From Streptomyces sp. NP-1717 (GTDB lineage Bacteria > Actinomycetota > Actinomycetes > Streptomycetales > Streptomycetaceae): a stretch of DNA of 64,000 bases. Below, one piece after another: positions 1 to 64,000 of the stretch (positions within the stretch are counted from its first letter, which is position 1; every line of letters begins with the position of its first letter). The translations under genes and the position numbers were made by a program. Below the pieces are notes generated by a model that saw nothing but the letters and a program-made list of their open reading frames with translations, had not been told where the DNA came from and ran no database searches. Location: assembly GCF_022695985.1 (NCBI RefSeq), contig NZ_JAAPBF010000005.1, positions 1 through 64,000 of the forward strand, read 5' to 3'.

Positions 1-489
1 CGCGGCGACACCCCGTTCGGTGATCTCCTCGGGGGTGCCCGTCACATCGACGGCGACGCCCGCCTCGTCGCCGCCGAGCGGCTGCAACGTGGCGAACTGC
101 GAATCCAGCAGGGCGGTCGGCATGAAGTGCCCCTTGCGTCCCGCCATCCGGCGCTCGATCAGCGCGCGGTCACCGGTGAGATGCAGGAAGACGGCGTCGG
201 GCGCCGCCGCCCGCAGCCGGTCGCGGTAGGCGCGCTTGAGCGCCGAACTGCTGACCACACCGCCGAGACCCGCCCGGCCGTGCGCCCAGCGCCCGATCGC
301 GTCGAGCCACGGCCAGCGGTCGTCGTCGTCGAGCGGGGTGCCGGCGGTCATCTTGGCGATGTTCGCCGGGGGGTGGAAGTCGTCGCCCTCGGCGTACGGG
401 ACGCCCAGTGCGGCGGCCAGCAGGGGACCGACGGTGGTTTTGCCGGTGCCTGCCACGCCCATCACCACGACGACGTGGGGGGTGCTCAT
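1..489 (-). CDS. gntK: Gluconate kinase (gluconokinase), 3' end cut by window edge
   Basis: This enzyme phosphorylates D-gluconate to 6-phosphogluconate in the cytoplasm, feeding the pentose phosphate pathway. The reading frame opens with ATG at 489 and runs off the window, giving 163 residues. The family is about 165-175 residues, so only a few C-terminal residues are missing. Residues 11-18 (GVAGTGKT) form the Walker A loop right after a hydrophobic first strand, and a GDDFHPPANIAKM stretch follows, both typical of GntK. It is divergent from the GntR regulator at 621, with an inverted repeat between them, so local repression by that regulator is likely. A gluconate permease gene would be expected just outside the window, but this cannot be seen. 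Confidence 0.9.
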   Translation of the reverse strand, partial: MSTPHVVVVMGVAGTGKTTVGPLLAAALGVPYAEGDDFHPPANIAKMTAGTPLDDDDRWPWLDAIGRWAHGRAGLGGVVSSSALKRAYRDRLRAAAPDAVFLHLTGDRALIERRMAGRKGHFMPTALLDSQFATLQPLGGDEAGVAVDVTGTPEEITERGVAA

Positions 490-546
490 CTGATGCCTCA
501 CTGTCTTCACGTGCTCCGCTGCCTCCGCGCTACTGAAGCCGATAAG

Positions 547-569
547 TACGACGTATTCAAGGTGTCGTA
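547..569. promoter_or_regulatory. Inverted repeat, candidate operator between gntK and gntR
   Basis: TACGAC (547-552) and GTCGTA (564-569) are perfect inverted arms separated by 11 bases. They lie in the divergent gntK/gntR promoter region, about 50 bases before the gntR start. GntR/FadR-type dimers bind such repeats, so this is the best candidate for the regulator's site. Binding itself is inferred. Confidence 0.5.
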
Positions 570-620
570 ACCCACACGTCATATTTTTTCTTCGCCCGAC
601 CCGCCCCGTAGGCTTCCGTC

Positions 621-1322
621 ATGACCACAGAAGGCCGGGGCCTGCATACCCATGTGCTCGACACCCTCGGTCTCGCCATCACGGGGGGCGAGTACCCCGA
701 AGGCGGCGTCGTGCGCACCGACGAGGTCGCGCAGCGCTTCGACGTCTCGCGCACCGTCGTACGGGAAGTGGTCCGGGTCCTGGAGTCGATGCACCTCGTG
801 CAGTCACGGCGCCGCGTCGGCGTCACGGTGCGCCCCGCCCGCGACTGGAACGTCTACGACCCGCGGGTCATCCGCTGGCGGCTCGCGGGCAGCGACCGCC
901 CGCGCCAGCTGCGCTCCCTGACCGTGCTGCGCTCCGCGATCGAACCGGTCGCCGCCGGCCTCGCCGCCCTCCACGCCACGCCCGAACAGTGCGCCGCCCT
1001 CACCGAGCAGGCCCTCGGAATGGTCGCCACGTCACGAGGCCACCAGCTGGAGGGATACCTGCGACACGACATCGCCTTCCACCGGGTGGTTCTCGACGCG
1101 TCGGGCAACGAGATGTTCGCGCGGCTCGGCGACGTGGTCGCGGAGGTCCTGACGGGCCGCACGCGGCACGAGGTGATGTTCCACGACCCGGACCCGGCGG
1201 CCGTCACCCTGCACGTACAGGTCGCCGAGGCCGTACGGGAGCGGGACGCGGCCCGCGCGGAGGAGCTGACCCGGGAGATCGCCGTCGGCGCCCTCCAGGA
1301 ACTCGACGTCCTGGCGCCCTGA
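621..1322 (+). CDS. gntR: GntR/FadR-family transcriptional regulator, probably of gluconate use
   Basis: This 233-residue DNA-binding repressor probably senses gluconate or a phosphorylated derivative. The N-terminal 70 residues form a winged helix-turn-helix (the part around DEVAQRFDVSRTVVREVV is the recognition region). The C-terminal two thirds is an all-helical FCD ligand domain with the DIAFHRVVLDASGN signature, whose Asp and His usually hold a metal. ATG 621 gives the usual family length. It is transcribed away from the gluconate kinase gene, and the inverted repeat at 547-569 in the shared promoter region fits autoregulation plus control of gntK. The family assignment is firm; the gluconate role rests on the neighbour. 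Confidence 0.88.
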   Translation: MTTEGRGLHTHVLDTLGLAITGGEYPEGGVVRTDEVAQRFDVSRTVVREVVRVLESMHLVQSRRRVGVTVRPARDWNVYDPRVIRWRLAGSDRPRQLRSLTVLRSAIEPVAAGLAALHATPEQCAALTEQALGMVATSRGHQLEGYLRHDIAFHRVVLDASGNEMFARLGDVVAEVLTGRTRHEVMFHDPDPAAVTLHVQVAEAVRERDAARAEELTREIAVGALQELDVLAP

Positions 1323-1395
1323 CCGGGGGCGGCGCGTGCGACCGCGACGGTGACAGACTTGCCCCTTCAGGCTCGAAGGAGAGGCAGGTCCTGGC

Positions 1396-2511
1396 ATGTC
1401 GCAGCAGGTGCAAGGCGTCGTGGCGCCCGGCAAGAACGAGGCGGTGCGGGTCGAGACGATCGTGATCCCCGATCCCGGCCCCGGCGAGGCCGTGGTGAAG
1501 ATCCAGGCGTGCGGTGTCTGCCACACCGATCTGCACTACAAGCAGGGCGGGATCAACGACGACTACCCCTTCCTCCTCGGGCACGAGGCGGCGGGTGTCG
1601 TGGAGGCGGTCGGCGACGATGTCACCGACGTCGCCCCCGGTGATTTCGTCGTTCTCAACTGGCGTGCCGTCTGCGGCAGTTGCCGGGCGTGCCTGCGGGG
1701 CAGGCCCTGGTACTGCTTCAACACCCACAACGCGAAGCAGAAGATGACCCTGCTCGGGGGTACCTCCCTGGCCGGAGGCTCAGGGGGAGGCGCCGAGCTG
1801 TCCCCCGCGCTCGGCATCGGGGCCTTCGCGGAGAAGACCCTCGTCGCCGCCGGACAGTGCACCAAGGTCGACCCGGCCGTCTCACCGGCCGTCGCCGGAC
1901 TGCTGGGCTGCGGCGTCATGGCCGGCATCGGCGCGGCGATCAACACCGGCAACGTCGGCCGGGGCGACTCCGTCGCCGTCATCGGCTGCGGCGGGGTCGG
2001 CGACGCGGCGATCGTGGGCAGCCGCCTCGCGGGCGCGGCCCGGATCATCGCCGTGGACATCGACGACCGCAAGCTGGCCACGGCGCGGACGATGGGCGCC
2101 ACCCACACCGTCAACTCCCGCTCCACCGACGCCGTCGAGGCGATCAGGGAGCTGACCGGCGGCTTCGGCGCCGACGTCGTCATCGAGGCGGTCGGCCGCC
2201 CGGAGACCTACGAACAGGCTTTCTACGCACGCGACTTGGCCGGCACGGTCGTCCTGGTCGGCGTCCCCACCCCCGAGATGAAGCTCGAACTGCCGCTGCT
2301 CGACGTGTTCGGACGCGGCGGCGCGCTCAAGTCGTCCTGGTACGGCGACTGTCTGCCCTCCCGCGACTTCCCCATGCTCATCGACCTGCACCAGCAGGGC
2401 CGTATCGACCTGGGCGCGTTCGTCACCGAGACCATCGGACTCGGCGACGTCGAGGAGGCGTTCGCCCGGATGCACGAGGGTCACGTCCTGCGTTCGGTGG
2501 TGATGCTCTGA
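1396..2511 (+). CDS. Zinc alcohol dehydrogenase, probable S-(hydroxymethyl)mycothiol dehydrogenase
   Basis: This 371-residue protein belongs to the class III-like zinc alcohol dehydrogenases. It probably oxidises the formaldehyde-mycothiol adduct with NAD+. The catalytic zinc motif CGVCHTD has its zinc cysteine at residue 42, GHEAAG follows near residue 68, and the structural zinc knot [15 protein letters not shown] lies near residues 92-107. The Rossmann loop VIGCGGVG is near residue 196. GTG/ATG alternatives were weighed; ATG 1396 has a GGAG-type site about 10 bases upstream. Its stop overlaps the start of the next gene (TGATG), so the two are translationally coupled. A metallo-hydrolase in this position is known to accompany mycothiol-dependent formaldehyde dehydrogenases. 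The substrate is inferred. Confidence 0.8.
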
Positions 2512-3140
2512 TGGCCGCCCGTATCGACCGGCTCGTCACCTCGGGCACCTTCTCGCTCGACGGCGGCACCTGGGACGTCGACAACAACGTCTGGATCGTC
2601 GGCGACGACACCGAGGCGATCGTCATCGACGCGGCCCACGACGCCGAGGCCATCGAGCGCGCGCTCGGCGGCCGGACGCTGCGCGCCGTGGTCTGCACCC
2701 ACGCCCACAACGACCACATCGACGCCGCCCCGGCCCTCGCCGCCGCGACCGGCGCGCCGGTCCTGCTCCACCCGGACGACCTCCCGCTGTGGAAGCAGAC
2801 CCACCCGGACCGCCTCCCGGACGGCGAACTCGCCGACGGCCAGGCCCTGTCGGTGGCCGGCACCACCCTGACGGTGCTGCACACCCCGGGCCACGCACCG
2901 GGCGCCGTCTGTCTTTACGCCCCCGGCCTGTCCACGGTCTTCACCGGTGACACGCTCTTCCAGGGCGGCCCCGGCGCCACCGGGCGGTCCTTCTCGCACT
3001 TCCCGACCATCATCGAGTCGATCCGCGAACGGCTGCTGACCCTGCCGCCCAAGACGGTGGTCCGTACCGGCCACGGCGACTCGACCACCATCGGCGACGA
3101 GGCGCCGCAGCTGGACGAGTGGATCAGGTCCGGCGGCTGA
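2511..3140 (+). CDS. MBL-fold metallo-hydrolase coupled to the dehydrogenase
   Basis: This 209-residue cytosolic hydrolase has a metallo-beta-lactamase fold like glyoxalase II. The metal motif THAHNDHID (His64, His66, Asp68, His69) is intact, and further family motifs follow at HTPGHAPG and FTGDTLF, with a C-terminal GHG histidine. It starts one base before the end of the dehydrogenase gene (shared A of TGATG), so it is made together with it. It could hydrolyse the formyl-mycothiol thioester produced by that enzyme, completing formaldehyde detoxification. That role is inferred from gene pairing. A strong hairpin terminator follows it. Confidence 0.82.
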   Translation: MAARIDRLVTSGTFSLDGGTWDVDNNVWIVGDDTEAIVIDAAHDAEAIERALGGRTLRAVVCTHAHNDHIDAAPALAAATGAPVLLHPDDLPLWKQTHPDRLPDGELADGQALSVAGTTLTVLHTPGHAPGAVCLYAPGLSTVFTGDTLFQGGPGATGRSFSHFPTIIESIRERLLTLPPKTVVRTGHGDSTTIGDEAPQLDEWIRSGG

Positions 3141-3158
3141 GCACGCCCCGTGAACGGC

Positions 3159-3187
3159 GAAAAGCCCCTGCTCAGCAGGGGCTTTTT
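3159..3187. terminator. Rho-independent type terminator
   Basis: AAAAGCCCCTG and CAGGGGCTTTT form a near-perfect stem with a tiny loop, ending in a run of T. It closes the dehydrogenase-hydrolase operon. It also lies just past the 3' end of the tRNA-Leu gene on the other strand, so it probably works both ways. Confidence 0.85.
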
Positions 3188-3190
3188 CGA

Positions 3191-3278
3191 TGGTGTCCGA
3201 GGGGGGACTTGAACCCCCACGCCCGATAAAGGGCACTAGCACCTCAAGCTAGCGCGTCTGCCATTCCGCCACCCGGAC
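3191..3278 (-). tRNA. tRNA-Leu, anticodon GAG
   Basis: Read on the minus strand, the gene starts GTCCGGGTGG and ends CTCGGACACCA. The acceptor arms GTCCGGG and CTCGGAC pair over seven positions (one G-T), and CCA is encoded. The anticodon stem CTAGC/GCTAG encloses the loop TTGAGGT, which places GAG as the anticodon, reading CUC and CUU. A long variable arm of the type seen in leucine tRNAs follows (CCCTTTATCGGG), then a T arm with GTTCAAGTC. Total length is 88 bases with CCA. Confidence 0.95.
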
Positions 3279-3405
3279 AAGGTGTCCGCCGGGCGACCAG
3301 AGGCCGTTCCGACGTGGAAAACCATAGCAAACATCGGGCACTGCCCGATCCCGCCCCGGTGGGAGGATGGGGCGACCACCGGCAACGACAGCGGGAGTGA
3401 GCAGC

Positions 3406-4731
3406 GTGAGCGAGTCGAACACGGGCGGGACGGTCTCGGGCGAGGACGAGGTCGTCGACCTCTGCCGCGATCTGATCCGGATCGACACCAGCAACTACGG
3501 CGACCACTCGGGGCCCGGCGAACGGCTCGCGGCCGAGTACGTGGCGGAGAAACTGGCCGAGGTGGGACTCGAACCGAAGATCTTCGAGTCCCACAAGGGC
3601 CGCGCCTCCACCGTGGCCAGGATCGCCGGCGAGGACCCCTCCAGGCCCGCGCTGCTCATCCACGGCCACACCGATGTCGTCCCCGCCAACGCGGACGACT
3701 GGACGTACGACCCGTTCGCCGGCGAGATCGCCGACGGCTGCCTCTGGGGGCGCGGCGCGGTCGACATGAAGGACATGGACGCCATGACCCTCGCCGTGGT
3801 GCGGGACAGGCTCCGCAGCGGACGCAGGCCCCCGCGCGACATCGTCCTCGCCTTCCTGGCCGACGAGGAGGCGGGCGGTACGTACGGGGCGCGGCATCTC
3901 GTCGACAACCACCCGGACCTCTTCGACGGCGTCACCGAGGCGATCAGCGAGGTCGGCGGCTTCTCGTTCACCGTCAACGAGAACCTGCGGCTCTATCTCG
4001 TCGAGACGGCGCAGAAGGGCATGCACTGGATGCGGCTGACCGTGGACGGCACGGCCGGCCACGGCTCGATGACCAACACGGACAACGCCATCACCGAACT
4101 CTGCGAGGCCGTGGGACGGCTGGGCCGGCACCAGTGGCCGGTGCGGATGACCAAGACCGTGCGGTCCTTCCTGGACGAGCTGTCCGACGCGCTGGGCGTA
4201 CCGCTCGACCCGGAGGACATGGAGGGCACCCTCGCGACGCTCGGCGGCATCGCGAAGATGATCGGCGCCACCCTGCGCAACTCCGCCGCCCCCACGATGC
4301 TCGGTGCGGGCTACAAGGTGAACGTGATCCCCGGTCAGGCGACCGCCCATGTCGACGGCCGCTTCCTGCCCGGCTACGAGGAGGAGTTCCTCGCCGACAT
4401 CGACCGGATCCTCGGCCCGCGCGTGCGGCGCGAGGACGTGCACGGCGACAAGGCCCTGGAGACCAGCTTCGACGGCAAGCTCGTGGACGCCATGCAGACC
4501 GCGCTCGTCGCCGAGGACCCGATCGCGCGGGCCGTCCCGTACATGCTCTCGGGCGGCACGGACGCCAAGTCCTTCGACGACCTCGGCATCCGCGGCTTCG
4601 GCTTCGCCCCGCTCAAGCTCCCGCCGGAGCTGGACTTCGCGGGGATGTTCCACGGGGTGGACGAGCGGGTGCCGCTGGACGGCCTGAAGTTCGGCGTACG
4701 GGTGCTCGACCGGTTCATCGACGCCTGCTGA
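3406..4731 (+). CDS. M20/ArgE-type zinc peptidase
   Basis: This 441-residue zinc hydrolase is of the M20 dipeptidase/deacylase class; its exact substrate is not known. Metal and catalytic residues are visible: HGHTDVV (His88, Asp90), GRGAVDMKD (Asp120) and DEEAGG (Glu154/Glu155), with a dimerisation domain containing AGHGS after about residue 200. No signal peptide is seen, so it is cytoplasmic. I chose GTG 3406 because GGAG at 3393-3396 is 9 bases upstream. ATG 3367 and GTG 3397 are in frame but poorly spaced. It stands alone, between tRNA-Leu on the other strand and the chaplin genes. Confidence 0.85.
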   Translation: MSESNTGGTVSGEDEVVDLCRDLIRIDTSNYGDHSGPGERLAAEYVAEKLAEVGLEPKIFESHKGRASTVARIAGEDPSRPALLIHGHTDVVPANADDWTYDPFAGEIADGCLWGRGAVDMKDMDAMTLAVVRDRLRSGRRPPRDIVLAFLADEEAGGTYGARHLVDNHPDLFDGVTEAISEVGGFSFTVNENLRLYLVETAQKGMHWMRLTVDGTAGHGSMTNTDNAITELCEAVGRLGRHQWPVRMTKTVRSFLDELSDALGVPLDPEDMEGTLATLGGIAKMIGATLRNSAAPTMLGAGYKVNVIPGQATAHVDGRFLPGYEEEFLADIDRILGPRVRREDVHGDKALETSFDGKLVDAMQTALVAEDPIARAVPYMLSGGTDAKSFDDLGIRGFGFAPLKLPPELDFAGMFHGVDERVPLDGLKFGVRVLDRFIDAC

Positions 4732-4866
4732 GCCGGATATTCGGCAGTGCGTACGCAGTTGACTGAAAAGGGTGAATGCGACCATACGCTCGTAGCCTGA
4801 TTACTTCCTTCTCGTTAAAGGTGTGCGGTCCGAGGTTGGGGCCGCGTTTGCCAACAAGGAGGAATA

Positions 4867-5100
4867 ATGATCAAGAAGGTCGTCGCCGCTGCGGCTGCCA
4901 CCGGCAGTCTCGTGCTCGCGGGCGCGGGTATGGCCGTTGCCGACTCCGGTGCCCAGGGTGCCGCTGTCGGGTCTCCCGGTGTGCTCTCGGGCAATGTCAT
5001 CCAGGTGCCCATCCACATTCCGGTGAATGCGTGCGGCAACACGGTCTCCGTGATCGGGCTGCTGAACCCCACCTTCGGCAACACCTGCGTCAACGCGTGA
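4867..5100 (+). CDS. chpH: Short chaplin ChpH
   Basis: ChpH is a small secreted amphipathic protein that assembles into amyloid-like fibrils on the surface of aerial hyphae and spores. The 77-residue precursor has a Sec signal peptide ending near Ala-Asp at residues 25-26. A single chaplin domain follows (about 35-77) with the conserved SPGVLSGN, IPVNACGN and LNPTFGN blocks. Cys56 and Cys74 form the usual intradomain disulfide. AAGGAGG lies just upstream of ATG 4867. It is followed by the long chaplin gene, the same pairing known for chpH and chpC in S. coelicolor. Chaplin genes are normally under the developmental sigma factor BldN; I could not identify that promoter with confidence. Confidence 0.95.
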   Translation: MIKKVVAAAAATGSLVLAGAGMAVADSGAQGAAVGSPGVLSGNVIQVPIHIPVNACGNTVSVIGLLNPTFGNTCVNA

Positions 5101-5233
5101 CGTTGTACCTCAACCCGTAAGGGTTGAGCCCGGGCGGCCCCGGAGTGCGCGCCATGCACTCCGGGGCCGCTGGGCCTCAATCCCCAGGCGGTCGTGCCGG
5201 GGGTAACCGGAAGGCAGAAGGCAGGAACAAGCT

Positions 5234-5986
5234 ATGAGACAGGTCACGCGCAAAGGCCTGATCAGTGTGGCGGCGGCCGGCGGCGTACTCGCCCTCGGCG
5301 GCGGCTACGCACAGGCGGACTCGGCCGCGGACGGAACGGCGTCGAACTCCCCGGGCGTACTGTCCGGGAACAACGTCCAGGTCCCGGTGCACGTCCCGGT
5401 CAACGTCTGCGGCAACACCGTCGATGTCGTCGGGGTGCTCAACCCCGCCATGGGCAACAGCTGCGCGAACGCGTCCGACGGCGGTCGCGGCTCGCACGGC
5501 GGTTCACAGGGCGGCGGCTCGCACGGCGGCAAGGACCGCCCCGAGGGCAACGGCTCGCAGGGCGGGCACGGAGGCCACGGCGGCGGCTCGCACGCCGGGG
5601 GAGGAGCCGCCGACTCACCCGGTGTCGGCTCCGGCAACAACATCCAGGTGCCGATCGACATCCCCGTGAACGTCTGCGGGAACAGCGTCGACATCGTCGG
5701 GGTGCTCAACCCCGCCTTCGGCAACGAGTGCGCGAACGACGCGGACACCCCCGCGCCGCCGCCCGAGAAGCCCGAGGAGCCGGTCACCCCCGAGCCTCCG
5801 ACGGACCGCGTCGTCCCGCCGACCCCGAACAAGCCGGAGACGCAGGCCGTCGGGTCCGGCGCCCCGGAGGGCACCGAGGTGCTGGCCCAGACCGGCGCCG
5901 GCGGGCTCGGACTGGTCATTCCGGCCGGCGCGGCCCTGCTGCTCGCGGGCGGCGTCATCTACCGCCGCACCCGCGCCGCCGCGTAA
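5234..5986 (+). CDS. chpC: Long chaplin ChpC, sortase-anchored
   Basis: ChpC is a cell-wall-anchored surface protein that displays two chaplin domains on hyphae. The 250-residue precursor has a signal peptide (about 1-28), chaplin domain 1 (38-80, Cys59 and Cys77), and a Gly/Ser/His-rich linker (81-126). Chaplin domain 2 (127-168, Cys148 and Cys166) and a Pro-rich spacer follow. The C-terminal sorting signal is LAQTG at 217-221, then a membrane segment (about 224-243) and an RRTR tail. LAXTG is the motif used by class E sortases. It lies 133 bases after chpH on the same strand and ends at a two-way hairpin. Confidence 0.95.
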   Translation: MRQVTRKGLISVAAAGGVLALGGGYAQADSAADGTASNSPGVLSGNNVQVPVHVPVNVCGNTVDVVGVLNPAMGNSCANASDGGRGSHGGSQGGGSHGGKDRPEGNGSQGGHGGHGGGSHAGGGAADSPGVGSGNNIQVPIDIPVNVCGNSVDIVGVLNPAFGNECANDADTPAPPPEKPEEPVTPEPPTDRVVPPTPNKPETQAVGSGAPEGTEVLAQTGAGGLGLVIPAGAALLLAGGVIYRRTRAAA

Positions 5987-6016
5987 CAGCGCGCGTACGG
6001 ACAGGTCCGGTACGGC

Positions 6017-6054
6017 ACGGGGTGGGCTCCGCACACAGCGGGGACCCACCCCGT
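6017..6054. terminator. Hairpin terminator between convergent genes
   Basis: ACGGGGTGGG (6017-6026) pairs perfectly with CCCACCCCGT (6045-6054). It sits between the 3' ends of chpC and the DUF5703 gene and can serve both. Confidence 0.7.
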
Positions 6055-6060
6055 CGCCGT

Positions 6061-6249
6061 TCACCAGGTGGCGCGTACCTGACGGATGATGCGCCGGCGC
6101 AGCCGCACCCGGCGACTGCCGTCCCGGTGGAGGCTCAGTCGGTCCATTTCCCAGTGTCCGTACTCGGCGTGGTCGGTCAGCAGGCGGGTCGCGTCGCTGC
6201 GGGACACCCCGCGCGGCACGTACACGTCGACAAATTCGTATTCCGGCAT
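6061..6249 (-). CDS. DUF5703 family small basic protein
   Basis: This 62-residue protein matches the DUF5703 pattern as I recall it: MPEYEFVDVYVPRGVS at the start and an Arg-rich end (RVRLRRRIIRQVRATW). Its function is unknown. No signal peptide or membrane segment is present. The strongly basic C-terminus could bind nucleic acid or membrane, but that is a guess. It is divergent from the next gene with only 47 bases between the starts. Confidence 0.8.
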   Translation of the reverse strand: MPEYEFVDVYVPRGVSRSDATRLLTDHAEYGHWEMDRLSLHRDGSRRVRLRRRIIRQVRATW

Positions 6250-6296
6250 CGCATCTATTGTGCGGGCAGAGGCCCGGTACGGATAGCGTCTGCTCT

Positions 6297-6974
6297 ATGT
6301 CTGATGCTGCGCAGCCCACGGCTGCCGAGGTACGTGCCGCCGCCGAGGCGGTCAAGGTCGCGCTGGACCGTCACCTCGCGGCGGTCGAACGCCGCACGGG
6401 TGAGGACGACCCGGCGGTCTCCGAGGCGTTCAACGCCCTCGCCACGGCGGCGGAGGCGTACGACGAGCGGCTCTACGACCTCTACGACGAGGTCACCCCG
6501 TTCGAGATTCCCGGCACGGACGACTCCTTGCCGCCCTACCGGGGTCCCGAGGAGCCGAACGCGCTCAGCGTGCTGATCCGCCGCGACTACGCGGTGGCGG
6601 AGCCGCGGAGACTGCTCGCCCAGGCGCAGCGCATCGCCGATGTCGACGGGGACGCCGAGACCGTGGCGGTCGTCGGCGCCAGCGTGCACGCCGCTGTGGG
6701 CGTGCTCTTCGGCGAGTACGAACCCGACGAGATCGCGTCCCGGCACAAGGAGTTCGGCCTGGAGGAGGGCGACTCCACCCTGTGGGTGTCGGCCGCCGAC
6801 GACCTTCCGGAGCCCGGAGAATGGCTCGGCGCCCCCTTCGAACAGGCCGATCCGCAGCAGGTCGTCTGCCGCTTCGACGTCAGCTCGGTCTTCGACGAGG
6901 ACGAGTTCGACGGCGTCGGCGTCGGCCGCAGCGGCTTCGGCGACCTCGGTGACCTGGAGGAACAGGACGCCTGA
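6297..6974 (+). CDS. Conserved hypothetical acidic protein
   Basis: I do not recognise a named family for this 225-residue protein. It is acidic and soluble, with a helical Ala/Glu-rich N-terminus (about 8-65) and a second Ala-rich helical region near 100-130. The C-terminus is Asp/Gly-rich. No catalytic motif, signal peptide or membrane segment is visible. ATG 6297 was preferred to the in-frame start at 6258, which would overlap the divergent promoter region and adds an unlikely Cys-rich leader. Codon use is typical of its neighbours. It converges with the RecD-like gene at a perfect hairpin. Confidence 0.7.
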   Translation: MSDAAQPTAAEVRAAAEAVKVALDRHLAAVERRTGEDDPAVSEAFNALATAAEAYDERLYDLYDEVTPFEIPGTDDSLPPYRGPEEPNALSVLIRRDYAVAEPRRLLAQAQRIADVDGDAETVAVVGASVHAAVGVLFGEYEPDEIASRHKEFGLEEGDSTLWVSAADDLPEPGEWLGAPFEQADPQQVVCRFDVSSVFDEDEFDGVGVGRSGFGDLGDLEEQDA

Positions 6975-7009
6975 CCGCGCCGTACGGCGCGCCCTCACCC
7001 TGTTGCGAC

Positions 7010-7058
7010 AACGGCCGTCGGCCCGCCCGCGAAACTCGTGGACGGGCCGACGGCCGTT
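7010..7058. terminator. 16-bp perfect hairpin, two-way terminator
   Basis: Bases 7010-7025 (AACGGCCGTCGGCCCG) pair perfectly with 7043-7058 around a 17-base loop. It lies between convergent genes and is the obvious terminator for both. Confidence 0.8.
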
Positions 7059-7084
7059 CGGGTCACACCCCGCGTTCACACCCC

Positions 7085-9907
7085 TCACACGGCGGGTGTC
7101 AGCAGGACCTCCAGGAGCGTACGGAGCCGCGTCGTCCGCTCGGCGGCCGGAACCCCGGCCACCGCGTGCGCGAGCGCCTGGTCGACGCCGTGGACCACGG
7201 ACAGATGGCGCTCGCCCCGGCCGAAGGCCGTGTACACCCAGGGCCGGTTCAGACCCTGCGCCGCGTCACCGGGCAGCACCACGACGGCGGCCGGCCACCG
7301 CATCCCCGCCGCCTGGTGCGCGGTGAGCGCCCAGCCGTGCCGTACGACCGAATCCACCAGCTCCCTGGGCACCACGACGGGCACCCCGTCGCAGTCGAGG
7401 CGGAGCCCCTCCGCGTCCGCCGAGACGACCGAGCCCGTCAGGGTCCGGCCCGGGGCGGGCACATAGGCGACCCGGTCGTCCGGGTCGAAACCGCCGAAGC
7501 GGCCGGGGCCGGGATTCAGCCGCTCCTTGAGCGCCGTGTTCAGCGCGCGCGTCCCGACCGCGCCGCCGTGCCCGACCGTGATCACCTGCGTCTGGCCCGA
7601 CGGGACACCGATGGCGCGCGGCACCGAGTCGGCGACGAGCTGCACCGTACGGTGCACGGCCTCGCCCGCGTCGCGTACCGGCACGATCACGATCTCCTTG
7701 CCGGGCGCCTCGACCTGGTTCAGCTCACCGATGCCGATCCCGGAGACCAGTTCGCCGAGAGGCCCGGGGTCGGGCGTGCGCGAGGCGATCTGCGGGCACA
7801 CACGGGCCGCCAGCAGATCGGCGAAGACCCGCCCGGCGCCCGCCGACCACAGCACCCCGGGGTCGCCGGAGAGGACCAGCCGCGCGCCGTCGGGCAGCGA
7901 CTCGACCAGTACCGTCGCCGTCTCCACGTCCAGTTGGGGCGCGTCGAGGACGACGAGGAGGTCGAGGTCGAGCGCACCGTCCGCGTCCCGCCCCGGCCCC
8001 TCCGCGCCGGAGAGCAGCCCCGCGACCGTGACGGCGCCCGCGCCCAGCCGGCGCCGGCCGTTCTCGCTGTGCGCGGCGACGACCGGCCGCAGGCCGAGCG
8101 TGCGGACGGCCTCGGCGAGGGCCACCGGCTCGGCACGCGCGGCCTCACCGCCCGTGTGGACGACGAGGCCGTGTCCGGCGACCGCGCGGATCAGCTCGGC
8201 CGCCGAGGGCGACGGGGCCTGCGCCGCCGCCTCGTCCCAGGACGCCCCCTGGGCGGTCTTCACCAGGCGGGCCAGACCGTCGGCGAGGCTCTCCTCGGCG
8301 AGGGCGTACCGGTCGAGACCGAGCAGGACGGGTACGGCCGGGCCGTCGGCGTCGCCGGTGGTCTCGCCGTCCTCCGTGTCCGTGTCCGCGTCGTCGTCGG
8401 CGCCGTCCTGGAACACCAGCACGGCGCCCTCCGCGATCGCGTGCTGGAGTGCCTGGTCGGGATCGGGCACCGACCGCTCCGCCAACGCGGCCCGCACGGC
8501 CGGGAAGGTGAGCGCGGTGTGCCCCAGCAGGGCGGCGCGCTCCAGCTGCCAGCCGACGAGAGCGGCGGCCCGCCGTCCGTCACCGGGACCGCAGCCGTCG
8601 CCGAGGAGCGCGCGGGCGAATCCGTCGGCCTGTTCGGGCCGGACACCGGGGACGGACAGCAGGAGCCACGGATCCTCGCGCAGCAGATCGCCTGCCCGCT
8701 CGCCGAGCGTGGCGGTGACCTGCGGGGCCAGCGTCGCCGGCGCACCGCCTTCGGTGAGCACACCGGCGGCCGCCGCCACGGCCTCAGGAGCGGTCTCGGG
8801 GCCGCCGGAGACGGCACGGGCGGGCTCGGGAGCCCGGACCCGGTTCTGAGCCGGTACGGCGGGAGCTGCGGCCTCGGGTGCCACGTGACGGGCCGGGGCC
8901 GCCTGACCGCCCTCCATGGCCCGCACGGCGGCGAGCAGATCGGCCGCCTGCCCACTGAGCTTGGCGCCCGCGGGAATGGGCCCCTCCTTCTCGGCCTTCC
9001 GCCGCGCGATCCGCTCACGCAACTCACGCTGCGCGGCGATCTCCACCTCCACGTCGGTCGGCTGAGCCACCTCGTCCCCCGGGACGTGGCCCCCGTCGGG
9101 GGTACCGGGCACGGCGTCGCCGTCCTCGGCGGACGCGCTCCCGCCTCCGTCGGACGTGACCCCGGCGCTCCCGTCCCCGCCGGATCCGATCGCGCTCCCG
9201 GCGGGGGCGGCTCCGCCGGGCGCACTGGGTACGGCTTCGCCGTCCCCGAGCGTGTTCCCGTCCCCGTCGGTGGTGGCTCCACCGGGGGCACCGGGTGCGG
9301 CGTCGCCGTCCTCGGCGGACGCGTCGGTGCCCCCGGCGTCACCGTGGACAGCGCCCGCGCTCTCGCCCCTGGCTGACGCGGGCCCGGCCTCGTGCCCGGC
9401 GGGCGCGACCCCGCCCGGCGCACCGGGTACGGCTCCGCCGTCTGCGAGCGCGTTACCGCCCCCGTTGGGTGTGGCCTTGTCCTGGCCCCCGGCGGGCGCG
9501 ACCCCGCCCGGCGCACCGGGTACGGCTCCGCCGTCGACCCTGGAAGCGCCCGCGTCGCTGTCGCGCGTGGCTCCGCTCTCGGCGTCGGTTACGGCTGCGC
9601 CGTCCACGGCGGACGCGTCGGCGTCCCCGGCAGGTGTGGCTCCGTCCCCGGCGTCGGATACGGCGTCACCGGGGACAGCGCCCGCGCTGCCGTCCGCCGC
9701 GGCCTCGCTCCCGTCAGGGCCGGCTCCGCCCGGCGCACCGGGTACGGCGACCGCACCCCCGTCCGCCGCGGACGCGGCCCCGTCCTCCTCGTTCGCGGCT
9801 GCGCCGGCCCCGTCCGTCGCTGACGGCGACTCCGACTTCTCCGCGACTGCGGTGTCGCGGGCGTCGGCGGGGGATCCGGGGGGCGTTCCCCGGGAAGGCA
9901 CAGTCAC
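7085..9907 (-). CDS. RecD2-like protein with degenerate helicase motifs
   Basis: This 940-residue protein looks like a RecD2/TraA-type helicase that has lost ATPase motifs. About the first 290 residues are low-complexity Gly/Ala/Pro/Asp with repeated AVPGAPGG units. A helix-hairpin-helix region follows (DPWLLLSVPGVRPEQADGF, about residues 420-440). Where RecD2 has its P-loop, the sequence reads GLVVHTGGEAARAEP, with no GKT/S. The DEAQ-box equivalent is LLVVLDAPQLD. Later motifs remain recognisable: LVLSGDPGVLWSAGAGRV (motif III) and GWALTAHQAAGMRWPAAVVV with VYTAFGRGERHL (motif V/VI region). The GTG start overlaps the TGA of the aldo/keto reductase gene (GTGA), so the two are coupled. I infer a non-catalytic DNA-binding role; family placement is fairly secure. 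Confidence 0.75.
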   Translation of the reverse strand: MTVPSRGTPPGSPADARDTAVAEKSESPSATDGAGAAANEEDGAASAADGGAVAVPGAPGGAGPDGSEAAADGSAGAVPGDAVSDAGDGATPAGDADASAVDGAAVTDAESGATRDSDAGASRVDGGAVPGAPGGVAPAGGQDKATPNGGGNALADGGAVPGAPGGVAPAGHEAGPASARGESAGAVHGDAGGTDASAEDGDAAPGAPGGATTDGDGNTLGDGEAVPSAPGGAAPAGSAIGSGGDGSAGVTSDGGGSASAEDGDAVPGTPDGGHVPGDEVAQPTDVEVEIAAQRELRERIARRKAEKEGPIPAGAKLSGQAADLLAAVRAMEGGQAAPARHVAPEAAAPAVPAQNRVRAPEPARAVSGGPETAPEAVAAAAGVLTEGGAPATLAPQVTATLGERAGDLLREDPWLLLSVPGVRPEQADGFARALLGDGCGPGDGRRAAALVGWQLERAALLGHTALTFPAVRAALAERSVPDPDQALQHAIAEGAVLVFQDGADDDADTDTEDGETTGDADGPAVPVLLGLDRYALAEESLADGLARLVKTAQGASWDEAAAQAPSPSAAELIRAVAGHGLVVHTGGEAARAEPVALAEAVRTLGLRPVVAAHSENGRRRLGAGAVTVAGLLSGAEGPGRDADGALDLDLLVVLDAPQLDVETATVLVESLPDGARLVLSGDPGVLWSAGAGRVFADLLAARVCPQIASRTPDPGPLGELVSGIGIGELNQVEAPGKEIVIVPVRDAGEAVHRTVQLVADSVPRAIGVPSGQTQVITVGHGGAVGTRALNTALKERLNPGPGRFGGFDPDDRVAYVPAPGRTLTGSVVSADAEGLRLDCDGVPVVVPRELVDSVVRHGWALTAHQAAGMRWPAAVVVLPGDAAQGLNRPWVYTAFGRGERHLSVVHGVDQALAHAVAGVPAAERTTRLRTLLEVLLTPAV
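9395..9535. repeat. 48-base direct repeats, 93-base period, in RecD-like N-terminus
   Basis: Bases 9395-9442 recur exactly at 9488-9535, an offset of 93 bases (31 codons), within the low-complexity part of the RecD-like gene. Shorter related copies occur at about 9097-9137, 9273-9323 and 9721-9755. They encode the AVPGAPGG(V/A)(A/G)P units and suggest expansion by slippage or recombination. Confidence 0.85.
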
Positions 9908-10887
9908 AGCGTGCTCCAGTCCTGATCGGGATAGCGGTGCACGGGCGCCGACACGTCGTCGAGCGCCTGGCAGATCTCGTCCGGAAGCCTAAGGCTCTCC
10001 ACTGACAGCGCGGCCGTGAGCTGCCGCGCGTTGCGCGCCCCGACGATCGGGGCGACCACGCCCGGCCGGTCCCTGACCCACGCCAGCGCCACCTCCAGCG
10101 GTGTCGTCGCCAGCCCCTCCGCCGCCGTCACCACCGCGTCGACGATGCGGCTCGCCGGTTCGTCGAGATACGGCTCCACGAACGGCGCCAACAGCTCCGA
10201 CGCGCCACGGGAGTCGGCGGGCGTGGAGTGCCGGTACTTGCCCGTCAGCACTCCCCGGCCGAGCGGCGACGAGGGCAGCAGCCCGACCTCCAGATCGACG
10301 GCGGCCGGCAACACCTCGCGCTCCACGCCCCGTTGCAGCAGGGAGTACTCCATCTGTGTGCTGGCCAGCCGGGTCCGCACCCCGGGTGAGGCGAGCTGCC
10401 AGGTCGCCGCCTTGGCGAGCTGCCAGCCCGAGAAGTTCGACACCCCCGCGTATCTCGCCCGGCCGCTGCTCACGGCTATGTCGAGCGCCTGGAGCGTCTC
10501 CTCCAACGGCGTCCCGGTGTCGAACGCGTGGAGCTGCCAGAGGTCGACATGGTCGGTGCCGAGCCGCTCCAGCGACGCGTCCAGGGCGGACAGCAGATGT
10601 CCCCGCGACCCGTTGAAGCGTCTGTACGGATCGGGCACGCTGCCCGCCTTGGTGGCGATCACCAGCTCCCGGCGGGGCAGGAGTCTGTCCACCAGCTGCC
10701 CGAGCAGATACTCGGCCTCCCCGCCCCCGTACACGTCGGCGGTGTCGACGAGAGTGCCGCCCGCCTCCCAGAACGCCTTCAACTGGTCGGCCGCGTCGTG
10801 CTCGTCGGTGTCGCGCCCCCAGGTCAGCGTGCCGAGTCCGATCCGGGACACTCGCAGGCCGGTACGGCCGAGATGCCTCTGCTCCAT
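9904..10887 (-). CDS. Aldo/keto reductase
   Basis: This 327-residue protein is an NADPH-dependent (beta/alpha)8 barrel oxidoreductase; its substrate is unknown. The AKR tetrad is visible: Asp51 and Tyr53 in VDTADVYGGGEAE, Lys80 in VIATKAG, and His in LWQLHAF near residue 115. The cofactor region SNFSGWQL and the C-terminal PIVGARNARQL block are also typical. I chose ATG 10887 because the longer in-frame start at 10938 adds a disordered 17-residue leader not usual in the family. It is the first gene of a two-gene unit with the RecD-like gene, which starts inside its stop codon. Confidence 0.88.
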   Translation of the reverse strand: MEQRHLGRTGLRVSRIGLGTLTWGRDTDEHDAADQLKAFWEAGGTLVDTADVYGGGEAEYLLGQLVDRLLPRRELVIATKAGSVPDPYRRFNGSRGHLLSALDASLERLGTDHVDLWQLHAFDTGTPLEETLQALDIAVSSGRARYAGVSNFSGWQLAKAATWQLASPGVRTRLASTQMEYSLLQRGVEREVLPAAVDLEVGLLPSSPLGRGVLTGKYRHSTPADSRGASELLAPFVEPYLDEPASRIVDAVVTAAEGLATTPLEVALAWVRDRPGVVAPIVGARNARQLTAALSVESLRLPDEICQALDDVSAPVHRYPDQDWSTL

Positions 10888-10968
10888 GACCGCTGAGGTT
10901 ACTGGCCGTGGCCCGGGTCGAGTTGAGCCTGTGGACAACCCGGCCCCGGCGGGCGCCCGATGCCGCCC

Positions 10969-11027
10969 CTGACGGATGCCGACACCACGCGCTAGAGTCC
11001 CGGCACAGGGACGTTACTGATCAGTAA
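10969..11027 (+). promoter_or_regulatory. Promoter with perfect 14-bp palindromic operator
   Basis: CTGACG (10969-10974) and TAGAGT (10993-10998), 18 bases apart, form a good vegetative promoter. Just downstream lies TTACTGATCAGTAA (11014-11027), a perfect palindrome, directly before the ribosome-binding site of the LLM oxidoreductase gene. The palindrome resembles operators of TetR-family repressors. No TetR gene is adjacent, so the regulator would act from elsewhere. Confidence 0.65.
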
Positions 11028-11037
11028 GGGAGTGGTT

Positions 11038-12090
11038 ATGCGGCTCGGCATCAATCTCGGCTACTGGGGCGCCGGCATGGACGGCGACAACCTCGCCGTC
11101 GCCCAGGAGGCCGACCGGCTCGGCTACGACGTCTGCTGGGCCGCCGAGGCGTACGGCTCCGACGTCCCCACCGTGCTGAGCTGGGTCGCCGCCCAGACGG
11201 AGAACATCGACGTCGGCTCGGCGATCATGCAGATCCCGGCCCGCCAGCCCGCCATGACCGCGATGACGGCCGCCACGCTGGACTCCCTCTCCGGCGGCCG
11301 GTTCCGCCTCGGCCTCGGGGTCTCCGGACCGCAGGTCTCCGAGGGCTGGTACGGCGTGAAGTTCGACAAGCCGCTGGCCCGCACCCGCGAGTACGTCGAG
11401 ATCGTCCGCCGCGCGATGTCCCGCGAGCGCCTCTCCTACGAAGGCGACCACTGGACCCTGCCCCTGCCCGGCGGCCCCGGAAAGCCGCTCAAGCTCACGG
11501 TCCACCCCGAGCGCGAGCACATCCCCCTCTACATCGCCGCGATCGGCCCCAAGAACCTGGAGCAGACCGGCGAGATCGCCGACGGCGCCCTGCTGATCTT
11601 CCCCTCGGCCGAGCATCTTGAGGAGACCGCGATCAGGCATCTGCGCGCGGGCCGTGAGAAGGCCGGTCTGACCATGGACGGGTTCGACGTCTGCCCGACC
11701 CTGCCGATCGCGCTGGGCGACGACATCGACGCGCTGGCCGACATGTTCCGCCCGTACACCGCGCTCTACGTGGGCGGCATGGGCAGCCGGAAGCAGAACT
11801 TCTACAACCAGCTCGCCTGCCGCATGGGCTACGAGCGCGAGGCTGCGGAGATCCAGGACAAGTACCTGGACCGCGACAAGGACGGGGCCGCAGCCGCCGT
11901 ACCGCACCAGCTGATCGACTCGACCACGCTGCTCGGCCCGGTGGAGCGGATCGCCGACCGGATGACGGCGTACGCAGCGGCCGGTGTCACGACGCTGACG
12001 CTCGCTCCCGCCGGCTTCACCCTCGACGAGCGGCTCGCGGCCCTGCGCGCGGGCACCGAGGCACTGGAACTGGCCGGGCTCGTCACCTGA
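11038..12090 (+). CDS. LLM-class F420-dependent oxidoreductase
   Basis: This 350-residue enzyme belongs to the luciferase-like monooxygenase superfamily, in the branch that usually uses coenzyme F420. The N-terminus MRLGINLGYWGAG, the SAIMQIPARQPAMTAMTAATLDSLSGGRFRLG core block (split here only by eye) and LYIAAIGPKNLE are characteristic. The substrate is unknown. ATG 11038 has AAGGGA 6 bases upstream. The in-frame GTG at 11032 overlaps that site. It is a single-gene unit controlled by the palindrome-containing promoter before it, and a weak hairpin (12105-12130) follows. Confidence 0.87.
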   Translation: MRLGINLGYWGAGMDGDNLAVAQEADRLGYDVCWAAEAYGSDVPTVLSWVAAQTENIDVGSAIMQIPARQPAMTAMTAATLDSLSGGRFRLGLGVSGPQVSEGWYGVKFDKPLARTREYVEIVRRAMSRERLSYEGDHWTLPLPGGPGKPLKLTVHPEREHIPLYIAAIGPKNLEQTGEIADGALLIFPSAEHLEETAIRHLRAGREKAGLTMDGFDVCPTLPIALGDDIDALADMFRPYTALYVGGMGSRKQNFYNQLACRMGYEREAAEIQDKYLDRDKDGAAAAVPHQLIDSTTLLGPVERIADRMTAYAAAGVTTLTLAPAGFTLDERLAALRAGTEALELAGLVT

Positions 12091-12398
12091 GCGGGCCCCG
12101 CACGCCCGGACGCTCCTGACCGCGTCCGGGGCGCGCACCCGGGACCGAGAAGTCCGCGGCCGTGGTGGGGGCTCGGGGGGTCTTCCCCGCCACGGCCGTC
12201 ATGAAGGACAACGCCCCGCCCGCCACCCGGTTACGCACCCCCGCATACGTACGGACGTGCCCCCGGGTCTCGCGGGTTCTTCCGAGGTCTCCCTCCTTCG
12301 GCCGAGTCGGGGCCCTGAGCTGTTGCCTCTTCCCCCGTGTCGGATTTGACTCCTTGTGCGGATGTCTGTGGGGACATCCGGCATGGAGGTGGCATTCG
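12091..12398. other. 308-base intergenic region
   Basis: This gap holds a hairpin (CCCGGACGC 12105-12113 with GCGTCCGGG 12122-12130) that probably ends the LLM gene. A second hairpin, CGGATGTC (12359-12366) with GACATCCG (12373-12380), lies just before the ribosome-binding site of the ferritin-like gene. TTGACT at 12346-12351 could be a -35 box, but I see no matching -10. Open frames through this region look like chance. Confidence 0.6.
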
Positions 12399-13181
12399 AT
12401 GTTCTCGGCCCGAGGCCTGTTCGAGGAAATCCTCGACAACGACGACTCCTTCCGGCTCTTCTGCTCCATCGCGGCCAGCGGCGAGACCCAGGGCGGCTGG
12501 GAGAACGGCCGTATCGCCGCCCTGGTGCCCGAAGGGATGCGGGATCTCGCACCCAAGATCGCCCGGCACGGCGCCGACGAGGACAAACACGGGCGGATCT
12601 TCAACGCGCTGCTCAAGCGGCGCGGCCTGGAGCCGGTCGACGTCCCGCCCGACACCGACTACACGATGCTGCTCGAACAGCGGGGCATCGGCCTCCCGCA
12701 CGACAAGCTGCGCCGGGACGACCCGCTGACCGAGGAGGACGTCGTCGTCTACCTCTGCCACAGCCGGGTCACCGAACAGCGCGCCGGGGACCAGATGGAC
12801 ATGCTGGTGAAGTACTTCGGCGACCACCCGGTCGTCGGCAACGCCATCAGGATCATCAGCGCCGACGAGGACAACCATCTCGCCTACTGCCACGAGGAGT
12901 TGCTGCGCCTCGCGCGCCGGGGTCACGGCCGCACCATCCACCGGGTGCTCCACGAGAGCGCGCGGGCCGAGATCCGGATCTACCGCGATGTGAGCCTCGC
13001 CGTGATGGACCACATGGGTCGCGTACTGGGCTGGCCCCGGGCCAAGTCGGCGCTGCTGACCGCCGGCATCCACGGTCTGTACGCGATGGAACGGGCGGGC
13101 GGCTGGCGGCGGATGGTCGGCCTCTCGATGCCGGAGCGCCGTGACGCGCTGGGCGGCCCGGCGACCGCGGCCGCCTTCTGA
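12399..13181 (+). CDS. Ferritin-like (diiron-type helical bundle) protein
   Basis: This 260-residue cytosolic protein appears to be a ferritin-like four-helix bundle. Two E-x-x-H type motifs are seen: ADEDKHGRIFNALL near residue 60 and ADEDNHLAYCHEELL near residue 155. A third acidic residue sits in SRVTEQRAGDQ. These would bind a diiron centre. Its reaction is unknown; members include ferritins, rubrerythrins and tRNA hydroxylases. ATG 12399 has GGAGGT (12385-12390) 8 bases upstream, while the longer open frame from 12162 has no such site. It is preceded by a small hairpin and converges with corA. Confidence 0.78.
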   Translation: MFSARGLFEEILDNDDSFRLFCSIAASGETQGGWENGRIAALVPEGMRDLAPKIARHGADEDKHGRIFNALLKRRGLEPVDVPPDTDYTMLLEQRGIGLPHDKLRRDDPLTEEDVVVYLCHSRVTEQRAGDQMDMLVKYFGDHPVVGNAIRIISADEDNHLAYCHEELLRLARRGHGRTIHRVLHESARAEIRIYRDVSLAVMDHMGRVLGWPRAKSALLTAGIHGLYAMERAGGWRRMVGLSMPERRDALGGPATAAAF

Positions 13182-13245
13182 GCCGCCGGGGCCCCGGGAC
13201 CTCCGGGCCCCGGGGCGGCGTCGGGCGAGCCGGCCGGCCGGGCCG

Positions 13246-14262
13246 TCAGAGCCAGCCGTTGCGCTTGAACAGCCGGTGCAGGAACGTCACCGCGCCCACC
13301 ATCAGCAGCAGCGCGCCCGGATAACCCCACACCTGCCCGAGTTCGGGCATGTGCTGGAAGTTCATGCCCCAGATCCCCGCCAGCAGCGTCGGCACGGCCG
13401 CCATCGCCGCCCAGGCGGAGATCTTGCGCATGTCGTCGTTCTGCCGCACGCCCATCTGCGCGAGATGCGCGGACAGGATGTCCGACAGCAGCCGGTCGAG
13501 CCCCTCCACCTGTTCGTTGACGCGCGTCAGATGGTCGTCCACGTCCCGGAAGAACGGCTGCGACCGCTCCTGGACGAACGGCACCCCGGAGCGCGTGAGC
13601 CGCGAGACCGGCGCCGCCAGCGGCCCGGCGGCCCGGCGGAACTCCAGCACCTGCCGTTTGAAGGTGTAGATCCGCTCCGCGGCCGGCTGGTCGCCCGCCT
13701 CGCGGCGGCGCCCCGAGCCGCCCTCGGTGGGCGAGAAGACCTGCGACTCCAGCTCCTCCAGGTCGATCTGGAGCTCCGCGCCGACATCGAGATAGTGGTC
13801 GACCACCGCGTCGCTCACGGCGTACAGCACCGCCGTGGGCCCGTGCCTGAGCACCTCGGGCTCCGACTCCAGGCGTTGGCGCACCGCGTGCAGGGGCGCC
13901 CCCTCGCCGTGCCGGACCGTCACCACGAACGAGTCGCCGATGAAGACCATCAGCTCGCCGCTGGAGACGGTGTCGTGCTCGGAGTCGTACACCACCGGCT
14001 TGAGCACCATGAACAGGGAGTCGTCGTAGACCTCCAGCTTGGGCCGCTGATGGGCCTTGAGTGAGTCCTCCACGGCCAGCGGGTGCATGCCGAACTCGCT
14101 GCTGACGAGATCGAACTCGTTCTCCGTCGGCTCGTGCAGCCCCACCCAGAGGAAGGCGTTCCCCTCGGCCCGCACCTCGGCGAGGGCGTCGGACAGATCG
14201 GCGGGCCCGTCCGTACGGCGCCCGTCGCGGTAGATGGCACTGTCGACGATCACGCCGGTCAT
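13246..14262 (-). CDS. corA: CorA-family magnesium/cobalt transporter
   Basis: This is a 338-residue CorA-type divalent cation channel of the inner membrane. A large N-terminal cytoplasmic domain (about 1-270) ends in a long helical stalk. Two membrane segments follow, about 279-298 and 314-330, with the signature GMN at 299-301 at the end of the first. The C-terminus is short and basic (FKRNGWL), as usual. ATG 14262 gives the family length; longer in-frame extensions upstream run antisense through the phosphatase gene and are not credible. It is transcribed opposite to its neighbours on both sides. Confidence 0.9.
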   Translation of the reverse strand: MTGVIVDSAIYRDGRRTDGPADLSDALAEVRAEGNAFLWVGLHEPTENEFDLVSSEFGMHPLAVEDSLKAHQRPKLEVYDDSLFMVLKPVVYDSEHDTVSSGELMVFIGDSFVVTVRHGEGAPLHAVRQRLESEPEVLRHGPTAVLYAVSDAVVDHYLDVGAELQIDLEELESQVFSPTEGGSGRRREAGDQPAAERIYTFKRQVLEFRRAAGPLAAPVSRLTRSGVPFVQERSQPFFRDVDDHLTRVNEQVEGLDRLLSDILSAHLAQMGVRQNDDMRKISAWAAMAAVPTLLAGIWGMNFQHMPELGQVWGYPGALLLMVGAVTFLHRLFKRNGWL

Positions 14263-14406
14263 TCTTCCCGGGCAGCACGCTTTGACGCACCTGCGCCACA
14301 TCCGCGCCGCGCGCCCCGTACGTCCCGCGCCCTCTGCCACGTGCGTCCGGCGCCCGTCCTCCCGGCACCGGCCGCCCCCGTCACCGAAGCGTTTAGGCTG
14401 GCCGCC

Positions 14407-15111
14407 ATGGCCACCCTGATCCTCGTACGGCACGGACGCTCCACCGCCAACATCTCGGGCGTCCTCGCCGGCCGGACCCCCGGCGTCGCGCTCGACGAGC
14501 GGGGCGCCGCACAGGCCGCCGCCCTGCCGGGACGGCTCGCGGGACTGCCGCTCGCCGCCGTCGTCAGCAGCCCGCTCCAGCGCTGTCTGGAGACCGTCCG
14601 GCCGCTCGTCGAGGCCCGCCCCGGCATCGAGACGCACCAGGACGACCGGATCAGCGAGTGCGACTACGGTGACTGGTCGGGGCGCAAACTCTCCGAACTG
14701 GCCGACGAACCCCTGATGTCCGTCGTGCAGCAGCACCCCTCGGCCGCCGTGTTCCCCGGCGGTGAGTCGATGCGCGCCATGCAGGCGCGCGCCGTGGACG
14801 CCGTACGGGACTGGAACACCCGCGTCGAGGCGGAGCACGGCGAGGGCGCCGCCTATCTGATGTGCTCGCACGGCGACATCATCAAATCGCTGGTGGCCGA
14901 CGCGCTCGGCATGCATCTCGACCTCTTCCAGCGCATCCACGCCGACCCCTGTTCCGTCACCGCCATCAGGTACACCCGGCTGCGCCCGTTCGTGGTGCGG
15001 CTGGGGGACACCGGCGACCTCGGTTCCCTGACACCGCGTGAGAACGAGGCCGGGGAGAAGAAGGACAGTGGTGGTGCGGCGGTCGTGGGCGGCGGCAGCG
15101 GCGCGCCGTGA
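14407..15111 (+). CDS. Histidine phosphatase, MSMEG_4193 family putative phosphomutase
   Basis: This 234-residue protein is a branch 1 histidine phosphatase. The phosphohistidine motif LVRHGRSTAN places Arg8 and His9 at the active site. The second Arg is in SPLQRCLET, and the second catalytic His is in MCSHGDI near residue 155. Members of this family are called putative phosphomutases, but the substrate is not established. The last 25 residues are a low-complexity tail. ATG 14407 fits the motif position. It heads a four-gene block (phosphatase, DUF3090, SCO1664-family, mshC) that I recall as conserved across actinobacteria. Confidence 0.87.
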   Translation: MATLILVRHGRSTANISGVLAGRTPGVALDERGAAQAAALPGRLAGLPLAAVVSSPLQRCLETVRPLVEARPGIETHQDDRISECDYGDWSGRKLSELADEPLMSVVQQHPSAAVFPGGESMRAMQARAVDAVRDWNTRVEAEHGEGAAYLMCSHGDIIKSLVADALGMHLDLFQRIHADPCSVTAIRYTRLRPFVVRLGDTGDLGSLTPRENEAGEKKDSGGAAVVGGGSGAP

Positions 15112-15217
15112 TCTCCGCGCGCAGTAGGGTGGACGGGCCGTCCGTGCCACCTCGGAGGTTCGCTCTCCGAGCGCCGCGGCCCGCCCCATTTCCGTCAATT
15201 CCCAAGGGAGACAGAAC

Positions 15218-15808
15218 GTGTCCCGTCAGGTGTTCCTCTACGACCCGCCGGACCGCTTCGTGGCCGGTACGGTCGGGCTGCCTGGCCGCCGTACGTTCTT
15301 CCTCCAGGCATCCGCCTCGGGCCGCGTCACCAGCGTGGCCCTGGAGAAGACCCAGGTCGCCGCGCTCGCCGAGCGGATCGATGAGCTGCTCGACGAGGTC
15401 GTGCGCCGTACCGGCGGCAACGCGCCGGTGCCCGCCATGGCACCCACCGACGTCGCCGACGCCGCACCGCTCGACGCGCCTGTCGAGGAGGAGTTCCGGG
15501 TCGGCACCATGGCGCTGGCCTGGGACGGCGACGAACAGCGCATGATCGTCGAGGCCCAGGCCCTGGTCGAACTCGACGCGGACACCGACGAGGACCTCGC
15601 CGACGCCGAGGAACGGCTGCTCCAGGACGAGGAGAACGGTCCGCCGATGCTCCGCGTCCGGCTGTCCGGCGCCCAGGCGAGGGCCTTCGCCAAACGTGCC
15701 CTGGACGTGGTCAACGCCGGCCGGCCGCCGTGCCCGCTGTGCAGTCTGCCGCTCGACCCGGAGGGACACGTGTGCCCGCGCCAGAACGGATACCGGCGCG
15801 ACGCATGA
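15218..15808 (+). CDS. DUF3090 family protein
   Basis: This 196-residue protein matches the actinobacterial DUF3090 family, of unknown function. It starts MSRQVFLYDPPDRFVAGTVG and has an acidic middle. It ends with a possible zinc knuckle, CPLC at about 176-179 with a further Cys and His at EGHVC. GTG 15218 follows a good AAGGGAG site. Its stop overlaps the start of the next gene (ATGA), so the two products are made together and may act together. No signal peptide or membrane segment is present. Confidence 0.9.
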   Translation: MSRQVFLYDPPDRFVAGTVGLPGRRTFFLQASASGRVTSVALEKTQVAALAERIDELLDEVVRRTGGNAPVPAMAPTDVADAAPLDAPVEEEFRVGTMALAWDGDEQRMIVEAQALVELDADTDEDLADAEERLLQDEENGPPMLRVRLSGAQARAFAKRALDVVNAGRPPCPLCSLPLDPEGHVCPRQNGYRRDA

Positions 15809-16605
15809 GCGTGACAGCGGTCGATCTGATCACCAAGGGCGAGCTGACCGTACGGGGCCGGATCCGTGAGGCATCCAACGCGGTCCTGTACTGCGCGGTG
15901 TCGTACGAGGGCGAGGAGGCGCACTGCGTCTACAAGCCCGTCGCGGGGGAGCAGCCGCTCTGGGACTTCCCCGACGGGACGCTCGCCGGGCGCGAGGTGG
16001 CCGCGTACGAGATCTCCGAGGTGACCGGCTGGGGTCTCGTCCCGCCCACGGTGCTGCGTGACGGTCCGTACGGCGAGGGCATGTGCCAGCTGTGGATCGA
16101 GGCCGACGAGAGCGACTCCGCGCCCCAACTCCTCGCCCTGGTCGAGGAGGAGGAGCCGGCCGACGGCTGGAAGGCGATCGGCTTCGCCGAGGTCGGCGAG
16201 GGCCGCACCGCGCTGCTGGTGCACGCCGACGACGCCCGGCTGCGGCGGCTCGCCGTCCTCGACGCCGTGATCAACAACGGCGACCGCAAGGGCGGCCATC
16301 TGCTGCCCGGGGCCGGCGGGCGGCTGTACGCGATCGACCACGGAGTCACCTTCAACGTGGACGACAAACTGCGCACCCTGCTCTGGGGATGGGCGGGAGA
16401 GCCGCTGCCCGCCGAGGCCGTGACCGTACTGGACCGGCTGGCCGCCGAACTGGTCGAAGGAACCCCGCTCACCACCCGGTTGGCCGAATTGATCACACCG
16501 GCCGAGACCGAGGCCGTTCGGTCCCGGGTCCAGGAGATGCGCCGCACGGGACGCCATCCGAAGCCGTCCGGACAGTGGCCCGCGATCCCCTGGCCGCCGG
16601 TCTGA
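15805..16605 (+). CDS. SCO1664-family protein with PI3/4-kinase-like fold
   Basis: This 266-residue protein of unknown substrate has the marks of a PI3/4-kinase or HipA-like fold. A nucleotide-contacting lysine lies in CVYKPVAGE (Lys44). A catalytic-loop-like segment [11 protein letters not shown] carries Asp160, Lys162 and His165. A metal-binding IDHG (Asp178) occupies the DFG position. These motifs suggest a phosphotransferase, although catalysis has not been shown to my knowledge. ATG 15805 overlaps the DUF3090 stop. mshC follows after 172 bases, and a histidine phosphatase lies upstream, so kinase and phosphatase activities are adjacent. Confidence 0.85.
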
Positions 16606-16715
16606 GCGCGGGCGCCGCCCACCGGCCGCGCGGCTCCGGCGGCTCCGTGGACACCGCCTTCCGGCCTGCGTACGAGGGCCACCACGCACCAACGGGCCGA
16701 CGACGCAAGAGCGCC

Positions 16716-16743
16716 GAACCGGACAACAGCGCCGGTCCGGTTC
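16716..16743. promoter_or_regulatory. Inverted repeat upstream of mshC
   Basis: GAACCGGAC (16716-16724) and GTCCGGTTC (16735-16743) are perfect inverted arms. Related half-sites follow at TCCGGAACC (16747-16755) and GTCCGGTT (16759-16766), ending close to the mshC start. They could form an operator array or leader hairpins. Confidence 0.4.
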
Positions 16744-16777
16744 GTATCCGGAACCAACGTCCGGTTACGCTCATGAC

Positions 16778-18007
16778 ATGCATGCCTGGCCCGCTTCCGA
16801 CGTCCCCGCCCTGCCCGGCAAGGGCCGCGACCTCCGGATTCACGACACAGCGACCGGTGGACTCGTCACCGTCGACCCCGGCCCCGTCGCCCGTATCTAC
16901 GTCTGCGGCATCACGCCGTACGACGCGACGCACCTGGGGCACGCGGCGACCTACAACGCGTTCGACCTCGTGCAGCGCGTATGGCTCGACACCAAGCGGC
17001 AGATCGAGTACGTCCAGAACGTCACCGACATCGACGACCCGCTCCTGGAGCGGGCGGCGCGCGACGGAGAGGACTGGACCGGGCTCGCCGAGCGCGAGAC
17101 GGCGCTCTTCCGTGAGGACATGACGGCGCTGCGGATGCTGCCGCCGCGGCACTACATCGGCGCGGTCGAGGCGATACCGGGCATCGTGCCGCTCGTGGAG
17201 CGGCTGTGTGACAGCGGCGCGGCGTACGTCCTGGACGGCGACGTGTACTTCTCCGTCGAGGCCGACCCGCACTTCGGCGAGGTGTCCGGTCTCGACGCCG
17301 AGGCGATGCGGCTGCTCTCCGCCGAGCGCGGCGGCGACCCCGAGCGCCCGGGCAAGAAGAACCCGCTCGACCCGATGCTCTGGATGGCCGCCCGCGAGGG
17401 TGAGCCGAGCTGGGAGGGCGGCAGCCTCGGCCCCGGCCGTCCCGGCTGGCACATCGAGTGCGTGGCCATCGCACTCGACCATCTCGGCATGGGCTTCGAC
17501 GTCCAGGGCGGCGGCAGCGATCTCGCCTTCCCGCACCACGAGATGGGCGCCTCGCACGCACAGGCGCTGACCGGCGAGCACCCCTTCGCGAAGGCGTACG
17601 TGCACGCAGGGATGGTCGGGCTCGACGGCGCGAAGATGTCCAAGTCCAAGGGCAATCTGGTCTTCGTCTCGACCCTGCGCCACGAGGGCGTGGAGCCGGC
17701 CGCCATCAGGCTCTCGCTGCTCGCGCACCACTACCGCGCGGACTGGGAGTGGACCGGCCAGGTGCTCGAAACCGCCGTGGCGCGCCTCGCGCGCTGGCGG
17801 GCCGCCGTGTCCCGGCCCGACGGCCCGTCGGCTTCGGGCCTGGTGGAAGAGGTGCGCGAGGCGCTGTCGAACGATCTGGACGCCCCGGCGGCGCTGGCGG
17901 CGGTCGACCGCTGGGCCGCGCTTCAGGAGACCACGGGGGGTACGGACGAAGGGGCGCCCGGAGTGGTGTCCCGCACCGTCGACGCGCTGCTGGGCGTCGC
18001 GCTGTAG
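16778..18007 (+). CDS. mshC: Mycothiol ligase MshC (cysteine:GlcN-Ins ligase)
   Basis: MshC joins L-cysteine to glucosaminyl-inositol using ATP, the third dedicated step of mycothiol synthesis. The 409-residue enzyme is a class I synthetase related to cysteinyl-tRNA synthetase. Zinc-binding Cys43 is in [20 protein letters not shown] (52-55) is the HIGH motif, and KMSKS is intact at 286-290. The segment GWHIECVA carries a further zinc ligand. It lacks the long anticodon-binding tail of CysS, which fits MshC. It follows the SCO1664-family gene, as in S. coelicolor, and hairpins after the stop probably end the unit. Confidence 0.94.
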
Positions 18008-18398
18008 CCCCTGCTGGGCGCGGCGCTGCTGGGGCCCCACCCGACCGGTGCTCCGTGGACGGGGGGACCTGTCAGGTGGCTCTTCGCGGCCCGCGGCGGG
18101 GCGTCGATCCGCTCGGCATCCGCCCGGTCGACGCCCCGCCGGGCGCCGCACTGTTGGGGGCCGTCCGGCCGGTGCCCCGGCGGACCGGGGCACCGGTCCG
18201 CCAGGTCTTCGCCGGCCGTTGTCCTGCGCAGACGGGCGGGTTCCGCCGGGCCCCCCGAGTCCGGGGGTTCGCCCGGTCCACGCCCTGCCCGGCGGGTGGC
18301 GCCGGTGGGCCTCCGTCGCCTCGGCCCTGGGGCCGGTCCCGGAAAGACGTACGGGCCGCGCAGCGGCCCGTACGTCCTCCGTCTCGGCCGCCGACGGC
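18008..18398. other. 391-base intergenic region with two hairpins
   Basis: This lies between the convergent mshC and PAC2 genes. Bases 18095-18107 pair with 18128-18140 (13 bp, 20-base loop). Bases 18346-18359 pair with 18363-18376 (see the terminator entry). Frames crossing the region resemble shadows, and I see no gene in it. Confidence 0.65.
18346..18376. terminator. 14-bp perfect hairpin terminator
   Basis: GACGTACGGGCCGC (18346-18359) pairs perfectly with GCGGCCCGTACGTC (18363-18376) around a 3-base loop. It lies 23 bases past the stop of the PAC2 gene and faces mshC, so it can end transcription from both sides. Confidence 0.8.
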
Positions 18399-19502
18399 TC
18401 AGTCGTCCGAGGAATCCTCGTCGTCCCCCGAGCCGGAGTCCGGCCCCGCCTTGCCGTCCGGCCCCGCCTTGCCGTCCGGCTCCGGCTTCTCGTCCGGCCC
18501 GGCAGCCGGCCCCGTGCCGGACTCGGCGCCGGGATCCGGCGTCGGCCCCGGCCGCTGTGCCCGCGGCGGTCTGCCGCGTCCCGGGCCCGACGTGTCCCGC
18601 AGATACGTCCCCGAACCCTCACCGGTCTCCGTGGCGTGCCCGCCCGGCTGCTGGCCGGGACCGCCGTCACGCCGCCGCAGATACCGCTCGAACTCCCGAG
18701 CGATGGCCTCGCCCGACGCCTCCGGCAGCTCCGCGGTGTCCCGCGCCTCCTCCAGCGACTGGACGTACTCCGCCACCTCGCTGTCCTCGGCGGCCAGTTG
18801 GTCCACCCCGAGCTGCCACGCCCGCGCGTCCTCCGCCAGCTCGCCCAGCGGGATCCGCAGCCCGATCAGATCCTCCAGCCGGTTCAGCAGGGCCAGCGTC
18901 GCCTTCGGGTTGGGCGGCTGCGAGACGTAGTGCGGTACGGCGGCCCACAGGCTCACCGCGGGCACCCCCGCGTGCGTGCACGCCTCCTGGAGGATGCCGA
19001 CGATGCCGGTCGGGCCCTCGTACCGCGTCTCCTCCAGGTCCATCGTCCTGGCCAGGTCCGCGTCCGAGGTCACGCCGCTGACCGGCACCGGACGGGTGTG
19101 CGGGGTGTCGCCGAGCAGCGCGCCCAGGATCACCACCATCTCCACGCCCAGTTCATGGGCGAAGCCCAGGATCTCGTTGCAGAAGGAGCGCCAGCGCATG
19201 GACGGTTCGATGCCGCGGACCAGTACCAGGTCACGGGGTTTCTCCCCGCCGACCCGGACCACGGAGAGCCGGGTCGTGGGCCAGACGATCTTCCTCGCGC
19301 CGCCGTCCAGCCAGACCGTGGGCCGGTTGACCTGGAAGTCGTAGTAGTCCTCGGCGTCCAGCGCCGCGAACACCTCGCCCTTCCACTCCCGGTCCAGATG
19401 CCCGACCGCCGTGGAAGCGGCGTCGCCGGCGTCGTTCCAGCCCTCGAACGCGGCCACCATGACCGGGTCGATCAGCTCGGGTACCCCCTCGAGCTCGATC
19501 AC
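18399..19502 (-). CDS. PAC2 family protein
   Basis: This 367-residue protein belongs to the PAC2 (proteasome assembly chaperone 2-like) family, whose bacterial role is unclear. The N-terminal motif VAAFEGWNDAGDAAS and the central VVILGALLGDTPHTRPVPV and ETRYEGPTGIVG segments are characteristic. After about residue 285 the sequence becomes a disordered Gly/Pro/Asp/Glu-rich tail with a short PDGKAG repeat, ending DDEDSSDD. The start is GTG 19502. It is divergent from the sugar-acid operon and converges with mshC. A direct link with the proteasome genes 25 kb away should not be assumed from the name. Confidence 0.88.
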   Translation of the reverse strand: MIELEGVPELIDPVMVAAFEGWNDAGDAASTAVGHLDREWKGEVFAALDAEDYYDFQVNRPTVWLDGGARKIVWPTTRLSVVRVGGEKPRDLVLVRGIEPSMRWRSFCNEILGFAHELGVEMVVILGALLGDTPHTRPVPVSGVTSDADLARTMDLEETRYEGPTGIVGILQEACTHAGVPAVSLWAAVPHYVSQPPNPKATLALLNRLEDLIGLRIPLGELAEDARAWQLGVDQLAAEDSEVAEYVQSLEEARDTAELPEASGEAIAREFERYLRRRDGGPGQQPGGHATETGEGSGTYLRDTSGPGRGRPPRAQRPGPTPDPGAESGTGPAAGPDEKPEPDGKAGPDGKAGPDSGSGDDEDSSDD

Positions 19503-19682
19503 CCAGGCCTCCTTCCGAAGTCTTCTCTGAACGTACGGACCAACCTTACGGCTTCTCAGCTACCCGTCCGCAGCCCCCGTGCACGCGCGGGTGAACTTCC
19601 GCGTCGCTGGGCATGGCTGGGGTGCCGATGCAACGAACCGGAGAATTCATCCGAGCTGTGACCGTAAATTTCGTTCCGCCCC

Positions 19683-19738
19683 TGGACGTTTACCCGTCAA
19701 CGACGCTATACATCGGATGACCGAAGAGGTCCGATGTT
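19683..19738 (+). promoter_or_regulatory. Promoter and operator of the sugar-acid operon
   Basis: TGGACG (19683-19688) and TATACA (19707-19712) are spaced 18 bases apart. ATACATCGGATG (19708-19719) overlaps the -10 box and matches 12 of 15 positions of the palindrome found before the FadR-type regulator gene at 26378-26392. A second partial, inverted copy, TCCGATGT, lies at 19730-19737. This placement fits repression by that regulator. Confidence 0.65.
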
Positions 19739-19756
19739 CTTCTCAGGGGGCGTGCA

Positions 19757-21076
19757 GTGAGTCAGACCGTCACAGAGTTCGGGGTAGACGACATCCGCTT
19801 CCCCACCTCGGAGCAGCTCGACGGCTCGGACGCCATGAACCCGGACCCCGACTACTCCGCCGCGTACGTGGTGCTGCGCACCGACGACGGCGCCGAGGGC
19901 CACGGGTTCTGCTTCACCATCGGCCGGGGCAACGACGTACTGGCCGCGGCCATCGAGGCCCTGCGCCCGTACGTGATCGGGCGCCCCGCGCCGCGTACCG
20001 CCGCCGACCTCGCCGCGCTCCACATCGAGCTCACCCACGACTCGCAGCTGCGCTGGCTCGGCCCGGAGAAGGGGGTCATGCACATGGCCGCCGGCGCGGT
20101 CATCAACGCGGCCTGGGACCTCGCGGCCAAGGCCGCGGGCCTGCCCGTCTGGGAGTTCCTGGCGTCCATGACACCCGAGGAACTCGTCTCACTCGTCGAC
20201 TTCCGCTACCTCACCGACGCCCTCACCCCGGCCGATGCGCTGGAGATCCTGCGCGCCGCCGAACCCGGCCGCGCCGAACGCGCCGCCAGACTGCGCGCCG
20301 AGGGCTACCCCGCGTACACCACCTCACCGGGCTGGCTCGGCTACTCCGACACCAAACTCGTCACCCTCGCCGAACAGGCCGTCGCCGACGGCTTCGAGCA
20401 GATCAAGCTCAAGGTGGGCGGCGACCTGGAGGACGACGTACGGCGCATGAAGCTGGCCCGCGCCGCGGTCGGCCCCGACATCCGGATCGCCGTCGACGCC
20501 AACCAGCGCTGGGACGTCCCCGACGCGATCCGCTGGATGACCGCGCTCGCCCCGCACGAACCGCACTGGATCGAGGAGCCCACCAGCCCCGACGACATCC
20601 TCGGCCACGCCGCCGTCCGGGCCGGACAGCCCGTCAAGGTCGCCACCGGCGAACACGGCGCCAACCGCGTCCTGTTCAAGCAACTGCTCCAGGCGGACGC
20701 CGTCGACTTCGTCCAGATCGACGCCGCGCGCGTCGCCGGCGTCAACGAGAACCTGGCGATCCTGCTCCTCGCCGCCAAGTACGGCAAACCGGTCTGCCCG
20801 CACGCCGGCGGAGTCGGCCTCTGCGAACTGGTCCAGCATCTGGCGATGTTCGACTACGTTGCCGTCTCGGGCACGTGGGACGACCGCGTCATCGAGTACG
20901 TCGACCATCTCCACGAGCACTTCACCGACCCGGTGGTGATCGACTCCGGCCGCTACGTCGCCCCCGGCGCCCCCGGCTTCTCCGCACGTATGCGCCCCGA
21001 GTCGATCGCCGCGCACCGCTACCCCGAAGGGCCCGTCTGGCAGGCCCGCCGCACCACCGAGGAGGTCAACTCATGA
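19757..21076 (+). CDS. Enolase-superfamily sugar acid dehydratase, probable L-fuconate dehydratase
   Basis: This enzyme probably removes water from L-fuconate to give 2-keto-3-deoxy-L-fuconate. The 439-residue protein is a mandelate racemase-type enolase-superfamily member. The base motif IKLKVGG has Lys217 and Lys219, metal ligands are Asp247 (VDANQRWD), Glu273 (IEEPTSPDD) and Glu299 (ATGEHG), and the general acid/base is His349 (CPHAGG). The long N-terminus with [11 protein letters not shown] is like known fuconate dehydratases. GTG 19757 has GGGGGC upstream and opens the operon. Its stop overlaps the SDR start. The exact sugar acid is inferred from family resemblance. Confidence 0.82.
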
Positions 21077-21861
21077 CCGCGGCACACCACTCAGGCGACT
21101 TCACGGGCCTGGGCGCCCTCGTCACCGGCGGCGCCTCCGGCATCGGCGCCGCCGTCGCGACCCTGCTGCTGGCGCGCGGCGCGCGCGTGGCCGTACTCGA
21201 CCGCGACACCGCCTCCGCCCCCGCGGGCACCCTGGCGCTCAAGGCCGACGTCGCGGACGACGACGCCGTCCGCGCGGCGGTCGACGCGGCCGCCGCCGAG
21301 TTCGGGGCCCTGCACACCGTCGTCTCCAACGCCGGGATCGGCGCCATCGGCACCGTCACCGACAACGACGACGCCGAATGGCTGCGGGTCATCGACATCA
21401 ACGTCCTCGGCATGGTCCGCACCGCACGCCACGCGCTGCCCCATCTGCGGCGCGCCGCCGCCGACCGCCCCGGCCACGTCTCGATCACCCAGACCTGCTC
21501 CATCGCCGCCACGGCGGGCCTTCCGCAACGCGCCCTGTACAGCGCCAGCAAGGGCGCCGTGTACTCGCTGACTCTCGCCATGGCCGCCGACCACGTCCGG
21601 GAAGGCATCCGCGTCAACTGCGTCAACCCCGGTACCGCGGACACCCCGTGGGTCGGGCGCCTCCTCGACCAGGCACCCGACCCCGCGGCCGAACGCGCCG
21701 CCCTCGAAGCGCGCCAGCCCACGGGACGGCTGGTCGGCGCGGACGAGGTCGCCGCCGCGGTCGTCTATCTCGCGAGCCCCGCCGCCGCCGCCGTCACGGG
21801 CACGGCACTCGCGGTCGACGGCGGAATGCAGGGACTGCGCCTGCGCCCCGCCACCCCCTGA
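21073..21861 (+). CDS. SDR family dehydrogenase of the sugar-acid operon
   Basis: This 262-residue short-chain dehydrogenase has the cofactor motif VTGGASGIG near residues 17-25, NAG in VVSNAGIG, and the catalytic YSASK with a serine 13 residues before the Tyr. The ending [13 protein letters not shown] is typical. In fuconate pathways SDRs act as L-fucose dehydrogenase or 2-keto-3-deoxy-L-fuconate dehydrogenase, and either is possible here. ATG 21073 overlaps the dehydratase stop (ATGA), with GGAGG 11 bases upstream. The tight coupling supports a shared pathway. Confidence 0.85.
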
Positions 21862-21904
21862 TTCTGTGAGCTTGAGCCGACACTCACCCAAGGACGGACA
21901 ATCC

Positions 21905-22978
21905 ATGCTGCGACACCCTGTGGGGCGATCCCCACGCACCGCACTGCGTACGAGCGCCGCGGCCTGCGCCGCGCTGCTCGCCGTCACGGCCCTCGCGGGC
22001 TGCAACCGTGACTCGGAGGGCGGGGACGCCGAAGGCGGCGGCAAGGTCGGCATCGACCTGCCCCGCAGTGACAGCGACTTCTGGAACTCCTACCAGCAGT
22101 ACATCGAGTCCGGCGTCAAGGACGAGGGGATCGACGCCCTGTCGCTGACCAACTCGCAGAACGACATCGGCAAACTCGTCTCCAACGTCCAGGCCTTCAC
22201 CGACCAGGGCGCCAAGGCCGTGGTCATGGCCCCGCAGGACACCGGCGCGATAGCCGAGACGCTGGCGAACCTGAACGAGAAGAAGATCCCCGTCGTCAGC
22301 GTGGACACCCGCCCCGACAAGGGCGACGTCTACATGGTCGTGCGGGCCGACAACCGCGCGTACGGCCAGAAGGCGTGCGAGTACCTCGGCGAGCAGCTGG
22401 GCGGCAAGGGCAAGGTCGCCGAGTTCCAGGGCGACCTCTCCTCCATCAACGGCCGCGACCGGTCGGAGGCGTTCAAGAGCTGCATGGACGAGAAGTTCCC
22501 GGACATCCAGGTGTTCGAGCTGGCCACCGAGTGGAAGGGCGAGGTGGCCTCCGCCAAGCTCCAGTCCACCCTCGCCGCGCACCCGGATCTGGGCGGCATC
22601 TACATGCAGGCCGGCGGCGTCTTCCTGCAGCCCACGCTCGCGCTGCTGGAGCAGAAGAAGCTCCTCAAGCCGCCGGGGGAGAAGGGCCACATCACGATCA
22701 TCTCCAACGACGGCATCCCGGAGGAGCTGGACGCGATCCGGGCGGGCAAGATCGACGCCACGATCTCCCAGCCCGCCGACCTGTACGCCAAGTACGCCCT
22801 GTACTACGCGAAGCAGGCGCTCGCCGGGAAGACCCCGAAGGCGGGTCCGACCGACCACGACTCCAACATCATCAAGATCCCGGGCGGGTTCGAGGACCAG
22901 CTCCCCGCGCCCCTGGTGACCAAGGAGAACGTGGACGACGAGGCGCTGTGGGCCAACCAGCTGGAGAAGAAGAGCTGA
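21905..22978 (+). CDS. Sugar ABC transporter substrate-binding lipoprotein
   Basis: This 357-residue lipoprotein is a periplasmic-binding-protein type I sugar receptor of the ribose/galactose class, held on the outer face of the membrane. The lipobox LAGC places the lipidated cysteine at residue 33 after a hydrophobic signal sequence. The body has VGIDLPRSDSDFWNSYQQYIE, NVQAFTDQGAKAVVMAPQDT and IISNDGIPEELDAIRAGKIDATISQP, all usual in this group. ATG 21905 was preferred to GTG 21866 because AAGGACGG lies just upstream. It is followed by its ATPase and permease genes and probably binds the sugar or sugar acid processed by the operon. Confidence 0.9.
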   Translation: MLRHPVGRSPRTALRTSAAACAALLAVTALAGCNRDSEGGDAEGGGKVGIDLPRSDSDFWNSYQQYIESGVKDEGIDALSLTNSQNDIGKLVSNVQAFTDQGAKAVVMAPQDTGAIAETLANLNEKKIPVVSVDTRPDKGDVYMVVRADNRAYGQKACEYLGEQLGGKGKVAEFQGDLSSINGRDRSEAFKSCMDEKFPDIQVFELATEWKGEVASAKLQSTLAAHPDLGGIYMQAGGVFLQPTLALLEQKKLLKPPGEKGHITIISNDGIPEELDAIRAGKIDATISQPADLYAKYALYYAKQALAGKTPKAGPTDHDSNIIKIPGGFEDQLPAPLVTKENVDDEALWANQLEKKS

Positions 22979-22980
22979 CC

Positions 22981-24537
22981 ATGCATCACGCCCAGGCACC
23001 CGCGGCCGGAGCGCCGGCGCCCGCCGTCCACGCGCAGGGCATCGTCAAGCGCTTCGGTCCCACCGTGGCGCTCGACGGTGTCCGCCTGACCGTCGCGCCC
23101 GGCGAGTCCCACGCACTCGTCGGGCGCAACGGCGCCGGCAAGTCCACCCTTGTCAGCGTCCTCACCGGACTCCACGAGGCCGACGCGGGCGAGGTGAGCT
23201 TCGGAGGCGAGCCGGCACCCGCCTTCGGCGACATCTCGGCCTGGCAGTCCAAGGTCGCCTGCGTCTACCAGAAGTCGATGGTCGTGCCCGACCTGACCGT
23301 CGCCGAGAACCTCTTCCTCAACAACTACGGTCTGGACAAGGGCCGTTCCGGGGCCGGCGGCCGGTTCATCAGCTGGCGCCGGCTCCGTACCCGGGCCGAG
23401 GAACTGCTCGCCGAGTACGGCGTCAGCGTCGACCCGGACACCAGGGCCAAGGATCTCGCCGTGGAACAGCGGCAGTTCGTGGAGATCGCGCGCGCCCTGT
23501 CGTTCGGCGCGCGCCTGATCATCCTGGACGAACCCACCGCCCAGCTCGACGCCCGTGGCATCGACAGTCTCTTCGACAAGCTCCGGGACCTCCAGAGCCA
23601 GGGGGTGGCGTTCCTCTTCATCTCCCACCACCTCCAGGAGGTGTACGAGCTGTGCACCGCCGTCACCGTCTACCGCGACGCCCGCCATGTCCTGACCGCG
23701 CCGGTCGCCGACCTGGCCAAGGCGGACCTGGTGACGGCCATGACCGGTGACGCGGCGAGTTCGGCGGCCGCCTGGCACGCCGCGCACGCGGTGGCCCCGG
23801 ACAGCGCGGTGAAGCCCGTACTGACCACCGAAGGGCTCACCCTGGACGGGGAGTTCGAACCGCTCGACCTCGAAGTGCGCCCCGGTGAGGTCCTCGGCCT
23901 CGCCGGGGCCGCGGCCAGCGGCAACACCGCCCTGGGCGAGACCCTGGTCGGCATGCGCAAGGCGACGGCGGGCCGGATCGCGGTCCGCGACCGGACGGTG
24001 CGGCCGGGCAGCGTCCCGCACTCCCTGGACGCCGGGATCGGCTACATCCCCGAGGACCGGCACCTCCAGGGGCTCGTGCTGAACCGCAGCGTCGCCGAGA
24101 ACGCCACGCTCACGGTCGCCGACCAGCTCGGCCCGTGGGGGACCGTACTGCCCTCCCGTACGCGGGAGTTCGCCCGGTCCATGATCGACTCGCTGGACAT
24201 CAAGACGACAGGGCCAGAGCAGCCGGTCTCGGGCCTGTCGGGCGGCAACCAGCAGAAGGTGGTCGTCGCCAGGGCCCTGGCCCGCGCGCCCAGCGTGCTC
24301 GTGGCGCTGCGCCCCACGGCGGGCGTCGACGTCAAGTCGAAGGACTCGCTGCTCGGCGTCGTGCGCCGGGTGGCCGATGAGGGAAACGCGGCCGTGATCA
24401 TTTCGGACGAGCTGGATGATCTGCGGGTCTGCGACCGCGTACTGGCCCTGTTCCACGGGCGAGTGGTGGCTACGTTCGGGAGCGGGTGGACCGACCGGGA
24501 ACTGGTCGCCGCCATGGAAGGTGTGGGGGAGAGCTGA
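22981..24537 (+). CDS. Sugar ABC transporter ATP-binding protein, two-domain
   Basis: This 518-residue protein has two fused nucleotide-binding domains, as in RbsA/MglA, and powers uptake of the sugar. Domain 1 is complete: Walker A GRNGAGKST (about 49-57) and Walker B LIILDEPTAQLD. Domain 2 has LSGGNQQKVVVARAL, but its Walker A position reads GAAASGNTAL and its Walker B region reads VLVALRPTAGVD. It thus lacks the P-loop lysine and the usual DE. A weakened second site is known in this family. The ATG lies two bases after the receptor stop, and its TGA shares a base with the permease start. Confidence 0.9.
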   Translation: MHHAQAPAAGAPAPAVHAQGIVKRFGPTVALDGVRLTVAPGESHALVGRNGAGKSTLVSVLTGLHEADAGEVSFGGEPAPAFGDISAWQSKVACVYQKSMVVPDLTVAENLFLNNYGLDKGRSGAGGRFISWRRLRTRAEELLAEYGVSVDPDTRAKDLAVEQRQFVEIARALSFGARLIILDEPTAQLDARGIDSLFDKLRDLQSQGVAFLFISHHLQEVYELCTAVTVYRDARHVLTAPVADLAKADLVTAMTGDAASSAAAWHAAHAVAPDSAVKPVLTTEGLTLDGEFEPLDLEVRPGEVLGLAGAAASGNTALGETLVGMRKATAGRIAVRDRTVRPGSVPHSLDAGIGYIPEDRHLQGLVLNRSVAENATLTVADQLGPWGTVLPSRTREFARSMIDSLDIKTTGPEQPVSGLSGGNQQKVVVARALARAPSVLVALRPTAGVDVKSKDSLLGVVRRVADEGNAAVIISDELDDLRVCDRVLALFHGRVVATFGSGWTDRELVAAMEGVGES

Positions 24538-25568
24538 TGACCGAGACGATACGACCGCCGGTGCTCGACAAGGAGCGCGACGACGATCACCCGCTGAGCC
24601 GGCTGAAGTTCATCCGGTGGAGCGACTTCTCGCTGGTGCCGGTGATCCTGGTGCTGATGGTGATCGGCTTCATCGTCTCGCCGGTCTTCCTCACCTCCAA
24701 CAACCTGATCAGCGTCGTCCAGCAGTCGTCCGAACTGAGCCTGCTGGTGCTCGGCCAGGCGCTGATCCTGATCTGCGGCCGGATGGACCTGTCGCTGGAG
24801 TCGACCATCGGCATCGCGCCGGTCATCGCCATGTGGATGGTGCTGCCGTCCGAGGGCGGCCGGTTCGCGGGCCTCGACATCCTGCCCGTCTGGGCGGCCA
24901 TCCCGGCGTGTCTGCTGGTCGGCCTGATCGTCGGCGTGATCAACGGCTTCCTGATCCTGAAGCTCCGGGTCAACGGCTTCATCGCCACCCTCGGCATGCT
25001 CACCATGCTCCGCGGCCTCCAGATCGGCATCACCGAGGGCAAGTCGATCACCGACGTCCCGGAGTCCTTCCGCTACCTCGGCAAGACCGACTGGCTGGGG
25101 GCACCCGCCGCCGTCTGGATCTGTCTCGCGCTGTTCGCCGTCGGCGGTGCCTCGCTCGCGTGGCTGCGGCACGGACGCTCGCTGTACGCCATCGGCGGCA
25201 ACCCGGAGGCGGCGCGCGCCGCCGGTGTCCGGGTCGACCGCATCACCTGGATCGTGCTCGCCATCGGCGGTGTCCTCGCGGCCTTCGCCGGCATCCTCTA
25301 CACCGGGCACTACGGCTCCGTCGCCGCCACCCAGGGCAACGGCTGGATCTTCCAGGTCTTCGCCGCCGCCGTGATCGGCGGCATCAGCCTCAAGGGCGGG
25401 CGCGGCACGCTCTTCGGCGCGCTGACCGGTGTGCTCACGCTCCAGCTGGTGGTGAACGTGATGACGCTCGGCGGGGTGCCCGCGCTCTGGAACCAGTTCC
25501 TGAACGGCGCGATCATCATCGTCGCCCTGGTCATCTCCCGGTTCGCGAGCGGCGAGAAGCAGGACTGA
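24537..25568 (+). CDS. Sugar ABC transporter permease
   Basis: This 343-residue integral membrane protein is of the RbsC/AraH family and forms the import channel as a dimer. About eight to ten hydrophobic segments are visible, beginning near residue 30 (VPVILVLMVIGFIVS). The family blocks GQALILICGRMDLSLES, GVINGFLI, TLGMLTMLRGL, GGNPEAARAAGV and FQVFAAAVIGGISL are present. ATG 24537 overlaps the ATPase stop by one base. It is the last gene of the operon, followed by a very strong hairpin at 25618-25672. Confidence 0.9.
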   Translation: MTETIRPPVLDKERDDDHPLSRLKFIRWSDFSLVPVILVLMVIGFIVSPVFLTSNNLISVVQQSSELSLLVLGQALILICGRMDLSLESTIGIAPVIAMWMVLPSEGGRFAGLDILPVWAAIPACLLVGLIVGVINGFLILKLRVNGFIATLGMLTMLRGLQIGITEGKSITDVPESFRYLGKTDWLGAPAAVWICLALFAVGGASLAWLRHGRSLYAIGGNPEAARAAGVRVDRITWIVLAIGGVLAAFAGILYTGHYGSVAATQGNGWIFQVFAAAVIGGISLKGGRGTLFGALTGVLTLQLVVNVMTLGGVPALWNQFLNGAIIIVALVISRFASGEKQD

Positions 25569-25617
25569 CCGCCGGTCCGCGGCTCTGCGTGCCGGCCCGC
25601 CGGCGAGGCGGACCGGC

Positions 25618-25672
25618 ACGGACACGGGCCTGGCCGGGGCGGATCCTTCGCCCCGGCCAGGCCCGTGTCCGT
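25618..25672. terminator. 24-bp perfect hairpin, two-way terminator
   Basis: Bases 25618-25641 pair without mismatch with 25649-25672 around the 7-base loop GATCCTT. It lies between the convergent permease and regulator genes and isolates the sugar-acid operon from its regulator. Confidence 0.88.
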
Positions 25673-25694
25673 CAGCCCTGCGTCCCCCGCCGTG

Positions 25695-26366
25695 TCAGAG
25701 GGTCGAGCGCAGCCACTGCTCCACGCTCGCCACATGCACCGTCGCCCACGACCTGGCCGCCTCCGCGTCCCGGTCGCGCAGCGCGGCCAGGATCGCCCGG
25801 TGCTCGTGCAGGGTCCGGCTGACCGCGTCCTCCTGCGTCAGCCCGCGCCACACCCGGGCCCGGGTCGTCGGCCCTGACAGACCGTCGAGCAGTGAGCAGA
25901 GCACCGAGTTGCCCGAGGTCTGCACGATGCCGCGGTGGAACTCCAGATCGGACGCGACCAGTTCCTCCACCGAGGGGTCCTCGCCGAGCGCGTCCAACTG
26001 CTCGCCGAGCGCGTCCAGTTCGGAGTCCTTGATCCGGGAGGCGGCCATCGCCGTCGCGGCCGGCTCCAGGATGCGCCGTACCGCCAGGAACTCCAGCACC
26101 GTGTCGTCCCGGTGGAAATCCACCACGAAACTCAGTGCTTCGAGGAGCAGTTGGGGATCGAGACTGGTGACGTAGGTCCCGTCGCCCTGCCGTACGTCCA
26201 GAATGCGGATCAGCGACAGGGCGCGTACCGCCTCACGCAGTGAATTGCGCGACAGGCCCAGTTCGGCGGCGAGCTCGCTCTCCTTGGGAAGGCGGTCCCC
26301 CGGGCGTAGCGCGCCCGAGACGATCATTCCCTTGATCTTCTCGATGGCCTCGTCGGTGACAGCCAT
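25695..26366 (-). CDS. GntR/FadR-family regulator of the sugar-acid operon
   Basis: This 223-residue regulator has a winged helix-turn-helix at about 8-70 (RLPKESELAAELGLSRNSLREAV) described here only by position, and an FCD ligand domain with DLEFHRGIVQTSGN. ATG 26366 is preceded by GGAGG. Longer in-frame starts lie upstream of the operator and are less likely. The palindrome at 26378-26392 sits immediately before its ribosome-binding site, and a close match lies in the promoter of the operon at 19757. The regulator therefore probably represses both itself and the operon until the sugar acid or keto-deoxy acid binds. Confidence 0.87.
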   Translation of the reverse strand: MAVTDEAIEKIKGMIVSGALRPGDRLPKESELAAELGLSRNSLREAVRALSLIRILDVRQGDGTYVTSLDPQLLLEALSFVVDFHRDDTVLEFLAVRRILEPAATAMAASRIKDSELDALGEQLDALGEDPSVEELVASDLEFHRGIVQTSGNSVLCSLLDGLSGPTTRARVWRGLTQEDAVSRTLHEHRAILAALRDRDAEAARSWATVHVASVEQWLRSTL

Positions 26367-26377
26367 GGGCGACCTCC

Positions 26378-26392
26378 ATACATCCGATGTAT
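26378..26392. promoter_or_regulatory. Perfect palindrome, autoregulatory operator
   Basis: ATACATCCGATGTAT is a perfect 7+1+7 palindrome just upstream of the regulator's ribosome-binding site. Its match at 19708-19722 in the sugar-acid operon promoter marks it as the probable binding site of this FadR-type regulator. Confidence 0.72.
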
Positions 26393-26608
26393 CGGCCTCC
26401 ATTATGCGTCTCCCCACGCGCCCGGCGCCCCGTTCCGCCGGAGTTCTCCACGACGGACGGTGCCGGGACCGCCACACCCGGCCCCGGCACCGTCCCGGAA
26501 CGAGTACGTCCAGTACGAGCACGATCCTCCGCCTTGCGATCGCACGCACCAGACGCCGCGAGCCCCGCCCTTCGGGCGGACGGCGCTACTTTCGAAACAC
26601 GGCCTGGC

Positions 26609-28222
26609 TCAGCCGCTCCGCCCGCTCAGCAACTCCTCGACCCGGGCGCGGATCGCGTCCGTGTCGAGCCCCCGGATCGTCAGCGTCGTCCGCCGGCGCA
26701 GCACGTCGTCCGCCGTCTCCGCCCACTCGTGGTCCCGCGCGTACACGACCTGCGCCCAGATCTCCGGTGCGTCGGGATGGATACGCTCGCCCAGCTCCGG
26801 CCGCTCGTACGCCAGCCGGGCGATGTCGAAGGCCAGCGAACCGTAGTGCCTGGCCAGATGGTGCGCCGTGTCCCGCGCGATGCCGTCGCCGTGCGCCCCG
26901 CCGTCGATCAGCAGCCGGTGCGTCACCGCCTGCGGATTGGAGATGCCGGGCAGCGGCAGCATCTTCGGCAGCCGCGACGTCGGCTCGATGTCCGAGCCGA
27001 GCGGACGGCCCGGCAGGGTCTCCAGCTTGTCCAGCACCGTACGGCCGATATGGCGGAACGTCGTCCACTTGCCGCCCGCCACCGACAGCATGCCGCCACT
27101 GCCCTCGGTGACGACCGTCTCCCGCTTCGCGGTCGACGTGTCACCGGGACCGCCGGGCAGCACCCGCAGACCGGCGAACGAGTACGTCATCAGCTCTCGC
27201 GAGAGCTGCTGGTCCCGGACGGAGAGCGACGCCTCGTCCAGGATCTGGTGGATGTCCGCGTCGGTGACGGCGACGTCCGCCGGATCGCCCTCGTACACCT
27301 CGTCCGTCGTACCGAGCAGCAGCATGTCCTCCCAGGGGAGGGCGAAGGTGATGCGGTACTTGTCGATCGGTGTCGCGAGCGCCGCGTTCCACGGGGCGGT
27401 GCGCCGCAGCACCAGGTGTGCGCCCTTGGAGAGCCGGATGGACGGCTCGGACCGGGGGTCCTCCAGCCTGCGCAGATGGTCGACCCACGGACCGGTGGCG
27501 TTCAGTACGAGCCGGGCGTCGACCCCGAACTCCGTGCCGTCCATACCGTCCTTGAGGTCGGCGCCCGTCACCCGGCCGCCGGTGAACCGCAATCCGGTCA
27601 CCTGGGCGTGGTTGAGGACGGCGGCCCCCGACTCGACGGCCGCGCGGACCGTCATGACGGCCATCCGCGCGTCGTTCATCTGGTCGTCGCCGTAGACCGC
27701 CACGGCCCGCAGATTGTCCGTACGCAGTTCGGGCACCGCGCGCCGCGCCTTGGCGGGGCTCAGCAGATGCCCGACGCCGTCGCCGAAGGCGGACAGCGCC
27801 GAGTACGCGAAGACCCCGGCGCCCAGCTTGGCCGCGCTGTGCGGCCCGTTCTTGTAGACGGGCAGATAGAACGTGAGCGGGTTCGCCAGATGGGGCGCCA
27901 CGCGGCGGGAGACCGCGCGGCGCTCGAAGTGGTTCTCGGCGACCAGCCGCACATCCCCGGTCTGGAGATAGCGCAGACCGCCGTGGAGCAGCTTGGAGGA
28001 GGCGGAGGACGTGGCGCCCGCGAAGTCGCCCCCGTCCACCAGGGCCACCCGCAGTCCCGACTGGGAGGCATGCCAGGCGGTGGAGATGCCCAGGATGCCG
28101 CCACCGATGACCAGCAGGTCGTAGGTGGCGCGGGACAACTGCTCACGGGTCTCGGCACGGCTCGGGAGTGAACCGCCGGCCGGGTGCGTGCCCAGCGCGG
28201 GACTGCTGTGAAGGGTGGTCAT
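26609..28222 (-). CDS. glpD: Glycerol-3-phosphate dehydrogenase (FAD)
   Basis: GlpD oxidises glycerol 3-phosphate to dihydroxyacetone phosphate at the membrane, passing electrons to quinone. The 537-residue protein has the FAD-binding LLVIGGGILGISTAW near residue 36 and SSASSKLLHGGLRYL. The substrate-domain block SIRLSKGAHLVL and SVAGGKWTTFRHIG precede a C-terminal helical domain. ATG 28222 lies 31 bases after the glpK stop. It is the third gene of the glpF-glpK-glpD unit, equivalent to the gyl operon of S. coelicolor. Confidence 0.93.
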   Translation of the reverse strand: MTTLHSSPALGTHPAGGSLPSRAETREQLSRATYDLLVIGGGILGISTAWHASQSGLRVALVDGGDFAGATSSASSKLLHGGLRYLQTGDVRLVAENHFERRAVSRRVAPHLANPLTFYLPVYKNGPHSAAKLGAGVFAYSALSAFGDGVGHLLSPAKARRAVPELRTDNLRAVAVYGDDQMNDARMAVMTVRAAVESGAAVLNHAQVTGLRFTGGRVTGADLKDGMDGTEFGVDARLVLNATGPWVDHLRRLEDPRSEPSIRLSKGAHLVLRRTAPWNAALATPIDKYRITFALPWEDMLLLGTTDEVYEGDPADVAVTDADIHQILDEASLSVRDQQLSRELMTYSFAGLRVLPGGPGDTSTAKRETVVTEGSGGMLSVAGGKWTTFRHIGRTVLDKLETLPGRPLGSDIEPTSRLPKMLPLPGISNPQAVTHRLLIDGGAHGDGIARDTAHHLARHYGSLAFDIARLAYERPELGERIHPDAPEIWAQVVYARDHEWAETADDVLRRRTTLTIRGLDTDAIRARVEELLSGRSG

Positions 28223-28253
28223 GGTGTCTCCTCACTCGGACGAAACGCCTGGG

Positions 28254-29807
28254 TCAGCTCTCGTCGTCCTCGTCCACCCAGGCCTTGGTGCGCTCGACGG
28301 CCTTGAGCCAGTTCTTGTACTCGCGCTCGCGCTTCGCCGGGTCCATGTCCGGCGTCCACTCCGCGGCCCGGCGCCAGTTGGCCCGCAGCGCGTCGGTGTC
28401 CGGCCAGAAGCCGACCGCGAGCCCGGCGGCGTACGCGGCGCCCAGACAGGTGGTCTCGGCGACCATCGGCCGTACGACGGGCGCGTCGAGCACGTTGGAG
28501 AGCGTCTGCATCAGCAGGTTGTTGGCGGTCATACCGCCGTCGACCTTCAGGGACGTCAGCTCGACCTTGGAGTCCTTGGTCATGGCGTCGCTGATCTCAC
28601 GGGTCTGCCAGGCCGTGGCCTCCAGCACCGCGCGGGCGAGGTGCGCCTTGGTGACGTAGCCGGTGAGACCGGCGATCACACCGCGGGCGGCCGAGTCCCA
28701 GTGCGGTGCGAACAGCCCGGAGAACGCCGGGACGAAGTACGCGCCGCCGTTGTCCTCCACCGAGGAGGCCAGCGTCTCGATCTCGGGGGCGGAGTTGATC
28801 AGGCCGAGCTGGTCGCGCATCCACTGCACCAGCGCGCCGGTGACCGCGATGGCGCCCTCCAGCGCGTACACCGCCGGCTCGTCGCCGATGCGGTAACCGA
28901 CCGTGGTCAGCAGCCCGTTGTAGGAGTTGACCGGCTTGTGGGCGGTGTTCATCAGCATGAACGTGCCCGTGCCGTACGTCGACTTGGCCTCACCCTCCGC
29001 GAAGCAGGTCTGGCCGAACAGGGCCGCCTGCTGGTCACCGAGCGCCGAGGCGACCGGAATCCCGTTCAGCGGGCCGCCCTTGGCCGTTCCGTACACCTCG
29101 GAGGAGGAACGGATCTTCGGGAGCATCGCCATCGGGACACCGATGGAGTTGCAGATCTTCGGGTCCCACTCCAGCGTGTCGAGGCGCATGAGCATGGTGC
29201 GGGAGGCGTTGGTGACGTCCGTGACATGGACGCCGCCCTCGACACCGCCGGTCAGGTTCCAGATGACCCAGGTGTCCATGGTGCCGAAGAGGATCTCGCC
29301 GTTCTCGGCGCGCTCGCGCAGTCCCTCGACGTTGTCCAGGAGCCAGCGGGCCTTCGGGCCGGCGAAGTAGGTCGCCAGCGGCAGCCCGGTGTCGCGCCGG
29401 AACCGGTCCTGGCCGACGTTGCGGCCCAGCTCCTTCACGAGCGAGCTGGTGCGGGTGTCCTGCCAGACGATGGCGTTGTGGACGGGCTCACCGGTCTTCT
29501 TGTCCCAGAGCATGGTGGTCTCGCGCTGGTTGGTGATCCCGATCGCCAGGACGTCGGCCTTGGTGATGCCGGCCTTCTCGATGGCGTTCGCCACGACTTC
29601 CTGGACGTTGGTCCAGATCTCCTTGGCGTCGTGCTCGACCCAGCCCGGCTTCGGGAAGATCTGCCGGTGTTCCTTCTGGTCGACGGCGACGATGCGCCCG
29701 TCGACGTCGAAGACGATGCAGCGGCTGGACGTCGTGCCCTGGTCGATGGCCGCGATGAACGGTCCCGTTCCGTGGGAGGAAGTCCCGGTGCTCTGTGCGT
29801 CACTCAC
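28254..29807 (-). CDS. glpK: Glycerol kinase
   Basis: GlpK phosphorylates glycerol to glycerol 3-phosphate with ATP, trapping it in the cell. The 517-residue enzyme is a FGGY kinase. The N-terminal [18 protein letters not shown] begins at about residue 17, [10 protein letters not shown] and [10 protein letters not shown] follow, and the second domain has [10 protein letters not shown] and the FGGY signature [18 protein letters not shown] 29807 has AGGAG nine bases upstream. It lies 46 bases after glpF and is probably cotranscribed with it under GylR control. Confidence 0.94.
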
Positions 29808-29853
29808 GGTGTCAACTCCTGCTCGGTGCGGAGGGCGGAGGAAAGGCGTGGGC

Positions 29854-30645
29854 CTACTTGAAGGCCACGTTGTAGAGACCGGCCGCGGCGGCGCCGCCGA
29901 TGAGCGGAGCGACGACCGGGATCCAGGCGTACGTCCAGTCGGAGCCGCCCTTGTTGGGCAGCGGCAGCAGCGCGTGGACGATACGGGGCCCGAGGTCGCG
30001 TGCCGGGTTGATCGCGTATCCGGTGGGGCCACCGAGCGACAGACCGATGCCCACCACGACCAGCGAGGTGATCAGCACGCCCAGGACACCGAGGCCGTTG
30101 CCCTCGTCGTTCAGCCCCTGGGTGAGGATCGCGATCACCAGGGCGAACGTGGCGATGATCTCGGTGAGTACGTTCTGCACGGTGTGCCGGATCTCCGGGC
30201 CCGTCGAGAAGATGCCGAGCACGGGACCGGCCTTGGGCGCGGTCTTCTGGTCGACCAGCCCCTCGACCGCGGGCTGCGCGGCGAGGATCTCCGGGTCGGT
30301 CAGATGGGCCTTGAACTGGCCCATGTACGTCACCCAGACCAGGAAGGCGCCGATCGCGGCACCGAGCAGCTCGCTCGCCATGTAGAGCGGCACATCGCTC
30401 CACTCCGTTCCGCCGGATATCGCGAGGCCGAGGGTGACGGCAGGGTTCAGATGGGCGCCCGAGACGCCGGCCGCGAGGTAGGCACCGGTCAGGACGGCGA
30501 AGCCCCACCCGAAGCTGATGGCGACCCAGCCCGCGGCGTGCGACTTCGAGCGTTTGAGGACGACGCCCGCGACCACGCCACCACCGAGCAGGATCAGGAG
30601 AGCGGTACCTACGGTCTCGCCTATGAAGATGTCGAAGTGTGACAC
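29854..30645 (-). CDS. glpF: Glycerol uptake facilitator (aquaglyceroporin)
   Basis: This 263-residue MIP-family channel lets glycerol cross the membrane by diffusion. Six membrane helices and two half-helices are expected. The two pore motifs are HLNPAVT in the first half and AINPARD in the second, with the trailing Asp typical of glycerol channels. GTG 30645 has GGAG nine bases upstream. It is the promoter-proximal gene of the glycerol operon, and a GylR-type site lies about 120 bases upstream. Confidence 0.92.
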
Positions 30646-30766
30646 CCAAGACTCCTTCGTCCAGGGGAAGGCGGACCAGCGGCTCCCACCGATGGTCCGA
30701 GCCCTCAGGTGAGGGCGTTGCCGGCCTCTGGCCTTGTCGTGCACACATGTTGACCCGTCGATCAAT

Positions 30767-30790
30767 GTTCGACAATGCCGACCGCTGAAC
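30767..30790. promoter_or_regulatory. Candidate GylR site before glpF
   Basis: Read on the minus strand, GTTCAGC, a spacer and GCATTGTCGAAC occupy this segment. The block GCATTGTCGAAC recurs before gylR at 31663-31679. A shared sequence in front of both transcription units fits binding by GylR. Confidence 0.6.
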
Positions 30791-30872
30791 GGCAGTGTCA
30801 TCCTGGGATGAAGGAGTCGTCAAGGGTCCTGTCGCCGGAACCTTGTTCCCTTCCGATCATCGGCCATGCGAC

Positions 30873-31637
30873 TCAAAACCGCCCGGCGCCGACATCCCTG
30901 GACACCGAACGGGCACATTCGCGCACCGCCGTGATCAGCTCCGAACGAATCTCGCCGTCATCGCACAGTCGTTCCACCGCGCCGGTGAGAGCTATGGCCC
31001 CGACGGGCATCCGCCGCCTGTCATGGATCGGCGCGGCCACCGCGGCCACCCCCTCCCAGGTCTCCTCGACATCCGTCGCCCACCCCCGCGACCTGGTGAC
31101 CTCGAGAATCTCCTCGAACTGCTCCAGATCGGTGACGGTGCGCCCGGTCAGGGGCTCGCGGGCGCCTCTGACGGCCTCGCCGCGGGCCACCGGGTCGTAC
31201 GCCGCCAGCACCTTCCCCAGGGCCGTGGAGTGCAGCGGCTGCATGGCGCCCACCTCCAGCACCTGCCGGCTGTCGTCCGGCCGGAAGACGTGGTGCACGA
31301 TCAGTACGCCCTCCAGGTGCAGCACGCCCAGGTGCACGCTCTCACCGCTGGACCGCGCCAGATCGTCCGTCCACACCAGGGCACGGGACCGCAGCTCGTG
31401 GACGTCCAGATAGCTGTTGCCGAGCCGCAGCAGCTCCGCCCCCAGCTGATAGCGGCCCGACGCGGCGTCCTGCTCCACGAACCCCTCCTCCTGGAGGGTC
31501 CGCAGGATGCCGTGCGCCGTCCCCTTGGCCAGCCCGAGCGAGGAGGCGATGTCGGACAGGCCGAGCCTGCGCTCGCCGCCCGCGAGAAGCCGCAGCACCG
31601 CCGCCGCGCGCTGGAGCGACTGGATGCTCTTCGCCAT
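30873..31637 (-). CDS. gylR: IclR-family regulator of the glycerol operon
   Basis: GylR represses the glycerol operon and its own gene in Streptomyces. The 254-residue protein has an N-terminal winged helix-turn-helix (IQSLQRAAAVLRLL and LGLSDIASSLGLAKGTAHG, about 4-45) and an IclR effector domain. That domain includes GAMQPLHSTALGKVLAAY and WATDVEETWEGVAAVAAPI. ATG 31637 fits the family length. It lies directly upstream of glpF on the same strand. The candidate operator at 31663-31679 sits in its promoter. Confidence 0.93.
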   Translation of the reverse strand: MAKSIQSLQRAAAVLRLLAGGERRLGLSDIASSLGLAKGTAHGILRTLQEEGFVEQDAASGRYQLGAELLRLGNSYLDVHELRSRALVWTDDLARSSGESVHLGVLHLEGVLIVHHVFRPDDSRQVLEVGAMQPLHSTALGKVLAAYDPVARGEAVRGAREPLTGRTVTDLEQFEEILEVTRSRGWATDVEETWEGVAAVAAPIHDRRRMPVGAIALTGAVERLCDDGEIRSELITAVRECARSVSRDVGAGRF

Positions 31638-31662
31638 CGGCCCGGACCTCCCTGACGCAGTC

Positions 31663-31679
31663 GTTCGACAATGCTGAAC
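31663..31679. promoter_or_regulatory. Candidate GylR site before gylR
   Basis: Read on the minus strand the segment is GTTCAGCATTGTCGAAC, an imperfect palindrome 26 bases before the gylR start codon. It shares GCATTGTCGAAC with the site before glpF, which supports autoregulation. Confidence 0.6.
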
Positions 31680-31858
31680 AATATCGGCCCATGCCGACTC
31701 CGTGTTACGGACAACCGGATTGCGACAAAGGCCGACGCGCGACCGTCCGCCCCGTGAAACACCCCGCCGCCGCGGGCCGGGCACCGCTACCCTGGCCGGG
31801 TGCCCCTTCCACCGGAAGGCGCAAAGCCGACAGCCGTCGCAGCCCCGGGAGTATTTAC

Positions 31859-34800
31859 ATGGCCCCGTCCTCCAGCGTTTCCGCCGACAGCCGGACCCGA
31901 GTCGAAGCCCTCCGCGAGGCACTCGCCACGCGCGTGGTGGTGGCCGACGGGGCGATGGGCACGATGCTTCAGGCACAGGATCCGACGATGGAGGACTTCC
32001 AGGATCTGGAGGGCTGCAACGAGATCCTGAACGTGACCCGCCCCGACATCGTCCGCTCCGTCCACGAGGAGTACTTCGCGGTCGGCGTCGACTGCGTCGA
32101 GACGAACACCTTCGGTACGAACTTCGCCGCGCTGGCCGAGTACGACATCCCCGAGCGCGTCCACGAACTCTCCGAGGCCGGTGCCCGTATCGCCCGCCAG
32201 GTCGCCGACGAGTTCACCGTCTCGACCGGACAGCAGCGCTGGGTACTGGGCTCGATGGGCCCGGGGACCAAGCTGCCCACCCTGGGGCACGTCGACTACG
32301 TGACCCTGCGCGACGCCTACCAGCTCAACGCCGAGGGCATGATCGCCGGCGGCGCCGACGCCCTGCTGGTGGAGACGACCCAGGATCTCCTCCAGACGAA
32401 GGCCGCCGTCCTCGGAGCCCGCCGCGCCCTGGACAGCACCGGCGCGAACCTGCCGATCATCTGCTCCGTGACGGTCGAGACGACGGGCACGATGCTGCTC
32501 GGCTCCGAGATCGGCGCGGCGCTGACGGCGCTGGAGCCGCTGGGCATCGACATGATCGGTCTGAACTGCGCGACCGGCCCGGCGGAGATGAGCGAGCACC
32601 TGCGCTATCTGGCCCGCCACTCACGTATCCCCCTCTCCTGCATGCCCAACGCCGGACTGCCCGTCCTCGGCAAGGACGGCGCGCACTATCCGCTGACCGC
32701 GGGTGAGCTCGCGGACGCGCAGGAGAACTTCGTCCAGGAGTACGGCCTCTCCCTGGTCGGCGGCTGCTGCGGAACGACCCCGGAGCATCTGCGCCAGGTC
32801 GTGGAGCGGGTGCGGGGCACGGCCGTCACCGAGCGGGTGGCGCGCCCGGAGCCGGGGGCGGCCTCGCTGTACCAGTCGGTGCCGTTCCGGCAGGACACGT
32901 CGTACCTGGCGATCGGCGAGCGCACCAACGCGAACGGGTCGAAGAAGTTCCGTGAGGCCATGATCGAGGGCCGCTGGGACGACTGCGTCGAGATGGCGCG
33001 GGCCCAGATCCGAGAGGGCGCGCACCTGCTCGACCTGTGTGTCGACTACGTGGGCCGTGACGGTGTCGCGGACATGGCGGAGCTCGCGGGCCGGTTCGCC
33101 ACCGCCTCCACGCTGCCGATCGTGCTGGACTCCACCGAACTGCCGGTGCTCCGGGCCGGGCTGGAGAAGCTCGGTGGGCGCGCGGTCATCAACTCGGTGA
33201 ACTACGAGGACGGTGACGGGCCCGAGTCGCGGTTCACGAAGGTCACCGAACTGGCCGTCGAGCACGGTGCCGCGCTGATCGCCCTGACGATCGACGAGGA
33301 GGGCCAGGCCCGCACCCCCGAACACAAGGTCGCGATCGCCGAGCGGCTGATCGCGGACCTGACCGGCAACTGGGGCGTGCACGAGTCGGACATCCTGATC
33401 GACACCCTCACCTTCACGATCTGCACGGGGCAGGAGGAGTCGCGGAAGGACGGCATCGCGACGATCGAGGCGATCCGTGAGCTGAAGAAGCGCCACCCCG
33501 AGGTCCAGACGACCCTCGGTCTGTCGAACATCTCCTTCGGCCTCAACCCCGCCGCCCGCATCGTCCTCAACTCCGTCTTCCTCGACGAGTGCGTGAAGGC
33601 TGGGCTGGACTCGGCGATCGTGCACGCCTCGAAGATCCTGCCGATCGCGAGGCTGGACGAGGAGCAGGTCAAGGTCGCACTCGACCTCGTCCACGACCGG
33701 CGCGCAGAGGGCTACGACCCGCTCCAGAAGCTCATGGAGCTGTTCGAGGGCGTCAACACCAAGTCGATGAAGGACGGACGGGCCGAGGAACTGCTCGCGC
33801 TGCCGCTGGACGAGCGGCTGGAGCGGCGGATCATCGACGGCGAGAAGAACGGCCTGGAGGACGACCTCACCGCCGCCCTGGAGACCCGGCCGGCCCTGGA
33901 GATCGTCAACGACACCCTGCTGAACGGCATGAAGGTCGTCGGCGAGCTGTTCGGCTCCGGCCAGATGCAGCTGCCGTTCGTCCTCCAGTCCGCCGAGGTG
34001 ATGAAGAAGGCCGTCGCCTTCCTCGAACCCCACATGGAGAAGACGGACGACGAGGGGAAGGGCACCATCGTCCTGGCCACCGTCCGGGGCGACGTGCACG
34101 ACATCGGGAAGAACCTGGTCGACATCATCCTGTCCAACAACGGCTACACGGTGGTCAATCTCGGCATCAAGCAGCCCGTCTCCGCCATCCTCGAAGCCGC
34201 CGAGGAGCACCGGGCCGATGTGATCGGCATGTCGGGGCTGCTGGTGAAGTCGACGGTGATCATGAAGGAGAACCTTCAGGAGCTGAACCAGCGCAAGCTG
34301 GCGGCCGACTTCCCCGTCATCCTCGGCGGCGCCGCCCTCACCCGCGCCTACGTCGAGCAGGACCTGCACGAGATCTACGAGGGCGAGGTCCGCTACGCCC
34401 GCGACGCGTTCGAGGGACTGCGGCTGATGGACGCTCTGATCGGCATCAAGCGCGGTGTCCCCGGGGCCGTACTCCCGGAGCTGAAGCAGCGCCGCGTGAA
34501 ACCGGTCGCGACGGCGGTCGTGGAGGAGGCGCCCGAGGAAGGCACCGTCCGCTCCGACGTGTCGACCACCAACCCGGTCCCGGAGCCGCCGTTCTGGGGC
34601 ACCCGCGTCATCAAGGGCATCCAGCTGAAGGAGTACGCCTCCTGGCTGGACGAAGGCGCCCTCTTCAAGGGGCAGTGGGGGCTGAAGGAGGCCCGCAAGG
34701 GCGGACCGTCGTACGAGGAACTGGTCGAGTCGGAGGGCCGGCCGCATCTGCGGGGCTGGCTGGACAAGCTCCACACCGACAACATGCTGGAAGCGGCCGT

Positions 34801-35368
34801 GGTCTACGGCTACTTCCCCTGCGTGTCCAAGGGCGACGACCTGATCCTGCTCGGCGAGGACGGGGCGGAGCGGACCCGCTTCACCTTCCCCCGCCAGCGC
34901 CGCGGCCGGCGGCTGTGCCTCGCGGACTTCTTCCGCCCCGAGGAGTCCGGCGAGACCGACGTCGTGGGCCTCCAGGTCGTCACGGTCGGGTCGAGGATCG
35001 GCGGCGTGACCGCGGAGCTGTTCGAGAAGAACGCCTACCGGGACTATCTCGAACTCCACGGCCTGTCCGTCCAGCTCGCCGAGGCCCTCGCCGAGTACTG
35101 GCACGCCCGGGTCCGCTCCGAGCTGGGCTTCGCGGCCGAGGACCCGTCGCAGGTCGAGGACATGTTCGCGCTCAAGTACCGGGGCGCCCGGTTCTCGCTC
35201 GGCTACGGTGCCTGTCCCAACCTGGAGGACCGCGCGAAGATCGCCGACCTCCTGGAGCCCGGCCGGATCGGCGTCGAGCTGTCCGAGGAGTTCCAGCTCC
35301 ACCCCGAGCAGTCCACCGACGCCATCGTCATCCACCACCCCGAGGCGAAGTACTTCAACGCGCGATAA
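31859..35368 (+). CDS. metH: Cobalamin-dependent methionine synthase MetH
   Basis: MetH transfers a methyl group from methyltetrahydrofolate to homocysteine through cobalamin. The 1169-residue protein has all four modules. The homocysteine-binding domain (about 1-330) ends in the zinc site with GGCCGTTPEH. The pterin-binding domain starts at YLAIGERTNANGSKKF. The cobalamin domain has DVHDIGKNLV, where the His coordinates cobalt. The C-terminal S-adenosylmethionine activation domain contains RGARFSLGYGACP. ATG 31859 fits the normal length; the longer frame from 31691 covers the intergenic region. It is divergent from gylR. No cobalamin riboswitch is visible in the 220 bases upstream. Confidence 0.96.
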   Translation: MAPSSSVSADSRTRVEALREALATRVVVADGAMGTMLQAQDPTMEDFQDLEGCNEILNVTRPDIVRSVHEEYFAVGVDCVETNTFGTNFAALAEYDIPERVHELSEAGARIARQVADEFTVSTGQQRWVLGSMGPGTKLPTLGHVDYVTLRDAYQLNAEGMIAGGADALLVETTQDLLQTKAAVLGARRALDSTGANLPIICSVTVETTGTMLLGSEIGAALTALEPLGIDMIGLNCATGPAEMSEHLRYLARHSRIPLSCMPNAGLPVLGKDGAHYPLTAGELADAQENFVQEYGLSLVGGCCGTTPEHLRQVVERVRGTAVTERVARPEPGAASLYQSVPFRQDTSYLAIGERTNANGSKKFREAMIEGRWDDCVEMARAQIREGAHLLDLCVDYVGRDGVADMAELAGRFATASTLPIVLDSTELPVLRAGLEKLGGRAVINSVNYEDGDGPESRFTKVTELAVEHGAALIALTIDEEGQARTPEHKVAIAERLIADLTGNWGVHESDILIDTLTFTICTGQEESRKDGIATIEAIRELKKRHPEVQTTLGLSNISFGLNPAARIVLNSVFLDECVKAGLDSAIVHASKILPIARLDEEQVKVALDLVHDRRAEGYDPLQKLMELFEGVNTKSMKDGRAEELLALPLDERLERRIIDGEKNGLEDDLTAALETRPALEIVNDTLLNGMKVVGELFGSGQMQLPFVLQSAEVMKKAVAFLEPHMEKTDDEGKGTIVLATVRGDVHDIGKNLVDIILSNNGYTVVNLGIKQPVSAILEAAEEHRADVIGMSGLLVKSTVIMKENLQELNQRKLAADFPVILGGAALTRAYVEQDLHEIYEGEVRYARDAFEGLRLMDALIGIKRGVPGAVLPELKQRRVKPVATAVVEEAPEEGTVRSDVSTTNPVPEPPFWGTRVIKGIQLKEYASWLDEGALFKGQWGLKEARKGGPSYEELVESEGRPHLRGWLDKLHTDNMLEAAVVYGYFPCVSKGDDLILLGEDGAERTRFTFPRQRRGRRLCLADFFRPEESGETDVVGLQVVTVGSRIGGVTAELFEKNAYRDYLELHGLSVQLAEALAEYWHARVRSELGFAAEDPSQVEDMFALKYRGARFSLGYGACPNLEDRAKIADLLEPGRIGVELSEEFQLHPEQSTDAIVIHHPEAKYFNAR

Positions 35369-35421
35369 CGCCCATCGCGCGCCTTCCGCGGACGAGTCGT
35401 ACACTGGTCGGTCCAGCGTGG

Positions 35422-35469
35422 GCCGGTCGCCGGCCCTGACGGGAACCCCCGTCAGGAAAGGCGACCGGC
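35422..35469 (+). promoter_or_regulatory. Strong two-part hairpin between metH and HAD gene
   Basis: GCCGGTCGCC (35422-35431) pairs with GGCGACCGGC (35460-35469), and inside it CCTGACGGG pairs with CCCGTCAGG. It lies 54 bases after the metH stop and 30 bases before the next start, so it could be the metH terminator or a leader structure of the HAD gene. Confidence 0.6.
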
Positions 35470-35498
35470 CTTCTCGTCCCTCTCGGAGGTGTGCCCGG

Positions 35499-36203
35499 AT
35501 GACCAGTACGGTTCCCGCGTCCTTGACTCGTACGGCCGAAGGATCGGCCCTCCAGGCCGTTCTCCTCGACATGGACGGCACCCTGGTCGACACGGAGGGC
35601 TTCTGGTGGGACACGGAGGTCGCGGTCTTCAAGGACCTCGGACACCCCCTGGACGACGCGTGGCGCGACGTCGTCGTCGGCGGGCCGATGACCAGGAGCG
35701 CCGGCTACCTCATCGAGGCGACCGGCGCCGACATCACCCTCGCCGAGCTGACCGTACTGCTCAACGACCGCTTCGAGGAGCGCATCGGCTCCGACGTACC
35801 GCTGATGCCCGGCGCCGCCAGGCTCCTCGCCGAGCTGGCCCGGCACGGCGTGCCCACGGCCCTGGTCTCCGCCTCGCACCGGCGCATCATCGACCGGGTG
35901 CTGGAGTCCGTGGGGCGCCACCACTTCAGCCTCACCGTGGCCGGTGACGAGGTGCTGAACACCAAGCCGCACCCGGACCCCTACCTGCTCGCCGCGCGCG
36001 GTCTGAACGCCGCCCCCGGCAGATGCGCCGTCATCGAGGACACGGCGACGGGCGTGGCATCGGCCGAGGCCGCGGGCTGCCGGGTGGTGGCCGTGCCCTC
36101 CGTCGCCCCCATCGCAGCCGCCGCCGGACGGGTCGTCGTGGACTCCCTCGAAGAGGTCGATCTGCTATTCCTGCGCGGCCTGATTACACACGAGCACCCA
36201 TAG
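35499..36203 (+). CDS. HAD-family hydrolase, beta-phosphoglucomutase-like
   Basis: This 234-residue cytosolic phosphatase or mutase belongs to HAD subfamily IA. Motif I LLDMDGTLVDTE gives the nucleophile Asp24 and Asp26. Motif II is LVSASHR (Ser), and motif III/IV comprises NTKPHPDPYLLAA and VIEDTATGVASAEAAGC. A helical cap lies between about 35 and 105. The substrate is unknown. ATG 35499 has CGGAGGTG upstream. It follows metH on the same strand in Streptomyces backbones, but the hairpin between them suggests partly separate expression. Confidence 0.88.
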   Translation: MTSTVPASLTRTAEGSALQAVLLDMDGTLVDTEGFWWDTEVAVFKDLGHPLDDAWRDVVVGGPMTRSAGYLIEATGADITLAELTVLLNDRFEERIGSDVPLMPGAARLLAELARHGVPTALVSASHRRIIDRVLESVGRHHFSLTVAGDEVLNTKPHPDPYLLAARGLNAAPGRCAVIEDTATGVASAEAAGCRVVAVPSVAPIAAAAGRVVVDSLEEVDLLFLRGLITHEHP

Positions 36204-36666
36204 GCGTACAGAGCGTGCCCCCTGAAATTATCGAAAGTCCGGGGGATTGAGGGACGCGTTCACGGCGGTCTCCGGGTGATCACCGCGTTCGTGATCATGG
36301 TGGGACGGCCGGAAACGCGGTGACGTTTCTCACCCGGCGCACCGTCGCCCAGGGTGATCACGCCCGTTCAGGGGGCCTGTCCTGCCCGTTCGCCGCGCCC
36401 ATCCGGGCACCCATGTGTCCCGCTTTGCGGCTTGATGTGCGAATCATTCTTAAGCGCCGATACCGCTTCACCGCATTTGCTGATCGCTTTGCGATTACGC
36501 CCGAACTGGGCCCGGTTCATCACATCCACACCCTCCGACTAATCTCGTCGCGAGAACTTCGCCACACGTTCACCGCCTCAACGGTGTGTTCCGACGGTCA
36601 ATCACGTCGCGAATTTCTCAACCACCGTTGTATCGCAGGGTGTTCGGATGAGGGAGTACGTCCAGG
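36204..36666. other. 463-base intergenic region with repeated GTGATCAC sites
   Basis: The stretch before the solute-binding protein gene is lower in GC than its surroundings. It holds two perfect GTGATCAC palindromes (36276-36283 and 36354-36361) and one near copy, GTGATCAT (36291-36298). The first and last share GGGTGATCAC followed by C/G-GC. An open frame at 36320-36670 looks like chance because its third-position GC is low and it has no ribosome-binding site. Confidence 0.6.
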
Positions 36667-38268
36667 ATGAAGCGCAAGAGACTCGTGCTGCCGGTTGTGG
36701 CCGGGCTGCTCGCCCCGGTGCTCGCCGCCTGCGGCTCCGACGGCGGATCCGGCAGCGGTGACGGCATCGTCGTCGGCACGACGGACCAGTTCACCGCCAC
36801 CAAGGAGTCCCCGGCGCCCTTCGACCCGGCGTTCGCCTACGACACCGGCTCCTGGAACGTCCTGCGCCAGTCCCTCCAGACCCTGATGCACGTACCGCGC
36901 GGCGGCGGCGCCCCCGTCCCCGAGGCCGCGTCCAGCTGCCGCTTCTCGGACAACCAGAACGAGAGCTACCGCTGCGAACTGCGCCAGGGGCTCACGTTCT
37001 CCAGTGGCACCGAGATCACCTCACAGGACGTGAAGTTCTCCATCAACCGGGTGATCGACATCAACTCCGAGGCCGGCGCGGTGGGCCTGCTCAAGAACAT
37101 CGACACGATCGAGACGCCCAGCGACTCCGAGGTCGTCTTCCACCTCAAGACCCCCGACGCCACGTTCCCCTACAAGCTCTCCACGCCCGTCGCCGGCATC
37201 GTCGACCCCGAGGCGTACGAGGGCGGGAAGCTCCGCGACGGCTTCGACGTGACCGGCTCCGGCCCGTACAACTTCAAGGCCGAGACGGACGGCGACCGGA
37301 TCGTCAAGGCGGTCTTCACCAAGAACACCTCCTACAAGGGCGACCTGAAACTCCGCAACGACAAGGTCGAGCTCCGCTCGTACCCCGACGCGGCGGCCAT
37401 GGGCAAGGCCCTCGACTCCGGCGAGATCGACGTCATGGCGCGCACCATGTCGCCCGACCAGATCGAGGACATGACCACGAAGCCCACCGACGAGGTCGAG
37501 CTCACCGAGATGCCCGGTCTGGAGATCCGCTACCTCGCCTTCGACACCGACGAGCCCGTGGTGAAGGACAAGGCCGTACGCCAGGCCGTCGCCGCCCTCG
37601 TCGACCGCGGCCAGATCGCCTCCGAGGTGTACGGCTCCACGGCCGAGCCCCTCTACTCGCTCATCCCGTCGACCATCACCGCGCACACCAACTCGTTCTT
37701 CAACAAGTACGGCGATCCCGACCCGGCCGAGGCGAAGCGGCTCCTCGACGAAGCCGGAGTCGAGACACCCGTGAAGTTCACCCTGAACTACACCACCGAC
37801 CACTACGGCGAGGCCACGGCCAAGGAGTTCGAGACGCTCAAGAAGCAGCTCAACTCCAGCGGGCTCTTCGAGGTCGACACCAAGGGCACCGAATGGTCCA
37901 AGTTCCGGCCCGCCCAGACACGCGGTGACTACACCGTCTACGGCATGGGCTGGTTCCCCGACTTCCCCGACCCGGACAACTACATCGCGCCGTTCCTCGA
38001 CGAGGACAACTTCCTCAACGCGCCGTATTCGAACAAGGAGGTCAGCGGAGAGCTGATCCCCCAGTCCCGCAGAGAGGCCGAGCGCAGCGCCGCCGCCAAG
38101 AGCTTCGCGCAGATGCAGGACATCGTCGCCGAGGACGTACCGGTGCTGCCGCTCTGGCAGGGCAAGCAGTACGTGGCCGCCGACGACGACATCTCCGGTG
38201 TCGAGTGGGCGCTCAACCCGTCGGGCGAACTGCTGCTGTGGGAGCTCGGCACCGGCAGCGCCGTCTGA
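36667..38268 (+). CDS. Family 5 (oligopeptide/nickel-type) ABC solute-binding lipoprotein
   Basis: This 533-residue extracellular lipoprotein binds a peptide or similar solute for ABC import. The lipobox LAAC gives lipidated Cys22. Family-5 blocks are visible: RQGLTFSSGTEITSQDVKFS near residue 105, VTGSGPYNF, and the C-terminal PVLPLWQGKQYV. ATG 36667 follows GGATG-type weak pairing; the length is usual for the family. No permease or ATPase gene is adjacent, so it is an orphan receptor here and must share transport components encoded elsewhere. A 21-bp hairpin ends it. Confidence 0.88.
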   Translation: MKRKRLVLPVVAGLLAPVLAACGSDGGSGSGDGIVVGTTDQFTATKESPAPFDPAFAYDTGSWNVLRQSLQTLMHVPRGGGAPVPEAASSCRFSDNQNESYRCELRQGLTFSSGTEITSQDVKFSINRVIDINSEAGAVGLLKNIDTIETPSDSEVVFHLKTPDATFPYKLSTPVAGIVDPEAYEGGKLRDGFDVTGSGPYNFKAETDGDRIVKAVFTKNTSYKGDLKLRNDKVELRSYPDAAAMGKALDSGEIDVMARTMSPDQIEDMTTKPTDEVELTEMPGLEIRYLAFDTDEPVVKDKAVRQAVAALVDRGQIASEVYGSTAEPLYSLIPSTITAHTNSFFNKYGDPDPAEAKRLLDEAGVETPVKFTLNYTTDHYGEATAKEFETLKKQLNSSGLFEVDTKGTEWSKFRPAQTRGDYTVYGMGWFPDFPDPDNYIAPFLDEDNFLNAPYSNKEVSGELIPQSRREAERSAAAKSFAQMQDIVAEDVPVLPLWQGKQYVAADDDISGVEWALNPSGELLLWELGTGSAV

Positions 38269-38294
38269 CCGGCCCGCCCCCCGACCGCACACGA

Positions 38295-38339
38295 CGGCAG
38301 AGGTCCCCGGCATCGCACCGATGCCGGGGACCTCTGCCG
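38295..38339. terminator. 21-bp perfect hairpin, two-way terminator
   Basis: Bases 38295-38315 pair without mismatch with 38319-38339 around the loop CAC. It separates the convergent solute-binding protein and response regulator genes. Confidence 0.88.
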
Positions 38340-38361
38340 TGACCGCCCGAAGCGGCGCCGG

Positions 38362-39033
38362 TCACTGGGCGCCGGGGCGCACCAGACCGCTCTCGTACGC
38401 GTACACCGCCGCCTGCACGCGGTCGCGCAGGCTCAGCTTCGTCAGCACATGACCCACATGCGTCTTGACCGTCGTCTCGCTGACGAACAGATCCGCGGCG
38501 ATCTCCGCGTTCGACAGCCCCCGCGCCACCAGCTTCAGCACCTCGACCTCACGCTCGGTCAGCGTGTGCAGGGTGTCCGGCACCTGCTCGTCACCGGACG
38601 GCAGATGGTCCGCGTACTTGTCGAGCAGCCTGCGCGTGATACTCGGCGCCAGCATCGCCTCACCGGCGGCCACCACCCGGATCGCCTGCACCAGCTCGTT
38701 CGCGGGCGCGTCCTTCAGCAGAAAGCCACTGGCCCCCGCGCGCAGCGCCTCCACCACGTACTCGTCCAGATCGAAGGTGGTCAGCACCAGCACCTTCGCC
38801 GGACCGTCCTTGCCGGGACCCGTGATCTGCCGCGTCGCCTCCACCCCGTCCATCCGCGGCATACGGATGTCCATCAGCACGACATCGGGCTGCAACGCCC
38901 GCACCTGGTCGATGGCCTGAAGACCGTCCCCGGCCTCCCCGACGACCGCGATGTCCTGCTCGGCCTCCAGGATCATCCGGAAGCCGGTGCGCAGCAGTGG
39001 CTGGTCATCGACCAGTAGGACGCGGATCGCCAC
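38362..39033 (-). CDS. NarL/LuxR-family response regulator, orphan
   Basis: This 223-residue two-component regulator has a receiver domain (about 1-125) with acidic Asp9 and Asp10, phospho-acceptor Asp55 in VVLMDIRMPRMDG, Thr in VLTTFD and Lys in FLLKDAP. A LuxR-type helix-turn-helix follows (LTEREVEVLKLVARGLSNAEIA, given here only by position near 160-215). All residues for phosphorylation are intact. GTG 39033 has GGAG about 8 bases upstream. No histidine kinase gene is adjacent: upstream on the same strand lies a RecB-type nuclease. Its partner and target genes are unknown. Confidence 0.9.
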   Translation of the reverse strand: MAIRVLLVDDQPLLRTGFRMILEAEQDIAVVGEAGDGLQAIDQVRALQPDVVLMDIRMPRMDGVEATRQITGPGKDGPAKVLVLTTFDLDEYVVEALRAGASGFLLKDAPANELVQAIRVVAAGEAMLAPSITRRLLDKYADHLPSGDEQVPDTLHTLTEREVEVLKLVARGLSNAEIAADLFVSETTVKTHVGHVLTKLSLRDRVQAAVYAYESGLVRPGAQ

Positions 39034-39114
39034 GGGATCTCCTTCAGTAGACCGATCCCGGTCCATTCTGCCCTGAGCACCCGCCCGCGAGAGCGGCGGG
39101 CACACGACGCCCCG

Positions 39115-39999
39115 CTACACCCCCGGCGCCGGCTCGGCGGAAACCGCCGGCTCCACCGCCGGGACCGGCTCCGCACCCCGCGGCGGGGGCGCCGTCAGCG
39201 GATACACCGGGGGAGTCCCGCCGAACTCCGGACACACCGCTCGGTGATCGCACCAGCCGCACAGCTTCGTCGGCCGGGGCCGCCAGTCACCCGTCTCCGT
39301 CGCCTGCCTGATCACCTCCCAGAGCGCCAGCAGCTTGCGCTCGATACGCTCCAGATCCGCCTCCACCGGGTCGTACGTCAAGACGTCACCACTGCCCAGA
39401 TAGACCAGCTGGAGCCGGCGCGGCACCACCCGCTTCCACCGCCAGATCACCAGCGCGTAGAACTTCATCTGGAACAGCGCGCCCTCCGCGTACTCCGGAC
39501 GCGGCGCCTTGCCCGTCTTGTAGTCCACGATCCGCACCTCGCCCGACGGCGCCACGTCGACCCGGTCGATCACCCCGCGCAGCCGGAGACCCGACTCCAG
39601 CTCCGTCTCCACGAACAGCTCGCGCTCCGCCGGCTCCAGCCGCGTCGGGTCCTCCAGCGAGAACCACCGCTCGACCAGCCCCTCCGCCTCCGCCAGCCAG
39701 CGCGTCAGCCGCTCACCGCCCTCGTCCCCCTCGAACAGCTCACCCAGCTCCGGCCTCGACTCCAGCAGCCGGTCCCACTGCCCGGGAACCATCGACCGCG
39801 CCCGCGGCGCCGTACGCTCGACAGCGGGGGCGTCGAACAGCCTCTCCAGCACCGCGTGCACCAGCGTCCCCCGAGTGGCCGCCTCGCTCGGCTTCTCCGG
39901 GAGTTTGTCGATCACCCGGAACCGGTACAGCAGAGGGCACTGCATGAAGTCGCTCGCGCGCGACGGCGACAGCGACATGGGCTGCTGACTCGTACTCAT
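39115..39999 (-). CDS. RecB-family / Cas4-like exonuclease (PD-(D/E)XK)
   Basis: This 294-residue nuclease resembles the C-terminal domain of RecB/AddB and stand-alone Cas4-like enzymes. SPSRASDFMQCPLLYRF begins the fold (Cys21). His48 is in RGTLVHAVLERLF, and the catalytic part has GVIDRVD and VRIVDYKTGK. Four cysteines (21, 247, 250 and 256, the last three in CGWCDHRAVC) would hold an iron-sulfur cluster. A Pro-rich tail of about 35 residues follows. No cas genes or CRISPR repeats are present, so a general repair role is more likely. ATG 39999 lies close to the divergent protease gene. Confidence 0.87.
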   Translation of the reverse strand: MSTSQQPMSLSPSRASDFMQCPLLYRFRVIDKLPEKPSEAATRGTLVHAVLERLFDAPAVERTAPRARSMVPGQWDRLLESRPELGELFEGDEGGERLTRWLAEAEGLVERWFSLEDPTRLEPAERELFVETELESGLRLRGVIDRVDVAPSGEVRIVDYKTGKAPRPEYAEGALFQMKFYALVIWRWKRVVPRRLQLVYLGSGDVLTYDPVEADLERIERKLLALWEVIRQATETGDWRPRPTKLCGWCDHRAVCPEFGGTPPVYPLTAPPPRGAEPVPAVEPAVSAEPAPGV

Positions 40000-40108
40000 G
40001 ACTCAGACCCTACGGCCCGCCACCGACAGCGAGCGGAATACCATCGACGCGAGACCTCGCACACACGGCGTCATCGAGCCAGCGACGGCGCCGCAACGAA
40101 GGGACGAC

Positions 40109-41356
40109 GTGAACAAGGACGACGAGAGCGGCGAGAGCAGGAGGCCGCGGTCCGGTCCTGAGGACGCGCCCCCCGGCGGCAAGCGGAAGCGGCCCGAAGA
40201 CCCCGGGGGCGGGATCCTGATGGGCCGTCCCTTCGGCGTTCCCGTCTACGTCGCCCCCAGCTGGTTCCTGGTGGCCGCCCTCATCACCTGGGTCTTCGGC
40301 GGCCAGCTCGACCGGGTCCTGCCCGAGCTCGGCGGCGTCCGCTACCTCGTCGCGCTCTTCTTCGCCGTCGCCTTCTACGCCTCCGTACTGGTCCACGAAC
40401 TGGCCCACACGGTCGTCGCCCTGCGCTACGGCCTGCCCGTACGCCGCATCCAGCTCCAGTTCTTCGGCGGCGTCTCCGAGATCGAGAAGGAGTCCGAGAC
40501 CCCCGGCCGCGAGTTCATGCTCGCCTTCGTCGGCCCCCTGCTCTCCCTCGTCCTCGCCGCCTTCTTCTACCTCACGATGATGGCCGTCGAACCCGGCACC
40601 GTCCCCGGCGTCCTGCTCGCCGGACTGATGATCTCCAACCTCATCGTCGCCGCGTTCAACCTGCTGCCCGGCCTGCCCCTGGACGGCGGCCGGATGCTCC
40701 GCGCCGTCGTCTGGAAGATCACCGGCAAACCCATGACCGGCACCGTCGCCGCCGCCTGGGTCGGCAGGGCCCTCGCCGTCGCCGTCCTCATCGGCCTCCC
40801 GCTGCTCACCCACACCGGCGCCCTCGGCAACTCCACCAAGGACATCGGCGGCATGGAGACCGTCACCGACGCACTCCTCGCCGCCATCCTCGCCGCGATC
40901 ATCTGGACCGGCGCCGGCAACAGCCTGCGCATGGCACGCCTGCGCGAACACCTGCCCGAACTGCGCGCCCGCGCCCTCACCCGCCGCGCCGTCCCCGTCG
41001 AATCCGCCACCCCGCTCTCCGAAGCACTGCGCCGCGCCAACGAAGCGGGCGCCCGCGCCCTCGTCGTCGTCGACGGACAGGGCGAACCCACCGCGCTCGT
41101 CCGCGAGGCGGCCATCGTCTCGGTCCCCGCCCACCGCCGCCCCTGGGTCGCCGTCAGCGGCCTCGCCCAGGACCTCACCGACGGCATGAAGGTCCCCGCC
41201 GAACTCGCCGGAGAAGCGCTCCTCGACCGGCTCAGGGCCAGCCCCGCCACCGAATACCTCGTGGTCGAGGAGACCGGGGAGATCTACGGAGTCCTCTCCA
41301 CCGCCGACGTCGAACGCGCCTTCGTCGCCGCCATGGCCAGGCCCGACTCCAAATGA
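40109..41356 (+). CDS. Site-2 protease family (M50) membrane metalloprotease with CBS region
   Basis: This 415-residue integral membrane zinc protease cuts within or next to membrane segments of substrates. The zinc motif HELAH is at 96-100 and the third ligand is in NLLPGLPLDGGRM. Around six hydrophobic segments lie between about 45 and 280. The soluble C-terminus (about 290-415) has paired CBS-like units with VESATPLSEALRRANEAGARALVVVD split over two strands, a common sensor module. I chose GTG 40109, preceded by GAAGGGA. The frame open from 39998 would overlap the divergent nuclease start. trmI follows after 53 bases. Confidence 0.85.
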   Translation: MNKDDESGESRRPRSGPEDAPPGGKRKRPEDPGGGILMGRPFGVPVYVAPSWFLVAALITWVFGGQLDRVLPELGGVRYLVALFFAVAFYASVLVHELAHTVVALRYGLPVRRIQLQFFGGVSEIEKESETPGREFMLAFVGPLLSLVLAAFFYLTMMAVEPGTVPGVLLAGLMISNLIVAAFNLLPGLPLDGGRMLRAVVWKITGKPMTGTVAAAWVGRALAVAVLIGLPLLTHTGALGNSTKDIGGMETVTDALLAAILAAIIWTGAGNSLRMARLREHLPELRARALTRRAVPVESATPLSEALRRANEAGARALVVVDGQGEPTALVREAAIVSVPAHRRPWVAVSGLAQDLTDGMKVPAELAGEALLDRLRASPATEYLVVEETGEIYGVLSTADVERAFVAAMARPDSK

Positions 41357-41409
41357 GGCACGCCCAAGCCAGGTGAGGGAGCCTCAAATGGAGCAGGTAG
41401 TCTGACCGC

Positions 41410-42312
41410 ATGTCCGAACCGACCGGTGCCGCCCGTCGTCGCGGCCCCTTCAAGGTCGGGGACCAGGTCCAGCTCACCGACCCCAAGGGACGCCACTACA
41501 CCTTCACGCTCGAAGCCGGGAAGAACTTCCACACCCACAAGGGTTCCTTCCCGCACGACGAGCTGATCGGTGCTCCCGAGGGCAGTGTTGTCCGCACCAC
41601 GGGAAACGTCGCCTACCTCGCGCTGCGCCCCCTGCTCCCCGACTACGTCCTGTCCATGCCCCGCGGCGCCGCCGTGGTCTACCCCAAGGACGCGGGCCAG
41701 ATCCTGGCCTTCGCCGACATCTTCCCCGGCGCTCGCATCGTCGAGGCCGGAGTGGGATCGGGCTCGCTCAGCAGCTTCCTGCTGCGCGCCATCGGCGACC
41801 AGGGCATGCTGCACTCCTACGAGCGCCGCCAGGACTTCGCCGACATCGCCAAGCAGAACGTGGAACGCTACTTCGGCGGCCCCCACCCCGCCTGGCAGCT
41901 CACCGTCGGTGACCTCCAGGACAACCTCTCGGACACCGAGGTCGACCGCGTCATTCTCGACATGCTCGCACCGTGGGAATGCGTCGAGCCCGTCTCCAAG
42001 GCCCTCGTGCCCGGCGGCATCCTCTGCGCGTACGTCGCCACCACCACCCAGCTCGCCCGCACCGTCGAGACGATCCGCGAACACGGCTCGTTCAACGAAC
42101 CGGCCGCCTGGGAGTCGATGGTCCGCAACTGGCACGTCGAGGGACTCGCCGTACGCCCCGACCACCGCATGATCGGCCACACCGGCTTCCTGATCACCGC
42201 CCGGCGCCTCGCCGACGGCGTCGAGCCGCCCCTGCGCCGCCGCCGCCCCTCCAAGGGCGCGTACGGCGAGGACTACGACGGTCCCGGAAGCGGCAGCGGC
42301 TCCCGGGGCTGA
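41410..42312 (+). CDS. trmI: tRNA (adenine-58-N1)-methyltransferase
   Basis: TrmI methylates adenine 58 in the T loop of tRNAs using S-adenosylmethionine. The 300-residue protein has a small N-terminal beta domain (about 15-85). A Rossmann methyltransferase domain follows, with motif I IVEAGVGSGSLSSFL, acidic loop SYERRQDFA and motif IV LDMLAPWE. The C-terminus is a disordered Gly/Ser/Arg-rich tail. ATG 41410 is correct for the family length. The gene precedes arc in many actinobacteria, as it does here with two genes between. A terminator-like hairpin follows. Confidence 0.93.
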   Translation: MSEPTGAARRRGPFKVGDQVQLTDPKGRHYTFTLEAGKNFHTHKGSFPHDELIGAPEGSVVRTTGNVAYLALRPLLPDYVLSMPRGAAVVYPKDAGQILAFADIFPGARIVEAGVGSGSLSSFLLRAIGDQGMLHSYERRQDFADIAKQNVERYFGGPHPAWQLTVGDLQDNLSDTEVDRVILDMLAPWECVEPVSKALVPGGILCAYVATTTQLARTVETIREHGSFNEPAAWESMVRNWHVEGLAVRPDHRMIGHTGFLITARRLADGVEPPLRRRRPSKGAYGEDYDGPGSGSGSRG

Positions 42313-42375
42313 GCCGGCGTCACCACCCCGGCCCCGAGCCCCGGCCCGCCCGGTGATCCACAACACGACAGCGCC

Positions 42376-42423
42376 GCCGCCGAGTTCACGTCCGCCCGAC
42401 ACGAACTCGGCGGCGCTTTCTTT
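42376..42423 (+). terminator. Terminator of trmI
   Basis: GCCGCCGAGTTC (42376-42387) pairs with GAACTCGGCGGC (42403-42414) and is followed by GCTTTCTTT, a T-rich tail. Confidence 0.75.
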
Positions 42424-42519
42424 ACGTTGGCCTTAACGACCCCGCTGTTCCACCGCACTGTGACGTGTGGCACCATTCTCGCCACCCCCCACCGGACCTG
42501 CCTTCACAGGAGACACCGC

Positions 42520-43110
42520 GTGCAGATCTCCGACCTCCCGGACCTCGCGCACACCCGCCCGCGTCCCGTGCACTGGCTCGCCACGGCCACCGCGATGGCC
42601 GCCGTGATGGCCGGCGCGGGCCTGCTCCAGCCCGACGCCGCCACCGCCAACCAGACGGGCTCCGGAACCACCACACAGACCACCCCGGACGCGGCGCCAC
42701 TGCCCGCGCCCGACACCGCCGCCGTCGACTTCCCGCTCGAATGCGGTGGCGCGAAAGCACTGGTCACCAAGGAAGCCACCGGGGACCTCGACGGCGACGG
42801 CCGCCCCGAGACCGTCGCCGCGGCCCGCTGCGACGCGGGATCGGGCACCCCGCCGAACGGCGTCTACGTACTCACAGCGACGAAGGACGCGGCCGCGCCG
42901 CGCGTCGTGGCCACCCTGGTGGACCCCGCCGACCGGCAGACCGTCGCCGACCTCGCGATACGCGACGGCCTCGTCCGGGCCCGGCTGCTCGGCTACTCGG
43001 GGCCCGACGTACCGGGCTGCTGCCCCGACGAGGAGCAGCGCCTGACCTGGCAGTGGAAGAACGGCGGCTTCATACAGAGCGCCGCGCGGAACGAGTCACG
43101 GAGCGTCTGA
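42520..43110 (+). CDS. Secreted or membrane-anchored hypothetical protein
   Basis: This 196-residue protein has no family I can name. A hydrophobic stretch at about 20-40 (WLATATAMAAVMAGAGLLQP) with a preceding His/Arg-rich start looks like a signal sequence or anchor. It is followed by a Thr/Pro-rich spacer. The body has DLDGDGRPETV, a calcium-binding FG-GAP-like loop, and four cysteines including the pair GCCPDEE. GTG 42520 follows AGGAGA; the frame from 42427 has no ribosome-binding site. The gene stands alone between trmI and the convergent ferredoxin gene. Confidence 0.72.
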   Translation: MQISDLPDLAHTRPRPVHWLATATAMAAVMAGAGLLQPDAATANQTGSGTTTQTTPDAAPLPAPDTAAVDFPLECGGAKALVTKEATGDLDGDGRPETVAAARCDAGSGTPPNGVYVLTATKDAAAPRVVATLVDPADRQTVADLAIRDGLVRARLLGYSGPDVPGCCPDEEQRLTWQWKNGGFIQSAARNESRSV

Positions 43111-43172
43111 ACGGTCACACCGCGTGACCGCCCGCCGCTACGGCGGCGGTGGCCCCGGCACCGGGGAGCCGG

Positions 43173-43493
43173 TCACGCGGCGTCGGGCCCGTACACCTCG
43201 ACGCTGTCCGAGACGCGCCGTACATGAATGCAGTCACCCGGGCACTCCCTGGCCGAGTCGACGACATCCTTGAGGATCGGCAGAGGCACGCGGGTGGTGG
43301 CGCCGGGAGTCTGGAGCAACTCGTCGTCGGCGTCCTTCACATACGCGAGCCCGTCGATGTCCAGCTCGAAGACGTCGGGCGCGTACTGGGCGCAGATCCC
43401 GTCGCCTGTGCAGAGGTCCTGGTCGATCCACACTTCGAGCGGCTCGCCGCCCTCGGTGACGGTGTCGGTCGGAGCCTGCTGCTGCACGGTCAT
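43173..43493 (-). CDS. Small ferredoxin (3Fe-4S or mixed type)
   Basis: This 106-residue cytosolic electron carrier has cysteines in DLCTGDGICAQYAPDVF and in ARECPGDCIHV, the pattern of actinobacterial ferredoxins. The exact cluster type is uncertain because the first motif has five residues between its cysteines, as in 3Fe-4S forms. ATG 43493 opens with a short Thr/Gln-rich leader. It is divergent from arc. Such ferredoxins often serve cytochromes P450 or oxygenases, but no partner gene is adjacent. Confidence 0.88.
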   Translation of the reverse strand: MTVQQQAPTDTVTEGGEPLEVWIDQDLCTGDGICAQYAPDVFELDIDGLAYVKDADDELLQTPGATTRVPLPILKDVVDSARECPGDCIHVRRVSDSVEVYGPDAA

Positions 43494-43692
43494 ATCGCCT
43501 GCCGTTTCCTGCGTGGGGTGAGGCGACCTCGGGCAAGTCGCGCCAGCCCTGACGGGTGTTGAACACCTCGACGATACAACCGGCCGCTTTCCGATGTTGA
43601 TCGGTGGGTATTCCCCTGGCGTGAGGGAGAGCGCAAGGGTGAAGATCGGACACACCCCGACAGTCTTTGTGATCTAGGGGTTTTAATCACCA

Positions 43693-43708
43693 CCTACCCA
43701 GGTAGGGT
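43693..43708 (+). promoter_or_regulatory. Palindrome overlapping probable arc -10 box
   Basis: CCTACC (43693-43698) and GGTAGG (43701-43706) are perfect inverted arms two bases apart. TAGGGT (43703-43708) is a plausible -10 box within it, with a weak -35 (GTTTTA) 17 bases upstream. The arc start follows 38 bases later. Confidence 0.4.
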
Positions 43709-43746
43709 CAGGAAGCGTCCAGCTCCCCTTGGAGGAGGTGAGGACC

Positions 43747-45513
43747 GTGGCAGCCCACGACGACGACATCAACCGCGGCATCCGGCCCGGGCGGGGGTCA
43801 GAAGACCCAGCCGGCCAGGTTGCCTATCTCGAGCAGGAAATCGCCGTCCTGCGACGTAAGCTCGCCGACTCTCCGCGTCATACGAGAATTCTCGAAGAGC
43901 GGATCGTCGAACTGCAGACAAACCTGGCAGGCGTGTCCGCGCAGAACGAGCGGCTCGCCAATACGCTGCGTGAGGCCCGCGACCAGATCGTGGCCCTCAA
44001 GGAAGAGGTCGACCGGCTCGCACAGCCGCCGGCCGGCTTCGGTGTCTTCCTGCATGCGAACGAGGACGGCACGGCCGACATCTTCACCGGGGGCCGCAAG
44101 CTCCGGGTGAACGTCAGCCCCGGCGTCGAGCTCGAAGAGCTCCGGCGCGGCCAGGAAGTCATGCTCAACGAGGCGCTCAACGTGGTCGAGGCCATGGAAT
44201 TCGAGCGGGCCGGGGACATCGTCACCCTCAAGGAGATCCTTGAGGACGGCGAGCGCGCCCTGGTCGTGGGGCACACCGACGAGGAACGGGTGGTGCGGCT
44301 CGCGGAGCCGCTGCTGGACATCACCATCCGCGCCGGCGACGCCCTCCTGCTCGAACCGCGCTCCGGCTACGTCTACGAAGTGGTCCCCAAGAGCGAGGTC
44401 GAAGAGCTCGTCCTCGAAGAGGTACCGGACGTCGACTACGGCAAGATCGGCGGTCTCGGCGGCCAGATCGAGATGATCCGCGACGCCGTCGAGCTTCCGT
44501 ACCTCTACCCGGACCTCTTCAAAGAGCACGAACTGCGACCGCCGAAGGGCATCCTGCTCTACGGTCCTCCCGGCTGCGGCAAGACGCTCATCGCCAAGGC
44601 CGTGGCCAACTCCCTTGCCAAGAAGGTCGCGGAGGTCAGCGGCCGGCCCGCCGGCAAGAGCTACTTCCTCAACATCAAGGGTCCCGAGCTCCTCAACAAG
44701 TACGTCGGCGAGACCGAGCGGCACATCCGCCTGGTCTTCCAGCGCGCCCGTGAGAAGGCCAGCGAGGGCACCCCCGTCATCGTCTTCTTCGACGAGATGG
44801 AATCCCTCTTCCGCACCCGCGGCTCCGGAGTCAGCTCGGACGTGGAGAACACCATCGTCCCGCAGCTCCTCGCCGAGATCGACGGTGTGGAGGGCCTGGA
44901 GAACGTCATCGTCATCGGCGCCTCCAACCGCGAGGACATGATCGACCCCGCGATCCTGCGGCCCGGCCGTCTCGATGTGAAGATCAAGATCGAGCGTCCG
45001 GACGCGGAGGCGGCGAAGGACATCTTCGCGAAGTACCTGCGGTCCTCGCTGCCCCTGCACGAGGACGACCTGTCCGAGCACAAGGGCTCCCCCGAGTCCA
45101 CGGTGCAGGGCATGATCCAGTCGGTCGTCGAGCGGATGTACACCGAGTCCGAGGAGAACCGCTTCCTCGAGGTCACGTACGCCAACGGCGACAAGGAAGT
45201 CCTCTACTTCAAGGACTTCAACTCCGGCGCGATGATCCAGAACATCGTCGACCGGGCCAAGAAGATGGCCATCAAGGACTTCCTCGACGAGAACCAGCGA
45301 GGACTCCGCGTCGCCCATCTCCTCCAGGCCTGCGTGGACGAGTTCAAGGAGAACGAGGACCTGCCCAACACCACCAACCCGGACGACTGGGCCCGCATCT
45401 CCGGCAAGAAGGGCGAGCGGATCGTCTTCATCCGCACCCTGGTCACCGGAAAACAGGGCGCGGACACCGGACGCTCCATCGACACGGTGGCGAACACCGG
45501 ACAGTACCTGTAA
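43747..45513 (+). CDS. arc: Proteasomal AAA ATPase Arc (Mpa)
   Basis: Arc is the hexameric unfoldase that captures pupylated proteins and threads them into the 20S proteasome. The 588-residue protein has an N-terminal coiled coil (about 20-75) that binds Pup. Tandem OB folds (about 80-220) follow. The AAA domain has Walker A GPPGCGKT at 273-280, Walker [11 protein letters not shown] and sensor [12 protein letters not shown]. The C-terminal Gln-Tyr-Leu (586-588) is the motif that docks into the proteasome. GTG 43747 is 8 bases after GGAGGAGG; the open frame extends to a TTG at 43729, which overlaps that site. It heads the Pup-proteasome region. Confidence 0.96.
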
Positions 45514-45520
45514 GACACAG

Positions 45521-45562
45521 ACCGGCTGCGGATGTCCGGACGGGCATCCGCAGCCGGTTGTT
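45521..45562 (+). terminator. Terminator of arc
   Basis: ACCGGCTGCGGATG (45521-45534) pairs perfectly with CATCCGCAGCCGGT (45545-45558), followed by TGTTTT. It is a clear rho-independent terminator between arc and dop. Confidence 0.88.
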
Positions 45563-45750
45563 TTCCCCCATACCTTTCACGACACCAGGGCAATGACGGA
45601 AACGATCTCCCCACCGGTGCGAAGGCGTTTTAGGCTCTTCGGTACCGCCACGTCGCGCAGTGCGGGGACGGGCACCGCACACGCACCGGAGAGACAGCGG
45701 TACTTGAGCGGCGTTCCCGAGGGGGAGCACCGCCGGGCAAGGAGGGCCGC

Positions 45751-47262
45751 ATGACCGTACGGCGAGTAATGGGCATCGAGACGGAGTACGGCATCTCCGT
45801 CCCCGGCCAACCGAACGCCAATGCCATGCTCACCTCTTCCCAGATCGTCAACGCCTACGCGGCGGCGATGCACAGGGCGCGCCGCGCCCGCTGGGACTTC
45901 GAGGAGGAGAACCCGCTGCGGGACGCACGGGGCTTCGACCTCGCCCGTGAGGCCGCCGAGTCCAGCCAGCTCACCGACGAGGACATCGGGCTGGCCAATG
46001 TGATCCTCACCAACGGCGCACGGCTCTACGTCGACCACGCGCACCCGGAGTACAGCTCCCCGGAGATCACCAACCCGCGCGACGCCGTGCTGTGGGACAA
46101 GGCCGGCGAACGGATCATGGCGGAGGCCGCCGAGCGTGCCGGACAGCTCCCCGGCGCCCAGCCGATCCTTCTCTACAAGAACAACACCGACAACAAGGGC
46201 GCCTCGTACGGCACGCACGAGAACTACCTGATGAAGCGGGAGACCCCGTTCTCGGACATCGTGCGCCACCTGACGCCGTTCTTCGTCTCGCGGCAGGTCG
46301 TCACCGGCGCCGGCCGGGTCGGCATCGGCCAGGACGGCCACGAGCACGGATTCCAGATCAGCCAGCGAGCGGACTACTTCGAGGTCGAGGTCGGGCTGGA
46401 GACGACACTCAAACGGCCCATCATCAACACCAGGGACGAGCCGCACTCGGACGCCGAGAAGTACCGCAGGCTCCATGTGATCATCGGAGACGCGAATCTC
46501 TCGGAGATCTCCACCTATCTCAAGCTCGGGACGACGTCCCTGATCCTGTCCATGATCGAGGACGGGTTCATCAATGTCGACCTGGCCGTGGACCAGCCCG
46601 TCCGTACGCTCCACCAGGTCTCGCACGACCCGTCCCTGGCCCGTCTGATCACTCTCCGCAGCGGCCGGACACTCACCGCGGTCCAGCTCCAGATGGAGTA
46701 TTTCGAACTGGCTCGCAAATACGTGGAGGAGCGTTACGGCGCCGACGCGGACGAGCAGACCAGGGACGTACTGGGCCGCTGGGAGGACACGCTCAACCGC
46801 CTGGAGAACGACCCGATGAGCCTGTCGGGAGAGCTGGACTGGGTGACCAAGAAGGAGATCCTGGAGGGCTACCGCCGCCGCGACTCCCTGGAGTGGGACG
46901 CGGCACGGCTCCATCTGGTGGATCTCCAGTACTCGGACGTACGGCCCGAGAAGGGCCTGTACAACCGTCTGGTGGCCCGCGGCAAGATGAGCAGGCTCCT
47001 GGACGAGCCGGACGTCGAACGGGCCGAGACGAAGCCTCCTGAGGACACACGCGCGTACTTCCGTGGCCGCTGTCTGGAGCAGTACGCGGACGACGTGGCA
47101 GCGGCCTCCTGGGACTCGGTCATCTTCGACCTGCCGGGCCGGGACTCCCTCCAGCGGGTACCGACCATGGAACCGCTCCGGGGCACCCGCAACCACGTGA
47201 AAGAGCTCCTGGACAGGTGCCGCACGGCCGAGGACCTGGTCCGGGTGCTCTCGGGCGGCTGA
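45751..47262 (+). CDS. dop: Pup deamidase/depupylase Dop
   Basis: Dop removes Pup from tagged proteins and, in species whose Pup ends in Gln, converts it to Glu. The 503-residue enzyme is a glutamine-synthetase-like carboxylate-amine ligase homologue. [10 protein letters not shown] near the start holds metal ligands. [16 protein letters not shown] carries the catalytic Asp, and [21 protein letters not shown] and [11 protein letters not shown] follow. The Dop-specific loop around residues 40-75 is present, which separates it from PafA. ATG 45751 follows the arc terminator by about 190 bases. Because Pup here ends in Glu, its main job should be depupylation. Confidence 0.95.
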
Positions 47263-47395
47263 AATGGTCCAGGTCCGGGAATCATGGGAGTGGCCCCCGG
47301 ACGTTGCAAGAACTGCGGGGCCGATGTCGGACCCTGCTTGTAGGGTCGGATCTTGAAGGTCACATCGAGCGGGGCAACCGAGCGGGGTGAGGGTT

Positions 47396-47614
47396 ATGGC
47401 GACCAAGGACACCGACGGCGGACAGCAGAAGGCGACGCGTTCCACCGAGGAGGTCGAGGAGACGGCCGAGGACGCACAGCAGTCCGAGGACCTCAAGGAA
47501 CGCCAGGAGAAGCTGTCGGACGACGTGGACTCCGTGCTGGACGAGATCGACGACGTCCTTGAGGAGAATGCCGAGGATTTCGTTCGGTCATTTGTCCAAA
47601 AAGGCGGCGAGTAG
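47396..47614 (+). CDS. pup: Prokaryotic ubiquitin-like protein Pup
   Basis: Pup is the small, mostly disordered tag attached through its C-terminal glutamate to lysines of target proteins. The 72-residue protein is highly acidic, with a helical Arc-binding region (about 25-55, LKERQEKLSDDVDSVLDEID) followed by DFVRSFVQKGGE. It ends Gly-Gly-Glu, so it needs no deamidation before ligation by PafA. ATG 47396 gives the usual length. It lies 133 bases after dop and is followed after 7 bases by the endonuclease gene. Confidence 0.96.
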   Translation: MATKDTDGGQQKATRSTEEVEETAEDAQQSEDLKERQEKLSDDVDSVLDEIDDVLEENAEDFVRSFVQKGGE

Positions 47615-47621
47615 TTAGTAA

Positions 47622-48215
47622 ATGTCCGAATTGGGCGATGCCAAGAGATGCTCTCGATGTCAGCGGGTGCTGGAGCGAGAGGCGTTTGCGAGCAATCGCT
47701 CGACCAGCGACGGGCTCCAGGCTTATTGCAGGAGCTGCGCCGCCGACTACTACCGTCAGCGACAAGAGGCGAAGGGACGCGCGGTGCGGGTGAAAGTGCC
47801 CGTACCGCGGGGCCATAAGCGCTGTCCGCAGTGCGAAGAAGTCAAAGCACACTCGGAGTGGGAACAGAACGCGGCGACGTCAGACGGTTACGCGAGCTAC
47901 TGCAGGAAGTGCCGGGCTACTCGGCTCCAGCAGTCCTACTTCAAGCGGAAGTACGGCATCACCATGGCCCAGCGCGACGAGATGATCTCGGCGCAGATGG
48001 GCGTCTGCGTCATCTGCCTATCTGCTCCCGCCGCGCATGTGGATCACTGCCACGAGACGGGTAGGGTCCGGGGCGTACTGTGCTTCAACTGCAATTCGGC
48101 CATTGGCAAGTTGGGGGACGATCCCGACACCCTGCGCCGTGCAACCGCATACCTGGAGGGAAACGCGTGGAAGCCAACACTCGTAGCACCGGGCGTCTGC
48201 CGGCTGCCTTCCTGA
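47622..48215 (+). CDS. Endonuclease VII-type HNH nuclease with duplicated zinc ribbon
   Basis: This 197-residue protein ends in an endonuclease VII/HNH zinc-finger nuclease domain. Zinc cysteines are C128, C131, C153 and C156, with HVDHCHETG (138-146) and Asn157 forming the active site seen in phage T4 endonuclease VII. Two N-terminal zinc ribbons, C10-C13...C36-C39 and C68-C71...C94-C97, have identical spacing and similar sequence, so they are an internal duplication. Codon use is less GC-biased than in neighbours, suggesting acquired DNA. ATG 47622 lies 7 bases after pup, and the 3' end overlaps prcB by 49 bases. A role in DNA cleavage is inferred, and any link with protein turnover is unknown. 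Confidence 0.85.
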
Positions 48216-49012
48216 CGCCCGGCTCGGCCTCGTTCATGGACTTCCTGTCCGTCCACTCGCCGGAGATCCTGCCGGGCAACCGGGTGCTGCCGCCCGTCCA
48301 GGGTGCGATCGAGGCTCCGCACGGGACGACGATCGTCGCCGTGACGTTTGCGGGCGGGGTCATCCTCGCCGGTGACCGCCGGGCCACCATGGGCAACATG
48401 ATCGCGCAGCGCGACATCGAGAAGGTCTTCCCGGCCGACGAGTACTCGGCCGTGGGCATCGCGGGTACGGCGGGTCTCGCCGTGGAGATGGTCAAGCTCT
48501 TCCAGCTGGAGCTGGAGCACTTCGAGAAGGTCGAAGGCGCGCAGCTCTCCTTCGAGGGCAAGGCCAACCGGCTCTCCACGATGATCCGCAGCAATCTCGC
48601 GATGGCCATGCAGGGCCTGGCCGTCGTCCCGCTCTTCGCCGGCTGGGACGTCGATCGTGAGAAGGGCCGTATCTTCTCGTACGACGTGACGGGCGGCCGT
48701 TCCGAGGAGCACGGGTACGCGTCCACCGGATCGGGCTCGATTTTCGCGCGTGGCGCGATGAAGAAGCTGTTCCGGGACGATCTGACGGAGGAGCAGGCCG
48801 TCACCCTCGTCATCCAGGCGCTCTACGACGCGGCCGACGACGACTCGGCCACCGGCGGTCCGGATGTCGCCCGCAAGATCTATCCCATCGTCAACATCAT
48901 GAGTGACGAGGGTTTCCGCAGGGTGACCGACGAGGAGTCCTCGCGGATCGCCCGCTCGATCATCGAGCGCCGGCTGGAGCAGCCCGACGGCCCGCGCGCC
49001 GAACTGCTCTGA
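48167..49012 (+). CDS. prcB: Proteasome subunit beta
   Basis: PrcB forms the two inner catalytic rings of the 20S proteasome. The 281-residue precursor carries a 53-residue propeptide ending in His-Gly. Self-cleavage exposes Thr54 (TTIVAVTF) as the N-terminal nucleophile. The catalytic lysine lies in the GDRRAT region, and the second half has FSYDVTGG and [17 protein letters not shown] 48167 has GGAGGG 7 bases upstream and lies inside the end of the endonuclease gene, so translation may be coupled. prcA follows after 52 bases. Confidence 0.95.
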
Positions 49013-49064
49013 TCCCGGCCTCCGCCGAATAGACATGTCACTGACAGGAAGGGACGGATAGCCG

Positions 49065-49835
49065 GTGTCGACGCCGTTCTATGTCTCACCCCAGCAGGCC
49101 ATGGCCGACCGGGCGGAGTACGCCCGCAAGGGCATCGCCCGCGGTCGCAGCCTGGTTGTGCTGCAGTACGCCGACGGCATCGTCTTCGTCGGTGAGAACC
49201 CGTCCCGCGCGCTGCACAAGTTCAGCGAGATCTACGACCGGATCGGGTTCGCCGCCGCCGGTAAGTACAACGAGTACGAGAATCTGCGCATCGGCGGTGT
49301 CCGGTACGCGGATCTGCGTGGATACACCTACGACCGTGACGATGTGACGGCGCGTGGGCTGGCGAACGTCTACGCGCAGACGCTGGGCACGATCTTCTCC
49401 AGCGCGGGCGAGAAGCCGTACGAGGTGGAGCTGGTTGTCGCCGAGGTGGGTCCGACGGCCGACGGTGACCAGATCTACCGGCTGCCGCACGACGGGTCGA
49501 TCGTGGACGAGCACGGTTCGGTGGCCGTCGGTGGCAACTCGGAGCAGATCAGTACGTTCCTCGACCAGCAGCACCGCGACGGGATGTCGCTGGCCGAGGC
49601 GCTGAAGCTGGCGGTTCAGGCTCTGTCCCGGGACACCAACGGCAGTGAGCGGGAGATTCCCGCGGAGCGGCTGGAGGTCGCGGTCCTGGACCGGACCCGG
49701 CCTCAGGAGCGCAAGTTCAAGCGGGTCGTGGGCCGTCAGCTGGCCCGCCTCCTTGAGGCGGACGGTGCGGCGTCCACGCCGACCGACGCTCCTTCGGACG
49801 AGGAGTCGGAGGAGTCGTCCGGCGACGCCGAGTAG
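49065..49835 (+). CDS. prcA: Proteasome subunit alpha
   Basis: PrcA forms the outer, gating rings of the 20S proteasome, where Arc docks. The 256-residue protein has the alpha signature [26 protein letters not shown] at its N-terminus (given by position, residues 2-27), and [17 protein letters not shown] starts the core fold. The last 25 residues are an acidic Ser/Glu/Asp-rich tail. GTG 49065 follows GGAAGGG. No N-terminal Thr or propeptide is present, as expected. A hairpin at 49853-49890 ends the operon. Confidence 0.95.
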
Positions 49836-49852
49836 AGAGCATCGCGGTTCTT

Positions 49853-49890
49853 CCGGTGCCCCGATCCGCCCGTGCGGTTCGGGGCACCGG
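49853..49890. terminator. Two-way terminator after prcA
   Basis: CCGGTGCCCCGA (49853-49864) pairs perfectly with TCGGGGCACCGG (49879-49890). It lies between the convergent prcA and LacI-type genes. Confidence 0.78.
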
Positions 49891-49929
49891 TCCGTTCGGC
49901 GCTTGTGGCGCGGCGAGGTGCGGTGCGGC

Positions 49930-50985
49930 TCAGGCGGCGGGCGGGGGCGCGGTCGAGCCGCGGATCACCAGGGACACGGGCAGGACGGTGTTCTCGGGTT
50001 CGCGTCCGTCGAGGATGGCCAGCAGGGCGGACATCCCGTGTTCTCCGACGCGCTCGGCCGGCAGCCGTACGGTGGTCAGTTCCGGCTCCACCGCCGTGGC
50101 GAGCGCGAGGTCGTCCATGCCGGTGACGGAGACGTCGTCCGGGACCCGCAGGCCGAGCTTGCGCACGGCCTTGACGGCGCCCGCCGCGAGGACGTCGCTG
50201 TCGCAGATCAGGGCCGTGGGCCGGGGGCCTGGACCGCTGAGCGCCCGTTCGGCGGCCTCCCGCGCGGCGTGCACCTCCAGGGGCGAGGGCACGGTGCGTA
50301 CGACCGCGTCGGGCACGCCCTGTACGGCCCCGGCCAGCGCGTCGGCCCTGACGGTGAACGTCCAGGAGGTGACGGCCGAGGCGAGGTGGGTGATCCGGCG
50401 GTGGCCGAGCCCGAGCAGATGGCCCGTCACCTGCCGCATGGCGTCGGCGATGTCGAGGTTCACGTGTGCGGCGGCGCCGGATCCGGCGGGGTCGCTGTCG
50501 AGCATCACCAGCGGCAGGTCGGTGCCGCGGATGGCGGCGAGCGCGTCGGTCGCGATGGACGAGGCGATGACGCCGTCCAGCGCGGCGCGTGCGGAGGCGA
50601 AGGGGTCCTTGGCGGGCCCGACGCCCTCGGGTGAGGGGTAGAGGACCACGCCGAAGCTGTGCTCGGCGGCGACCGTCGCGGCGCCGGTGTAGACGCGGGC
50701 GAAGAACTCGTGGGTGAGCGCGGGCACCACCAGCAGCGCGGTCCTGGTCCGGCCGAGCCGCAGGCTGCGGGCGGCGAGGTTGGGCCGGTAGCCGAGTTCG
50801 CGCGCGGTGTCCCGGACGAGTCCGGCCGTGCGTTCGGAGACCCGGCCGGGCCATTTGTCGCCGAGGACGAGGGAGACGGTGGCCTGGGAGACCCCGGCGG
50901 CCCGGGCGACGTCCCTGCTGGTCGGTCGCGCGGGGCGCGCGGCCGTGCCGGGACCGGGCCGGTCCGTGCCGGGCGGCTCTGCCAT
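49930..50985 (-). CDS. LacI-family transcriptional regulator
   Basis: This 351-residue repressor has an N-terminal LacI helix-turn-helix (TSRDVARAAGVSQATVSLVL, about 22-41) with the hinge YRPNLAARSLRLGRT. A periplasmic-binding-protein-like effector domain follows. Motifs VMLDSDPAG, NLDIADAMRQVTGHLLGLGHRRI and DDVSVTGMDDL are usual. The effector is unknown. ATG 50985 has GGAGG upstream. It is divergent from an MFS transporter gene, and a palindrome between them (51090-51107) is the probable operator. Confidence 0.9.
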   Translation of the reverse strand: MAEPPGTDRPGPGTAARPARPTSRDVARAAGVSQATVSLVLGDKWPGRVSERTAGLVRDTARELGYRPNLAARSLRLGRTRTALLVVPALTHEFFARVYTGAATVAAEHSFGVVLYPSPEGVGPAKDPFASARAALDGVIASSIATDALAAIRGTDLPLVMLDSDPAGSGAAAHVNLDIADAMRQVTGHLLGLGHRRITHLASAVTSWTFTVRADALAGAVQGVPDAVVRTVPSPLEVHAAREAAERALSGPGPRPTALICDSDVLAAGAVKAVRKLGLRVPDDVSVTGMDDLALATAVEPELTTVRLPAERVGEHGMSALLAILDGREPENTVLPVSLVIRGSTAPPPAA

Positions 50986-51089
50986 GCGTGTCGTCCTCCG
51001 TGTGACTGCCGCGGACGGGGGCGCCCGGACCGCGCGACCCGTCAAGTCTGTGGACCCGCGGGCTGCGGACATGGTACGTATGACACCGG

Positions 51090-51107
51090 AAGTTATACGT
51101 AAAACTT
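51090..51107. promoter_or_regulatory. 18-bp near-perfect palindrome, candidate LacI-type operator
   Basis: AAGTTATACGTAAAACTT is a palindrome with one mismatched pair, with the central CG usual in LacI-family operators. It lies between the divergent regulator and transporter genes, 38 bases before the transporter start. Confidence 0.6.
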
Positions 51108-51144
51108 GGCTGCGCCGGGTGAACCGGGGGAGAGAAGGGGAGTC

Positions 51145-52416
51145 ATGGCCGCAGGCTATGTGGACATTCTCAGGGCGCCGCACGCCGCGCGGCTGCTCAC
51201 CGGCACGCTCGTCGGGCGCCTGCCCAGCGCCACCGGTCACATCGCGATCGTCCTGTTCACCCGCGAGGCGGGCGGCAGCTACACCCTCGCGGGCGCTCTG
51301 GCCGCCGCCTACGGGCTGGCCACGGCGATCGGCCAGCCGCTGCTCGGCCGCGCCGTCGACATGGTCGGCCAGCCGCGTGTGCAGCTCCCCGCCGCGCTCG
51401 TCTCCGCCCTCGGCATGGTCCTCCTCGCCGTGACGGGGATCGAGCCGCTGGTCCCGGCCTACGCGGCGGTGGTCGTCGCCGGCTTCTTCACCCCGCCCCT
51501 CGAAGGCGGCCTGCGGGCCCTGTGGCCCAGTGTCCTCGGCCGGGAGGACCGGGTGCACCGGGCGTACGCCATGGACGCCGTGGCGCAGGAGGTGATGTTC
51601 ACGGCGGGCCCGCTGCTCGTCACCCTCCTCGTCTCCCTCTGGTCGCCCGCCGCCGCCCTCCTGGTCATCAACGCCATCGGTGTCCTCGGCGCGCTCACCG
51701 TCGTGCTCTCCAAGCCCTCGCGCGCCTGGCGGTCCGCCCCTCGCGAGGCGCACTGGCTCGGCGCGCTGCGCTCGCCCGGGCTCCTCGCGCTCCTCGCCGC
51801 TTTCCTCTTCATCGGTCTGGCGCTCGGCTCCATCACCGTCGCGGGGGTGGCGTACGCGGACGACCAGGGCCGCGAGTCCGTGTACGGCTGGCTGATGGCC
51901 GCCCTCGGCCTCGGCGCGCTGCTCGGCGGTCTCGTCTACGGGGCCAGGCAGTGGACCGGCACCCCCGAGCGCAGGCTGCTGTGGATCACCGCGCTGCTCG
52001 CGGCCGGTTATCTGCCCCTGATGCTCACCCCGGGCGTGGTGGCCATGACGGCGCTCGCCGCGCTCTCCGGTGTCTTCCTGGCGCCCGCGCTGGCCTGCGC
52101 GTTCATCGTCGTCGACCGGCACGCCCCGCGCGGCACGGTCACGGAGGCGTTCTCCTGGCTCGTGACCACCTTCGGGGTCGGCGCCGCGTTCGGTACGGGA
52201 GTGGCCGGTCCGGCGGTCGAGTACGCCGGGACGCCGGCGGGCTTCGCCGTCGCGGGGGCGGGCGGTGTGGCGGCGCTGCTGGTTCTGCTGGTGACCCGGA
52301 GCGTCCTCGCGGCTCCCCTCACCGGCGCCGGGAGCGACGCGACCGCGGAAGCCGGATACGAAAATGATCGCAACGGTGCGGCCCAACACGGTTTCAGCTC
52401 AGGCCATCAGGCGTAA
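51145..52416 (+). CDS. MFS transporter
   Basis: This 423-residue membrane protein has about twelve hydrophobic segments and the pattern of a major facilitator superfamily exporter. The conserved loop between helices 2 and 3 reads GRAVDMVGQPRV. The substrate is unknown. ATG 51145 has AAGGGGAG directly upstream; the open frame from 51106 covers the operator and is unlikely. It ends ten bases before the pafA start, so transcription may continue into pafA. Its divergent LacI-type neighbour probably controls it. Confidence 0.87.
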   Translation: MAAGYVDILRAPHAARLLTGTLVGRLPSATGHIAIVLFTREAGGSYTLAGALAAAYGLATAIGQPLLGRAVDMVGQPRVQLPAALVSALGMVLLAVTGIEPLVPAYAAVVVAGFFTPPLEGGLRALWPSVLGREDRVHRAYAMDAVAQEVMFTAGPLLVTLLVSLWSPAAALLVINAIGVLGALTVVLSKPSRAWRSAPREAHWLGALRSPGLLALLAAFLFIGLALGSITVAGVAYADDQGRESVYGWLMAALGLGALLGGLVYGARQWTGTPERRLLWITALLAAGYLPLMLTPGVVAMTALAALSGVFLAPALACAFIVVDRHAPRGTVTEAFSWLVTTFGVGAAFGTGVAGPAVEYAGTPAGFAVAGAGGVAALLVLLVTRSVLAAPLTGAGSDATAEAGYENDRNGAAQHGFSSGHQA

Positions 52417-52425
52417 TGTTCAGAC

Positions 52426-53787
52426 ATGGACCGCCGCATTTTCGGGCTGGAGAACGAGTACGGCGTCACGTGCACCTTCAGGGGACAGCGCCGGCTGTCA
52501 CCTGACGAAGTGGCGCGCTACCTCTTCCGCCGTGTTGTGTCATGGGGCCGCAGCAGCAACGTCTTCCTGCGGAACGGCGCCCGCCTGTACCTCGACGTGG
52601 GATCGCATCCGGAATACGCGACACCCGAATGCGACAACGTGACCGAACTGGTCACCCACGACAAGGCGGGCGAGCGCATTCTGGAAGGCCTGCTCGTCGA
52701 CGCCGAACGCCGCCTGCACGAGGAGGGAATCGCGGGCGACGTCTATCTGTTCAAGAACAACACCGATTCGGCTGGAAACTCCTACGGCTGCCACGAGAAT
52801 TACCTCGTCGCCCGCCACGGGGAATTCTCCCGGCTCGCGGACATCCTCATCCCGTTCCTCGTCACCCGGCAGCTTCTCTGCGGCGCGGGCAAGGTGCTGC
52901 AGACCCCGCGTGGCGCGGTCTACTGCGTCAGTCAGCGCGCCGAGCACATCTGGGAGGGCGTCAGCTCCGCCACCACCCGTTCCCGTCCGATCATCAACAC
53001 CCGTGACGAACCGCACGCCGACGCGGAGCGCTACCGCCGGCTGCACGTCATCGTCGGCGACTCGAACATGTCCGAGACGACCATGCTCCTCAAGGTCGGT
53101 GCCACGGATCTCGTGCTGCGCATGATCGAGGCGGGCACGGTCATGCGTGACCTCACCCTGGAGAACCCGATCCGGGCGATCCGCGAGGTCAGCCACGACA
53201 TCACCGGCCAGCGCAAGGTGCGCCTGGCCAGCGGGCGTGAGGCGTCCGCGATCGAGGTCCAGCGGGAGTACTACGAGAAGGCGGTGGACTTCGTCGACCG
53301 CCGGGGCATCCGTACCGGCACCGTGGAGCAGGTGCTGGAGCTCTGGGGCCGTACGCTCGACGCGATCGAGGCCGAGGACCTGGACCGGATCGACACCGAG
53401 ATCGACTGGGTCATGAAGTACAAGCTCATCGAGCGCTACCGGGCCAAGCACAACATGACCATGTCCCACCCGCGGGTCGCGCAGATAGACCTCGCCTACC
53501 ACGACATCCACCGCCGCCGGGGGCTCTACTACCTGCTGGAGAAGCGCGGCCAGGCGGCCCGGATCTGCAACGACATGAAGATCTTCGAGGGCAAGTCGGT
53601 GCCTCCGCAGACCACCCGGGCGCGGCTGCGCGGGGACTTCATCCGGCGGGCCCAGGAGCAGCGGCGGGACTTCACCGTCGACTGGGTCCATCTCAAGCTC
53701 AATGACCAGGCGCAGCGCACCGTGCTGTGCAAGGACCCGTTCCGCTCGGTGGACGACCGGGTGGAGAAACTGATCGCCGGTATGTGA
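52426..53787 (+). CDS. pafA: Pup ligase PafA
   Basis: PafA uses ATP to join the C-terminal glutamate of Pup to lysines of substrates. The 453-residue protein is a glutamine-synthetase-like ligase. [16 protein letters not shown] holds metal-binding Glu. [15 protein letters not shown] carries the catalytic Asp, and [20 protein letters not shown] and [11 protein letters not shown] follow. It is a paralogue of Dop but lacks the Dop loop. The C-terminal domain has [16 protein letters not shown] 52426 begins ten bases after the transporter gene. A GC-rich hairpin follows the stop. Confidence 0.95.
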
Positions 53788-53824
53788 CCTCCGGCGGTCG
53801 ACACTGAAGTCCGGAACACGACTC

Positions 53825-53855
53825 GGGCCCCGTACGTTCCTCGTGCGGGGCCCTT
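53825..53855 (+). terminator. Hairpin terminator after pafA
   Basis: GGGCCCCG (53825-53832) pairs with CGGGGCCC (53846-53853), with further partial pairing inside (TACG with CGTG). It probably ends the pafA transcript. Confidence 0.6.
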
Positions 53856-53910
53856 GGCACGCCCTAGAGTGTCGAGGAACTTAACCTTCCGTCTGAGATC
53901 TGAGGAATTC

Positions 53911-54846
53911 GTGCGCCGACTTGCCGGCCTCGTCGTCATCCCCCTACTGCTGCTGTCCACGGCGGCATGCGGTGACGACGGAGGCTCCGACTCAACCTCG
54001 TCCAAGAACGGGCTTCCCGAGATCACAGCGGGCGCCAAGTTCGGTGAGAAGCCGACCCTGGGGAAGGGGGAGGGGACGCCGCCGAAGGAGCTTCAGACCG
54101 ATGTCATCAGTGAGGGTGACGGCGCGAAACTGAAGAAGGGTGACGCGATCCAGGTCAACTACCTGGGGCAGTCGTGGGACTCGGCGAAGCCGTTCGACAA
54201 CAGCTTCGACCGTAAGGCGCCCTTCGATCTGACGCTGGGCGCCGGCATGGTCATCCAGGGCTGGGACAAGGGCCTGGAGGGCCAGAAGGTCGGCAGCCGT
54301 GTCGCGCTCGGCATCCCGCCGGAGCTGGGTTACGGGGCTCAGGGCCAGGGCGACATCAAGCCCAACGCCACGCTGGTCTTCGTCGTCGACATCCTGAAGG
54401 CGACGCAGGTCCCGACCACGGCCAAGGGCAGCGAGGTCGCGCAGGACAACATCGATCTGCCGAAGGTCGGGGTCAACGCGGACGGCAAGGCGCCCAAGGT
54501 CACGGTCCCGAAGACGGATCCGCCGAAGAAGCTCGTCTCCAACTACGTGCTGGAGAGCAAGGGCGAGGTCGTCAAGGAGACCGACTCGGTCGTGCTGAAC
54601 TACGAGGCGCTGCTGTGGAAGGACGCCAAGACGTTCGACAGCACGTACAAGAACGGCAAGACCGTGACGTTCCCGCTGCCGCAGCTCACCCTCAAGGGGC
54701 TGAAGGACGGCGTCGTCGGCAAGAAGGTCGGCAGCCGTGTGCTGGTCGTGATCCCGCCGGCCGACGCGTTCGGTGACAAGGAGCAGCAGGGCATCCCCAA
54801 GAACTCCACTCTGGTGTTCGCCGTGGACATCCTCGCGAAGGTGTAA
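53911..54846 (+). CDS. FKBP-type prolyl isomerase lipoprotein with two domains
   Basis: This 311-residue extracytoplasmic lipoprotein helps proteins fold by turning prolyl peptide bonds. The lipobox LSTAAC ends the signal sequence near residue 18. Domain 1 (about 65-165) has VNYLGQSWDSAKPFDNSF and GWDKGLEGQKVGSRVALGIPP (described by position). Domain 2 (about 205-310) is a diverged repeat with VLNYEALLWKDAKTFDSTY and KVGSRVLVVIPP. The second domain lacks several binding-pocket aromatics, so it may not be catalytic. GTG 53911 has GAGGA upstream. A second, cytosolic FKBP gene follows. Confidence 0.87.
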   Translation: MRRLAGLVVIPLLLLSTAACGDDGGSDSTSSKNGLPEITAGAKFGEKPTLGKGEGTPPKELQTDVISEGDGAKLKKGDAIQVNYLGQSWDSAKPFDNSFDRKAPFDLTLGAGMVIQGWDKGLEGQKVGSRVALGIPPELGYGAQGQGDIKPNATLVFVVDILKATQVPTTAKGSEVAQDNIDLPKVGVNADGKAPKVTVPKTDPPKKLVSNYVLESKGEVVKETDSVVLNYEALLWKDAKTFDSTYKNGKTVTFPLPQLTLKGLKDGVVGKKVGSRVLVVIPPADAFGDKEQQGIPKNSTLVFAVDILAKV

Positions 54847-54889
54847 GACTGTCCCGGTTGCCCCGTTCATCATTTAGAGGAGCAGTTCA

Positions 54890-55264
54890 GTGAGCATCGA
54901 GAAGCCCGAGATCGACTTCCCGGGTGGCGAGCCGCCGGCCGACCTGGAGATCAAGGACATCTGGGAGGGCGAGGGTGCCGTCGCCAAGCCGGGCGACACC
55001 GTCTCCGTGCACTACGTGGGTGTGGCCTTCTCCACCGGTGAGGAGTTCGACGCCTCCTGGAACCGCGGTACGCCGTTGCAGTTCCAGCTCGGTCAGGGGC
55101 AGGTCATCTCCGGCTGGGACCAGGGTGTCCAGGGCATGAAGGTCGGCGGCCGCCGTCAGCTGACGATTCCCTCGCACCTCGCCTACGGCGAGCGTGGCGC
55201 GGGCGGCGGGGCGATCGCCCCGGGCGAGACGCTGATCTTCGTCTGCGATCTGGTCGCTGTCTGA
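54890..55264 (+). CDS. Cytosolic FKBP-type prolyl isomerase
   Basis: This 124-residue single-domain FKBP has the full fold and active site: VSVHYVGVAFSTGEEFDASW, a VISGWDQGVQGMKVGGRR block, PSHLAYGERG and LIFVCDLVAV. No signal peptide is present, so it works in the cytoplasm. GTG 54890 has GAGGAG 9 bases upstream. It lies 43 bases after the lipoprotein FKBP gene and is probably cotranscribed with it. A terminator follows, separating it from pafB. Confidence 0.93.
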   Translation: MSIEKPEIDFPGGEPPADLEIKDIWEGEGAVAKPGDTVSVHYVGVAFSTGEEFDASWNRGTPLQFQLGQGQVISGWDQGVQGMKVGGRRQLTIPSHLAYGERGAGGGAIAPGETLIFVCDLVAV

Positions 55265-55290
55265 CCTGGGTCCGGTCACTTACGGACACA

Positions 55291-55329
55291 CCGAGGGCCC
55301 ATGCTGTCCGGCGTGGGCCCTCGGCTTTT
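55291..55329 (+). terminator. Terminator after the FKBP pair
   Basis: CCGAGGGCCCA (55291-55301) pairs perfectly with TGGGCCCTCGG (55314-55324), followed by CTTTTAC. It is a clear rho-independent terminator. Confidence 0.85.
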
Positions 55330-55398
55330 ACCGCGGGACCCCCGGACGGTACGGTCGACGCGCGGATGCGGCACTATCAGATGAGGTGTAGGGCGTCG

Positions 55399-56355
55399 AT
55401 GGCCATTGCCAAGGCCGAGCGGTTGATGAATCTCGCGCTGTGCCTGCTCGGTACCCGGCGCCCGCTCAGCAAGCGCGAGTTGCGCGAGTCCATCGAGGCG
55501 TATCTGGAAGCCGGCTCCGACGACAGCTTCAACCGGATGTTCGAGCGGGACAAGGACGATCTGCGCGAACTCGGTCTGGTCATCGAGACGGTGGAGAACC
55601 TGGACGGCGAGACCGGTTATCTGGCCCGCCGGGACAGCAACCGGCTGCCGGCCATCACGCTGGACGCCGAGGAGGCCGCGGCTCTCGGACTCGCCGCGAA
55701 GGTCTGGCAGCAGGCGCGTCTCGCGGGCGCCGCCAGTGGCGCGCTGCAGAAGCTGCGGGCCGCGGGGATGCCCGAGGCGGAGGATTCGTACGAGGCGCAC
55801 CACAGCGCCCTGGAGCCGCGCATCCCCGTCCACGAGGCGGCGTTCGAGCCGCTGATGCTCGCCTGCCGTGACCGCAGGCCGGTTCTCTTCGACTACCGCA
55901 AGGCCAACGCCGCCAAGCCGGAGCAGCGCCAGGTGGAGCCGTGGACGCTGGAGTGCTGGCGCGGGCACTGGTATCTGGCCGGCTGGGACCGGGAGCGCCG
56001 GGCGGAGCGCGTCTTCCGCCTCTCGCGGATCACCGGAAAGGTCCGTTCCAGGGCCGGTGGCTTCACCGCTCCCGTGCCCGACGTGGTCACGGTGCGCGAG
56101 ACGGTCGAGACCTGGGCGGGGGAGACGGCGACGCGTTCGGCGCTGATCCGGCTGCGTTCGGACTGCGGTTACCCACTGCGTGCCCGGGCGGTGTCGTCGC
56201 GGGAACTGGGCGACGGCTGGGACGAGTTGGAGATCCCGTACGGTCATGGTCTGGACGCCTGGCTGGTGGAGTTCGGTCCCGACGTGGTCGTCCTGGAGCC
56301 CGCGGATCTGCGGGCCGACGTCGTGGACCGGCTGCGCGCCGTGGCCAAGGCCTGA
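55399..56355 (+). CDS. pafB: WYL-domain regulator PafB
   Basis: PafB acts with PafC as a transcriptional activator of the LexA-independent DNA damage response in mycobacteria. The 318-residue protein has an N-terminal helix-turn-helix (about 1-70, AERLMNLALCLLGTRRPLSK) and a WYL domain (about 140-215) with RQVEPWTLECWRGHWYLAGWD, given by position. A C-terminal extension (about 230-318) follows. I chose ATG 55399 (MAIAKAERL), with GAGGTG about 10 bases upstream; ATG 55366 and 55381 are alternatives. pafC starts 18 bases after its stop. Despite the name, a direct role in pupylation is not established. Confidence 0.92.
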   Translation: MAIAKAERLMNLALCLLGTRRPLSKRELRESIEAYLEAGSDDSFNRMFERDKDDLRELGLVIETVENLDGETGYLARRDSNRLPAITLDAEEAAALGLAAKVWQQARLAGAASGALQKLRAAGMPEAEDSYEAHHSALEPRIPVHEAAFEPLMLACRDRRPVLFDYRKANAAKPEQRQVEPWTLECWRGHWYLAGWDRERRAERVFRLSRITGKVRSRAGGFTAPVPDVVTVRETVETWAGETATRSALIRLRSDCGYPLRARAVSSRELGDGWDELEIPYGHGLDAWLVEFGPDVVVLEPADLRADVVDRLRAVAKA

Positions 56356-56373
56356 GGGGAACGCGTACACACC

Positions 56374-57339
56374 ATGGCAGCCAACGCCATCGACCAGACC
56401 CGCCGGATGCTCTCGCTGGTGACCTATCTGCGGGAGCGTCCCGGCGCGCACGTCCAGGACGTCGCCCGTGCCTTCGGGATCACCGAGGACGAGCTGATCT
56501 CCGATCTCGACGTCCTGCCCATGTGCGGGACGAGTTTCCGTGGCGGGGACCTCCTCGACATCGACACCGACGGGGACCGTATCTGGTGGCACAACCCGGA
56601 CGACGTGGCCGAGCCGCTGCGGCTGGCCGCGGACGAGGCCACCGCGCTGCTGGTGGCCGCCCGCGCGGTCGCGACCCTGCCGGGGCTGCGGGAGAGCGAC
56701 CGGCAGGCGCTGCTGCGTGCGACGGCGAAGCTGGAGGCCGCCGCCGGGGAGGTGGCGGGGGCCAGCTCCCGGCTCTCGGTGACGTTCGAGTCGGAGGGCG
56801 GTGTCTTCGCGGATGTCGACCGGGCCATCTCGGAGCGGCGCAGGCTGTGGCTGCGTTACTACTCGCCGGCGCGGGACGAGCTGACCGAGCGCGAGGTCGA
56901 TCCGATCAGGCTGTTCGCGGTGGGCCACACGTACATGGAGGCGTGGTGCCGGCTCTCCGAGGCGCGGCGGACGTTCCGGCTCGACAGGGTGGCCGAGATC
57001 AGGCTGCTGGACGCGCCGGCCGCGCCGCCGGAGCTGGAGCTGCGTGATCTGTCGGAGGGGCTGGTGCAGCCGTCCGCCGACGATCCGGAGGTGGTGGTCG
57101 AGGTCGGGCCCGGCGGGCGCTGGGTCGCCGAGTACTACCCGCACGACAGCGCGGAGGAGCTTCCCGACGGGGGGCTGCGGATCACCCTGCGTACGCCGGC
57201 GCCGGCCTCGCTGCGGCGGCTCGCGCTGCGGCTGGGCCGGGACGGCCGGATCACCTCTCCGCCGGAACTGGCGGAGAGCGCCCGCCGGGCGGCGGGCGAG
57301 GCGCTGGCGGCGTACGAGAGCGGTGACGTGAGCCCATGA
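56374..57339 (+). CDS. pafC: WYL-domain regulator PafC
   Basis: PafC is the partner of PafB and resembles it in layout. The 321-residue protein has an N-terminal helix-turn-helix (QTRRMLSLVTYLRERPGAHV). A middle helical region follows, then a WYL domain in which the aromatic core reads LWLRYYSPARDELTEREVDP and HTYMEAWCRLSEARRTFRLD. WYL domains can bind single-stranded nucleic acid as a damage signal. GTG or ATG choices upstream are weak, and ATG 56374 gives the family length. Its stop overlaps the start of the next small gene (ATGA). Confidence 0.92.
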   Translation: MAANAIDQTRRMLSLVTYLRERPGAHVQDVARAFGITEDELISDLDVLPMCGTSFRGGDLLDIDTDGDRIWWHNPDDVAEPLRLAADEATALLVAARAVATLPGLRESDRQALLRATAKLEAAAGEVAGASSRLSVTFESEGGVFADVDRAISERRRLWLRYYSPARDELTEREVDPIRLFAVGHTYMEAWCRLSEARRTFRLDRVAEIRLLDAPAAPPELELRDLSEGLVQPSADDPEVVVEVGPGGRWVAEYYPHDSAEELPDGGLRITLRTPAPASLRRLALRLGRDGRITSPPELAESARRAAGEALAAYESGDVSP

Positions 57340-57620
57340 CACGAGGGGAATTGGGGGATTTGTCCGTGATGACTGGTTTCTCTGCTTCGGTGGCCATGGT
57401 GCCGGTCCTCTTCCAGGCCGCCTGTCCCGAGTGCCGTGCCCGGTTCGAGCTCTCGGCCGGCGCGCTGCGGCTCGCGATCGGCGCCAGCCGCCGTACGACC
57501 TTCTACTCGTTCACCTGCCCCGAGTGCGAGACGGCGGTGCGCAAACCCGCCGGCGAGCGCATCGTGGAACTGCTCACCGGGGGCGGCGTACGGACGCTGC
57601 GCCTGCATTCCACGACCTAG
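57336..57620 (+). CDS. Small protein with paired CPEC motifs
   Basis: This protein of up to 94 residues has a treble zinc-ribbon look. CPEC near residues 30-33 and a second CPEC near residues 60-63 would hold one zinc ion. Its function is unknown. The start is uncertain: ATG 57336 overlaps the pafC stop (ATGA) and suggests coupling. GTG 57366 and ATG 57369 are better spaced from GGGGGA at 57353-57358 and would give about 84 residues. Downstream genes run on the same strand toward tatA, so it may be part of that transcript. Confidence 0.72.
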   Translation: MTRGELGDLSVMTGFSASVAMVPVLFQAACPECRARFELSAGALRLAIGASRRTTFYSFTCPECETAVRKPAGERIVELLTGGGVRTLRLHSTT

Positions 57621-57674
57621 CGGTATCGACCCGGCCTGATCCCCCGGACAGGCCCCTCGGAAAAGGCTCCTCGC

Positions 57675-57872
57675 ATGTTCTGGCCCATGCTCGCCGTCGC
57701 CCTCGGGTTCTGCGGGATCGCCGTACTCGGCGTTCTCGCGATACGGGTCTTCGTCGAGGCCCGGCGACTCGGTCACCAGGTCGCCTCCACCACACGGCGG
57801 ATCAACCGGGCGGCGGAGGAACTGGAAGTGGCCGCCACGCATCTCGCGAAGACCGGAGACGCCATCCGATAA
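57675..57872 (+). CDS. Small single-span membrane protein
   Basis: This 65-residue protein has one hydrophobic segment (about 4-26, LAVALGFCGIAVLGVLAIRV) and a basic, then helical, cytoplasmic tail with RRINRAAEELEVAATHLAKTGD. I do not recognise a named family. The layout resembles small DUF948-like proteins. Its place between pafC and tatA on the same strand is all the context there is. Confidence 0.7.
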   Translation: MFWPMLAVALGFCGIAVLGVLAIRVFVEARRLGHQVASTTRRINRAAEELEVAATHLAKTGDAIR

Positions 57873-58079
57873 ATGAATGCACCCTCCCTCCATCGTCAGT
57901 TCGGGCGGTAGGCTGACGAAGCGGTCCCGGACTGGAGGCGGGGGCCGCCGTAGGGAGTACGCACAGGCATTGCCCTGCGTTTACCCCTGCGGGTTACGAT
58001 CGCTGCCAGCACGGTGCCCGGACAGATGTCCGGATGTCGTCGCAGACCCCCTGTCGCCTCGGTGAAGAAGGTAATCGCT

Positions 58080-58373
58080 ATGGGTAGGCTCGGCCCCACC
58101 GAGATCATCCTTATTCTCGTCGTCATCATCCTGCTCTTCGGCGCCAAGAAGCTTCCCGACATGGCCCGTTCACTCGGCAAGTCGGCGCGCATCCTCAAGA
58201 GCGAGGCGAAGGCGATGAAGTCCGACGAGAACAAGAGCGGCACGGCTCCGACCGACCCGCCGACCGCCTCCGCCGACCCGGACCAGCCCGCGCCCCGGAC
58301 CATCCAGGCCGCGCCCGGCGATGTCACCAGCTCGCGCCCCGTCGCGGAGCCCACCGACTCGACCAAGCGCTGA
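58080..58373 (+). CDS. tatA: Twin-arginine translocase subunit TatA
   Basis: TatA forms the variable-size channel through which folded Tat substrates cross the membrane. The 97-residue protein has an N-terminal membrane helix (about 6-20, EIILILVVIILLFGAKKLP) ending in the conserved Phe-Gly hinge. An amphipathic helix follows (about 24-45), then a disordered Pro/Ser/Asp-rich tail. ATG 58080 is preceded by GAAGAAGG. tatC lies 67 bases downstream. Streptomyces also have a TatB gene elsewhere, which is not in this window. Confidence 0.95.
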   Translation: MGRLGPTEIILILVVIILLFGAKKLPDMARSLGKSARILKSEAKAMKSDENKSGTAPTDPPTASADPDQPAPRTIQAAPGDVTSSRPVAEPTDSTKR

Positions 58374-58440
58374 TCCGACCACCGGGCCGATGCACGCACC
58401 GGGCACGGTGACGGCCTTCCGCACGAGATGAGGACGTGGG

Positions 58441-59379
58441 TTGCCCAAGTCTGCCCGCACAGAAGAGAAGGATCCCGAGGGGCGCATGCCGCTCGTGGAG
58501 CACCTTCGTGAGCTGCGCAACCGGCTGTCGAAAGGGCTGCTCGCGATCGTCGTGGTGACGATCGTGGCCGTGTTCTACAGCGAGCAGATCATGTCGTTCC
58601 TCTCCGAGTCGGTCCCCAAGTGTGAGAACGGGCTCCAGGAGAGCGACGGCGGCAACTGCGCGGTCGTCTCCTTCAACACCCTCACCTCGCCGTTCACCAC
58701 GACGATCCGGGTCAGCCTCACCGCCGGCATCATCGCGGCCAGCCCGATCTGGCTCTACCAGCTGTGGGCGTTCATCGCCCCGGGCCTGCACAAGAACGAG
58801 AAGAAGTACACGTACGCGTTCGTCGCGAGCGCGGTGCCGCTGTTCACGGCCGGTGCCTACCTGGCCTACATCATCCTGCCGATCAGCGTGAAGGTGCTCA
58901 TCAGCCTCACGCCGGAAGGCTCGTCCAACATCCTCTCGCTCGACGAGGTCCTCGACTTCACCACCCGTATGGTGCTGGTCTTCGGTCTCGCCTTCGAGCT
59001 GCCGCTGGTCCTGGTCATGCTCAACATGACCGGCATCGTCACCGGCCGCAGGATGGTCGGATGGTGGCGCGGCGTCGTCATGGGCGTCTTCGTCTTCGGC
59101 GCGGTGATCACCCCTACGACCGACCCCGTGGGCATGCTCGCGCTGGCGGGCCCCATCATCGTCCTCTACTTCGGCGCGGTGGGCTTCTCGCTGGTCAACG
59201 ACCGGCGCAGGCGGCGCAAGAACCCGGACGCGGACCTCGACGACGACGAGGCGTCGGACCTGGACCACACCCCGGAGAGCGTCGGGAGTGTCGAACCGGT
59301 CGCCTCCGTGCCCGCCCTTCCCGAGCAGGCGGACAGCAGCCGCACCAGCCGTGTGAACGGCTACGACGACATCACCTGA
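58441..59379 (+). CDS. tatC: Twin-arginine translocase subunit TatC
   Basis: TatC is the receptor that recognises twin-arginine signal peptides and recruits TatA. The 312-residue protein has six membrane helices. The cytoplasmic start MPLVEHLRELRNRL is the signal-peptide-binding region, and the first periplasmic loop contains two cysteines (KCENGLQESDGGNCAV). SFNTLTSPFTTTIRVSL and PGLHKNEKKY are family marks. The C-terminal 65 residues are an acidic disordered tail. The start is a TTG at 58441, with GAGG 8 bases upstream and the expected N-terminus, following tatA. Confidence 0.94.
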   Translation: MPKSARTEEKDPEGRMPLVEHLRELRNRLSKGLLAIVVVTIVAVFYSEQIMSFLSESVPKCENGLQESDGGNCAVVSFNTLTSPFTTTIRVSLTAGIIAASPIWLYQLWAFIAPGLHKNEKKYTYAFVASAVPLFTAGAYLAYIILPISVKVLISLTPEGSSNILSLDEVLDFTTRMVLVFGLAFELPLVLVMLNMTGIVTGRRMVGWWRGVVMGVFVFGAVITPTTDPVGMLALAGPIIVLYFGAVGFSLVNDRRRRRKNPDADLDDDEASDLDHTPESVGSVEPVASVPALPEQADSSRTSRVNGYDDIT

Positions 59380-59426
59380 TCCGGACGGACCGGACCGCGC
59401 CCGACAGTGACCCGTGGGACCCGCCC

Positions 59427-60323
59427 GTGACCAGTGAGATCAGCCTGTTCGTCAATCCCACCGCCGGGCGCGGCCGGGGAGCCCGTGCCGCGCAGCCCGC
59501 CGCCCGCGCGCTCCGCGACGCCGGGTACTCCGTCCGTACGGTGCTCGGAGCCGACGCCGGGGACGCGCTGCGGCGCGCACGCGAGGCCGTCGCGGCGGGC
59601 ACCGGCGCGCTGATCGCCGTCGGCGGGGACGGTCTGGTCTCCCTCGCCCTCCAGGCGGTGGCCGGTACGGACACCCCGCTCGGCGTCGTCGCCGTCGGCA
59701 CCGGGAACGACTTCGGCCGGGCGCTCGGCCTGCCGGTCCGGGACCCCGCGGCGGCCGGGCGGATCGCCGCCGACGCGCTCAAGCACGACGGGATCCGGGA
59801 CGTGGACCTCGGCCGGGTCGCGGGGCGGTGGTTCGGGACCGTACTCGCCTCCGGATTCGACTCACGCGTCAACGACCGCGGCAACCGCATGCGTTGGCCC
59901 AGCGGCCGCGCCAAGTACGACCTGGCGATGATCGCCGAACTCGCCGCCTTCCGCCCCGCCCCGTACCGCATGACCCTGGACGACGGCACCGAGCGGGAGA
60001 TCGAGGCGACCCTGGTCGCCGTCGGCAACGGCCCCTCCTACGGAGGCGGCATGCGGATCTGCGCCGGCGCCGCCATGGACGACGGGCTCTTCGACGTGAC
60101 CGTCGTCGGGGACTGCAGCCGCGCCACCCTCCTGAAGGTCTTTCCGCGCGCGTACCGGGGAACGCATCTGAGCCACCCCAAGGTCACCGTCCACCGCACC
60201 TCGAAGATCACCCTGGCCGCCCCCGGTCTCACCGGCTACGCCGACGGGGAGCCGCTCGGACCGCTCCCGCTGACGGCGCGGTGCGTCCCCGGGGCCGTAC
60301 GGGTACTGACCCCCGGGCCCTGA
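59427..60323 (+). CDS. Diacylglycerol/lipid kinase-like protein
   Basis: This 298-residue enzyme probably phosphorylates a lipid such as diacylglycerol, in the DgkB/YegS family. The N-terminal LFVNPTAGRGRG and the nucleotide motif AVGGDGLVS (in place of the usual GGDGT) are present. VVAVGTGNDFGRALGLP completes the ATP site, and DVTVVGDCSR is in the second domain. The T-to-L change in GGDGT is common in family members. GTG 59427 starts 48 bases after tatC on the same strand. The lipid substrate is not known. Confidence 0.87.
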   Translation: MTSEISLFVNPTAGRGRGARAAQPAARALRDAGYSVRTVLGADAGDALRRAREAVAAGTGALIAVGGDGLVSLALQAVAGTDTPLGVVAVGTGNDFGRALGLPVRDPAAAGRIAADALKHDGIRDVDLGRVAGRWFGTVLASGFDSRVNDRGNRMRWPSGRAKYDLAMIAELAAFRPAPYRMTLDDGTEREIEATLVAVGNGPSYGGGMRICAGAAMDDGLFDVTVVGDCSRATLLKVFPRAYRGTHLSHPKVTVHRTSKITLAAPGLTGYADGEPLGPLPLTARCVPGAVRVLTPGP

Positions 60324-60382
60324 GGGGCCCCGCCAGCTCACCCATAAAGATCGCCTGACTGTCAGAGGGGACGGGTAGGCTC

Positions 60383-63220
60383 GTGAGCAAGATGACAGAG
60401 GACCTCACACCGGCCGAGCGTTACGCGGCGGCCCGTATCCGGGCAGCCGAGCAGGCCACCGCACTCGCGCCGTTCCGCGAGATGTACGAATTCGGCCTCG
60501 ATCCGTTCCAGATCGAGGCATGCCAGGCGCTGGAGTCCGGCAAGGGCGTCCTGGTGGCGGCGCCCACGGGCTCGGGCAAGACGATCGTCGGCGAGTTCGC
60601 CGTGCACCTGGCCCTCGCCGAGGGCCGTAAATGCTTCTACACCACCCCCATCAAGGCACTGTCCAACCAGAAGTACGCGGACCTGGCGAAACGCTACGGC
60701 GCCGACAAGGTGGGCCTGCTCACCGGCGACAACAGCGTCAACTCGGACGCCCCGGTGGTCGTCATGACCACCGAGGTCCTGCGCAACATGCTCTACGCGG
60801 GATCGCAGTCGCTGAGCGGACTCGGCTATGTGGTGATGGACGAGGTGCACTACCTCTCCGACCGGTTCCGCGGCGCCGTCTGGGAAGAGGTGATCATCCA
60901 CCTCCCCGAGTCCGTGACCCTGGTGTCCCTGTCGGCGACCGTCTCCAACGCCGAGGAGTTCGGTGACTGGCTGGACACCGTCCGTGGCAGCACCGCGGTG
61001 ATCGTCTCCGAGGACCGCCCCGTGCCGCTGTGGCAGCACGTCTTCGCGGGCCGCCGGATGTACGACCTCTTCGAGGAGAGCACCGACCACGGAGGCCGCG
61101 GCGGGGCGCGCCGGGAGGTCAACCCCGACCTCGTCCGCCTGGCCCGGATGGAGAACCAGAAAACGTACAACCCGCGGGACCGCCGCCGCGGCAAGATGGT
61201 CCGCGAGGCCGACCGGGAGCGCGAGCGCAGACAGCGCGGCCGGATCTGGACCCCGGGCAGGCCCGAGGTCATCGAGCGGCTCGACGCCGAGGACCTGCTG
61301 CCCGCCATCACCTTCATCTTCAGCCGGGCCGGCTGCGAGGCCGCCGTACAGCAGTGCATGTACGCCGGACTGCGGCTCAACGACGACAGCAGGCGGGCCA
61401 GGGTCCGCGAGATCGTCGAGCGGCGCACCGCGTCGATCCCCACCGAGGACCTGCACGTCCTCGGGTACTACGAGTGGCTCGAGGGTCTGGAGCGCGGCAT
61501 CGCCGCCCACCACGCCGGCATGCTGCCCACGTTCAAGGAAGTCGTCGAGGAGCTGTTCGTACGGGGCCTGGTCAAGGCCGTGTTCGCCACGGAGACCCTG
61601 GCGCTCGGCATCAACATGCCCGCCAGGTCGGTCGTCCTGGAGAAGCTCGTCAAGTGGAACGGCGAGCAGCACGCGGACATCACCCCCGGCGAGTACACGC
61701 AGCTGACCGGCCGCGCCGGACGACGCGGCATCGACGTCGAGGGCCACGCGGTGGTCCTGTGGCAGCGCGGCATGGACCCGGGCGCGCTCGCCGGCCTCGC
61801 CGGCACCCGCACGTATCCGCTGCGCTCCAGCTTCCGGCCGTCGTACAACATGGCGGTCAACCTGGTCCAGCAGTTCGGCCGGCACCGCTCGCGCGAACTG
61901 CTGGAGACCTCGTTCGCACAGTTCCAGGCGGACAAGTCGGTCGTCGGGATCTCCCGTCAGGTCCAGCGGAACGAAGAGGGGATGGAGGGCTACCGGGCGG
62001 GCATGACCTGCCACCTGGGGAACTTCGAGGAGTACGCGCGGCTGCGCCGCGACCTCAAGGACCGCGAGACGGAGCTGGCCAAGCAGGGGGCGGTGCAGCG
62101 GCGGGCCGCCGCCGCGTCCTCCCTGGAGAAGCTCAAGCCCGGCGACGTCATCCACGTCCCGACCGGCAAGTTCGCCGGTCTCGCCCTGGTGCTCGACCCC
62201 GGACTGCCCGCCGGGCGGGCGGGCGGACACCGGGGTGTGGAGTACCACGACGGCCCCAGGCCGCTGGTGCTGACCGCCGAGCGGCAGGTCAAGCGGCTCG
62301 CGTCGATGGACTTCCCCGTGCCCGTCGAGGCGCTGGACCGGATGCGGATCCCCAAGAGCTTCAACCAGCGTTCGCCGCAGTCACGCCGTGACCTGGCGTC
62401 CGCGCTGCGCACGAAGGCCGGTCATGTCGTCCCGGAGCGGCACCGCAAGGGGCGCGCGCCGGCGGCCGACGACCGTGAGATCGCCAGGCTGCGCACCGCG
62501 CTGCGGGCGCACCCCTGCCACGGCTGCGACGAGCGCGAGGACCACGCGCGCTGGGCCGAGCGCTACCACCGGCTGCAGCGGGACACCCGTCAGCTGGAGC
62601 GGCGCATCGAGGGCCGTACGAACACCATCGCCCGCACCTTCGACCGGATCGTCGCCCTCCTCACGGAGATGGACTATCTGCGCGGCGACGAGGTCACGGG
62701 CAACGGGAAGCGGCTCGCACGGCTCTACGGCGAGTTGGACCTGCTCGCCAGCGAATGCCTGCGCGAGGGCGTGTGGGAAGGACTCTCCCCGGCGGAACTG
62801 GCCGCGTGCGTCTCGGCGCTGGTCTTTGAGGCGCGCCAGTCGGACGACGCGGTGGCGCCCCGGCTGCCCAGCGGCGCGGCGAAGACCGCGCTCGGCGAGA
62901 TGGTCCGTATCTGGGGCCGGCTCGACGCGCTGGAGGAGGACTTCAAGATCAATCAGGCGGAGGGGGTCGGGCAGCGTGAGCCCGACCTCGGCTTCGCCTG
63001 GGCCGTGCACATGTGGGCGTCCGGCCAGGGTCTGGACGAGGTACTGCGGGACGCCGAGATGCCGGCGGGAGACTTCGTCCGCTGGTGCAAGCAGGTGATC
63101 GACGTCCTCGGACAGATCGCGGCGGCGGCGCCCCGCGAGAACAGCACGGTCGCGAAGAACGCGCGCAAGGCGGTCGACGGGGTGCTGCGCGGGGTGGTGG
63201 CGTACAGCTCGGTGGGGTGA
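60383..63220 (+). CDS. helY: Ski2-like DEVH-box helicase HelY
   Basis: HelY is an ATP-dependent superfamily 2 helicase related to yeast Ski2/Mtr4, and is thought to unwind RNA. The 945-residue protein has Walker A APTGSGKT (60-67, Lys66) and DEVH at 153-156. SAT is in LVSLSATVSNAEEF, and the motif VI segment is QLTGRAGRRGID. C-terminal helical and Zn-type parts include CHGCDEREDH near residue 715. GTG 60383 fits the family; ATG 60392 is an alternative. It is 59 bases after the lipid-kinase gene. In actinobacteria it commonly follows the tat genes. Confidence 0.92.
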   Translation: MSKMTEDLTPAERYAAARIRAAEQATALAPFREMYEFGLDPFQIEACQALESGKGVLVAAPTGSGKTIVGEFAVHLALAEGRKCFYTTPIKALSNQKYADLAKRYGADKVGLLTGDNSVNSDAPVVVMTTEVLRNMLYAGSQSLSGLGYVVMDEVHYLSDRFRGAVWEEVIIHLPESVTLVSLSATVSNAEEFGDWLDTVRGSTAVIVSEDRPVPLWQHVFAGRRMYDLFEESTDHGGRGGARREVNPDLVRLARMENQKTYNPRDRRRGKMVREADRERERRQRGRIWTPGRPEVIERLDAEDLLPAITFIFSRAGCEAAVQQCMYAGLRLNDDSRRARVREIVERRTASIPTEDLHVLGYYEWLEGLERGIAAHHAGMLPTFKEVVEELFVRGLVKAVFATETLALGINMPARSVVLEKLVKWNGEQHADITPGEYTQLTGRAGRRGIDVEGHAVVLWQRGMDPGALAGLAGTRTYPLRSSFRPSYNMAVNLVQQFGRHRSRELLETSFAQFQADKSVVGISRQVQRNEEGMEGYRAGMTCHLGNFEEYARLRRDLKDRETELAKQGAVQRRAAAASSLEKLKPGDVIHVPTGKFAGLALVLDPGLPAGRAGGHRGVEYHDGPRPLVLTAERQVKRLASMDFPVPVEALDRMRIPKSFNQRSPQSRRDLASALRTKAGHVVPERHRKGRAPAADDREIARLRTALRAHPCHGCDEREDHARWAERYHRLQRDTRQLERRIEGRTNTIARTFDRIVALLTEMDYLRGDEVTGNGKRLARLYGELDLLASECLREGVWEGLSPAELAACVSALVFEARQSDDAVAPRLPSGAAKTALGEMVRIWGRLDALEEDFKINQAEGVGQREPDLGFAWAVHMWASGQGLDEVLRDAEMPAGDFVRWCKQVIDVLGQIAAAAPRENSTVAKNARKAVDGVLRGVVAYSSVG

Positions 63221-63231
63221 CGGCCGACGTG

Positions 63232-63255
63232 CGGGGACCGGCCGACCGGTCCCCG
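63232..63255 (+). terminator. Hairpin after helY
   Basis: CGGGGACCGG (63232-63241) pairs perfectly with CCGGTCCCCG (63246-63255) around a 4-base loop, 12 bases after the helY stop. Confidence 0.7.
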
Positions 63256-63402
63256 GTGCCGGCGGGCGGCGGTCGTCCGGTTGAGTGATCTGTCGGCCAC
63301 GTACGGGTGAAACACGCGATTACTCAAGGTAGTTGATGCGACGCTCTCCGTGAGCACCGATTCCGGTGTCCGGGTTCCACGCACTCAACAAGGAGTAGCC
63401 GC

Positions 63403-63684
63403 ATGCGAGTTCGTCAGTCCCTCCCCGCCCTCGTCGGCGCTGTCGCCATGGTCCTGGGCATGTCCACCGCGGCGTCCGCCGCGCCGTCGGCCGCGACCCC
63501 TTGCGGGTACTACTCGACGTCCAGCGACTCGTACTACAACCACTGCACGAATGACGGCTCACGCATCGTCATCGAGGTGGAGGTGTCGGGCTGGAACTAC
63601 GAGCAGTGTGTGGGCCCCGGTATCACCTGGCTCGGCTCGAAGAGCAAGGTCAGTGACGCGTGGTACGTCGGCCGCACCTGCTGA
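63403..63684 (+). CDS. Small secreted four-cysteine protein, perhaps DUF6355-like
   Basis: The 93-residue precursor has a Sec signal peptide ending near Ala-Ser-Ala (24-26). The mature part of about 66 residues is rich in Tyr and Ser, with Cys34, Cys48, Cys69 and Cys93, likely two disulfides. The segment CGYYSTSSDSYYNHC and the ending WYVGRTC look to me like the DUF6355 group, recalled without a search. Its role outside the cell is unknown. ATG 63403 follows AAGGAG. It stands alone between two hairpins. Confidence 0.75.
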   Translation: MRVRQSLPALVGAVAMVLGMSTAASAAPSAATPCGYYSTSSDSYYNHCTNDGSRIVIEVEVSGWNYEQCVGPGITWLGSKSKVSDAWYVGRTC

Positions 63685-63690
63685 CGTCTG

Positions 63691-63732
63691 GTCACTGACT
63701 CACTGACTCACCGATTCGCCGATTCGCCGATG
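63691..63732. repeat. Short tandem repeats after the secreted-protein gene
   Basis: TGACTCAC is followed by TGACTCACC and then GATTCGCC repeated twice. These simple direct repeats sit between the stop and the terminator and look like local slippage. Confidence 0.5.
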
Positions 63733-63736
63733 TCAC

Positions 63737-63774
63737 CGCGGGGCCCGGACGCCGAGAGACGTCCGGGCCCCGCG
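63737..63774. terminator. 15-bp perfect hairpin, two-way terminator
   Basis: CGCGGGGCCCGGACG (63737-63751) pairs perfectly with CGTCCGGGCCCCGCG (63760-63774). It separates the secreted-protein gene from the convergent ADP-ribosylglycohydrolase gene. Confidence 0.8.
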
Positions 63775-63794
63775 GCACGCCGGTCGCGCCGGTG

Positions 63795-64000
63795 TCAGGC
63801 CGTCAACGACTCCGCGAGCCGGGCCAGTTCCGGCGTACGCAGCACCCGGTCCCCGTATCCGGGCAGGACCAGATGGAGCGGCTCCGTCCAGCGGCGGGGG
63901 ATCGCGGAGAAGCCGTACACGGCGCCCGCGAGCGCGCCGGTGACCGCCGCGACCGTGTCCGTGTCGCCTCCCAGATCGATCGCCGCCGCCAGCGACGCCT
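63795..64000 (-). CDS. ADP-ribosylglycohydrolase family protein, 5' part outside window
   Basis: Only the last 68 codons lie in the window. The sequence has GGDTDTVAAVTGALAGAVYG, the signature of the ADP-ribosylglycohydrolase fold, where the aspartates bind magnesium. It ends in ARLAESLTA. Such enzymes remove ADP-ribose from proteins or small molecules, and one branch includes the DraG nitrogenase-reactivating factor. The rest of the gene cannot be judged here. Confidence 0.85.
   Translation of the reverse strand, partial: ASLAAAIDLGGDTDTVAAVTGALAGAVYGFSAIPRRWTEPLHLVLPGYGDRVLRTPELARLAESLTA

Follow-up and report, generated by a model that had tools for sequence, protein, structure and literature searches.

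The gene that lies between pup and prcB in the Pup-proteasome operon of Streptomyces sp. NP-1717 encodes an EndoVII/HNH nuclease. Its distribution, its decay and its history apart from the neighbouring genes suggest that it is probably a free-standing homing-type nuclease, which would spread between species and die often without being fully removable from the operon. The gene is full length in the window, the whole stretch of 64,000 nt that was analysed. More than half of the loci examined in the genus hold only a relic of it, and nearly all of these relics keep the same short DNA core upstream of prcB.

The nuclease ORF starts with an ATG located 7 nt after the pup stop codon (47614), and its 3′ end overlaps the 5′ end of prcB by 49 nt (Table 1). 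The initial annotation had described an EndoVII-type nuclease in exactly this position; the gap and the overlap were both verified, and the protein matches PF02945. A Pfam scan of eight neighbouring genes returned a proteasomal ATPase, two Pup_ligase proteins, Pup, two Proteasome subunits and two WYL proteins, one of which carries HTH_PafC; this is the expected Pup-proteasome set together with pafB/pafC-like genes. In a search of the window's own genome at an E-value of 0.001, the nuclease was the sole match. A GC3 of 0.758 for the nuclease, as compared to 0.836 for pup, 0.901 for dop, 0.901 for prcB, 0.883 for prcA and 0.903 for pafA, bears out the earlier remark that its codon use is less GC-biased than that of its neighbours. 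The same holds in the genus, with a median GC3 of 0.76 for intact nuclease copies versus 0.93 for the start of prcB. A permissive Shine-Dalgarno-like pattern is present within 18 nt before prcB in all 245 genus loci, and lies inside the nuclease frame wherever that frame survives. Finally, a search of positions 47100-48400 against Rfam returned only two matches, both far below their gathering scores.

Table 1. Features of the pup-prcB region, in positions of the window.
Feature	Positions	Strand	Basis
dop-like gene (Pup_ligase family); upstream flank in trees	45751-47262	+	PF03136, E 1.3e-193
pup	47396-47614	+	PF05639, E 3.3e-29
EndoVII/HNH nuclease gene, full length, 197 aa	47622-48215	+	PF02945, E 1.7e-25; PHROG 2633, E 5.2e-43
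First CxxC...CxxC zinc-ribbon-like repeat, residues 10-39	47649-47738	+	63-protein alignment
Second CxxC...CxxC zinc-ribbon-like repeat, residues 68-97	47823-47912	+	63-protein alignment
EndoVII (beta-beta-alpha-Me) nuclease domain, residues 107-179	47940-48158	+	Pfam match, AlphaFold2 model
Block CATGTGGATCAC-N10-CGGGTAGGGTCC, with core GGGTANGGT, over HNH active-site codons	48036-48069	+	conservation
Putative -35 of prcBA promoter, TGGATC	48040-48045	+	predicted from conservation
Putative -10 of prcBA promoter, TAGGGT, 16-nt spacer	48062-48067	+	predicted; within kept core
GGAGG, Shine-Dalgarno-like, for prcB; within nuclease frame	48155-48159	+	sequence
Overlap of nuclease 3′ end and prcB 5′ end, 49 nt	48167-48215	+	ORF coordinates
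prcB, GTG start	48167-49012	+	PF00227, E 2.3e-42
prcA; downstream flank in trees	49065-49835	+	PF00227, E 1.8e-18

At the protein level, the PF02945 match covers residues 107-179 and reaches 89.2 bits, against a gathering score of 23.6. Among the 63 aligned proteins, C10, C36 and C39 of the first zinc-ribbon-like repeat are invariant and C13 is nearly so, and all four cysteines of the second repeat (C68, C71, C94 and C97) are invariant. The initial annotation had stated that the active-site and zinc residues are intact. Indeed, the eight named residues (C129, C132, D141, H142, H144, C154, C157 and N158) are all present, and each is at least 97% conserved in the 103 intact copies of the genus. 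The DH[CD]H motif is found in 100 of these 103 copies, and 92 combine it with at least five CxxC motifs. The AlphaFold2 model, computed from a 63-row alignment, has a mean pLDDT of 84.8 and a pTM of 0.57.

The nearest solved structures by sequence are Hpy99I and T4 endonuclease VII. Hpy99I comes closest, with an E-value of 1.6e-5 over nuclease residues 66-179, and is also the best Foldseek match of the model (3fc3, E 1.2e-4). However, the TM-score over the whole model is only about 0.19, and the Pfam scan found no cognate methyltransferase for type II restriction among the eight neighbouring genes. T4 endonuclease VII (gp49) shares PF02945, its chains matching residues 117-164 (phmmer E 7.5e-4), but it lacks the two extra N-terminal zinc ribbons of the nuclease described here. 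The EndoVII domain also occurs in phage proteins: PHROG 2633 matches residues 63-181, and gp257 of Streptomyces phage Starbow is 33% identical over residues 7-178. Nonetheless, in a careful tree, built from 55 rows, a branch of weak support (70/91) separates off 15 of the 19 viral rows. The other four, which are long-branched, fall among the pup-prcB copies.

The genus sample comprised 246 genomes. Of 216 genomes searched for prcB, 215 had it; together with 30 nuclease loci these gave 245 parsed loci, and the genome without a prcB match (G079) was left out. A copy was called intact when an open frame matched from residue 30 or earlier to residue 175 or later, with the 49-nt overlap. On this definition, 103 of the 245 loci have a full-length nuclease and 142 an eroded one. 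Five of the intact loci have a pup-prcB interval below 500 nt, which corresponds to in-frame shortening. In the 136 decayed loci that were measured, the interval ranges from 105 to 589 nt and is below 450 nt in 118; no pup stop was set for the remaining six (L032, L098, L200, L213, L214 and L286). Assembly errors in draft genomes may account for some of the relics with a single frameshift, but not for the deletions. The nearest sampled relative of the window by prcB DNA (96%, with 92% for pup and 93% for part of dop) has a decayed locus with a 275-nt interval.

Mapped on a dop+pup+prcB tree of 242 loci, the intact or decayed state requires at least 48 changes, whereas 200 shuffles of the labels average 77.6 and never fall below 67. 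The state thus partly follows descent, with many independent events. Intact copies evolve under purifying selection, as the initial annotation had proposed to check: their median omega is 0.244, versus 0.094 for prcB (247 close pairs, nuclease pS below 0.45).

Other features of these loci were recorded. In many of the pup-prcB intervals of about 105-175 nt (such as L154 and L036), the pup stop is immediately followed by a strong GC-rich hairpin; two that were folded gave -32.6 and -49.5 kcal/mol, with z-scores of -5.0 and -7.0. This hairpin is possibly an attenuator, or a transcript-end stabiliser, that separates the expression of pup from that of prcBA. The palindrome CCTTCGAATCGAAGG, or a variant of it, is located just 3′ of the pup stop in 53 of the 103 intact loci and in 29 of the 136 measured decayed ones (L028 and L088, for example), and may regulate the nuclease. 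It is absent from the window, and in the one example that was folded the whole stretch was no stabler than shuffles. Moreover, many genomes of the genus (including G009, G003 and G213) encode a second PrcB-like protein elsewhere, mostly with about 53-65% identity.

We compared the history of the nuclease with that of its flanks, dop+pup upstream and prcB+prcA downstream, in the 59 intact genus taxa with longer flanks. The nuclease tree shares only 6 and 5 of 56 splits with the upstream and downstream flank, respectively, whereas the flank trees share 17 of 56 with each other although the nuclease lies between them. Distances follow the same trend, with correlations of 0.15 and 0.24 between the nuclease and the upstream and downstream flank, versus 0.53 between the flanks. 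Of 37 strong nuclease splits, 30 and 32 conflict with strong splits of the upstream and downstream flank. A second group gave a comparable picture: in 60 Micromonosporaceae loci taken from the best relatives, the nuclease shares 5 of 57 splits with each flank and the flanks share 32 of 57. The distances of nuclease and flanks nevertheless still correlate at 0.65-0.68 in this group, versus 0.92 for flank against flank. This conflict is not noise, since trees of odd and even nuclease codons agree with each other in 25 of 56 splits in the genus and in 34 of 57 in Micromonosporaceae. The nuclease was therefore not simply carried down with the operon, and these trees make it very likely that it has been exchanged horizontally without its flanks.

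The gene itself is a mosaic, since its N-terminal and C-terminal halves share only 10 splits in the genus and 12 in Micromonosporaceae; ordinary recombination thus acts on it too. The C-terminal half has 15 of 57 splits in common with prcB+prcA in Micromonosporaceae, and 6 of 56 in the genus. In windows of 90 nt, all six nuclease windows correlate at 0.01-0.28 with either flank; flank windows correlate at 0.08-0.72 with the opposite flank, some of them as poorly as the nuclease (0.08-0.23). Co-conversion of the flanks, which homing should leave behind, is weak or absent, as partial correlations of flank windows range from -0.08 to 0.31 with no clear rise towards the gene.

Outside the genus, we examined 83 prcB loci, from 71 of 108 genomes of the class that have prcB (about one per genus) and from 12 of 12 genomes of the order. 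An EndoVII match of at least 100 residues lies between pup and prcB in eight of them, one being interrupted (L264), and three have a short, relic-like match. In 40 loci prcB follows pup within 40 nt, 27 have longer gaps with no EndoVII match, and in five pup is lacking from the stretch. Relatives were also searched with an alignment of six pup-prcB copies. Among the best 80 of at least 578 confirmed relatives, 77 sit between pup and prcB, a predominance favoured by a query built from such copies. The other three, from Nonomuraea, have pup 24-25 nt upstream. These 80 belong to Micromonosporaceae, Streptacidiphilus, Actinacidiphila, Nonomuraea, Actinomadura, Frankiaceae MAGs and an unplaced actinobacterial MAG. 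A separate set, the 80 best viral relatives, contains none at prcB.

The survey of actinobacterial pup-prcB loci that the initial annotation had called for thus finds the nuclease in Micromonosporaceae, Streptacidiphilus, Actinacidiphila, Actinomadura and Frankiaceae records as well. The view that the insertion is old and kept stands in so far as the association is widespread and the intact copies are selected. Steady retention does not stand, either in the genus, where most copies are eroded, or beyond it, given the 40 loci in which prcB lies close behind pup.

In the careful tree, a single clade of all pup-prcB copies as against viral ones is not rejected (p-AU 0.39). A transfer from Micromonosporaceae to Streptacidiphilus and Actinacidiphila, which had looked likely in a quick tree, is unsupported, a single Streptomycetaceae clade not being rejected either (p-AU 0.264). 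The careful tree leaves out all EndoVII fragments from other places in the genus, many of which were less than half filled and unreliably placed in the quick one. In other families, five loci at or beside pup-prcB (L310, L315, L439, L443 and L447) hold single frames with two fused EndoVII domains; the two EndoVII hits in L310 and in L315 belong to one ORF each, not to two genes. In three families (f10, f15 and f30), the PrcB matches of some members were flagged with one internal stop codon.

The strongest rival to homing is a host nuclease for defence or DNA repair, whose alleles would be shuffled by homologous recombination under changing selection, for instance by phages, and lost where unneeded; the link with the proteasome would then be functional. 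Purifying selection on the intact copies fits such a role, as do the kinship with Hpy99I and a PADLOC match to REase_II (3.2e-6), and the internal mosaicism and the absence of clear co-conversion are what ordinary recombination would leave. However, no methyltransferase accompanies the gene among the scanned neighbours, and prcB has outlasted the nuclease in more than half of the genus loci. Furthermore, every insert identified at pup-prcB across families is of the EndoVII kind, in a search that targeted EndoVII; gaps above 130 nt without an EndoVII match occur in 13 of the 83 loci outside the genus. Altogether, we regard a defence or repair nuclease as possible but unlikely.

The relics retain the 3′ end of the nuclease, and within it a block over the HNH active-site codons. 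Its core, GGGTANGGT, is exact and at a constant distance from prcB in 97 of the 103 intact loci. The core is also exact in 127 of the 142 relics, where 0.84 would be expected from shuffled intervals; that expectation ignores the common descent of the relics, and the count is thus not to be read as a probability. Eleven further relics hold the core with one mismatch. It is missing even at one mismatch from only four of the 142, namely L153 (two mismatches), L142, L163 and L032, the last of which has almost no upstream sequence. Around the exact core, neighbouring bases that played no part in the selection of loci are conserved as well, with CATGTGGATCAC upstream and CC immediately after. This per-base profile uses exact-core loci only, so that the core bases are fixed by the choice of rows and the unbiased measure is the count of 127 plus 11 relics.

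The upstream half of the block is more variable. TGGATCA is present upstream in 85 of the 127 relics with an exact core, and in 75 of the 86 at near-normal spacing. In 41 relics, which include most of those with the shortest intervals, the exact core lies only 41-90 nt from prcB; TGGATCA is left in 10 of these, and 26 have GGATGA instead.

The protein does not seem to impose this conservation. The codons ACG GGT x GTC x GGC are invariant in 101 of the 103 intact copies, those with the TGxVRG motif, although in the same genes GGT makes up 18% of glycine codons and ACG 49% of threonine codons. The core is missing from all four sites that could be read in 19 EndoVII stretches at other places in genus genomes. 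It is likewise absent at eight readable sites in pup-prcB loci of other families, in seven of the 11 loci scanned. Since EndoVII sites elsewhere do without it, the protein does not demand the core codons.

Promoters of the main sigma factor have the -10 consensus TANNNT and the -35 consensus TTGACN. The TANGGT of the core (TAGGGT in the window) fits the former; the -35 half matches the latter weakly and differs in most of the 41 short-spacing relics. From this conservation, we think it likely that the block is the prcBA promoter, trapped in the nuclease gene. The strict pattern GGATN14-16GGGTANGGTCC has a single match in the window and in the whole of its own genome, so that no regulon comparison is possible. 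No paper on a prcB promoter was found in open-licence PubMed Central.

Outside the genus, five of the 83 loci have GGGTANGGT in the 700 nt that precede the PrcB match. Two of these, L281 (where a short EndoVII match is present) and L284, represent a different family within the same order. L282 and L284, both from outside the window's family but within its order, carry a GGTAAGGTTCGAGGT block at 108-110 nt upstream of the PrcB match, where no EndoVII match was found; it is perhaps a very old relic of the nuclease element.

The kept 3′ segment could also be explained by translation, if the nuclease frame served mainly to start prcB by coupling at its 3′ end and the relics kept a short coupled frame and not a promoter. 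The 49-nt overlap is found in 234 of the 245 genus loci, although its recurrence alone proves little since the overlapping bases encode PrcB too. In the 49 relics with unchanged spacing, conservation between the core and prcB is codon-like, an in-frame stop occurs in one of them, and 47 have an ATG, GTG or TTG upstream in frame, which makes a translated role possible. Against coupling as the main cause, 33 relics that are frame-shifted between the core and prcB still hold the core, 41 have it close to prcB at shortened spacing, and its codons are not needed by the protein. We thus consider coupling a rather improbable account of the kept segment. As for a passing, functionless insertion that entered once and was lost by drift, erosion in 142 loci and the lower GC3 would suit it, but it is rejected as very improbable by an omega of about 0.24 among intact copies, by the recurrence of such genes at this site in several families and by the exchange seen in the trees.

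We come back to the homing-type nuclease, for which we propose the following course. First, the nuclease would cut pup-prcB alleles in which it is missing or survives as a relic, and the gene would be copied in when the break is repaired from an occupied donor. Copies would then pass between species separately from the flanks, as the trees indicate, and resident copies would become non-functional and decay, starting at their 5′ side and middle, as seen in the relics. Finally, erosion would mostly halt at the 3′ segment, whose retention is observed and which holds the Shine-Dalgarno and start region of prcB together with the promoter-like block. The element would be hard to remove because the nuclease can die and a proteasome promoter inside it cannot.

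Several hallmarks of homing are found at this locus. One fixed site has occupied and unoccupied alleles (103 of the 245 genus loci are occupied and 142 are relics, and 40 of the 83 loci outside the genus have prcB within 40 nt of pup), the gene has a history independent of both flanks, and degenerate copies lie at the same site. As expected for an embedded promoter, the DNA block is kept after loss of the frame. That mobility is driven by the gene's own cutting is a prediction that we favour slightly. Evenly balanced, in our judgement, is the wider proposal of a chromosomal homing lineage dedicated to the Pup-proteasome, which would have captured the proteasome promoter in its active-site codons; hosts could kill such an element but not expel it, and its relics would be re-invaded.

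Parallels exist in phage T4. According to an excerpt of PMC2988022, segG (before gene 32), segA, segE, mobB and mobC contain, within their own coding sequence, promoters for the genes that follow, which is said to favour their retention. The free-standing homing endonucleases of T4 described there resemble the present gene as stand-alone intergenic nucleases that spread horizontally, with a downstream promoter inside the gene (a putative one in our case). Unlike them, the nuclease described here resides in a housekeeping operon of a bacterial chromosome and combines an EndoVII fold with two zinc ribbons, and its putative promoter lies in the active-site codons. For phage homing nucleases near essential genes, a passage of PMC10448857 warns that bioinformatics alone often cannot tell active homing, and this warning applies to our nuclease too.

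A search of open-licence PubMed Central found no paper that links the nuclease with the pup or prc operon; a portion of PMC12451607 mentions EndoVII as a phage gene. If the proposed reading is true, a selfish nuclease would have supplied the promoter that controls a core protein-degradation operon of actinobacteria, which would amount to selfish-gene addiction through promoter capture in a bacterial housekeeping operon. Deletion of the ORF may then silence prcBA, and the phenotype of a knock-out could be mistaken for the function of the nuclease. Moreover, the many decayed copies would offer a natural series in which to follow how homing nucleases are gained, die and become domesticated in cellular genomes.
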